Source of the DNA: Odontesthes bonariensis
Taxonomy: Eukaryota > Chordata > Actinopteri > Atheriniformes > Atherinopsidae
Length of the DNA stretch: 64,000 nucleotides
NCBI RefSeq assembly: GCF_027942865.1
Contig: NC_134515.1
Span: forward strand, 28,820,449 to 28,884,448
Direction of reading: 5' to 3'
Under the pieces are notes generated by a model, which ran no database searches, was not told the origin of the DNA, and worked only from the letters and a program-made list of their open reading frames with translations. Shown piece by piece: positions 1-64,000 of this stretch. Numbering within the stretch: position 1 is the first letter of the stretch; the number at the start of each line of letters is the position of its first letter. A program made the translations under genes and the position numbers.

Positions 1-450
1 GATTGCTTCACTGTTGTGTCTCCAGTCCAGTCTGTTGTCCACATGAACACCAAGGTATTTATATTCCTCAACCACCTCCACTTCTTCTCCCATGATGGAA
101 ACAGGGTTTGATCTGACCCTGTTTCTCCTGAAATCTACAATCATCTCCTTTGTTTTGTTAACATTCAAGATGAGATGATTGTTCCCACACCATGCCACAA
201 AGTGGTCCACCAGCTCTCTGTACTCAGCTTCTTGTCCATCTCTGATACACCCGACTACTGCAGAGTCATCTGAATATTTCTGTAGATGACAGGAGTCTGA
301 CTTGTACTGGAAGTCTGAAGTGTACAGAGTGAAAAGGAATGGTGAGAGTACAGTCCCCTGTGGTGCTCCTGTGCTGCTGATCACCTGGTTAGACACACAA
401 TTCTTCAGTCTGACAAACTGTGGTCTGTTAGTCATTAATCCAGGTGATTG
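1..450 (-). mobile_element. non-LTR retrotransposon reverse-transcriptase fragment
   Basis: Read on the minus strand, the first ~450 bases give an open reading frame that enters from beyond the window edge. It contains reverse-transcriptase landmarks: GAPQGTVLSPFLFTLY, then a YSDDSAVVG catalytic-type box, then a stretch with KTKEMIVDF and a YLGVHVDN-like end. This is the palm and following region of a fish LINE of the CR1/L2/Rex1 kind. The clade is my inference. Only part of the polymerase is present and no endonuclease is visible, so it is a truncated copy or one cut by the window edge. Confidence 0.85.
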
Positions 451-2355
451 TTACACACACGCTCATTCACTCACTCGCATGCTTATACGCTACTGGGTCG
501 TCATGTGGTTTTAATCATCAGCATCTACAGTTCTGCTTTCATATTCTTGCTGCTGGTGTTGTTGCTGTTTGTGTTTTTTTTCATTTGTCTTCCTGCAGGT
601 GCTCCTGATGGTTCACCGCCTGGTTTCCCAACAGAGGCTGTGGGAGATTTTCTATCAAGTCTCTCAACAGATGCAGCAGCAGTCTGGTTTTGTCTGGTTT
701 TTCTTCCACATTCATTGTTGTTGTTGTTGGTTTTTCCTCTTTTGTACCTTTGTCTCCTTTCTCTTCTCTTTTCTTTGTTCTCTCCCTTTCTTTGTTCCCC
801 CTGTCAGGTTCGGCATTGATAAATCATTTCAACAGAAATAAATAAATATTAACGTAAGCATTAAGGGCAGCTATAGCCATACAGCTTCCTTTGTCAAAGA
901 AAATGAGTTTGGTAAAATACAGCATTCAGACCATCATTCTGCTTGCCATGATGCATGAGGACAGGGTTTAAAAAAAAAAAAATATATATATATATATATA
1001 TTTTTTTTTTAAATGCAGCATTGGTTGGAGAGTCCTTTTCAATATACCACTAAGATCCTTTAGGCTGGTTTGAGTCATAAATCCATCATAAAAAAGGCAG
1101 AAGGTTCCAAAATGCTGTTAAAAAGTTAATAAGGATGAACTTTAACAACTCCGGGAAGTGTATTCATACATATACACAGTGCTTACATTTCTAAAGTAAT
1201 GCACTTATTTGACCAAATGCAACGTCTTCCTGAAGGCGACTTTTCTTATCGTGAGACAAGGTATGACAAGGTAAAAGTTATCAGAAAACATCCCACCCCC
1301 TGAATTTTTTTCTTTTAAATTTATGTTTGTGGTTGGCAGTCTAAAACAAATACCCTGTTACTTAGTTGGCAAAAAAAAAGGCATTATAATAGCACTTTCA
1401 CTTCCATTTTTTTTTTGCAGTATACAGTATAATCTGTATCGTTCTGTTAGCCTTCACTTCTTCATGGAAACATGTAATTGCCGTTTCAATGACTCTGACA
1501 GCCAAAGTTCTTGAAAATGATCTTAATCAAAGAGATTCAGATCTTTGCTCTCAGATTTGTACTTATTGAAACATTTCTTCCTTGTTCTTACAACACTTGT
1601 AATTCTTCCTCCTCTGCCCACACCAAATGACTCTCACTTCATATTTGTAGATGTCATGCAATTAAGGTTACTTTATCCACTTTTGTCATATACCGCAGTA
1701 ACACCTAATCTTCTAAGGGTCAAAAAAATGTCTTAGGTCTGAGATTTCATGCTCTCATGTTAAAGTTTATCATCAAGATAAACTATGAGTGAGTTATCTA
1801 ATCATGAAACCCAAACAGTCTGCTATGCTGTTATCATCCATGATGATAGTATTGGAAGAAATTCCCTTTTTTGGTAAAAATCTGCAAATGTATGCACTCA
1901 TTCGCAGGCATTCATTCGTCAAGAACAAGTGCTTTCTTTATTGACACTTTGTTAGAGCAGCAATTCAAGCTTCTGAGTAGAGCAATTTAAATGTTCTTTC
2001 ATCTTTTCTACGTATATCATTAAAATTCCTGCATTTCTTTGTCTGACCTCTTGACCCAGCACATGATGAAACAAACAGAATCTTTACATGATCAACATTT
2101 GAACTCACACGTTATGTGTGCTCACACATTGACAACTAGAAAAATGACTGAGACATTCGTCTTGTAAAGAAAGAGAAAATGCAATACTGTCTTTCTCCCC
2201 ACTGTGATGGCCCTTGACTTTGGGAGGATGGGCCAGTATAGAGGTGGCCAAAGAAACAAAGCCTAACCTGACCCTGTGATCCCACTGTGGACTCACACTC
2301 ACAGCAGATGCCGTCATAAAGGTCTTCATAAGAAGGCCATCAGTTGTTTTCAGTA
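451..2355. other. intergenic, no gene seen
   Basis: No coding exon is recognisable here. The stretch holds a pyrimidine- and TTG-rich tract around 530-830, an A/T run with (TA)n around 970-1010 and otherwise AT-rich unique-looking sequence. The short open frames lack codon structure, splice sites and recognisable motifs. Confidence 0.6.
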
Positions 2356-2359
2356 TTAA

Positions 2360-3278
2360 AGGGGAACTCCGGGGCATTTGAAGCGTGTTTCCATTGCTAG
2401 AGGTTGTCAAATAATGCTAGTATGACACAGAGAGGTGCGTATCTGCGCTCCCTGTGTGGAGATCGCTCTGTCCGCACAGCATGTCATGCGAGGCTAATAC
2501 GTGGTGGCTAAGGGGCAAGCGCTAACCCTTCCACGTAAAACAACAACTTGCACACTGCAGAAACGTCACACCACTTTATAAACCATCCGACAATAAAGTC
2601 ACAAGCCTTACCATCAAAACCATATGCATGGTTCTCACATTACTGGCATGGGGACGTTACAAAACAACTTTATAAACAGCATGTCACTCACCGGCTTGTT
2701 GTAGGCTCGCGCATGTGAAAGCCCAGAAGAGTCGATGGAGGATAATCCCATATACAAAACAATTATATTCTCTAGAAAAACTGCGTTCAAATATTTAAAA
2801 CATTACAACAATACATGCCCAGTAATATTGTTGTAATGTTTTAAATACTTGAACGCAGTTTTTCTAGAGAAGATAATTGTTTTGTATATGGGATTATTCT
2901 TCATCGACTCTTTTGGGCTTTCACATGCGCGAGCCTACAACCAGCGGTGAGTTACATGCTGTTTATAAAGTTGTTTTGTAACGTCCCCATGCCAGTAATG
3001 TGAGAACCATGCATATGGTTTTGATGGTAAGGCTTGTGACTTTATTGTCGGATGGTTTATAAAGTGGTGTGACGTTTCTGCAGTGTGCAAGTTGTTGTTT
3101 TACGTGGAAGGGTTAGCGCTTGCCCCTTAGCCACCACGTATTAGCCTCGCATGACAGGCTGTGCGGACAGAGCGATCTCCACACAGGGAGCGCAGATACG
3201 CACCTCTCTGTGTCATACTAGCATTATTTGACAACCTCTAGCAATGGAAACACGCTTCAAATGCTCCGGAGTTCCCCT
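2360..3278. mobile_element. 919-bp near-perfect palindromic TTAA element (foldback/MITE)
   Basis: The two halves are inverted copies of each other over about 450 bases per arm, meeting near 2805-2840. The ends are AGGGGAACTCCGG and its complement CCGGAGTTCCCCT. TTAA lies directly outside each end (2356-2359 and 3279-3282), as expected from a TTAA target duplication of the piggyBac type. There is no transposase frame, so the element is non-autonomous. A shorter relative with the same ends lies at 57457-58000. Confidence 0.85.
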
Positions 3279-3862
3279 TTAAAACAATATTTCTCACCAT
3301 ATAAAAGCATTTTCATAGAAAGGGTTGTCCTTAGTATCAGTCCATAAATATGCTGTGATGCGGAAGTCAGCTGCCCTGAGGACACACTGTTATTAACGTT
3401 TGGCTGTGTATCTGACCATTCACTTACATTTATTTCAACATAAATTCAGACAAACACATTAACCCCACAACCTTCTCAGTAACACTAAGTACCATTATAT
3501 CCGTAGCACTTAAGAAGAAATGTTCTGACTCATTTCAAGGCGGATCTCAAAATGGACGATTGATAGTCATAGGCCACATCATTATATAACTTAACCCCAA
3601 GACCAAACACAGCATCCCTAAATTAAGACAGTAACAGCACAGTGTTTGCCAACATAATAAAAAAACAAATTGAGACAGGCTGTAAGTTGTAATTAAAAAC
3701 AGAATGCAATGATTTACACAACTCATAAACCAATATCTTATTCAGAATAGCACATAGAAAGCATAACAAATGTTGAAAGTGAGACATTTTAATGTTTTTT
3801 AAAAATACTAGCTCATCTTGACTTTGATATGTCTCAAAAAAGTTGGGATGAGGGCAACTAAT

Positions 3863-4741
3863 TAGGGATGTCCCGATCCGATCACATGATCGGAAATCGG
3901 GGTCGAACACGTGGTTTCAGACTCGATCGGAATCGGACGTTACATCCTGATCGGGGATCGGATATATATCTATATTTGTATATTTATTCTCATTATTTTT
4001 TTTATCAGATCTATAATATTTCAAAATAAATGGGGAAAAAATAAAAGCTTAGTATTTATTTACTGTTATGTGATGGAACAGAGTCAGACCGTGGCCGTTT
4101 CTCAATATGCGTACTTTTCTGTACTTGCGTACTCGTGTACTTCTGAAACCTCATCACTGAAGGACCAAGTACTGTTCCAATTCTTACAGCACGCATCCAG
4201 ACAAGTACGCTCCACATTCCCGGATGTGTGCTTGCTCCGCCCATTTTATCGAGTTTGCTTCTGTGGTGACTTGTGTAGACTTCAGACAGCTTGCTATCCC
4301 AGAAAGAACTGAACTGGCACGAGCGATGATGACGCTTCCGTTCCAAATGCACAATGAGCGTACTTGTGTGCTTGTGTGCTCAGACGTCCGTACTTCTGAC
4401 AAGTCCATACTTGTAAGCACACGAGTACGGACTTGCGTACTTGGGTATTGAGAAACGGCCAGTCTCAACTCCACACAGAAACAACGCATGCGGCATTACG
4501 TCACTTTGCTGCGTGCCGTAAAGCAAAGCAGAACACGGCAGCAGCTTGAAGCTGGGGGCGCAAATGTCTGCGGTGTGGAGGTATTCTTAAAAAATCAGGG
4601 ACATACTGGATCTATTTCTTCGCTGTTCTTCATTTTTTTAATGTACTGTAGAATTATCGGATCAGGACTCGGTATCGGCAGATACTCAAAATCAAATGAC
4701 TCGGACTCGGGGGATAAAAAAACCTGATCGGGACGTCCCTA
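3863..4741. mobile_element. non-autonomous hAT element with 8-bp target duplication
   Basis: The termini are inverted: TAGGGATGTCCCGATC at the left and GATCGGGACGTCCCTA at the right. The flanking octamers are CAACTAAT (3855-3862) and CAACAAAT (4742-4749), identical at 7 of 8 positions, which is the hAT target-site signature. The interior has repeated GATCGG motifs, no transposase, and a second inverted-repeat element at 4092-4461. Confidence 0.85.
4092..4461. mobile_element. foldback element nested inside the hAT copy
   Basis: The ends are GGCCGTTTCTCAATA at 4093 and TATTGAGAAACGGCC ending at 4460. The arms are rich in GTACTTG-like words that continue the inverted match inwards. No coding capacity is evident. 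Candidate 8-bp flanks agree at only about 5 of 8 positions, so the superfamily is not settled. Confidence 0.65.
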
Positions 4742-5349
4742 CAACAAATGGCTGAAAAAATACTTGGAAGAACATGTTACAACTGATTAGGTCAAATAAG
4801 CAACAGGCCAATAACATTACTGGGTATAAAAGGGGACCAAAGAGAGGTAGAGTCTCTCAAAGGTAAAGATAGGCAGTGGTTCAGCAATCTATAAAAAAAA
4901 CTGCTTCTTCAAAAATTTTAAACAAGTTCAGAATGTTTTTCAATGTAAACTTGTGAAAGTTTCAAATATTCCATCATATACAGTACATGTCATCAAAAGA
5001 TTAAAAGAATTTGGAAAGATTTCAGCACAAGAAATACAGCTGAAAATCAACATTAGATGCTTGTGATCTTTAGGCATTAGGGCCACATTGCATTTAAAAA
5101 TGCAAGCTGGCAAACTGTGTCTGTGAACATGGTTTGCCATAAGAACCAAAAATGAAGGTTAAATCTCAATCATGCAAAGTAGAAGGCCCAGTCCCAACTT
5201 TCCGGATATGTTGCTACCATCAAACTCAAGCTGAGACAATATTTTTCATGAAATAGTAAAATGTCACTTTCATAGTTTGAAATGTTTACTGTTTTCTATT
5301 CTAACTTGAATATTGGTGTATGAGATTCACTGTTTGCAATTGAATTGAA

Positions 5350-6460
5350 CTGGCCCTGCAATGGACTGGTGACCTGTGCAAGGTGTACCTTGATTTTCTC
5401 ACCCAGTGGAAGCTGGGATAGGCTCCAGTCTCTTGCAACCCTGAATTTGATCAATCGGGTAGAGAAAATGGATCTATGGGTAAATTGAACTGCATTATAC
5501 TTTATCTCTGTAAAAAAAAAGTCAGTGTGTGGAGATATTGCTGTGGGACCGAAAGACTTCCTGTCCCAGGACGTTGAACTCCAGGGTGGGAGAGGTTACT
5601 TATATGTTATCAATCTTTTAGATGTGAACTTACATGTGACAGATACTTTTTGGTTCTTAGGCTCTTAGGTTTATGGTGTAAGCGCTCATTGTGACCATAC
5701 TCACATTACGTCCTTATCCTTTGTATCTTTTTGGTACTTCAAGACATCCCTTGATTTAGTGAGGATTGCTTTTATGAACACTCCTGGAATGATGCAATAC
5801 TTCAGAGAACTAAGGTGTTACATGTTGAAAAATAACAAGGATTTGAACTTGCTCTAGATCTCATCCATCCATTTTCTATAACCGCTGAATCCGTCGGTTG
5901 GGTCTCGGGGGGGCTAGAGCCTATCCCAGCGGTCATCGGGCAAAAAGCGGGGTACACCATGGACAGGCAGCCAGTCCATCACAGGGCCACACAGAGACAA
6001 ACAAGACAAAAAAAACACACACACGCTCACACTCACTCCTAAGGACAATTTTAGAGACACCAATTAACCTAACATGCATGTTTTTGGACAGTTGGAGGAA
6101 GCAGGAGTACCCGGAGAGAACTCTGTGTGGCCCTGTTATGGACTGGCGACCTGTCCCGGGTGTACCCTGCCTCGGCTGGGATAGGCTCCAGGCCCCCGTA
6201 ACCCTATAGTTGGATTAAGCGGGTATAGAAAATGGGTGGTGGTGAGTACCACTGCCTCCCAGCACGAGTTTTCCTAGTTTGATTTTCGGCTGGGGCCCTT
6301 CTGTGTGTATGTTCATTTCCCTGTGGAGACCCTAGTGAGTGTGAGAATGCATGGTTGTTTGTCTCATTTATTTCTGTGTGGCCCTGCGATGCTCTGGCGA
6401 CCTGTCCAGGGTGTACCCCGCCTCCAGCCCCCAACCATAAATGGATAGAAAATGGATGGA
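5350..6460. repeat. cluster of copies of one short interspersed repeat
   Basis: At least four pieces of the same fish repeat lie here: 5350-5485, 5868-6120 (opposite orientation), 6121-6240 and 6365-6455. They share the words GGCGACCTGTCC, GCTGGGATAGGCTCCAG and a tail like GAAAATGGATGG. The same family recurs at 31918-31995 and around 57130-57450. The copies at 6190-6245 and 31960-31995 contain the uninterrupted GGATTAA...GGGTA site that is split by a TTAA element at 57.5 kb. Confidence 0.75.
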
Positions 6461-7323
6461 TTTATAAACTGTGGAATGGTCTTAAATATGTTTTACAACC
6501 GACGCTGTAGAAAATTTTGAATGATTACAGAAAATGGTCTAGCAGGAGGCATCACAGGAAAAAGGAAACAGCATCACATTTGAGGTAGCCAGCACCATGA
6601 TAAGATAAAATGGTGCTAGCTTATATTTTGCATATCTGGTTTACCAGTTTGCTAACTAATGTATTATACATTTTGATTTAATAGTGGCTGGTTAAAATTT
6701 AACCAAAGATCAAATATGTCTGTCTCATTATATCATAAAAACTTACTTGACTTTATGTAGTCCTTGGGATCGAATGTGTAGCTTTACCAGTTCAGAATTC
6801 TAGTAATCATCTGTGCATCATGTGATGGATGAATGCACAGTGCATGTAGGTGATGTATGTGGTCTGCTATGTGTCTGTGACTGAGGATGAGCATAGATTC
6901 TCAATTCTGATTGTGTAAGCCAGGATTACGCCACAGTATACTTTTACCAACTATATTTAAATCCCAACCTTAAATTTTGAAAATTTCCACTTTACTCCTA
7001 TTAATACAATGGAAGGTTTCGAACTTTGAAAATTCCCGGAATTTAGAAACCCAAAATAACATGCATACTATCCCAGAATTCTGGTCAGGTGTCACATATT
7101 TTGGGCTGGTTTATTCCTTTCCTGTTCTGAGTAGCCTTGACACCAAGTAAAATAATGACGTTTTTCGCAGGCTTTTTTACCCTCTTTTTTTTTTACGGAA
7201 AATTGATATTGTATAGATTATATTCATAACCATGTTTCTATGCATTTTTCCCCATTTTCTGAATTCAATTTACAAATACAATTGATTTTGCAATAACCTA
7301 GCTACCAATCGGTGCCATATGTT

Positions 7324-7407
7324 CAGGGCTCTCAAGTTTTCAAGTTTGCTTGGAGTGAGATTCGGGCGGGGCAGGGGCCGGGCCGTGTGCGCGGCGGGGT
7401 TTCTTTC

Positions 7408-7439
<32 letters not shown>

Positions 7440-8442
7440 GGGGGCTGGTCCCTTGCAGTATCCCATCGCCATAAACTAGCTACTTAAAGAACAAAGAAAT
7501 TGTTTGTATTTATACCAAAATCACAAATCTTCACTTTTACACTAAATTCTGCTATATTTGAAAATAAATTGTTTTAGGTAGGCCTATGCAAAGTCTTAAC
7601 AAAATAAAAAAAAAATGTATGTCTTGTTGTAAGTGTTTATGGCAGATTTTGATGCTTGATGACTGATATTGGGGGCTCCCATTTAAAGCACAGCCATTTC
7701 CCCAGTCATGATGGATGACAGAGTTCCATTCAGAAACAAAGTGTTCCTGGTCTTGGTTTTATTGAGCCCCACCATGGAAAAAACCCTCTCTGCATCAGCA
7801 TTTCAGTGCGGCAGAACTAATACCAGTTTGGCAATTGTAGATAGCCTTGGGAATCTGCTCATACCAGTCACCTTTGAAAAAAATTAACCATGGAAGCCTA
7901 ATTACACTCCAACATATTTTTCATTTTTCATTAAGTTGCTCATGTCAAAGGGTGTGTACTGAATATTTAGGTCTACTACTCCAACGAACACTTTAATCTT
8001 TTAAAGAAAGTAGGAAAACTATAGTAACTAATAAAAGATTCAAATAAATGAAGATATGACCTGCTGATGATCCTGACGGTTCTCTTCCACCTCCAGCTCG
8101 TCTACAACGAGCTTCAGCTGCAAGCACGGGTGCTTGCAGCTGAAAGCTATTTCAGACCTCACCCGGCAACAAGAAATTCTCTTTTCTGATTGGCTGAGAA
8201 ATTCTATTTTGTGATTTGCCGATGGGTTGCTAAATCAAGACAGCTTTACAGAGCTATAGTTCTGAGCTGTAAGAGCGCACAGTAACCTGCCATTGACTCG
8301 TTTATAGTATAGGCCATTAGAATTTCTGTGCGACGAAGTTGATCATTTCTCAGCGTGAGAAATGGCATGTGTGGCGTGTGAGCGTGTGAACTTGTTGAAA
8401 TGCGTGTGTGTCACGCTCAATGCGTGAGACTTGAGAGCCCTG
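7324..8442 (-). mobile_element. hAT element with a transposase C-terminal remnant
   Basis: The ends are CAGGGCTCTCAAG at 7324 and CTTGAGAGCCCTG ending at 8442, forming a terminal inverted repeat. On the minus strand, about 7685-7815 reads NADAERVFSMVGLNKTKTRN and continues to a stop, which is the C-terminal dimerisation signature of hAT transposases. The rest of the transposase is lost. A run of about 26 G lies at 7419-7444. Flanking octamers do not match, so the target duplication has decayed. Confidence 0.75.
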
Positions 8443-9559
8443 TTAATAATATTATTATAATATATTAGATAAAGTTAATCCTACACCGAGACTGATAAAC
8501 CATCATATAAAATTCACGATAAGAGTCGTTTAACATTTGTATCTTCTGCCACTTTTATAACTCCCCATAACGTCCGTTCCTTTGGTCAAGATAGTGTAAT
8601 GGTCGCTGTTACAAAATGGCCACCTTAGATGCATTGCTTTCACACGGCAGGCATTTTGGGCTGCCAAGACCAGAACAACGCTGTCTTTAGTGGTAGGAAG
8701 GATGCCATATATGGGGGAAAAAAACTACAAGGCCCAATTGGCTATTTTTTTAGTAATTTTTTTTTGGGTTAGCAAACTTTAACTTCGCTTTAGAGACGTT
8801 GTTTTACGTGGTCGTTGTTGCTATTAGTGGCCCGTGCACCTTTTGAACGGCTGTTAGGCCATTATGACACTGTTACAACTGGATGTATAATGTTTGCAGG
8901 AAACATGACCGATAAGAAATTCAATTTACCTGGTCGTTGGTTATTGCGACACAACTTCTATTTTTTTCTGGTTTGTGAGAGTCGTGCCTTAAGAAACACG
9001 AGATGCGAGTTGAAATGTCCTTTACATTATTTTAGCTAGCTTTAAAATATTAGCAAACACAGACGTTGTCAGGTTAACTGACTTTTTAAAGTTTGGCCAT
9101 TGGTGAAAAATATTCCTTTAAGTGTAGTACTATAATTGCATATTTTAAATAACTATAACGTGCCAAAGTTACAGAATATTTCAGCTACAATGGTTGGGCT
9201 TAATGAGGAGCGTCGACACGTCAAATAAGTTATACTTAATGCTAACTATGCTTTCTGCACTTTTTATTGATCAACGTTTTTAGGGAGTGTGGTGGTGCCT
9301 TAGTGGGGGTGTTAAATTGTGGGTCCATTGTGGTATAGAGTGTCCAGTGTGTGTCCTGAATTAAATTAACTAATATGCCTAAATACAGCCATCGGACAAC
9401 AGGCGATATTTGTTGTGTCGACAACACGCCACCATATTTATCCAAAACCTGAGCAGCCAGTTTTTTATACGGATGGGGGTTCCGCAAGCAAGTTTCGTGG
9501 ATAGCATCTTACTATGGGACAGCCTCCAGTGTCGATCATCCAATGAATCGTGCCTAGGT
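8443..9559. other. intergenic stretch upstream of the methyltransferase gene
   Basis: AT-rich sequence without recognisable coding exons. The short frames lack family motifs or splice signals. It may contain the distal promoter of the downstream gene, but no TATA box or clear CpG island stands out. Confidence 0.4.
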
Positions 9560-9652
9560 TGTATGGACGTCACAAGGGCCGGTAGAAGAACGTGCAGTAA
9601 CGCTGAGCTGAGAGAAGGGAAAGCAGTCTGTTCCTCCAGGGAAACGGCCGTG
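9560..9652 (+). other. candidate 5'-untranslated first exon of the dnmt3b-like gene
   Basis: A GC-richer, purine-rich stretch ends at 9652 in a strong donor (GTG then gtaagt). The first coding exon of the methyltransferase begins after an acceptor (cctcag) at 10937, so an upstream non-coding leader exon is required. This donor is the best candidate I see. The left limit is arbitrary. RNA evidence would decide. Confidence 0.35.
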
Positions 9653-10949
9653 GTAAGTCACCCATCTTCTAGCTGTTGTATATATATATATATACACACA
9701 AAATAAGCTGCTTCAGATCAGTTCGAACCGTTGCTTGTGAGGGTAGTTTGAAGGTGATACACTCGGGTTTGGGTTAATGCAGTTTTCATTGTCTTGATTT
9801 ATTGTGATTCCAGCCGTCTGTGGTTCACAACACAAAGACCAGCTCATACAAACATACGGAAACACCAGTAGTTAGATCCGGGACAGATTAGATATCCTGA
9901 AAATAATTTAAATTGGCAATTCTGTTAGCTTCTCAATATCAGTAACTGAAATAACACACGTGTACGCTTTGTCACTAGTTATTAGTCTATACATTATAAC
10001 GTGGGATTGTAATATGCTTTTAGAAGCATGTGTAATGTTACAACAAATATCTCTTCCCTTTATTCGCTGCACCGTGCATCCATAGAATGGCCAAAGGAAC
10101 ACAAGTGAAACTGAACAAAAGTCTGCACACAATGGAAATGAAATGCCGGTCGGCGTGATTATCACTGTACCACTTTGGATGCTCAATATTTGCTTTCTCT
10201 TGTGTAAAGTAATATGATCTTATTCTAAAGATCCTATTTTAAAGCTCAGGTTTCCTTGTCGGAGAAAGTTGTATGCATTGGAGAAGTTCGCGGCAAAATA
10301 CAGACAACGCGAGATTTCACACTCGTTTTCTATACATTGGGGAGGGGGAGGAGTAATAGTAGCGACAGCATGGCTAAAGTGTCCCGCTGCGCTCAGCTTC
10401 AGCTCATTTCAGTTTATTATGTACGCAAGACACAGGATAGTCCGATGAAACCAAAACCACAAACGGGAAGGGTTTGAATTTGATATGTAAATCTCAGCCC
10501 TTATCTTCCGCAGTCAGTCAGACAAATAAGGATTAGGCAACCCCCCCAATGGCCTGGTCTCACCCACATACCCCACCCCCTTAAAAATCCAGGAGGTAAA
10601 TACTAGCATTTGCAACACTGATATATGTGTTTTGTTACACAGTATGGAAGTTAACTTTTGAGAGATCAGGTTAAACAGTATAAAACATACAAATCTAACG
10701 TCAGATCATTTTATTTTAGTAGAGCAGAAATAATTATGCTGTAAAGAGTTGAAGAGCCAATAAAACTATTCCTTGTCCTACACCGGTTCAAATGGTTAAA
10801 AAAAAAAAAAAGACTGACCGCTCCAAAGAATGGATTCACAGAGTGGAATAAAGCCTGGAGGATGATGTATACCAACTTTTACCTGATCATTTATTCTTAG
10901 CATGTAATTTATACTTGTGGAATTCTTTCATTCCTCAGTGAGCTGCATA

Positions 10950-13900
10950 ATGGAGAGTACAGAGGCTGTGACTCCAACATCCTCCCATGATAAATCCAGT
11001 CGTTTTTATCTCGTCACCTGGCTCAACAAGCTGCTGAAGACAAACATCAAAGATGTGCGAGAGACACGTTCAGGTGATTCATCCTAATACAGTTTTCCAT
11101 GTCCTTGGTTTAGCTTACTTTAATCACTAACAGCCGCAGTACATTATAGACTTTGGCCGTTTAACTGACTGTTAGACTGTTATACACCACAGGTGTATTA
11201 GAGCTGTGGTTAGGGGCCACTAATTATATTCAACTAATTTGGAACACCTTTGGGAAGAACTACAATGTATTAGTTACCGTGTTAGTATTTTCTTATGAAA
11301 TTGGTTTATATGTCAGTTATAGGCACAGTTTGTGCATATCGTTCTACCTTCTATCCTGCTCTCTTGAAAGATAACACCAAATCAAGGTTCTGACTTCCAC
11401 CAGCATGGCTTACAATTTCTGAACCATCTTTCTCAGGTGCGTGCCACTGTCAGATCATGGACTGCATTTTCCCTGGGTCTGTTGACATGACCAAGGTGAA
11501 GTTGGACGCACAAAGCGACGATGACTGTAGGCACAACTTCAGTTTACTTCAGGAGGCCTTCAGCAAGAAGGACATTACAAGGGTATGCACTTCCTTTAAA
11601 GAATAAATTAAATCTAAAAGAAGAGTTAATTTAAAAAAAATAATAATAATTTCGTTGTGAGGAAAAATAACTCTGAAAAGACACAGCAATGAATTTCCAC
11701 GGGTGTGTAAATCAAATTGTGCATTATTTATCCTAAAACTGCACGATACAAATAAAGTATAGAATCACAAAGTCTTTGGAAATTTGCTGTGCCTTGTTCC
11801 ATGTTTTCATATCAGTTTGATGAATAAGAACTTCAAGTTGAGTTGCAATACACAGCCATAAAATCATTGCCCTGTGCCACATGAGTTAAACTATGTGTAG
11901 TTTCATGACTGAAATTGTGTGTATGTCCAATATGTGTGTATGTGTATGTACACGTGATTTTGTGTTTGTGTATTTTTTATTTGATGTTCGTAAACTAAAC
12001 AAAGAAACTCAGCCAAAACTGTGAAGTTAAATAAGTAACAAGTGATCAGCTCTATAAGTTTGGAGCAAATGACCTTTCACGGGAAAACAATACGCGATTT
12101 TATGTGCAACAGATGAAAGCGTCATCTGCACAGTGTGCAGTCCTGCTTGGAGATTATCAGGAGGGAGACACAAGTGAAATGGATAATGCTATATTATTTC
12201 CTTTAGAGCCCTATGGAAGCCTATAAGTGTATTTTGACATGGCCCAGTTTTTTTTTCTTCGGGAGCCAGAAGATTATTTCAGCTCTAATTTTGTTACATT
12301 TCCACTGGGGTCTAAGGTTGGGGGTACATTATACAAATTTATCTGAAGTGTGTCGCTCCACCTCAACAGTGCTTGTCGGCGCTCTGCACATTCACGCTTA
12401 GCCTACGATAAAACCAGAAAGTCTGCTTCCATTGTAGTAACTCAGATCGTGTCCATGTTATACGCATTGTTTTTGCATCTGGTCCCTGAATTTAACTAAG
12501 CAAATTATCTGGGGTTGCTAAAGTTGGGTAGGTCTACTTACCAATGTTATGTTTCCAAAAACACGAGGCCAATTGCCTTCCTAAATATACTGCATGACCA
12601 GGTTTTGCCATCTAAATGTTTGTCTTTTGGCACTGGTTCTGCGTGCGCAAACCATTTCCACACATGGATTGGCCTCCACATAGTAATGTGGAGACCTTAT
12701 TTCTATCTTTATTTTCAATTAGAATAAGGTTTGCATAAAGCCAGCCCGACTCTCCTGTTATCAAGATGTGATTTAATAACGAAAGCGACTGTGGATGGAA
12801 ATTAATTTGACATTGCACACGTTTACCGAAACAATGCCTTGACAACATTTTGTTAGAATCCTATCTAAAAGGGGTTGAACAAAATATTTTAGTCTGGGAC
12901 GAATTTTTTGGTAGCGATGGCGAGAGCTGCAGTACGTTATTCTAACCTTTACAGAGTCTTGGTGTTCGGCGGGTTGCCTCGTAGTGACAGAGAATGTCAG
13001 CTGCTGAAAATATCACTTTTCTAAAACTAATATAATTTGTGAGAATTTTTGACAACCTCTTCCCATTGCTGCAGTATGAGGAGGTGCATCACAGTACAGT
13101 TGTAGTTTTCTTGTTACTGTGTTTGGCCATAAATTTTCATATCAACCAAACGAGCATGCTGCATTATTTTTAGGACAAAACAGCAGTGTGTGTTTGCAGC
13201 TGAAAATCTTTTTAATATCGTAGGTTAAGTCAGAGTTAGGAATTCTTTTTACAGAGTTGTTTAAAAAAAAAAAGTTTAATTGAATTCATTATTCTATTTT
13301 TTTTATTTTTTATGGTGTTATCTGTTGAATTTCTCTGAACAGCTGTTCAGAAGCCAAGTTCAGTCAGAGGATGGGATGGGATGCTTACAGTCTTGAGAAA
13401 CAAGATCACAGCCGTCTTTGATTTTTTACTGCGTAATAAAAAAAATAATTTGCTTACCTCATTTGAATAAGGTGAATACAACCTGGCATATTATCGTGTC
13501 TTACTCTTTGTGTTAATGTTCTTTTTCTTTCACTGCAGTAATCCACCTTCTGACAGTAGCTTTAATGATGTATTAACAAAAGGAACATTCATTGTGTCAT
13601 CCTACTCTATAGAGACCAAATGTAACTAACAGGCGCAAACTTAACACATGGAATTTTACTTTGACTCACAGACTTCAGCCGAATTCTCTGCTGTGAAAGT
13701 AGTAAGCTATAATATTCTGAGCTGTCATGTACTTAATTTGTTGTGTCTTCTTTGCATTGATACAGGCCATTCCAGTTGAGGACCTCATCAAAGGTGATTT
13801 TAAAAGCAACTTTGAGTTCGTGAAGTGGTTCAAAGTTTTCTATGCAGCAAATGTGAAAAGCGACGAGTATGACCCTGTGAAAACTAGGAACATCCATGAA

Positions 13901-16900
13901 ATCAGCCCAGTTCTAAGACCTCCCCCCTCATGTAAGTTTACCTGAACTCTTCTGATCTCTTTTATGATGAAATTAGAGGGTGTTTTTTGTATTTTGATTG
14001 CCACACAACGCTTGAACAGTAATGTTTCTTCTATTGCTTTGTCAGGGAAATCTAAATCGGAATCAGACGTGGAAAAGGACGACAATGAAACATTGAGAAA
14101 AGGATATCCTTACACTGAAAAGTGGAAGGAAACTTTTGAATGGGCAGACCGTAGTACTCTTGGAGAAGAATTTACCTACTGCTCCACGTGTCACACTAAA
14201 CTCCACACAATTAATAAAGGGTGTGTTGAACTTCAGCGACACGAGGAGACAAACAAACACAAGAAAAGGGGTGACATTTCCAAGAGAGTTGGCCTGCAAA
14301 GCCAAGTCCCTAAGCCGCTGCCATGTAGCGATGCAGCCGCTCGGTTCATTCGCAGTCACTGTTACACTGGATCTGCTGAAGGTGAACAGATGTCGAGACA
14401 TTTTATACGCGGTAAGCTAGGGTTGCAGTACCCCAGAGACATTGCATCTGTTTGCCAAACCACTCCTTACTGCATTTACATTTATGGAGGTGTAAAGGTA
14501 GGAAAAGATGACACTGTTTCCGTGGTCCTTGTGGGGTTTTTTGATGTTGAAGCTTCCAGCCACTGCATCCGATTTGTGGATGCACTTGAGTCGGTGGATG
14601 GTCCAGGAGATCAAACAGCTGCAGCAGCGGTGCAGACCTTGAGGAAATTTGAGCTATCCACAGATAATCTTGTTGCTGTTTATTTCAGAGGCAACAGTGT
14701 GTCCTCAGAGCAGATCTGCTCGCAGCTCAGAGAGCTCAACCCAAACATAGTGGCCTTAAGTGACCTGTACACCATTGCTGATGTTGCTTGTCATGCTGGG
14801 GTTAAGGAGCTCTCCAATCAGGCTCGAAAGTTGATAGCTGACCTTCATGCATACTACGTGTCCTGCTCTACCAAAAATGATGACCTCAAGGCTCTTTTTG
14901 GCTCAGATGTCAGTAAGAACGGCTCATTTTACTTCAGCACCAGCTGCCTTAAATTTTGCCTGTTGGTCACAAAAATCTTGGCTATATGGACAGATCTCGC
15001 CTTTTACTTCAACTCTTGTCATGAACTCGATATAAAAGCCAAGTTAATCTGCTCCCAGCTGAAAGATCCCAAAGTCATGGCAACATTTCTCTTCCTGGAA
15101 CAGGCCTTGAAACCTCTGCAAAATTTTCAGAGGCAAACACATGGAGCTTCCTGGCCTAAAATGCTGCACGTCCTAGAAGAAGCCAGCTCCCTGCTAGACA
15201 CATACACCTCTTATTTCCTTCAGCCGCATGCTGCCGTTCGCTACCTCAAGGACCATGATGCTGAAATCCTGAAGAACAAGAAATCCCACCTCTCAAGTGC
15301 TGATCTAAATTACGGTGGGAAGGCTGTGGAAGACTTCTTGAAAACTCCAGAGGCCGCCGGGACTCTGCCTCAGTTACAAGAAGAGGTGCTGTCGTTCTAC
15401 ATTGCACTCACAAATCGCATTGCAGAGGGGTTGCCTCTAAGTGACAGGGTGTTAAAAAGCATAGCTCATCTACTAAACCCTCAAAAAAGGATGAAAGTTA
15501 CACGGAATGCAATAGAGGAGCTTGGGACCACCTTTGGAGCCTGCAGCTCCCCTGAAGAGGTCAAACAGCTCACACAGGAATTCCTTGAGAAAAAAATGGC
15601 CGAGCAGGGTGAAAGTGAAGAAGGAGTCGAGGACGAGACGACATTGGTTCCACTGGAGAAGCATTGGGTCAGGGTTCTGAAAGACACCGAGCCTACCTCA
15701 GTCTTCAGGAAGCTCATTTTGACCCTGCTGTGCTTCCCGTGTCCTCCTCTTGATGCCCAGCAGGTTTTTACTCAGGTATGTTAGCAGATGAGCTGTGTTG
15801 CCATGATTGTCCATGTTGACTTTTTTGAAAGTTTAACTAATTTTATTTACTTGGTGGCTGTACGTCCTATCTAAGACCTTAGGGAATGATGCCGCCGAAG
15901 TATTTTCGGAGGGCGAATCCTCAACAGAGAGCGAGTGTGACGCCATGTCTGACAGCACCAGCAGCAAGGACTCCCATGTTCACACTCGTGGTATGACAAA
16001 ATATACTCCATTAAACAAGAACATTCCATTTTCATTCAATTCATTTTAACAAACTAACAATTATATCACGTTGCATGATGTAGAGGTATTTGCTGTTTGA
16101 TGAATGTGTAACCACCGTGATGTGCTTTCATTGTTTACCTCATGTTATTACACTCTTATGCCAATTTTTAGGAATAAACGGTCTCGATGCGACAGTGAAG
16201 TCATGTGAAGTCCGCCTCACAAAGCTAAAGTGTAAGATGGACAATTATAGATTTTTATCTGCAAATCTGTGTTAAAAAACTTTTTTTTTCGTTGCCGGAT
16301 TATGTGTTTGTAAGTGAGAAGAGGTTATCGCAACGAGCATCATGTTCAGGATCTTGTAAACCTTCATTCTTTCACTGTGAACTCACCATAATTCAGTTAT
16401 TATGTCTCTGATTTTAATGCTGAAAACTTACTTTTGTTTTCAAAGTTCCACGTGGTGGTGATGAAATATCTGGATTGAATGGCACTTTGGCGCGAGAGGT
16501 AACAAGATTTCCCTCCATCTTAATCTTCCTTCTCTTAACCAAATACATCTACACTGAGAAGAAGCTATAGCTTTTGTGACTTCAGAATGTGATTTCACTG
16601 TGATTCAAGCCTATTAGTTGACTTGAATATTACTGCCTACTATGATGCCTGAAAGCAGAACAACACAGAAAAATATTAGTATTTTGGCCTGTGGTATTTT
16701 TTCACGCTTTGGTCTCATGTACGAACAGCTTATTGGCTTTTTTTTTAATTTTCTTTTAAATGTGGTTGATAGACTCACATGTGTGATCAAGTGCAGTTTG
16801 CCTACCGGGGGGGCACATGTGTTTTGCATCAATTTGAATGTGCAAGAAATTTGGGTGTGTAATGAGACTGTGTTGTCTCTCAGGGGACCTGTAGGGAAAA

Positions 16901-19900
16901 TTTTGGCTGAGTGAGCGGCTTGTGGCAGAAACCACAGACCCGTACAGTGTTTCAGGTTGGTGTTAACACCTGGTCCGAACCCATAGGTCTTGATAAGGAC
17001 AGCAAAAATGGTCCGGAGTCCAAAGATGAGGGGGAAGGTATAGTCATGTGAAAAGGAAAGCGCAACCTTTCTCTAATCCCAGTCTATAAAAAAATCTTAT
17101 CCTCACCAAGTTTTAAAATTAGATTAAAAAAAAACAACACAAATAACAGAAATCAAAACAAGATTGGTGAGGCACAGAAACCAGGAGATATAGACCTGGT
17201 GAACATGGTAAAGAATTTAACCTTTGCAACCTACAGAGGAAGTAAACCAGAATACTTTGGTGTACAGGACTTAGTGGTCTCAATGACTACAAGGTGTTCA
17301 GGTCCTGTGGCTACAAAACAAGCCCAAATCATCAGCCTTCCACCACCGTGCTTAACAGTTGGTATGAGGTGTTTGTACTAATATGCTGGGATTGTGGGTT
17401 TGTTTAGTTTTTTTTTGCCAAACATGCTGTGCACCATGACCAAACATCTCCACTTTGGTGTTGTTTATACAACATTATTACAGAAGTCTTCTGGTCTGTT
17501 CAGATGCAACTTTACAAACCTAAGTTATGCTGCCTTCTTTTTTAGAAAGAAAAAGCATTCTCCCGGTAACCACTGCAAACAAGTCATACCTGTTCAGTCT
17601 TTTTCTTAATGTACTCTCATTAAATGAATTGCTTAGTGCTTAGTGCAGCACACCATCTACAGGGTCTATCTACAGTACCCATCAACGGGGTATTTGCATT
17701 CAATCAGTTTCCTTAAAGGGCTTAAAAAGTAGATAACGGGCTTCTGATATGTAAAGTATTAGTATTAAACGGTGACTCATCACCGTCCACAGACAGGACC
17801 TTCCATGATGAGTTTGCAGATCTACAAGAGAAACGTGTGTGCTGTTCAATAGCTTAGAGTGGGGCTCATTGTAAATACAATCAATAGGTTTGTGACAGGT
17901 CTGCATTTCAAGTGGCTGTCTGAAAAGAGCATTCCTCACTGAGCATGGGAGAGGGCAGATTGAGTGATGGACATCCAAATCGCAGTCTTTAAGGCTCTGT
18001 GATAAACGGCGTCTGATCTGACAATGATATCAAGTTTAGTTTGAAAAATGCATCTCGAATTTAATGTTCAAATATATCACTAATTTATATCAAATTTCCT
18101 TTATGGTCACGAAACAGCTTATTATATTAATATTGATACACTGTTTAAAGGCTCCCTCGCTTCTTGTTTTAAATCAATTAAATTAACAAAAAAAAAATGC
18201 CCTCGTCTACGTTGTCTGCTATATTTTGTTCTCATTTGACGTTGTAATTACGTTTGGCTTTCAGTTCAAAGAAAAATCACCTTCCAGTAAATCCACACCA
18301 ACCAGAGGACGGCGCAAACATTCCTACCAGGTAACGTAATCACCTCCTTGTTAAAAAGATTAGGAAATTGCCTCTTAAGTCTACCACCGAGTCAAAGTCA
18401 ACACTTGTACCAGACTGTTCTGTGTGTTAGATCCTTTGGGATTAATCTGCTTTTTGTCTTTGTTCCCCAAAGGATGGGAAGGGGTTTCTGACTGGGGAGC
18501 TGGTGTGGGGCAAAATAAAGGGCTTTTCCTGGTGGCCGGGGTTGGTGATGCCATGGAAAACCAAGAGCTCTCCCCCAGGCATGCGGAGGGTGGAGTGGTT
18601 TGGAGATGGGATGTTCTCTGAGGTTAGAAATGCAGCGCTTGGCTGTTTGTTTTGCTGTTTATTTGTTCAGGAGACAGCAAACACTTCACAGATGTTTACA
18701 TCGCCAATGGTTTCTGTTGCAGATCTACACGGAGCGACTCTACCCATTTAGAGCCTTTAATAAGGGCTTCTGCAAAAACTCCTTTGCCAGTTTGCCCATG
18801 TACAAGAAAGCCATCTACCAAATCCTTGAGGTAATCAAAATATGTCTCTGTTTTTTGTTTGTTTGTTTTGTTCTGAAGCCAGCATGTAAAGTGATTGATT
18901 TACATACATGCTCTTCTGTGCAGTGCCTGTCCTCACACTTCCTCTTAACGCTATTCTCTTTGCCAAATGCGTTATGGCCCTTTCAGACCAAACACAACAT
19001 GCTCTGCCCTCGCCTCCATTTTGCTTTCTGTATCTGGGTGGACAGCGTGAAGCAAACCTGTTTGATGATTTGCCTCATCAAAGTCATGTCATGCGTGACT
19101 TTAGAGCTAAACGTCTTTCCACACGGTTGATGTCCACAGAGGATTGGTACAACAGCAGCATCGATGATACGCTGAGTCTTTGAGTTGCAGTGTTGGGCTG
19201 ATGATCTCCAGTTGGTCAATCAATGTGTAGAGGATCGTTAAAATGCTGGGCAAAAAATAAGTGATTATTTACCGTCCAGAGGGAGAAGTCAACATCTCTG
19301 GAGGCATCTGGGATGGACCATCACACAGTAGAATCACGGGTTGGGCTCATTATGATCTGTTTTTAAGATATTTTTTTGAAGAAATGGAGGCCATGTGCTG
19401 CGAACCACGAAGTAAAAGGATCTGTTATAAACAACAAGTTCAAAAGCCAGGCCATGTGATGGTATGGGGCTGTATTAGTGATCTTAGCAAAGCTCATTTA
19501 CACTTCTGTGATGGCAGCATCAATGCAGAAAAGTGCACTGAGGTTCTAGAGCAGCATCTACTTCGATGTATCGTTCAAGGCTCCCTTAGAAAAATGTCTT
19601 CTCCCGCGACATGTCAGTGTAAAGCCTCATTCTGCATACGTGACAAAGGCATGGCTGAGGAGGAAGAAGAGGGTGCATACACCGCACTTGGCTGCCTGCA
19701 GTCGTGATCTGTCGGGTCAACTCCAACTTAAGACACGTTGGTCGATAAAATAGGACAGAAAGCAACTGAAACACTTTATCACTGGAAATCCTCAATGATG
19801 TTGTGAGAAGGAATGGCAGCTTTACAAAGCAGCAAAAGCTTTACCGTCCCAACTTTCTTTGAGGTGTGTTGCTGAGCTAAAATGCAAACGTGGAGGCGGA

Positions 19901-22900
19901 CTAACAAATCAGATGTAGTTAACGAGAGAAATTGTGTCTTGGCCTCAAACTTGTCAGGTGTACAGGTTTTCTGTAGCGTCCAAACCTTTTCTGATTTGGG
20001 GTTGTAGACCGCCTTCAGCACGCTGGTTTGAAAATTGAATTCAGTTAAGCTGTGGGCAAGCAGCGAGGTGGAAAGTTGTGCGTACGAAGTGTTTGACTTT
20101 TCTTTGGCTTTAAACAGGATCCAATGAAAAGACTTTCTGATTGAAGTAGAAATGTGAGCAAATTTGTATGGTGAAAAAACAGTCCATTCATCTTAGCCCC
20201 CGTCTTTTGTTTCTTAACGGTGAAAATAGCACGAAGCGTGTCGTGGTTCTTTGGGCTTTTGCCTGTTTAGACCAAAGAGAGTAAGTCAACACAGTTTTGC
20301 CCCACAATAGAAAAGAAGGAGCTGCGTTTTGTGCTGTGTCATCGGTATCTCAAAAATGGTGAACCCTTTTAAAAATGGCGAGGATTTGCGCTTTCAAACA
20401 ACTCCTAAATGTATTTTGAAAAAAGATACTCAGAATGATTCAAAACAATGCAGCGGAATGTGGTTGGTGAGTATTACTGGACAACAGCACGTAACATGCA
20501 ACGCTTTTCTCATCTCTGTTTACTTGTCTGGTTGTTATTTTTGATGTTTTTTATGTAAGGTTGAGTAAATCTTTTGCTGTCGCTCCAGATTTTGATCACA
20601 TTGGTGTTTGTAGTTGGCAGGTGAGCGATGTGGGAAGTCTTTTGCTCAGGTAGAGGGTGATAAAGAAAAAGAGCTGAAGATGATGGTGGACTGGGCTTCT
20701 GAAGGATTCCTGCCTCATGGACCTGAGCGACTGTCACCTCCTGGTATGTTCATGTTCTCAAATCTTCATTAGTTTGATTGTCATCAGGGAGGGCAGCTTC
20801 GTGAACGCGTGAAGTACTTTATGGCAATCATTTTTACGGTCCGCCATATTAAAAGCTCACGCAGTATATATAGGGCGAGTTTACAGCTAAAGTATTAGAT
20901 TTTTTTCCTGTTATCCGTCTTCGTCGTCAATTTACCTTTCCTTTTGGAATGCCGGAAAGAAGCAGAAACACAGTTTTTTTCTGTTTTCCTGTGCTTCAAA
21001 GATCCCACAGCACATCAAGAATCTGATGACACGTCGATGTCGGAATACCAGCCCCCACCAAAAAGAAAATATGTGTATAAGAATAAGGCAAACGCGGTCA
21101 CCATCACCTACAACAGAGGTTGGTTGTAGTTTTGATCGATTTCACAGATATAGAAAGATTACGTCATCGTTAATCATCATTGTTCTGATTTGTGGTCTGT
21201 TTTTCATATTTTCCTTTACAGAATCAATCATCGCGAACCTCAAAGAGAAAGGCAAAACCATCGAAGGTAGGTGTAGCAGTTTGTGGTTTAAAGTCGTTGG
21301 CATGAACACTAAATCGGGGATATTAAGGACATGTTTCATTTCAGATTTCTGCTTGTGTTGTGCATCGTCTGAGATCGATGAGCAGCACCCGTTGTTTGAA
21401 GGTGGTCTTTGTCTGAAATGCAAGGTGATTTATTAACACAACGGTCCTCATGTGTCTACGTTATGCTGTCTGTGTTCGACCATCCGAATCCCAGCTGCCA
21501 CGAACAGTCGTTGTGAACGATTCTGTCGCTTTTTGCAGGACAACTTCACAGAGACGCTGTATCGCTACGATGACGATGGCTACCAGTCGTACTGCACTGT
21601 GTGCTGTGGAGGTACAGAGGTCATTCTGTGTGGCAACCCCAGCTGTTGCAGGTAAGCACGTGCCAGCAAATGAATCGGCTCGGTTTATCTCACAAGCTCT
21701 ATTTATTTTTTTAAGCAATTCATGACACACCTGTGAATTTAATCACCATCCACCTGCAATCAGGTGTTTATAAAGGGGGGCACTGAATGTTCGTGTTATT
21801 GGACATAATCCCAACTCCTGCATCCTATAATACTTTAGAGTATAAAATAGATGAAAAGCTGCGTGCTCTAATTTATTTATTTTTGGTTCAAAGTGAAGGA
21901 ATCTGATGTTAATGAGTGTCGCTGTGATTGCTGTTACTCCAGTTGTGGACAGCTAATCAGCGTAACTAATAGTAACGCTAACTGACGGTTTATTTGCCCC
22001 TCTTCCTCTTTGTCTCTGAGTTCTGAGCTCGGTATTTGCTAGTTGTCATCACAGAAACAAATACAGTTTGTTTTTTTCCACATCCCAGCATGAATTTGTT
22101 TTATTCTAATAAATAGTTTGCCGAGATATTCCCCCTCATTACCCTTTTGTGTGCAGTTTGATCTTTCCATCACGCACGCCTCACTCTGGTGGCTTCTGTC
22201 TCTTCCAGATGTTTCTGTAAGGAGTGTCTCGATATCCTGGTGGGCGCAGGAACTTTTGACAGACTAAAAGATGTCGACCCCTGGAGCTGCTACATGTGCG
22301 AGTCGTCACAGTGTGAAGGAAACCTTAAACTCCGACCAAACTGGAGAGTTAAGATCCAAGACCTTTTTGCCAACAACAGCGCCATGGCGTTTGTAAGTAC
22401 CACACCTGTATTACATGCTAAGTTTGTAAAAATAAATTTAAGCTAAGTCTCATTGAATAGTGGCTTCAGCAGCTGAAGAACATTACGCATTTAGGGAACG
22501 CGTGTCTGTGTCACAGTTGTCTCCTCGGTGGGGTTTTTGGTTTGAAATTGTAAAAGCTAGTTAAAGGTCTCAAATTATAAAGCCAGTCATTGTCTAAAAC
22601 CAGTATAAGAAACCTAAACCCTGAAGCACAGAGTGAGTGCAGAGAGTTGGCATTAAAATGAAGGCATTTCTGAAAGCTGAACATTAATGTGGAGTCTGCC
22701 CACTGCTAATTATGAGCTGATAAGCTGCAGAGTGTGCTTTTTACACCATCACGGAAGTTAACTTCAGGGCTCAGACGTAAGACTTCATTTCTCAGATGCT
22801 TTTCACCAAACTGGATTCATGGCTTCTGCCGCCCCATGTCGGTTTTGAACACTGGGACATCTTTATGTATACTCGTCTCTGTCTGGGGGTGAAACTCTAT

Positions 22901-25752
22901 ATTATAAAATTTGTATAAGTGATTCGTAAATAATAAGGATAGATGGAGAGGTCCTAGTTATTGTGACAAGGAGACTTTCTCATCTGGAATGCATTATATA
23001 CACATGTGAATTCAGGTCTAAGTAAAGATTTACCATTATATCTCACTTGGTACACACAGCTTGCTCACTTTAAACAGCTTGTGATCCTGGACTGTTGGCC
23101 GTGCGCACAGAAAAGTCATCAAACACGTCACACGTGCTAATAAATTATTTAAAAAAAGCTTTACACGCGTCAGTTATTATTAACTATTGTTGTGCTTTCC
23201 AGTTTAATTACTGGCTGGAGCTCGAAGGAGGACTGAATGTAAAAAATGAAATGTTTTTAAATATGCAGAAAATGAGATTGCACTGCCGCCACCCTTCATG
23301 TTCGGGTAATATAAATGCAGTGACCCCCATTCCCCTGCCGTCTGAGGCTCTGTCACAGTCACAAGCTCACGTAGAATTTAAAGTTTCATATCTGGAACGA
23401 GTTTAGGAGAAAAGCAGAGATTTGAATCCATTTTTCTTCTTAAATGTATTCTTTTTTTTCATCACAGGAGCCTCACAGAGTTTACCCCCCCATCCCTGCT
23501 GATCAGCGCAGACCAATCAAGGTGCTCTCGCTTTTTGACGGCATTGCAACAGGTGGGTTGTGCAAACAATGTTATTTCAAACCAAATCAGCCAGTATCTT
23601 TGACAGCCTCTGCTAAAACATTTGCCAGATTCGAAAATTCAAATGACGACAGTATACAAAGACATTTTAAATGTTCTCCTTTTTTTTTATTGACAATCTG
23701 CTTATAATTATCTTGGCATCCCGGCAGGATATCTGGTGCTCAGAGACCTTGGTTTCAAGATCGAGAGATACATAGCTTCGGAGATTTGTGACGATTCCAT
23801 TGCAGTGGGAATGGTTAAACACGAGGGGAGGATTGAGTATGTCAATGATGTTCGCACCGTTACAAGAAAACACGTGAGTACAGCTGCAGAAACACGGCTC
23901 CGTATGTGAATCTGACACAGCCCGACGGGGCTGAAAAGGGTGTTACGGTGTAAACTAAAATCAAGCTTTGTGTCTCTTAGCTGGCTGAATGGGGTCCTTT
24001 TGATCTGCTGATTGGAGGCAGTCCGTGTAACGACCTTTCCATGGTCAACCCTCTTCGAAAAGGATTATTTGGTACGCAGCTTCTTAACTTCTCTGAAAGG
24101 CTTTCTTTGTTTTCTTGCATGCCGAACTTAAAGGATTAAACTAAGTTGCTGTCAGGTTCACTCTCCCCTACGCACGTAAACTCCTCTTTGTTAACTTTCT
24201 GCCCTTTCGTGCGTGTGTGTCTTTCCTGCAGAGGGGACTGGAAGACTCTTTTTTGAGTTCTACCGCATACTGACCATGCTGAAGCCAAAGGAGGGAGACA
24301 ACCGTCCATTCTTCTGGTTGTTTGAGAACGTGGTCTTCATGAGTTCAACCGATAAATCGGACATCTGCCGGTTCCTTGAGGTAGTCACCTTTAATTGGTG
24401 GTCAGAGTATTCTGTCACCCTGATGAAAGTGAACAAACCGTTTTAACGCTCAATATTTGCATTGTTTTTTGTGTGTTTTTTCCAGTGTAATCCAGTTCTA
24501 ATCGACGCAGTGAAAGTCAGCCCTGCTCACAGAGCACGCTACTTCTGGGGAAATATACCCGGCATGAACAGGTATGTACTCGCACTGACAGACTGAAAGA
24601 TGATAATTCTGTCTTGGAATAGTCTGTTGAGTTCACACTTCTGTGTTTTCCTGTAGACATCTCGCTGCATCTATCGATAAAAAACTGACTCTCCAGGATT
24701 GTTTGGAAGTTGGGCGCCTGGCAAAGGTAGAAGCATTTGCTGTATATATCGTTAGCATTATTTCCTGTGGCGTTTTGTTTTTACGGTTGGCAATGTGAAC
24801 TGTCAGCATTCTTAAACCCGTTTTTGTTTTTGTAGAAGCTACAACAAAGGTCTGTTGAGGTTAAACTCTTGACATGTCAAACTTGTCGTCTCTCCCTGCA
24901 GTTCGACAAAGTCCGCACAATCACAACAAAGTCAAACTCTATAAGGCAGGGCAAGATGGGGTCGCTGCCTGTAAACATGAACGGCAAAGAGGACTACCTG
25001 TGGTGCACGGAAATGGAACAGTAAGTACTGTGGACAGAGTGGTGTCCAGGCAGACGTTTTTGGCTCTGCGTCGCACCTTTCTGCATGTAAAAACAATATT
25101 GTGTCATCTAAGGTCTATACATGAATATGAATCTTTATGATTCAGTTTTACTAGAACATGTCTTCTGCATACAAACCAGGTTTCAGACAAGAAATGATAA
25201 AAATTGCAGCAAAAACTTCCAAAAACGTTCAGAAGGATTAAGATCCTCAATGTATGACTGCAAAGAGTATCAGTCGTTCCAGCATTTGCAGAGCACGATA
25301 ATGTGAAAAGTTTCAGAGACCTTCTAAAAGACAGCGGGCCTATGTTCTGTGGTCAGAGTCCTCAGGACTCAGGTCCTTGGGCATTGTAGAGTCCCATGAT
25401 TTTTCCAGGAAATCCTTGTTTGATGTTTACATTGGGGGGCTTTAAAGGCCGGACTTGAAGAAAGGTGCTCAAATAAGCTGGAGCCGTCATGGCTTTCATG
25501 GCCAGAAGGGTGTCAACCGATCAGAATGTTGGTCTGAGATGTTTTAATACACACACATTAACTTTTGAGATTGAGTGTAACTTTGTTCTCCATGTGGTCT
25601 CCTCTTTAAGGGTCTTTGGCTTTCCCAAACACTACACAGATGTGAACAACATGGGCCGAATGCAAAGGCAGAGAGTCCTGGGTCGCTCCTGGAGTGTTCC
25701 TGTAATCCGTCACCTCTTCGCCCCACTGAAGGATTATTTTGCATGTGAATAG
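10950..25752 (+). CDS. dnmt3bb: DNMT3B-type de novo DNA methyltransferase with EB1-type CH and hAT-transposase-derived N-terminal regions
   Basis: Coding exons: 10950-11073, 11437-11582, 13766-13931, 14046-15775, 15876-15990, 16446-16498, 18265-18330, 18473-18622, 18723-18830, 20614-20743, 21002-21118, 21222-21266, 21345-21424, 21539-21651, 22209-22392, 23468-23552, 23728-23873, 23981-24071, 24232-24380, 24486-24571, 24657-24726, 24902-25020, 25611-25752. They total 4215 nt in one continuous frame, 1404 aa. Residues 1-145 form an EB1-like calponin-homology domain ([34 protein letters not shown]). Residues 146-722 are hAT-derived. The PWWP domain ([16 protein letters not shown]) is about 801-886 and the cysteine-rich ADD domain about 969-1109. 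The methyltransferase spans about 1110-1404 with motif I FDGIATG, the PCN nucleophile Cys about 1202, ENV about 1248-1250 and the C-terminal [11 protein letters not shown]. The catalytic core looks intact. The family adds 5-methylcytosine to unmethylated DNA in the nucleus. The start ATG is the first in its exon and precedes the CH fold. The symbol follows zebrafish usage; the exact paralogue is not settled. Confidence 0.93.
14046..15775 (+). other. single 1730-nt exon encoding a degenerate hAT transposase within the methyltransferase gene
   Basis: This exon supplies residues 146-722 of the dnmt3b-like protein and has no internal stop. It starts with an acidic linker, then a zinc finger Cys191-X2-Cys194-X16-His211-X5-His217 preceded by a [11 protein letters not shown] stretch, typical of hAT and other transposase-derived proteins. 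The body has the predicted pattern of an hAT RNase-H-like fold ([12 protein letters not shown], then [12 protein letters not shown], then [15 protein letters not shown]). The positions where active enzymes carry D, D and E are not conserved. The end, [14 protein letters not shown], resembles the hAT dimerisation motif (LP.SNA..ERVFS) and is cut by the splice donor. Its length is 2 modulo 3, so skipping it would break the frame: it is not an optional cassette. The family assignment is by eye; the domesticated status is inference. Confidence 0.75.
16172..16229 (+). other. exon-like segment that does not fit the reading frame
   Basis: Bounded by an acceptor (tttttag) and a GT donor, it would read [20 protein letters not shown] after the preceding exon. 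Its length (58 nt) would put a stop codon into the following exon at 16446. Leaving it out keeps the gene open, so I excluded it from the coding model. It could be a poison exon or chance. Confidence 0.25.
17039..17640 (-). mobile_element. Tc1-like element remnant in a dnmt3b-like intron
   Basis: The minus-strand text matches the central part of fish Tc1-like elements. This includes the passage corresponding to an arrangement like CTCATACCAACTGTTAAGCA and the GACTGAACAGGTATG region near 17590. Many small indels and stops disrupt it. The orientation is opposite to the host gene. A candidate inverted-repeat end with ATAGTCATGTGAAAA lies at 17040. Confidence 0.65.
19265..20015 (+). mobile_element. 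Tc1-like transposase remnant in the intron after the PWWP exons
   Basis: The segment around 19435-19580 reads [15 protein letters not shown], followed by an aspartate-poor version of the usual [14 protein letters not shown]-like passage, which is characteristic of Tc1/IS630 transposases. Further on, the GTCCCAACTTTCTTTGAGG passage at about 19845 and the terminal GATTTGGGGTTGTAG at about 19995 match the 3' end of this fish repeat. Frameshifts make it inactive. Confidence 0.7.
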
Positions 25753-26327
25753 TGTGACGGTGCATCTTCACATCAGAGCAGCTGTGGTAACCCTAATGCC
25801 TTATCCTTTTACAGTTCGTATTCCGCGATCTTTCTCCTAAAGACTTTTGGATTTTAGCTCTTTTTAATCCAGTGATTTGTCAAGTCATCCACGATCCTCA
25901 ATCACCAGCAGGCACAGACACTTTTCCCCTTTTTTTCTGGTTTCCCTTAAAGAAATAATGTTGCTGTGATCAAACAGTAATGTCAAACAGACCACAGGCC
26001 TGTGCCACAAAGTGAGAGGAGACAGTGTTCCATCTTTGGCTTTTACCCGGGTTTTTATGGCATCTCAAACCTGCCTCACTTTTCCACGTGAAGCTCTGCA
26101 TGGCAAACCTGACACCATTTAGTTTACAGCAGCCCTGTTTCACATGGCCTGATAAACCTGGGGCTGATGCACCTTTGTTGCCAATCGGCACACTGCTTTT
26201 AAGTGCAGAGGGGGGAATGTGGGGTCAGTGAGTACTACGAATATGTTGTCACTTGGCTGATTTTGCCAGCTTACTATCTGTAAGCACACAAGAGACTCCT
26301 CTGTCCGGTCTGTATGAATTATCAAAT

Positions 26328-26485
26328 GGCGCATTTCCACTAGCTCGGCACGGCTCGATACGGCTCGGCACGGCTCGGTTTGGTTGTGTTTCCATTACAA
26401 CCGAGTACCCCTTCGTGCCTACTCGACGTGGGCGGGGTCGTCGTAATACGGCTGCGTGACCAGAACAACAACAACAACAACAACA
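26328..26485. mobile_element. MITE end fragment with CGGCACGGCTCG repeats
   Basis: GCATTTCCACTAGCTCGGCA followed by repeated GGCTCGGCACGG words, then GTTTCCATTACAACCGAGTA, matches a common fish MITE end. An (AAC)n stretch follows at 26462-26484. I could not find the matching right end, so it is a fragment. It lies inside the predicted 3'-UTR. Confidence 0.45.
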
Positions 26486-28833
26486 TACGAGGAGGATAAC
26501 ACGGAGGATAGCATGGAGGTAAAAGTAGGACAGGCAAGGATGTCGTTTCTAGGGCAAACATTGTATGAAAAGTGCTAATAACGAGCAGCAAAGAAATTTT
26601 TATGCGTCGCTAGTTTCTGTTTTTTTGTTGCACGCCTGTGTGTCTGAGAGTTAACCTGAATGTCAGTCACAGCTGCGTGTAATTTTAAACTGCTTCCAGC
26701 TGAATATTAATTCTGGATTTCTGTCAGAGTCATTTCTGTTTATTTTTACCGCATGACGGGGAAAAGGGAGCATTTTAGCATCTGAAAGCCCCCGCTGTTT
26801 GGGTCCTCCTGGCACAACTTAGACTCCTGAAAAAGTGGCCAAAAACATACATTTTGACTTTAAATTCGAGCTAATGCTGCTGCGTCTCTGCAGGTGGTGT
26901 GAATGTGCAACAAGCCAGCTTAACTGACATAAAAAGCAACATGAAGGACTTTTGACTCCAAGCGGCTAAAAAAAAATCAGGAATTTGTTTTTTGTTTTCT
27001 TCACTTTCTTTGCTTTTTTGTTTCGTTATGTGCACTTTTAAGGTACAAACTTTTGAATGTGTCACCTATACATTCATATTTGGTCTTTTCCGCAAAAAAA
27101 AAAAAGCTTCAGTCATTGTTCTTCCGCTGAATTCGGTGCCAGGAAACCAAAGAGCCCCTGAGCTGACTTTGTGGTACAGGCCCTGCTCTCTACCTCAACG
27201 CTGCGTTATTGGTTCAAATCTGCAGTTAGGATTTTTAATGATATTTGCTATTTTTATGAATATGAAACGTGTTCACTTTGTGTTTTTGCTCCGTGAATTC
27301 TATTTAAATTTTTATATTGTAAACTTTCACCATAATTTTCAAGTCTAATCCAACCCTGTTTCTACTCATTAGATCATGAGCTGTGATGAATTGTATTGCT
27401 TTTTACTTCCATTCATTGGGTTAATTGACAAGACAACATTTTTAATCTGCTTTTTATCACTTTTTATCAAAACTGCATCGGTGCCCCTGTGGTGCCGCAA
27501 TGATTTTGACTAAAATGACCTCACTGGATTTGCATTGGTGCTCACATTTGATGTGTTTTAAGGACTTTTATTTATAGTTGACCAAATATATGATGAAAAC
27601 AGACTGTGACTGTTAATGATATTTTAACTGGACTTTTTTTTTTTTGTCTTCTCGAACCTTCAAGTACTGTAACAATGGGTCTGCACACGTGTACGCCAAG
27701 AAAAAAAGATTGTGGCTTTTGTTATTCTTGTTAATCTTTTTATAAAGATTTTAGAGCCGCACGTGGCACGCAAACACCAAACTCAGGTTAAGACTAAGAG
27801 CAATGATCCATACCGAGGCGGTTTTAACTGAACTGAGACCTGGATAACTGTCAGACTGCGGCACTACTAAAAACAACACATCAACTACATGCTAAAAAGA
27901 CTTCAGGCAAAATATGCAACATGGCCATGAGATTGTGAACCAAAACTCTTTAAATCTGGTTCACTTCTAAAATGCCATGTTACGTATTTTACAGCTTTTT
28001 CAAATATTTTATATTCTTTGGGAAATTAGTTGTTTTTTTTGCAGTTCAAAAATGTTACTTACTGTCGACGGGACGAACGAAGCCAACGATGGCGCCAGAT
28101 GCTCCAGGAAAATGCCGTCATTAACAATTTATCCATGAATCAAGAAAACGGTGGATTCATTAGTTATAAAAATTAGTTATTTGTTAGCCAGCTGTGAAAT
28201 TGTTTATCGTTTGGATACACCGATACAGTGCTTTAAAGCTCGATGGGGATTTTTCCACCAAAAGCTCTTCCTGTGCTGGTTAGGAGCCGGTGCCTAACTT
28301 ATCTACCCGGCCCCAAAAGGCTGGCGCTACATTTTTGCTTTGGTCGGAAAGGAGTGTGTGAGACTTCACACTGATAGGGCTATTTTACTCAATGTTTGGT
28401 GCAAATGTTTTTGGTTTTTTCAGTGAACTTCTCTGCTTTTTCAGGAGTCTCTAAACTGAATTTACGCACAATTGTTTTTTGTTGTTCACATGTATCATGT
28501 AGACTTAATGAAATATTGAGGTGTGAGTTTATGTTCATTTATCTGCGTCTGTTCCAGATGTGTACGCGTTATAGACACGCGAACCCTCAATTTTAAAATG
28601 TTTGCCGACACTTTTACCTCACTGTTCGTGTGACGGTGCTAACTTTGCATGCATAGTTTTGGTCTTGTCCTGTTTGTATTGTTGATTTGAACTGGAACCA
28701 CCTGAAAGTTCATCCTGAGTAGCTGTGTTTCATTTGACCATGTGTAGGTTGTTTGATTGTGTGTCAGAAATAATGTAGAAAAACAGTTTGATTAGTCAAT
28801 TTTCTTGGTGAAAACAGATATCAGGTCACAGTG

Positions 28834-28839
28834 AATAAA
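28834..28839 (+). terminator. polyadenylation signal AATAAA for the dnmt3b-like gene
   Basis: AATAAA followed by the GT-rich sequence gtgtgtgtatg. It lies between the methyltransferase stop and the convergent KPWE gene. Confidence 0.55.
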
Positions 28840-29473
28840 AGTGTGTGTATGATTGATCAGAAGAGGTTTTTTTTATTATTATTATCCTTCATTCGATCTT
28901 GATCACTTTAAAACAAAAATGCTGTTTGTAAAGTAACACTTGAGGGTTTGGCACATTCTTCGGCTCCCCTACAGTTGTGGGATGCACCACCGTCAGAAAA
29001 ACACATCTCCATGAGCCCTGCAAACACACGGCCACACGCATGAAAAGAATTTTCTGTAACATTTCCATCAAAATGACTTTCTCATTTCTGCCTTTTTACC
29101 GTTTAAAAATTACAAACAAAGAGGACGCAAAATAAAAGTTCAGGAATCCCCTTTGTCCCTCTGCTGTGGTGTCTGCAGCCGTGCGCGCGCCCTTGCACGT
29201 GCAAGAGTTGAGGGTCGGCAGTATTTTCTCAGCTTCACTTAACTTAAACAGTCAAAGAAGAGCTTAGCTCCAACTAAGACTACAAGGTGAAGATGTATTT
29301 TTGAGTGAATTCATCTTTATTTATACCACCCACGTGAGAAAGTGAGGCAGTTATTCTCTCTCCCCTTTCAAGTCCACAGGTCAGTAATCCTCCGGCGAGC
29401 TGTGGCACCACGATGTCACTTGTCTTCCGAAAAGACATTTGTGTATGTGTTCGAGTGGTGCTCTTCATCTTTC

Positions 29474-30258
29474 TTAAGATTCCCAGGGTTTCAGAGGCCG
29501 CTGCATCTGAGAAGAAGTGGGGCTCTGGTTGCTGGGTTGTATGTCCAGTTTTGTCACTCCGGGAACTTCCTTTCCTTCCCGAACCAGCCGCATCACCTCT
29601 GCGAAGGAAAGCTGCGCCGTCTCCGGGTGTGCGTGTGTTTCTGTCGTCGGATTTTCGTTGGCATCGGAATCCGAGTGTGAAGGCGTCCTCTGGTCCCGCT
29701 GCTCAACAGCGTGATGAGGGGAAGAGTTCCGCTGTTTGTAGCTGCTCCGGTCGATGGCTTCAACAAACCTACAGACAGACAGACAGACAGAGAGGCTGAC
29801 GAGTTTTCAAATCTGAATAGCTGCTTTTTGCTCCATCGTTTTTCCTAATTTTGATGAAAAGATGCAAACCGCTTTATTCTCATAAAGTTTAATTCTCCCT
29901 GATAATAGCACGTTATATTTCTTCCTAAAATAACTCCATATAAATGGCTTTTACGTATAACAAAGTGTTTCTACTGTGTAGCTACACAGGCAAACCTGGA
30001 TATACTAATAAACCAGGAGCCGGGCTGTTTTCACCTGTTATAAAAGAACAGTTTCAGGTTCAGCAGCTCGGTCTCTTCCGTGCTGCCGTCGGACTTGTTT
30101 AAAGCCTTCAGGCCGTCAACGAACCGCTGATCAGCTTCGAAGTTATAAGAGTCGAACCGTGAGAAAACTGACTCCATCTGTGATTCACTTCCAAAAGCAA
30201 AACTACCCATCAGCTGAACTTTACCAGAGGCACTTCCGGCACTGTTGGTGTTTGGCAT
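29474..30258 (-). CDS. small KPWE-domain protein (PEX39/peroxin-like)
   Basis: Two coding exons on the minus strand: 30258-30035 and 29768-29474, 519 nt, 172 aa. The start is the MPNTNS ATG; an upstream frame extension has no ATG. The N-terminal half contains FDSYNFEADQRFVDGLKAL, a short helical module seen with KPWE domains. The C-terminal half has FAEVMRLVREGKEVPG, then QPSNQSPTSSQM and KPWES at the very end. This is the signature of the KPWE domain in peroxins and in human C6orf226/PEX39, which takes part in peroxisomal matrix protein import. The function here is transferred from that motif only. The intron acceptor uses a (CTGT)n microsatellite as its pyrimidine tract. The gene is tail-to-tail with the methyltransferase; AATAAA on the minus strand lies at 29321-29316. 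Confidence 0.72.
29777..29797. repeat. (ACAG)n microsatellite at the KPWE-gene splice acceptor
   Basis: About five tandem ACAG units (minus strand CTGT) run directly into the acceptor of the second exon of the KPWE gene and form its polypyrimidine tract. Confidence 0.7.
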
Positions 30259-31165
30259 CAAAGAGTGGAGACCAAAGAAGGTCAAGCTGTCTCAAACCGC
30301 AGAGCTTCGAATGCAGCGCTCCCACAGGTGAGACTCAGTACTGCAACTTCACTCAGATCACTTCAATCCTCAGATCGGGCTGGAGTCTACCACCCTCACT
30401 ATATGGAAACTCCTTTCACTCATTAAGCTGGACATCTAACTGTTTTATGCACGGCAAGTATTTAGTATTTTCCAAGTATTTGCCAGAAGCAAACGCCTTT
30501 TTGTTACATTCTGTAATGGTCTGTTTTGTGTATTTATGCTCCCGCTTCCCAGGCTTTGTGTAACCAAGCTCTCCACTGGGAGGTAGCCCACATCATAAAG
30601 TGCTTTGTATGTAACAGTAGAAGTTGAACTCGTGTGGGGAGCAGAAATATGACCCCGTGTGATTGTGTGCCTCCCTTCCCTCTGTCCTTCACAACAGCTG
30701 ACTGTCTGCCAAGTGAGGAGACCAGTGTTTAAGTTGATCTGCTCGTGGAAAACCTGAGCTCATGTCTGATGGAGCATTAAAAGAGTAAAGAAAATTAAAT
30801 AAATAAGAATCAATACACATTTTCATGTAATTGACAAAGACACAGAGGCTGGGCCGGTTGTTTCTTTTCTGATTCATGCAGGTCAAGTGTTCAACAGTTC
30901 AGGAGGGGGCTCATTCTTCTGACCGGTGACGATCTCTCATCCTATTAACTACTTGGCATTTACTTTATCTTTCTTTTGAGCGTGTGATGTAACCGCCAGC
31001 AGCTGTGTCTTGCAGAAGAGCACAACCTGAAAAGTAAACAAGTATCTGACGCTTGCAGGAAGTCCTGCTGACGTTTACAGCGTGGCTGGAAAGTTGAGAC
31101 ATACATAGATTTAAAAAATAAATAAATAAATAAACAAAACTCCAAATTGTGCGTCTGAATAGACT

Positions 31166-31171
31166 TTTATT
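31166..31171 (-). terminator. candidate polyadenylation signal of the SOGA gene
   Basis: TTTATT on the plus strand, AATAAA on the minus strand, about 290 bases beyond the stop codon. No competing coding sequence lies between. Confidence 0.4.
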
Positions 31172-31453
31172 GAGTGAAAGAGCGCTAATATTTCCAAAAC
31201 ACCATCAAGATAATACAAATTGAATCACGAGAAACTGAAATAAAGACTACACTCACCTGTAAAAGTGGATGAGTCATTTGAATTGCACCAAAAGACACCA
31301 AAGATTTACTCACACCCCCCAAAAAACATCCCCCGTAAAGCTAGATCTACATTTAAAGACGAATGTACACAAAGTCAATGAAGTTCATCCTTTTGTCTGA
31401 GTGTTCTCAGCTGCTTTGTCACAAAGTGTAAAAGCTCCCGTTTCTCTTCCCTT

Positions 31454-43436
<11,983 letters not shown>

Positions 43437-44049
43437 TTTTTGTTTGTTCTTTCTTTCGGTTCACTTTTGAAACAGGACTTTGGCTTTCTAAATCAATATG
43501 AGCTAAATATTTGCACACTTAATTAGGTCCGAGATTCACAGCTGTTTGCGGAGGTCCGACTAACTGCTCTGCATCTTGAGGACTAAAACTTTTCCTCAGC
43601 CCTGAGACAGAAATCTGTCACACTAAGGCAGCTGACTTCCGGTTACCGTGTCCAAAATAAGACCCTCTCACATGTTAAATATCATGGTGATCCACAACTG
43701 AAATTATGTGTAAACGTGTCTAATTGTGTGACTTAAACAAAAAGAACACTGTAAACGACATAGGATTTATCAAGGTCATTAAAAGATATTTCCCCCAATT
43801 AAAGTCTCAAAATCAACAACCAAGTACACTATCTCACATTCTCCGTCATATTAGATTAGATTAATGTAGGAGAGAGAAAAGTGTTTGGAAAAATTTAAAA
43901 AATAAATTAAATAAAACAATTCAACACTCAATGATTATTGTAGCCTATTGCTTGACTCTAATTTAAACTTGATAACAATTGGAAATTATATCTTATTAAT
44001 GACAATTTTATACATCATTACTGATTAAATATCATAAATCAGCCTTGTT

Positions 44050-44125
<76 letters not shown>

Positions 44126-45989
44126 CTTTATTAATCCCAATTTGGGAAATTGTTTTGTTGCAGCAGCATACAGTAAAGATATGAAAACAATTAAAGGAGT
44201 AAAAACAAGCAAATAGAATAGAATAAAATATAAAATAAATTTAAAAAAATCAATGGAGCTTTGTGATTCTTAACGTGCCATCCAAACCTTTTATAAAAGT
44301 GTTTTGTTTTCTTTAAACTTGTCTTAGAACATGAAATAATTGCTCTGGTGCTCAGGTGTCCCACATGAACTGGATCACAAGTGTAAAGCTGCCACCGTGT
44401 GGATTTCATCTGGCTTCTTCAGTGAAGTCGTTTTTTTCCCCCTCCCTCTCCTTAACATTGATCAGCCAACACACGGCGATGAATCCAGATTACCTGTCAA
44501 ATACTGTACAGCCACATCAGATAAAACAGATTAAATCAGTCACTCGGAGTGTCGAACATCTTACACAGACTTTATTTAAAAACTGGATCATTTCGCTTCA
44601 CGGCCATCATACCACACCACGTCATGAGCCTTAAACTCTGCCCACTCATTGGACACGAAAGTAAGCGTTGTGGGCACGCAGGGGGGCGTGTGATTGCTTA
44701 ATATGCTGTCCGTCAGACATCCATCCCAGAAAAAAAAAGCCAAGAACCAGCACAAAAGACACCGGGAGGGGGGGTGTTGAGGAGCACGCTGCTCTCATAA
44801 AGGCACACAGAGGGTGGCACATGGGCTTTTAATGCCTACTAAATAAAACATTTATTGGTGGTTGTCAAACCTGTAATAACCATTAAATAAACATCCCACC
44901 TCTATCTCCATCTAATTTTATAACATCATTATAGAATCTCATTGCATGCTCTTGTGAGGAAGAGGAAAACGCACACTGATTTATATATGGCCGCACACGC
45001 TGATTTATTTTTTAAAGGTTTTTTTACGAGACTGATATTTATTAATCCAAATTAAATAGTAACTCTATTAGAAAGTCATTGCGTGTCATTGGAAGTGTGG
45101 GATATATACCCAACAGTTGACTCACTAATCACTTCATGTTTTACACTAATTTTTTTTAGAAATGTGATATGTAATATAGTATCGGTCTTATATTTACTGA
45201 AAGATACTCTGGTATCTCCTAAATGAGCATATGCAACATTTGGTGTTTACTCATTAAATTGGAAATGGCCTATAATAGGTTAAAGTTCAGAGTAAATAAT
45301 AATGGACCGTTAATTCCATTAATACTCCTCAGATATGAGGAGTCACGCCCATCCAGCCTGAGGTGGAGTCATGTGTTGCCTTTTTAATGTCACATTATTG
45401 GATGTGTGTTGAAAATAGCTCAACATCTGCTCTTTGCCTTCCATTTCTGGGCCTCTCCTGGCTGCGATCTGGTTGGCTGACGAGCTTGTCAGTCACGGTG
45501 TCCTTGCCGCCCACTTCCGCCAGGCTTCAGAGACACTGCACTTTTCGATTGTTTATGTTACTTGAGGCTACTTTGACTTTAACTCACAGGTACACTTAAT
45601 TTAATTGTGTGTTAAGGTTTATGTCAGTGTCCCTGTGGGTCTGTCAGTGACTGTGCTGATGTCATTAGCTCATCACTGCTCCAGCTGACGTTTGAACTCA
45701 CTGGAGCAGCGATGCTAACGGCTAGCTAGCCACTCAGAGAGCTAACTGATAGCCGAGGGTCTCTGAGGAGCAGAGTGGCTGACACCGAGCCAGCAAGCCG
45801 TTGTTGTTTTAGTCATAACATGTTCTGGATAGTGTTTGGCTTTACCGAGCAGAGGAAGGTCTCTGGCGTGGTGTAACGAGCTCTCCGTGTTGCAGGTGGC
45901 GTGTTTGGCAGGTTGGGATGCGTGAAGACGGGTCCGATATTGGAAACATGACAGTTTTTTAGTAACGTTTAGTTACTTTCTCTGCTCAG
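43437..45989. promoter_or_regulatory. divergent intergenic region between the SOGA gene and osbpl2
   Basis: The two genes are head-to-head about 2.5 kb apart. The SOGA 5'-UTR and promoter should lie around 43440-43700. The osbpl2 leader exon(s) and promoter probably lie around 45450-45900, a GC-richer part. I could not fix a transcription start for either: no TATA box stands out. The interior holds a GATA microsatellite and a LINE tail (44050-44240), and otherwise AT-rich sequence with no gene. Confidence 0.4.
44050..44240 (-). repeat. (GATA)n microsatellite followed by a LINE 3' tail
   Basis: About 18 tandem GATA units (44050-44124) lead into TACTTTATTAATCCCAATTTGG. This is the complement of a common fish non-LTR 3' end (…GGGATTAATAAAGTATC) whose tail carries tandem TATC units. 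The microsatellite is therefore the tail of the retroelement. A second tail of the same kind is at 47590-47765. Confidence 0.7.
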
Positions 45990-45990
45990 T

Positions 45991-48900
45991 ATGAACAGCG
46001 AGGAGGAATTTTTCGACGCAGAGACAGGTGAGCCCGACAGACAAAGGCCTCTTGTACCCGAGTGGATAAGTGTAAACATTTTGACTGGGCGCTCTCTCAT
46101 TCCGATCAGGGTTGGAGTCTGATGATTCCTGTGAGGTCAGTTTCAAAGATGCCCTGGTGTTTGACAGCAAGCAGGTGACTGATGGCAGCGCCACACAGGA
46201 GAACGGAACGTGGGAGCGCAGGTGAGTGTCATCCTTATGAATGTTACTTGGACTTATAATCATAAACAGGCATGTTTTTATTGTATGTCATTTTCTCTTG
46301 ATATGTGTTTGTGACAAGGGTGGGGATCTGTTCATGAATACTATTCCAGAGAATTGAGCCAAAAATTACATTAAACTGACACCAAAAAACAAGAAACTTT
46401 AAAATCCTTTCACATGGGTGTGGCACGCTTTGAAAATATTGCTATCCTGAGACGTCACTGCCAGATTGTCATAGTTTTTAATGCAAATAGTCATCAGGGT
46501 AGTAAAAAAAAAATAAAGATAATAAAAATGGCAAATTCAAGACAATGCAAGGAAGGGAGGGAGGGATGGATGAGCGAGTTGGGTCCTTTCGAATTGATTA
46601 GGGCCTGAAAATCATCTCCCAAACCTGCTGCCAGTTTCTGAAGAAGGCTGTGATCTTTGTAGGTGTTTTAACTCATTAACACAGAGAAATGTGTGGACTT
46701 CTCCCAGCTCACACACCTGGAAATGCATAGTGAACAGGAGGCAGGACCTGATGTAAAAGTATGCTACTGGAATGACAGTGTTTTGTTTACCACATATTAA
46801 GGTAAACAAAAAAAAAATATTTTTCCAGCTGAAAGAATCAAATTGGTTAATATCAAGTTTCTCTGTTCGTGGTGACTCTGCATGCACCTGAAATATTAAC
46901 ACACGTGCAAAGAGCACCCCACATTCGGACAGCAGCAACCGCTATCGGCGCGCACACCGAAATTTCTAGATAATTACCTGCTAGCAAACTTACACGGAGA
47001 GGAAAAAACTTTGCCAGAACCCTGCAAGGTGTCTGGTGCAGACCTTTTCTTACATTTCTCTCTGGAAGGCTGCCGTGCAGGAGTTTCAACGGCCTCTTAG
47101 CCAGCCACAAAAGCAACAGAGATACCTGAGTGGTAAAGCCCCCCCCCCCCCCCCCCTGAACCCATTTCTTTCTGAAAAGAGATTTATAGCGAGGGACGAC
47201 AACAGTGAACAAATGGAGAAACTCTCTCAAATGGTTGAAGTTGATTAAAAAGAAGAAGAGTAGCTGGATTTGTTCACTGAGTAGTTTTTTTTTTTTTTTT
47301 TTAAAGACATTCTCATTTAAGATTCATTAACTACATTTGTTCAGTGACATGATTCCTGAGGAATGCAGTAGCTGCGCATGCTGGGCACAGTGTGTGCTCT
47401 GCGTATGCATGTGTGTGTGCCCATAGATTTGTTTCATCTTTGGGTAAGTGGTCTGAAGCTTCCGTCATGCATGCACTCACAAGCTTTAGCTGTGGAGTAA
47501 AAGCAATGTAAAGCTTCTGGAGATACTGCGGGTGTCGTGTCAGTCATCTTTTCAGCTTTGTCAAACATTTAGTCTGATTTTGATTGATTTGAATCGTGTG
47601 ATACTTTACTAATCCCAAAAATGGAAAATTCTTTTTCCAGCTGAAAGAATCAAATTGGTTAATATCAATATTATAGTAAAATAGTTATTGCTGTGGGCAG
47701 GGATGACCTCCTGTAACGTCCTTTTGTTGCGGCGGAGCTGAAGAAGCCTCTGTCTGAACACACTTTGTTGTTTGATCGCTCATTTATGTGCAGCTTCAAG
47801 ATAAAAGCCTTTTAATCTCATTTGATCCCATTGTGTCCCAGGAAAAGCCTGCCCGCTGAAATGATCTCCAGGAATAATTTTAGTGTGTGGAGTATACTGA
47901 AGAAATGCATCGGCATGGTGAGTCCCGCTTGCTTCCTCGTCAATGTGTGAGAATACGGCGCCTCCCATTTCACAACTGATGCTCTACAGTCCCATTTTCT
48001 AAAAAAAGCTGTGTAAAAAGTCCTTTGGAATTTGATACAAGTAGCACATTCAAAAGCTGGACAGGGTTAACAAACCAAAACAAACAAAACAACTGGAAAA
48101 GTGATGGAATGCTGGGTGAATGGTAGAGACGGGGAGGTTTGCCTGCCTGAAACACTGCATGAGCAAATGTTTCTTGTGTTTTAAGAAGAATGTTTCTCCA
48201 TGTAAAATTGTGAAGCATTTGGGGATTTCATGATTTGCAAGACTTGATATCATTAAAAAAGATGAAGAGAATCCAAAGACATCGCTTTACACAGAGAACC
48301 AGGTTACAAACCAGCATTGCATGGGCACGATTTTCAGGCCCACTGGTGGCTCTCCTCTAAAACCAGACGTGATTGGAATCAAGATCACTTCTGGAATCTT
48401 TAGTCGGTTAACGCAACCTTATTGATTGTTTACTGCAAGAAAATTCTGTTACTTTATAGATTGTCTTGATATTGTTAACAGTTAGAAATAAGGCGTACGT
48501 TGCTTCCCTTTTCTCTCTAACATTAAGTGCCGTGATGTGTGTGTTGTTCATGGAAAGCCATTTGGTTTTCTCATTATTCAGGATTAAAATGTCGGTTCCT
48601 CTGTTGTGGTGTTACAGGAGCTGTCCAAAATAGCGATGCCGGTTGTGTTTAACGAGCCGCTGAGCTTTCTCCAGAGAATCTCGGAGTACATGGAACACAC
48701 TCACCTCATCCACAAAGCTTGCAGCTTGCCTGACTCCATAGAACGCATGCAGGTAGAGATGACGCATGGATGCCAAGTCACCATTTTCAGATCTCTTTTT
48801 TCTTTTTTTTTCTTTTGCTCTAGAAAGAAATTTTTTCTGCGTGTGCAAGCTTTGTTCTAATTTCTACCCAAACATTTAGAGAAACAAGCAAAAATAACTT

Positions 48901-50801
48901 TTTATCATCAAGTGAGACCAAGGAAAGCCACACATTTAAGAAGGAGTGATGGAATATTTGGTGTTTTTGCTTGCAGGGACAAAAAAAAAGACAAACTACT
49001 CTGATTTAATGTTTTGCCTCTGTCAAAGGTTGTTGCTGCGTTCGCCGTTTCCGCCGTAGCATCTCAGTGGGAAAGAACTGGAAAGCCATTCAATCCTTTA
49101 CTAGGGGAAACGTATGAACTCACAAGGTAATGTCTGAGAAGACGTGTGCGCTTTGGTGACAAAATTTGTTTTTCTAGTCTTAGTCAAGGTTTTTTTTAAA
49201 CATTTGTTTTTCACCCCCACCCCCCACCAAGAGAGGACGAGGGATACAGATTGATCTCAGAGCAGGTGAGCCACCACCCCCCGATCAGTGCCTTCCACGC
49301 CCAGTCTTTGAAGCAGGAGTTTGAGTTTCATGGCTCCATCTACCCAAAGCTTAAGTTCTGGGGCAAAAGCGTGGAGGCAGAGCCTAAAGGCACCATGACG
49401 CTGGAGTTATTAAAGTGAGTGTTTAGCCTCTTTTTCCTTGCTGCTTTGTACTGTCTACTAAACTTCTCGCACGTTTGTGACATCAAACACGACAGACCAG
49501 AAATTGGAAAAAAAAACTGATGCTCAAACTAAACTCAATGTCAGGTGTAATGGGTCTCCTTTTTTTCTTGCTTTTAGAAAGCTAGCATATAGCTAGTTTG
49601 TGTAAAAAGAGTTTCATCCAGTAGTGCGGGTGTCTGCACTCTCTTTGCTTCGTAGCTTACAGTTAGCTTAGCATAAAGGTCACAATAATCCCTGCTGATT
49701 GTGTATGTTGTGCTGTTTTTGTTGTGATTAAACAAATTGGTGTTGATTAGTTGATCAGAGGTTGATCTTGCACATGCAGCCCTGCATTTTTATACAAACA
49801 TGAGAATGCTACGGTTAGTCGTGCATATGTGGATATTTCCCGTCATATGAGACTACCCCTTGAAGACGCTGTGATTTTGCCACAGACACAAAGAAGCGTA
49901 CACGTGGACAAATCCAATGTGCTGCGTGCATAACATCATCCTGGGAAAACTCTGGATTGAACAGTATGGAACGGTGGAAATCGTCAACCACAGGTATGAT
50001 AACTGATCCCTCACAGAAACCCGAAAGCTGCTTTGACGAGTCATTATTGAGTACTCATATAGAATTTCCTTTTAGCACGGGAGACAAGTGCATTTTGAAC
50101 TTTAAACCGTGTGGGATGTTTGGAAAGGACCTACACAAAGTGGAGGGACACATCCAAGACAAAAGGTGAGCGCTCGAACACGACAGCACTGTCAAAACAA
50201 GTGATTGGATGGATTGGTGGAGCTTTCTCTGAGCTGAATTCGATGTGGTTGAAGCAGTAAGAAGAAGCGGCAAGTGATCTATGGGAAGTGGACGGAGTGC
50301 ATGTACGGCATCGACCCCAAGCTTTGGGAAGGGTACAAGAAGGCGGACAAGAAGGCGGGAGGCGACTCGAAGAAGCTGAAGCAGGTGAGAGACGCTTCGG
50401 GGGATTCCGCTGTGACTCGCATGTGATCGTCCGCTGAGATGAAATGCCGCTCGGTGTGCTCACACGTTTGTCTTCAACCTGTTTTACATGTGACTGAAAC
50501 TCTTCTCTCAAATGGTATCTTTTCCTTTCACAATAACATGCAGTGGCATTAGTAACAGGTAAGGTAAAAGTGCATTTGGTATCTGTAGTGTGCTACTGCT
50601 GTTGTCTAGTTCTGTTCAGAGTGTAGTGTATGATTAGATCATTGCCAGCACTAATCCATGATGCCTTGCAATGACATGCGATGTTGCTTGAGAAACGTGT
50701 TGAACTTGTGGTAACTGTAGTTCTGTGAATCACCTGTTTGCACTGGACTGTGTGTACAGTTGGCTTGAGATCAGTCCACATGTGGTGGAGTTATTTATCT
50801 G

Positions 50802-50870
<69 letters not shown>

Positions 50871-52511
50871 GAGCATAGCTGTGAAGGGGAGGAGACTGAT
50901 GAGATGCCTGAAGTTCAAGAGACCGTGACTGTGATTCCAGGAAGTGCCTTATTGTGGAGGATAACGCCACGGCCCGCTCACTCAGCACAGGTGATGATTC
51001 ACAAACACTTTGTTAAAGAGTACGTAGGTTACTGTTAGCATCTCAGCATTTTTACACAACTAAAGGGGCTTCGCTCAGCTTTAAGGGCACAGCACTTTCA
51101 TTTTCAAGCAAAGCAAATTTTAACCAATCTTTTGATAGACTGTCCGACAGCAAAAACAAGTAGACTGAATAGTGGCGCCAGAGGGTGGCAGCTTGTAATT
51201 CAGTAGAATTCAAGTAAGGAAAAACAACTGGTGTGTACGAGGAGAGAGCTCTTCTTAAGAAATCTGTCATAGCTGGGAATATCTGGAGTATTACACCGCC
51301 TGGCCAAAAAAAAGCCCCAAAAAGTATGGATGTTCTGTACCCAAATGATTACAGCGACTGATGGATGTAGAATCTGCATGTGCTGCTACAGTAGGGCAAA
51401 GCATCGTCCACTTTTGAATCTCGGCATTTCTCGAACAACTCGCTGCACGATTAAAGATGTTCATTTCTCCTGTATCTCGTGCTGTATGTCTCTCTTCATA
51501 GATGTATAACTTCACCAGCTTTGCCGTGACACTAAACGAGCTGGAGCCCGGCATGGAGAGACTGCTGGCGTCGACAGACTGCCGGATGAGGCCTGACATC
51601 AGAGCCATGGAGAACGGTGACATAGGTAACACCAGGCTCACGTAAACATTAGGGAAGGTTTTTTTTTCTTTTTTTTTCCCCTCATCGAGATCCCTCACAT
51701 GGTCCTCCAAAGGCTGATTCATGTATTTGTGCATGAGTTTTGTTTAATTCTTTTGTTGTTGTTGTTTTTTTGTTTTTTTTAGATTTAGCTAGTGTAGAGA
51801 AAGAGCGCTTAGAGGAAAAACAGAGAGCTGCACGGAGGGAACGCTCCCAGGACGAGGAGGACTGGTCCAACAGGCAAGTGTTGATGGGGCTGCTTACAAA
51901 CCTTTTTTGTTTGTCAAAGCTCTATGACTATAATTATATTTAATAAATTACATGTAATAGAAATTGATCCAGAGAAAGTTTCCGTTCATTGGGCCTATTC
52001 CTTGTCTAAATTTATCCATAAAACAGTTCTCAAGAACTACAGTCCCTAAATGGCCACTACGGGCTGCCTCCAAAAGTGAGCCAATCCCTCTATGTTTTTT
52101 TTTTGCTTAGACCCACATCAGACTGAGCTGCTTTGATAGGCCTCCTGCATCTACAGATTTGCATATGTAGTCATAGGTGTGGCCGCCTACTTACTGTGAG
52201 GTGATGGAGAGAACAAAACGCTCTACATGTGTTTCCACTGAGAGATTTATACAGATGCAAGTAATATGTCTGATAGGGCCTTTTAAATTCCTTAATTTCA
52301 GCTTTAACTGAAAGCCTCTTGGACCATAATGGTTACTGCTGCCATGGTGTAGCATGTCTCGTAACCCCGTCATTAAAAGCAGCTCCCGTGCGTCTCATCT
52401 CTCTTCAGGTGGTTCCAGCTCGGAACGAACCCTCATACAGGAGCTGAGGATTGGCTGTACACAGGTGGATACTTTGACCGGAGTTACACTGACTGTCCCA
52501 ACATTTATTGA
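45991..52511 (+). CDS. osbpl2: oxysterol-binding protein-related protein 2 (ORP2)
   Basis: Coding exons: 45991-46027, 46110-46221, 47842-47917, 48618-48752, 49029-49126, 49232-49414, 49886-49993, 50076-50165, 50258-50384, 50871-50990, 51502-51625, 51783-51873, 52409-52511. They total 1404 nt, 467 aa. It starts MNSEEEFFDAETG and lacks a PH domain, as ORP2 does. The lipid-binding ORD follows: FSVWSILKKCIGMELSKIA, the fingerprint EQVSHHPP at about residues 163-170, then the K/R-rich HIQDKSKKKRQVIYGKWTEC and the C-terminal EKERLEEKQRAARRE and WFQLGTNPHTG ending TDCPNIY. ORPs move sterols in exchange for phosphoinositides between cytosolic faces of membranes; ORP2 acts on cholesterol and PI(4,5)P2 and at lipid droplets. 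Two splice oddities: exon 10 follows a (GT)n acceptor, and the intron after 51873 begins with GC. Human OSBPL2 neighbours ADRM1, as here. Confidence 0.95.
46820..47668. repeat. 37-bp exact direct repeat flanking 775 bp in osbpl2 intron 2
   Basis: The same 37 bases, starting TTTTTCCAGCTGAAAG, occur at 46820-46856 and 47632-47668. Sequences outside the repeats do not match. The right copy lies inside a non-LTR 3' tail segment (47590-47765, minus strand). Between them lie a run of about 18 C (47139-47156) and a run of about 18 T (47287-47304). Confidence 0.75.
48000..48430 (+). mobile_element. 5' half of a Tc1-like element in osbpl2 intron 3
   Basis: Contains in order a decayed AATTTGATACAAGTAGCACA, CAACTGGAA, AGACGGGGAGG, AAGAATGTTTCTCCATGTAAAA TTG (spaced as written) and GGGGATTTCATGATTTGCAA. 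This follows the leader and first third of the fish Tc1-like repeat also present at 3655-5340. The 3' part is missing. Confidence 0.55.
50803..50868. repeat. (GT)n microsatellite forming the osbpl2 exon 10 acceptor
   Basis: About 66 bases of GT dinucleotides with one GCGC interruption run straight into the TAG of the 3' splice site at 50868-50870. There is no separate T- or C-rich tract between the repeat and the exon. Confidence 0.9.
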
Positions 52512-53688
52512 CGCAGGAGACGCCGAGAGTATCTGATAGGATCCACTTTTTATTTCGCGGCATCTCAGATTTGTGACTTTGTGATGGCCAGACGCTTGCT
52601 GGTACTTTCTGTGTTAGAATCAGTGGAAATTGAAATCTGTTTATCAGATTATCTGCAACTGACTGTGAACATACTACACAGGAGAAGTGTAATATAAAGG
52701 GGAACTTTAGAGGTTACTGACTGTAAATGTTGACTCCACACGTCTCTTCCGTTAACAACCCTGAACATGTATGTCACCCACCGTTTGAAGGTTTTTAACT
52801 GTGATCTCTGGAGTGGTGAACTAGCTGCTGCCGGACACAAAAGGATATATATATTCAGTTTTGGTTCAGGTGCTCATTATCTGAACCGTTATCTTAGCTG
52901 TAAGCTCACCACACACTTCTGTCTAGTTGCATTCAAATATCAGGGGTTATTTAAACACATACTTTTATATAACCAACTTGGAAATTAGATGTTTACTTTA
53001 CTTAACACTAAACATCTCCAAAATGTTACACGTGTTTCTGTGAGTAGAGACTCAAAAGTAAATGGAAGCTGCTTAGAATCATGTTTACTTGCCACAGTTA
53101 GCAGATATTGTTGGTACATTATATTATTGTCTGCTGTAATATAGATGATGTGTATAACAACTGGTTAATGCATGCTCACCAAGATGTTAACTTACACAAG
53201 TTGAAGCCATAAAAACCTTTTCTGCACTGAGTATAGAAGCATCCATGCACTCTGAAATAATGGATCCAGAGAGAATTGGTTACAGGTGATCTGACACTGT
53301 GGTCGTCTCCCCGGTGCCGTTCATCTCTAAACTTTGAAACTACTGACTGCACAAAGCGGATTTCTGTATAACAGATGGGGAAATCTGCACAGGTTTCAGT
53401 AATGTAATAGTCAAATTTGAACTATTCAGAGCGTTAATATTGTATAAAAACCATTTAACGTGAAAGAAAACGTACAGCAAACTTCAACTTTTATTCCTTT
53501 TTCACTTCTTTTTGGGGCTTCCAGGCCTGAAAATGTAGAATATAATGTTGAAATGGACTTTAATAGTAGGTTTTGAGCTACAGTTTGAGACATTAACATT
53601 TTAGGAATTTGGTGCCATTAAATGTATGCCAAATTACCTTTTAGGGGGTTCTTTTTATAGTGTGCTCATGAATAATATGTATAAATGG

Positions 53689-53757
<69 letters not shown>

Positions 53758-54540
53758 GACACACGCTCTTGAAATTAAAGTCAAGAGCGTGTGTCGTGTG
53801 TCTCCACATTTGACTGGACAGAGACAGTTTGATTTACACTGTGGCTCCTGAAGGTGGCCTGGCACCCCACACTTTGAAAAGCCCTGCTTCGCAGAGAAAG
53901 CTGCGTCAGACTGACTCCCCATTGGCACCTCTCTTCATATAAGAAGCAGTGACTCTTGCTGATATGAAAGTTTCCCGTTTGAGAGTCATTTTGAAGTCAG
54001 AGCCTTGTCTTCAGGCACAGCACGTGAGATGGGATGCCGTTTGGCATCACAAACCTATGCAAACTTACCCATACAGTCGGCCCTCCTTAAATGTGAAAAA
54101 TCCAACTCTCTGTTCTTCTTTAGCTCGTAGCCAGCGTGTGCTTCAGGCACTCCGGAGGCAGCAGTTGATGAGTGTTATGCGCTGATGTTGTAACGCTACA
54201 TATGTAGAAAGCGTCTTTGTTTCCAAACACTAAAAACTGCACATTTGATCGCTCGCAGTCCTATGCACATATATGTACGGTGAAATCTGCCCCCAGCTGT
54301 TCGTCCCCTTTCCCTGAATTCAAAGCACTTTGTGAAGCTTGCAGCCGCTCAGAGGTGCAGGTTCAATCTGAGATTTCTTTACCCCCTGTGTCTTTGTCAA
54401 GCGTCCATTTGATAATGTTTACATTGTATGTTGTATCTCTTGTTTTGTTCTTTTTCTTTCTCCCCTCTTCATACTGTTACCCATACATAACCATATGCAT
54501 ACAAAGCATATTTAAAAATAAATTATGGACTTCAGAATGA
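52512..54540 (+). other. 3'-untranslated region of osbpl2
   Basis: No coding exon follows the stop at 52511. The AATAAA at 54517-54522 is the best polyadenylation signal, giving a 3'-UTR of about 2.0 kb. It contains a (TA)n(CA)n microsatellite at 53694-53757 joined to a perfect 20-bp hairpin. Confidence 0.5.
53694..53800. repeat. (TA)n(CA)n tract joined to a perfect hairpin
   Basis: TA units (53694-53736) pass into CA units, and the CA tract becomes the left arm of an inverted repeat: CACACGACACACGCTCTTGA (53753-53772), an 8-base loop, and the exact complement (53781-53800). It lies in the predicted osbpl2 3'-UTR. Confidence 0.85.
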
Positions 54541-55300
54541 CTCTGTCGTTGATTTGAAAAATGTCTTGGGGAAACTAATGTGTGGTTGTTTATGCACCAG
54601 TTCCTAAATCATCCGGAGGGGTCTTGAACTCTTATTGGACAAGAAAGGAGCTTTTTCTCCATGAAATACTGGATTTTATTTCTAAATTCTTTCTAATCTT
54701 TACTTGTTTCCTGGGAAAAACAGGACACCTTTATTAGGTGTCTACAAATTCCATTAAAACAATCTTACGAGGATTAAAACGACAGCTTGTAGCAACCAGA
54801 GGTCGCTGGTTATATTGGCATAGAGTCTGTCCAGTCAGTATTTACGGCATTTAACATAACAATATGAAAAGTGGGCCCTAAAACTTGTTTTGACTAGAGA
54901 TTTGTTGTAAGCTAATAAATCAATTCAAAATTTGTTTAATGTGCATCCACCCACAAAATATCATACACAACAAAAGCTGTAAATACATATTTTTTTAATG
55001 AAAACCATAATATTAAAGCCTTCAGTCACAGAGACAACTTGTTATTGCAAGTTTGCTTAATGCTAACGCATAAAGAAGACAAGCAAACTTAAATAAGCCT
55101 CAAAAGTGTTTATACTGAGGTCCTCTGTGTCTAAAACATTTTTAATCTTTTGTAAAATTGATCTGAAATTCCTTATTCCACAAATAATATATACGAAAGT
55201 GTTTCTTTATGCAAATGCTACACCATTTTTTTTTTTTTTTTTAAAAAGACTACATTTGTAGATTTCTAAAAACAGGTTGGCGTGTTATCTCAACCGAACA
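54541..55300. other. intergenic, osbpl2 to adrm1
   Basis: AT-rich sequence without exons or recognised repeats apart from a T run at 55229-55242. Confidence 0.5.
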
Positions 55301-55329
55301 TGCATAGCGGATTTAAAAGCCTCACTATT

Positions 55330-55439
55330 GACAGGCAGTTCGACCAATCACAGTGAGGTACCGGCACCCGTCAGCCAATCGCAAAAATTGTCGCTGAGGT
55401 CGACCGTTCTGCACGCTGAGTGATAATTCACAGAGAGAT
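55330..55439 (+). promoter_or_regulatory. adrm1 promoter with two CCAAT boxes and leader exon
   Basis: Two CCAAT boxes in the same orientation (55344-55348 and 55375-55379, each followed by C) stand about 31 bases apart. Some 50 bases later a non-coding exon would end at 55439 in a GAGAT|gtgagt donor. The next acceptor in frame with adrm1 is at 56537. Spaced CCAAT boxes suggest NF-Y-driven, TATA-less expression, as in many housekeeping genes. Confidence 0.5.
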
Positions 55440-56574
55440 GTGAGTATAAATATGTTATTTTTCACCCGTTTTCAGCTCTAAACACAGGCTTCAGCTACTT
55501 GTTTGATACGAGGGTGTAAAATGTAAAATCTGGACTCATTTGTGGCCGCTTTGAGCTGTAAACAGGCTGCTGGCCGCAGGATGCAGAGTCATCTGTGGTG
55601 CGTCTGCGGCCGAAGTCTGCTCCAGTTTCTGTGTTAGAATGGGAGCGCTGGGATAGTCTTGTTCCAGGTTGTTTTAATCTAATCTGCTTCTAGATCTCGA
55701 TCTTTGTTAGATTAGCGTCATCTCAGGGTGGGAGCTTTGTTTTTGCCTGGTTTATCTGTATCTTCACATTAAACAGACGAGGGGGCAGCAAAATTAATCG
55801 TGCAATCGAGACCGAATAAAAACGACTACTGGTTAAAAGCAGGTGTTTAGGGCAGTTTTAAAGTTTGACGTCAAAACTGTTCTCATTCTCCATCGTGGTT
55901 ACACAAACAGCTTGTCTCATTCAGATCATTAAAAAAAATGTTTTTTTTAAATCGCAGCTTAATTTTTTAGCCAAATAAAAAGACAATGAATCACCAACTA
56001 TTACTGTGATAATCATCAGGCCTTGAGTCGTCTTAACATTTGATGGTAACGTCAAGGTCCATAGCTTGACTAAAAGACATTTGGTGAGTCAGCTGTATGT
56101 TTATTAGTTTGCTGACAATATGATTAATTAATTGCCCAAAAGCAGTATTACGTGATTCATTGTTCCTGAAAATAGTTGTTAGTTGCAGGTTGTGCAATTT
56201 GATCTGTTGTTCTGTTTTTTTTTTTTTTTTTTTCCAAGACTTCAGGTGAAATGCAAGGTGAGAAGAGATGGATAAACATGGAATAATTCTTGAGTTAACA
56301 CGGTCTGCTGTAGAAACTGTACACCATGTTGAAGATATTCGTACCTGCATACAGTAAAATAATTTAGTAGGCCTAGATGAATAAATATAGGGAGCACCTA
56401 TTGAAGGCACAGAGAGGACTAAAGCTGTGTTGTTCTGTTTTTTTTTTTTTGTTTTTTTAGCCTGCTAAATTAATTGCATTATTGGATGTTGTATTTATTT
56501 GATTATGTGATAATAAAGTGATATGTTTGCATTGCAGAACTCCTTCCTCCCTGCATCAGTGCCCCCTCCTCATC

Positions 56575-59500
56575 ATGGCATCTGGAGCTCTGTTCCCCAG
56601 CATGGTTTCTGGCTCCCGCGGCTCCTCCAGCAAGTACCTGGTGGAGTTTCGGGCCGGGAAGATGACCATGAAGGGCAGCACGGTGACTCCTGACAAGCGT
56701 AAAGGTCAGGTCTACATCCAGCAGACCGACGACTCCCTCATCCACTTCTGCTGGAAGGATCGGACGACCGGAAACGTGGACGATGTAGGTGGCGCAGCCC
56801 GCTTGTTTTAGCAGCTGACGTGCAATGGGCTTTTTAAAAAAAAATTTATAACACTTTTCACGTTCCCATTTAGGACCTGATTATTTTCCCTGATGACTGT
56901 GAGTTCAAACGCGTTAACCAGTGCACCACCGGCCGAGTTTATGTGCTGAAGTTTAAAGCTGGCTCTAAAAGACTCTTCTTCTGGATTCAGGTATGCAGCT
57001 GCTCCTCACACAACCCTATTAGACCCTGTAATCGAACCACTTCTTTAGAATCGCATGATGTCTTTTATTCAAGCACCAAGGTGCATTTTAAATACTTAAA
57101 CCATTTATTTGAGTGTTTTGAGAGTATTTTGGTAAATGGGGCTGCACGGTCGCCTCACAGTAAGACGGTCCCTGGTTTGAATCCCGGCTGGGGCCTTTTC
57201 TCTGTAGAGTTTGCATGTTCTCCCCGTGTATGCGGTTCTTCTCTGAGTACTCCGGCTTCCTCCCACCCACCGAAAGCATGTATTTTATGTTAAGTGGTGT
57301 AAACTAGGAGTGAGTGTGAGCGTGTATGGTTGTGGGTCTCATTTGTGTCTGTGTGTACCTGTGATGGACTGGCGACCCATCCAGGGTGAACCCTGCCTTT
57401 CGCCCAATGACAGCTGGGATAGGCTCCAGCCTCCCCACAACCCTAAATTGGATTAAAGGGGAACTGCGGTATTTTCAACATTAAGCCTCTTTTCTGAGTC
57501 GTCTGCAATGTTTTAGAACCCCCCTCACCGCTTTTTTGATGTTTACTGCTGTCTCCGGTATTTGCCTAATTTTGATTCTTCTCAACCTGCTTCAGAATGG
57601 CAAGTCATGCGCATGTCCACAAAGGTCCGTTTTTGGCAGCTCGTTCATGCTCGCACTATTTTCTTAGCGGTGGCGGAGTAATATCAACGAACATCCAGTA
57701 CAAAATGTATAATAAAACACAACGGAAGCAACTTTTCGCCACGAAATTTGATATGGATTACCAGTGCACACCAGTAACCACTCCGGTGAGTTGTTTATTT
57801 TGAAAACGGACGTTTATTGTGCTTTTACGGACCTTTTTGGACATGCGCATGACTTGCCATTCTGAAGCAGGTTGAGAAGAATCAAAATTAGGCAAATACC
57901 GGAGACAGCAGTAAACATCAAAAAAGCGGTGAGGGGAGTTCTAAAACATTGCAGACGACTCAGAAAAGAGGCTTAATGTTGAAAATACCGGAGTTCCCCT
58001 TTAAGCGGGGATAGAAAACGGATGGATTTTGGTAAATGCGTCCCACCGTTTTGCTCTTCACAGCTTTTTATGTGCATTGAAACCAAATTTAGCTGAAATG
58101 TAATCGGTCTGTACTGCTTGGATTACAAACAGGCCATGAATGGAAAGCATTAACTCCTACAGCAAGTCTGTTTCTCCTCCAGATGCTACTTTTTACACAT
58201 GTCACTGCTAAACGCTTTGAAAACGCTTTGTATGATAAATGAGTGAACAGTTTCAGATAAAATATCTGCGTTGTTTGTTCTGATCCCAGGAGCCAAAGAG
58301 CGATAAGGATGACGAGTACTGCCGCAAAGTGAACGAGTACCTGAACAACCCGCCCATGCCTGGTGCTCTGGGCAGCGGTGGCAGTGGAGGACATGATCTG
58401 TCTGCACTGGGAGGTAAAGGCACCCATATTTTAACCCTGTCCTGAAAAGACTTTAATATCCCCACCTTACGCTGGGTTTCACCTGCTCTCTCTGCTTACG
58501 TGTGAAGGTGAGGGCGGTCTGCAGAGCCTTCTGGGTAACATGAGCCATAACCAGCTCATGCAGCTTATTGGACCAACAGGACTGGGAGGGATTGGTATGT
58601 AAATCCTTAATTGTGTCTACAAGCTGGTAAGCTGACAGTGTGGAAACATTTGAAGATGCCATCTTGTTGGGTCAGATTAATAATGTGTCTTCCTGAATGT
58701 CAGGTGGTCTCGGGGCGCTGGCTGGTCCAGGGTTGACCAACCTTTTGGGTGGCAGCAGCAGTGTTTCTGCAGCCAGCAACTCTACCACAAGGTAACATTT
58801 TTATATTTGTGTTGTTAAAGAAACTGTCTTCTTCAGTACCTGTTTGATCTATAAGGTTACTGCTTAATGATATGCTCCATATTGACTGAAAAATAATTTG
58901 TGACATTCAGGCATGTGGAAAAAAATAAGTGCAGCCTCTTGCAATTCTAAGGTTTCACATGTAGGACGTCATAAAGAAAAATCCTCTCATCTTGATTAAC
59001 TAATCATCAGCAGGTGTTTTGGCAGTTTGTGTGTTAACACAATGCAAAGGACGAAAGACATCAGCAATGATCTCAGAGAAGCAATTGTTGCTGCCCCTCA
59101 TCCTGGGAAGCGTCATAAGGCCATTTCCAAACTATTTCCATCATTCTACAGAGAGAAAGATTTGTCACACGTGGAAAACCACAAGTGGACATCCCAGCAA
59201 GTTCACACCGAGGTCAAACAGTGCAGTGCTCAGAGAAATGACAAAAAATAAGGAAGTACAGGGATTCATGTGTTAATGGAACAGCTCCCATCTACTTGAA
59301 TGCTCTTGCAAAGGCTTAGAGGCACTTTACACGGAAACGAAAACGGGTTAAAAACGCAAATTCTTTTTGCGGATGCACTATATCGTTTAGATGGTAACGG
59401 TGTTTTGGGGGCATGAAAACGCAAAAAAGTGAAACCGCCCTCCGGAGTGGAATTCTTAAACGCTCCACTGTCGCGCCACCGTGTAAAGGATGAAAACGCA

Positions 59501-61688
59501 AAACTGCGTTTCTCGTCACATAGAAATGAGTAGAGAAGTGAAAGACTTGGTCTTGGTAGTGTTGCCACCTAGCCATCTGGCGTGTTTACTGCATCGATAA
59601 ATACGAAACGTCACACACTTTTGCGTTTCCGTATGCGCGCAGATTTTCACCCTAAAACGCTCGTCTAAATGCAGATTTAAAAGTGCAAACGAAACGCCAC
59701 TTTTGCGTTTTGGTTTCAGATCGTTTCCATGTAAAGGTAGCCTTATTACACAACCCGGTCACTCCGGTCGTCACAGGATTGTCGTCCAGCAGTGCCTACA
59801 CCACGCTTAAGACGATCCGGACTCTTTTCATGTGTCGCTCCACGATGGTGGAATGACCTTCTGAGTGCTACCAGAACAGGGGCGTCTCTGTCTAGCTTCA
59901 AGAAACTCTTGAAGACCCAGACCTATCCCAGCACTTACCCTGTACTTCCCTGCTCCCTCTACTGCATTTTATCTTTCTGTACTTCCATCTATATCTGCAC
60001 TCTCTCTCTACACTGTCACCTCTGGCAAAGTCTGACTCGTGGTTTCCTTCTATGTAGCTTATTGTTAGCATTGATGTTAGCTGTAATTTTATATCCTCAT
60101 TTGTAAGTCGCTTTGGATAAAAGCTTCTTAAATGCATAAACATAACATCTCAGCCCGCAGGCCTCAGTTAGCATGTTAAAGTTCATGACAGCACAATTAG
60201 AAAAAGACTGAACAAGTATGTTTGGAAGAGTTGCAGGAGAAAAAGCCTCTTCTCTCTTAAAAGAACATGGCAGAACAACTTAACTTTGAAAAGATGCAAC
60301 CACATGACTTCTGGGATGATATCTGATGTTTGGCAATGATACAGCGTCATGTTTGGCCAAAATCAAACCTCTCATACCAACTGTCAAGCATGGTGGAGGA
60401 GGGCTGATGATCTGGGCTTGTTTTTGCAGCCGCAGTTCCAAACACAGCTGCATATCTAGAAAATGACTGAAAAACAACAGACTCAGGGTGTTTAAATAAG
60501 CCAGTCAAAGTCCAGACCTTAATCCAACTGAAATGCTGTGTTGGGAACTTAAGAGAGCTGAGGGGATTGGGCCAAAATTAACCTCCACGAGAATGCGAGA
60601 AACTTACGACATACAGAAAACGATTACTTCAAGTTATTGCTGCTTGAAGTGTTTTTTCTGAAACTGTTGAGTCATGGGGTGTAGCTAGTTTTTCACACAC
60701 TGCTTCCTCACCTTGTTTTAGTTTAGAATATGTAATGACGCGGTGAAATATGTGCTCTTGGTCATCAGAGGTTGAATTTACTGCTCCTATTTATAAATTC
60801 TTAAATGGGATTTGGTATTTAGCTAAAAAGCTTCTTTTTTTAGTTCAATATTTACCAGCTAATATCTGTGCAGATTATCGCCAAGCTGCATGCAGCTAAC
60901 CTTAGCACGATGGGCTTATCAGTCTATAACCTGACTGAAAACAGAAAATGGTCATTAAAATGGCCCAAAGTGATGCTCAGTCAAACTAAGACGGAGAAAA
61001 GGGGATGAGAATCTTAACACTGGAGAATCTGCAGCCAGACAGCATTTCACAGTCGGAATAGTTGAAGAATTCTCACATCGGCTTGTCTTGCATCAGTTGT
61101 TCATTCCACCATTTACTGAACGCATTAAATGAAATCAAATTGAATGTAAAAAGGACTTTCTTTATTTCCCCTCTTTCCTCTCAGTCCGTCCACGGCTGTC
61201 ACACCCACCTCCACCACTGCTGCCAGCCGGCTCGGCTCCTCACAGGTGCCCACCACTCCCATCACTCCCTCGGCCACCACAGCGGCCTCCCCTACAGCCA
61301 CCACTCCCTCCACCCCTGCTGTGTCCTCCCTGGCAGCCGCGGCGGCAGCAAACCCCACGCAGCCCATCCAGCTGAGAGACCTGCAGAGCATCTTGGCCAC
61401 TATGAACGTACCTGCTAGCGGCCAGGGAGGTGAGGAGGTGGACACAGAACACGGCAACAGGACAAAAACCACATAATGAAAACTTTATTACAGAGAATGG
61501 ATGATCGGGTCTAATTGGAGGGATTTTGAACTAATTATACCGCAAATAGCAAACAGCTTTGTCACAGGGTCCATGATGCTGCTTAATTTGAACACAACAG
61601 GATTAGTTTGTGGCAGAATCAAGAACCCTCTGAGAGTGATGCAATGTGTCATTGCTTTGATTTCATTTTACTCTGCGCTGAACAGGTC

Positions 61689-61726
<38 letters not shown>

Positions 61727-63995
61727 TCACTCATGGTCCAACTCCTCTTAATGGACACACTGAATCAGTATATGATCAGGAGCTGAGGGAAGTTTCATTG
61801 GGTTAAACTGTGGTCACCTGAGTGCTTTTGTCATTACATGTAAGGCCTTTTCAGACCCTCTGAGCAATGGTTTCTTAGAAATTTTTTTAAAAAGACATCA
61901 AAGGGCAACAATTTAAGCTGCTCGATCCTGACGCAAGGAAGAGCTGCCATAATAATAAGGTAGCCAAATCGACCAAGAAAGCCTAGAAGTTGCAAAGGAC
62001 CGGACGTAAGTGAGATGATGGCTCCATCATGGGGAAAAGTATTGACTCTGTTTTTCAAAAGAGACATTTTAAACTTTCTTTGAGTCAATTAGTGCCAGGG
62101 ATGTTTTGGAGCCAGCACCTAGTGGCTGTTGGTGGTATTGCACTCTAACTCAACACAACACTTCCTCATGAGGCTTCAGTTAGCTGAAGGAAAAAGCAGA
62201 GTTGAATATTTAAAGTGCATCTCCGCAAAGATGTTGGAAATTTAAACTAGAGAAAGAAAACATTTACCTTTTAAAAATGCTGCTAGCACAGCATCTACTA
62301 TGACAACAAAGTAACTTTCAAAAGCCTCATGTTGAAAAGCATCGTGGTAATTTATCCATATGTCTCACCACAGACTCGCATTCAAAAACAGCATCTGGTG
62401 GGAAGCAAAACCTTTTTTTTTAAAATTTGAATGAACCAGTGAGTGTATGTTTCCCGCAGTGGACCTCGCCAGCGTCCTGACACCTGAGGTCATGGCTCCC
62501 ATCCTGGCCAATCCAGAGGTGCAGCAGAGGTTGATGCCCTATCTGCCTTCTGGAGAGTCCCTGCTTCAGAGCTCAGAGGAGCTCCAAAACACTCTCAGCT
62601 CGCCTCAGTTTCAGCAGGTGTGCCGTTTTCCTTACTGTGTTACTTGAAAACAAGGGAGCTGATCTTATAACCACGCAAATAGATCTTGGATTTCATTCCC
62701 AGTTTGGCCCTAAACTTGATGTTCAGTTGCAAAAACGGCACAAAAGGGCAAATGAAAAGCTGTGTTTGCCAGGAGTTTAGTCACAGTGTAGTTTATATTT
62801 AACATCTTTGTTGGTTTTTTGGCCCTCTCTCTGCAGGCTATGAGCATGTTCAGCAGCGCCCTGGCGTCCGGGCAGTTAGGTCCTCTAATGAACCAGTTTG
62901 GCCTCCCAGCAGAAGCCGTTGATGCGGCCAACAAAGGAGGTCAGTGTTTTCTCGAGACACACACACACACACAGTAACTGTGTGTCATCACTGCGAAATA
63001 TTGTTTTCATTTTTTGGCATCTAGAAAACCCAAAGTGACATTACTTGTCAGCAGTACTAACAGCAAGTACATGTTTGCTTATTTTCTTTTTTGTTACAAT
63101 TTACGATTCTATGTTCTCACTTGTAGTTCAGCTGGGTTGAAAGAGGAAAACTGAAATTCTTTTACTCACTCCATTACAGTCACACGTGATAAAATGTGAT
63201 ATACTTTAATCTTCAACTATTCGGGACTATAAAACCAAATCCTGCACAACCCAACTGACACTTTCAAATGCATACTCACTAGTGTCCAGATCGCTGTATA
63301 ATCTCCAATAATTGAGCACTGACAATGATATTGTGCCTGCATTATTTTTGATAGTTTTAAGGCGACCAGTGGAGTTTCTCACTTTCACTCACTGAGTGGA
63401 TCCTTGAGGCCAAACAAGCATTTTTAAATTTTACCCCTTTATAGTTTTCCTCCTGCTGTATGAACCCATTTAATGGCACATTGCTGTCACCTGCTGGTAA
63501 ATGGTTTGAAATTACGAGCAAGTAGGGCAGATAAAAAAATAAGACGCCACAGGCTACTTTTAAGGACATTTTAACACAAAAAAAAAATACAACTGAAATT
63601 GAATTCAGTTTCCAGGTGAAGGTATAGAAGAGTCTGTTTCATGGTGTACCAAGGTGGTCCTTAATCACCTTGGCCCCATCCCCATTTCTACCCCCTCCCC
63701 TCTTCTTTCCTCTATTCCCTAGCCCCATCTCCTTTTTGTAAAGCGACCTTGGGTTACTTGAAAGGCGCTATATAAAACCAAGTCATTATTATTATGTGCA
63801 CTGTATGACAGTTTGACACCCCAGCGTGGAACTACTTGGTACAATAGATGAGAATGAAAACGTTTTGTTTTTTCCCCCATATCTCCTGCAGATGTGGAAG
63901 CTTTTGCCAAAGCCATGGAGACTGAGTCAAAGTCGGACCAGGACAGTGACGCCAAAGACAAGAAAGACGACGATGAAGACATGAGTTTGGACTGA
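56575..63995 (+). CDS. adrm1: proteasomal ubiquitin receptor ADRM1 (Rpn13)
   Basis: Coding exons: 56575-56784, 56874-56990, 58290-58413, 58508-58594, 58704-58791, 61185-61429, 62460-62617, 62837-62939, 63892-63995. They total 1236 nt, 411 aa, close to the human length of about 407. The N-terminal Pru domain (about residues 15-130: [52 protein letters not shown]) binds ubiquitin and docks on Rpn2 of the 19S particle. A Gly-rich and Ser/Thr/Ala-rich linker follows, then the DEUBAD region (about 260-385: [32 protein letters not shown]), which activates the deubiquitinase UCHL5. The tail is acidic and ends EDMSLD. The first exon carries a short 5'-UTR after the acceptor at 56537. The stop is 5 bases from the window end. 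Introns 3 and 6 are swollen by nested transposons. Confidence 0.97.
57130..58030. repeat. short interspersed repeat split by a TTAA element
   Basis: The family seen at 5.3-6.5 kb is present here as 57130-57452 plus 58005-58030. Words shared are GGCTGCACGG, GACTGGCGACC, GCTGGGATAGGCTCCAGCC and the end GATAGAAAACGGATGG. The interruption is exactly the element at 57457-58000 plus one TTAA. Confidence 0.8.
57457..58000. mobile_element. 544-bp palindromic TTAA element (foldback/MITE)
   Basis: Starts AGGGGAACTGCGG and ends CCGGAGTTCCCCT, with TTAA immediately outside at 57453-57456 and 58001-58004. Inverted arms of about 200 bases cover most of the element. Unmatched central sequence includes about 57645-57815. 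The termini match the 919-bp element at 2360-3278. No transposase is present. Confidence 0.88.
59277..60144 (+). mobile_element. LINE 3'-end fragment nested in the Tc1-like element, itself carrying an MITE
   Basis: The segment contains GCAGTGCCTACACCACGCTT, then GGTGGAATGACCTTC, then TTCAAGAAACTCTTGAAGAC, then the tail GTAAGTCGCTTTGGATAAAA. This is the 3' end of a widespread fish non-LTR element. Within it, 59319-59742 is an inverted-repeat element. Confidence 0.65.
59319..59742. mobile_element. MITE with ACTTTACACGGAAACG-type ends
   Basis: The left end has CTTTACACGGAAACG and the right end CGTTTCCATGTAAAGG. The interior is rich in AAAACGCAAA and its complement. CTTA occurs at both borders, compatible with a TTA duplication, but this is not decisive. 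It interrupts the LINE text between AAGGCT and TTACAC. Confidence 0.55.
61686..61722. repeat. (CA)n microsatellite in adrm1 intron 7
   Basis: About 16 CA units following TCACACG. No function assigned. A shorter (AC)n is at 62958-62974. Confidence 0.8.
63660..63800 (+). mobile_element. LINE 3' tail in the last adrm1 intron
   Basis: AAAGCGACCTTGGGTTACTT followed by GAAAGGCGCTATATAAA and (ATT)n is the conserved 3' tail of a fish non-LTR element. The C-rich text before it may be part of its 3'-UTR. It lies about 90 bases upstream of the last adrm1 exon. Confidence 0.65.
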
Positions 63996-64000
63996 GTGTT

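Follow-up and report, generated by a model that had tools for sequence, protein, structure and literature searches.

Site choice by DNMT3 DNA methyltransferases is usually attributed to chromatin readers such as the PWWP and ADD domains. Mammalian DNMT3B shares these two domains and the catalytic domain with the gene described here and has, to our knowledge, no part derived from a hAT transposase. It also lacks the CH domain with which the present protein begins (PMC5320511; PMC records are cited throughout for the parts of them consulted). The CH domain of teleost dnmt3ba and dnmt3bb.2 is already in print (PMC5513168, PMC6976628, PMC5320511), which bears out the mention, in the original prediction for this locus, of CH-containing Dnmt3b paralogues in zebrafish. 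Teleost Dnmt3ba (zebrafish dnmt7) is probably the same gene as ours, with CH, PWWP, ADD and methyltransferase; in the consulted parts of these publications, both it and Dnmt3bb.2 are described with CH, PWWP, ADD/PHD and catalytic domains only and no transposase part. In Monopterus, the dnmt3ba cDNA encodes 1484 aa, and an antiserum raised to residues 125-280 showed the protein to be more abundant in testis than in three other organs (brain, spleen and kidney) and stained chiefly spermatocytes (PMC5320511). Residues 125-280 of the 1448-aa Monopterus database protein correspond to the end of the CH domain, the finger and the beginning of the body discussed below. The catalytic domain of zebrafish Dnmt3ba has been employed in dCas9 methylation editing (PMC13205079).

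Transposases joined to host genes have been described elsewhere, as in SETMAR, KRABINER and CSB-PGBD3, SETMAR combining a histone methyltransferase with mariner and CSB-PGBD3 combining CSB with piggyBac (PMC12062965). The gene reported here resembles them in that its exon 4, derived from a transposase, is in frame with the host exons and kept across species, but it differs from SETMAR and CSB-PGBD3 in joining a DNA methyltransferase to a hAT element and in keeping both finger and body. A literature search for a transposase part of dnmt3ba, with most subscription papers outside its coverage, returned no paper describing one. Words for a transposase are absent (0 occurrences) from the main text of PMC12191198, PMC5513168 and PMC13205079, and 'transpos' occurs once each in PMC6976628 and PMC5320511, where it belongs to the title of a cited work on DNMT3C. 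Both the gene and its CH domain are known, and the transposase part appears to be undescribed within the literature searched.

A probable dnmt3ba gene in 24 exons

The gene was rebuilt from the raw sequence of the window, i.e. the whole 64-kb stretch of Odontesthes bonariensis DNA that was analysed. It occupies 10950-25752 (+), where 24 exons join in a single open frame of 1424 aa, with GT-AG at the internal junctions once the start of exon 5 is corrected to 15876. The single frame and the extent of the locus had been predicted correctly, whereas the count of 23 exons and 1404 aa has to be revised, the 20-aa gap being the size of exon 6. Exons 1-3, all (+) like those that follow, encode residues 1-145, an EB1-type CH domain that starts in exon 1 (10950-11073, residues 1-41, with the ATG at 10950), continues in exon 2 (11437-11582) and ends in exon 3 (13766-13931). 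Exon 4 (14046-15775) encodes residues 146-722, comprising a hAT-derived C2H2 (BED-like) zinc finger and a degenerate hAT transposase body. An acidic and serine-rich linker in exons 5-8 (15876-15990, 16172-16231, 16446-16498 and 18265-18330) leads to the PWWP domain in exons 9-10 (18473-18830), followed by a PWWP-ADD linker in exons 11-12 (20614-21118), the ADD domain in exons 13-16 (21222-22392) and the C5 DNA methyltransferase domain with the stop in exons 17-24 (23468-25752). Taken together, Pfam, PDB-sequence and profile comparisons support this order of CH, finger plus hAT-like body, PWWP, ADD and methyltransferase, just as first proposed.

PWWP, ADD and C5 methyltransferase stand in DNMT3 order, and the six Pfam families found on the whole protein include PWWP (E value of 2e-11), two ADD models (3e-26 and 2e-23) and DNA_methylase (1e-14). 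The PCN, ENV and other motifs, which we take to be the catalytic motifs of DNMT3 methyltransferases, are present in the translation as read by eye. The gene apparently encodes an intact DNMT3B-type de novo methyltransferase. Many of the listed relatives are annotated as 'DNA (cytosine-5-)-methyltransferase 3 beta, duplicate a', and a SOGA1/MTCL2-like gene, named by eye, lies at about 33400-43500 (-); soga1 fits the dnmt3ba neighbourhood published in the consulted part of PMC6976628. By these two marks, best-match names and by-eye synteny, the gene is probably the teleost paralogue dnmt3ba of spiny-rayed fishes.

Other features of the neighbourhood were likewise named by eye. An ADRM1-like gene lies at about 56500-61500 (+), a frame resembling a broken Tc1/mariner transposase is found in intron 10 (19261-19707, +), and a frame at 1-450 (-) resembles a piece of LINE reverse transcriptase. 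There also seem to be Tc1-like pieces near 59000-59250 and 60350-60577. Within the gene, the stretch 16884-17039 (+) resembles an ortholog segment ('..SLRQKPQARTVFQAG..TWSKP..') but has an in-frame stop, so that including it in the transcript would cut the protein short. The TVFQ[AV] motif of such a segment is found in 56 of the 120 listed relatives, and is missing from P0001 and P0005.

That exons 1-4 might belong to another gene and have been joined to the methyltransferase exons by an artefact of modelling is barely conceivable. It is true that the model was read without a transcript of O. bonariensis, and that the protein of Leuresthes tenuis to which it corresponds (P0001, 1283 of 1424 aligned columns identical) is an annotated prediction flagged LOW QUALITY by its source. 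However, the coding frame of exon 4 (1730 nt) is free of stops, whereas each of the five alternative frames contains 18-40. Exons 1-4 start in phases 0, 1, 0 and 1, and exon 4 lies between phase-1 and phase-0 junctions, which means that leaving it out would put the methyltransferase out of frame. In addition, at least 80% of all five parts (CH, hAT, PWWP, ADD and methyltransferase) is covered in 108 of the 120 listed relatives, and the Monopterus cDNA mentioned above encodes 1484 aa (PMC5320511). A separate gene was rejected on the frame, the P0001 model and these five-domain relatives.

The CH domain is recognised by Pfam (E value of 2e-7, with a CAMSAP CH match on the same stretch), and 51 of 126 residues are identical to those of EB1. 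The predicted kinship with EB proteins is upheld by the PDB-sequence search, in which all 13 matches at E values of at most 0.001 are EB-family proteins (EB1, EB3, Bim1 and Mal3), the best at 2e-32. The CH domain is what the gene has in common with EB1/EB3 (MAPRE); the C-terminal domain of EB1 is not among the six Pfam families. The suggestion that CH tethers the enzyme to microtubules fares less well. Seven EB1 lysines, which we picked as presumably important for microtubule binding, were followed in 21 orthologues. Lysine or arginine is found at the positions of K60 and K89 in 16 and 19 orthologues respectively, but at those of K59, K66, K95, K100 and K113 in only 0, 0, 3, 0 and 1. Five of the seven positions are thus mostly non-basic, unlike in EB1/EB3, being basic in 0-3 of 21 orthologues, which makes plain microtubule-end binding doubtful. 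This CH domain might now serve protein contacts more than microtubule ends. It might also derive from a neighbouring mapre1 (EB1) gene: mapre1b belongs to the dnmt3ba syntenic group of teleosts (PMC6976628), although it was looked for in the 64-kb window and not found there.

Exon 4 is homologous to hAT transposases

Exon 4 has no significant match in a Pfam search and no match in a PDB sequence search. When 68 family members were scanned singly against Pfam, zf-BED was returned for four and the Spin-doc finger for three, with best E values of 0.022 and 0.028 that are no better than those of families present by chance among the 48 returned. Dimer_Tnp_hAT (PF05699) gave no match in the window exon, nor was it among the 25 of these 48 families listed for the 68 members. 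The Pfam search of the N-terminal residues that had been proposed recovered the CH domain but not the transposase, which was seen by profile comparison instead.

For this comparison, a protein search with exon 4 (7999 candidates scored) provided at least 68 proteins with 40-68% identity, none of them named a transposase and 65 without a name, so that some may come from elsewhere than dnmt3ba, and 67 of these 68 were combined with the window sequence into a profile. The hAT set was gathered with a hand-composed query sequence, which gave at least 495 matches among 8000 scored candidates; 59 of the best 120 were aligned (alignment A3), 44 of them carrying the Pfam Dimer_Tnp_hAT domain. The comparison concerns one hAT clade ('FSIAHGGR..DI..H...KHK'), picked for its by-eye likeness to exon 4. 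The two profiles align colinearly over 510-516 columns with a score of 89-92, a probability of 96.8-97.0 and an E value of 9e-11 to 3e-10 for a single comparison, while 40 column shuffles score at most 27.6 and the reversed control 26.65. Taken separately, the finger scores 47.4 (E value of 1e-6) and all of exon 4 past the finger 64.4 (E value of 2.7e-7; at most 26.3 in 40 shuffles), the N-terminal half of the body (exon-4 residues 120-330) reaching 63.9 (E value of 4e-8) on its own. Residues 330-576 alone (25.9) and the last 52 residues (25.8) are at control level, so that the C-terminal part is backed only by its position in the colinear alignment.

These scores show that exon 4 is homologous, in sequence, to hAT transposases over finger and body. 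The predicted hAT origin of both parts is thereby supported, each being significant separately and the whole far above shuffled and reversed controls. The idea that exon 4 could instead be an unrelated or fast-evolving linker finds some comfort in the silence of Pfam and PDB, the identity of only 14% in the profile alignment and the control-level score of the C-terminal part, but it is very improbable in view of the colinear match and the separate significance of finger and body, and was rejected on the profile scores set against the controls. That an entire hAT transposase is present was too strong a wording: the alignment does run from residues 7-8 to 574 of a 640-aa hAT transposase, but residues 330-576 are not significant alone and residues at the inferred catalytic positions are mostly lost. 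What exon 4 has in common with the hAT clade is the finger spacing, the colinear body and a W and P..F stretch near the C-terminus. No hAT transposon or hAT family close to exon 4 was found in the protein searches.

The finger region (14105-14266, +) contains the zinc ligands C45, C48, H65 and H71 (exon translation numbering). All four are present in 65 of 67 rows of alignment A1 and 62 of 68 of alignment A2, the exceptions being gaps; in A2 the six exceptional rows are reading frames of 470-536 aa, which fall short of the length of exon 4. The transposase body has been treated differently. Of the hAT columns, 62 are shared by 95% or more of the 59 transposases; exon 4 aligns with 53 of these, and the hAT residue is retained by most exon-4 sequences in 16. 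The hAT residues D165, D232 and E570, which we take by analogy with Hermes to be the DDE triad, are kept in 0/67, 33/66 and 1/67 exon-4 rows; the window sequence has R at the D232 position, but half of the rows retain D232, so that its loss is not general. C266 (1/67) and H269 (0/67) of the C..H motif and R328 (1/67) of TRW have also gone, and exon 4 therefore does not have the DDE triad, C..H and TRW motifs of an active hAT transposase. A finger kept together with catalytic positions mostly lost is the pattern of a domesticated transposase.

Age and conservation of the fusion

A search with the whole protein (7999 candidates scored) gave 198 matches, the best 120 of which are listed (1266-1514 aa, some species more than once). 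At least 80% of exon 4 is covered in all 120 of these listed relatives, as compared with 120 for PWWP, 119 for ADD, 118 for the methyltransferase and 110 for CH. Polymixia is among the 10 listed relatives in which less than 80% of CH is covered; gaps occupy 46 of 124 CH positions in its protein (P0106), which might be a prediction gap or a real loss. The listed relatives include Polymixia, Lampris, Centroberyx, Myripristis, Thalassophryne and Genypterus as well as tuna, flatfishes, cichlids, pufferfish, medaka and silversides, and 119 of the 120 bear fish names that we recognise as spiny-rayed, the remaining one being P0073.

In a quick, midpoint-rooted tree of 89 exon-4 sequences, Polymixia, Lampris, P0152, P0163, P0186 and P0187 fall on one side and the other 83 sequences on the opposite side (support of 95 for each), and the window is joined to Leuresthes (100); the branches of four rows are long, and 21 forks lack support. 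P0186 and P0187, both related to exon 4 but devoid of the ligands of the finger, pair together at the end of a long stem (0.78) and cluster with P0163, close to Polymixia and Lampris. Judged from general knowledge of fish relationships, the tree presumably follows the species order for the most part. It is as would be expected from a single capture before the spiny-rayed radiation, and we infer that such a capture, of a hAT transposase, was followed by vertical descent. In the simplest scenario, a hAT element would have landed in an intron that precedes the PWWP exons and have been spliced in to give a host-transposase fusion, the activity for transposition then being lost while a fold for DNA binding or oligomerisation was retained.

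Median identities to the window, computed for 21 of the 120 orthologues, are 89% for the methyltransferase, 81% for PWWP, 76% for ADD and 65% for CH. The two halves of the hAT body reach 64% and 62%, the finger stretch 56% and the linker of exons 5-8, the least conserved region measured, 42%. The hAT body is thus more conserved than the linker and about equal to CH. The finger stretch (14087-14275, residues 160-222) is at 56% against 62-64% for the body, though its ligands are fixed where the finger is present, as if the contacts of the finger were drifting.

Possible roles of the captured module

The architecture and the homology are established by the comparisons above, and targeting is what they suggest. 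On balance, we consider it probable that this locus is a dnmt3ba gene with an EB-type CH domain and an old captured hAT, which would serve a de novo methyltransferase as a module, itself non-catalytic, for targeting or scaffolding. The module would recruit the enzyme to places in chromatin additional to those that PWWP and ADD select and might steer de novo methylation, most plausibly in the male germ line. That the transposase part targets specific sequences, as first proposed, would fit the retention of the ligands wherever the finger is present, but Lampris keeps the body without the finger.

Lampris also bears on whether the module reads DNA. In P0114 of this genus three of the four zinc ligands are missing, and in P0091 two (gaps in both cases), while the body is kept in both; P0114, and P0091 in part, may thus be seen as a natural experiment on the role of the finger. 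It is quite possible, though we would not assume it, that the hAT-derived part is a scaffold for dimerisation or protein interaction only and reads no DNA sequence. This would agree with a body that is kept in P0114 where the finger is lost, that is better conserved than the finger stretch and from which the inferred catalytic residues have mostly gone. However, the four zinc ligands kept in 65 of 67 rows are hard to explain if the finger has no role.

More specific versions of targeting have also to be weighed. The captured transposase might direct the methyltransferase to its own or related hAT transposons, making the protein an enzyme of germ-line genome defence. The hAT origin of exon 4, the germ-cell signal in Monopterus testis (PMC5320511) and the binding of DNA by other host-transposase fusions (PMC12062965) are consistent with this, but the protein searches found no close hAT family and cognate copies may be extinct after so old a capture. 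We regard this version as unlikely, and transposons related to the element as weaker candidates for methylation targets than chromatin sites in general. A little less doubtful, but still held only tentatively, is a broader proposal in which the captured hAT provides a DNMT3 enzyme with a sequence-reading module of its own, guiding germ-line methylation to hAT-like or other motif-bearing sites, and has been kept since about the origin of spiny-rayed fishes.

If this last proposal were true, a DNMT3 enzyme would be directed by DNA sequence in addition to histone marks, which would bear on the long-standing question of how these enzymes choose their sites. A natural, long-lasting fusion of DNMT3 and transposase in a large vertebrate group that includes a laboratory species, medaka, makes sequence-directed de novo methylation testable by deleting one exon, and it adds a DNA methyltransferase to the partners recruited through transposase capture.
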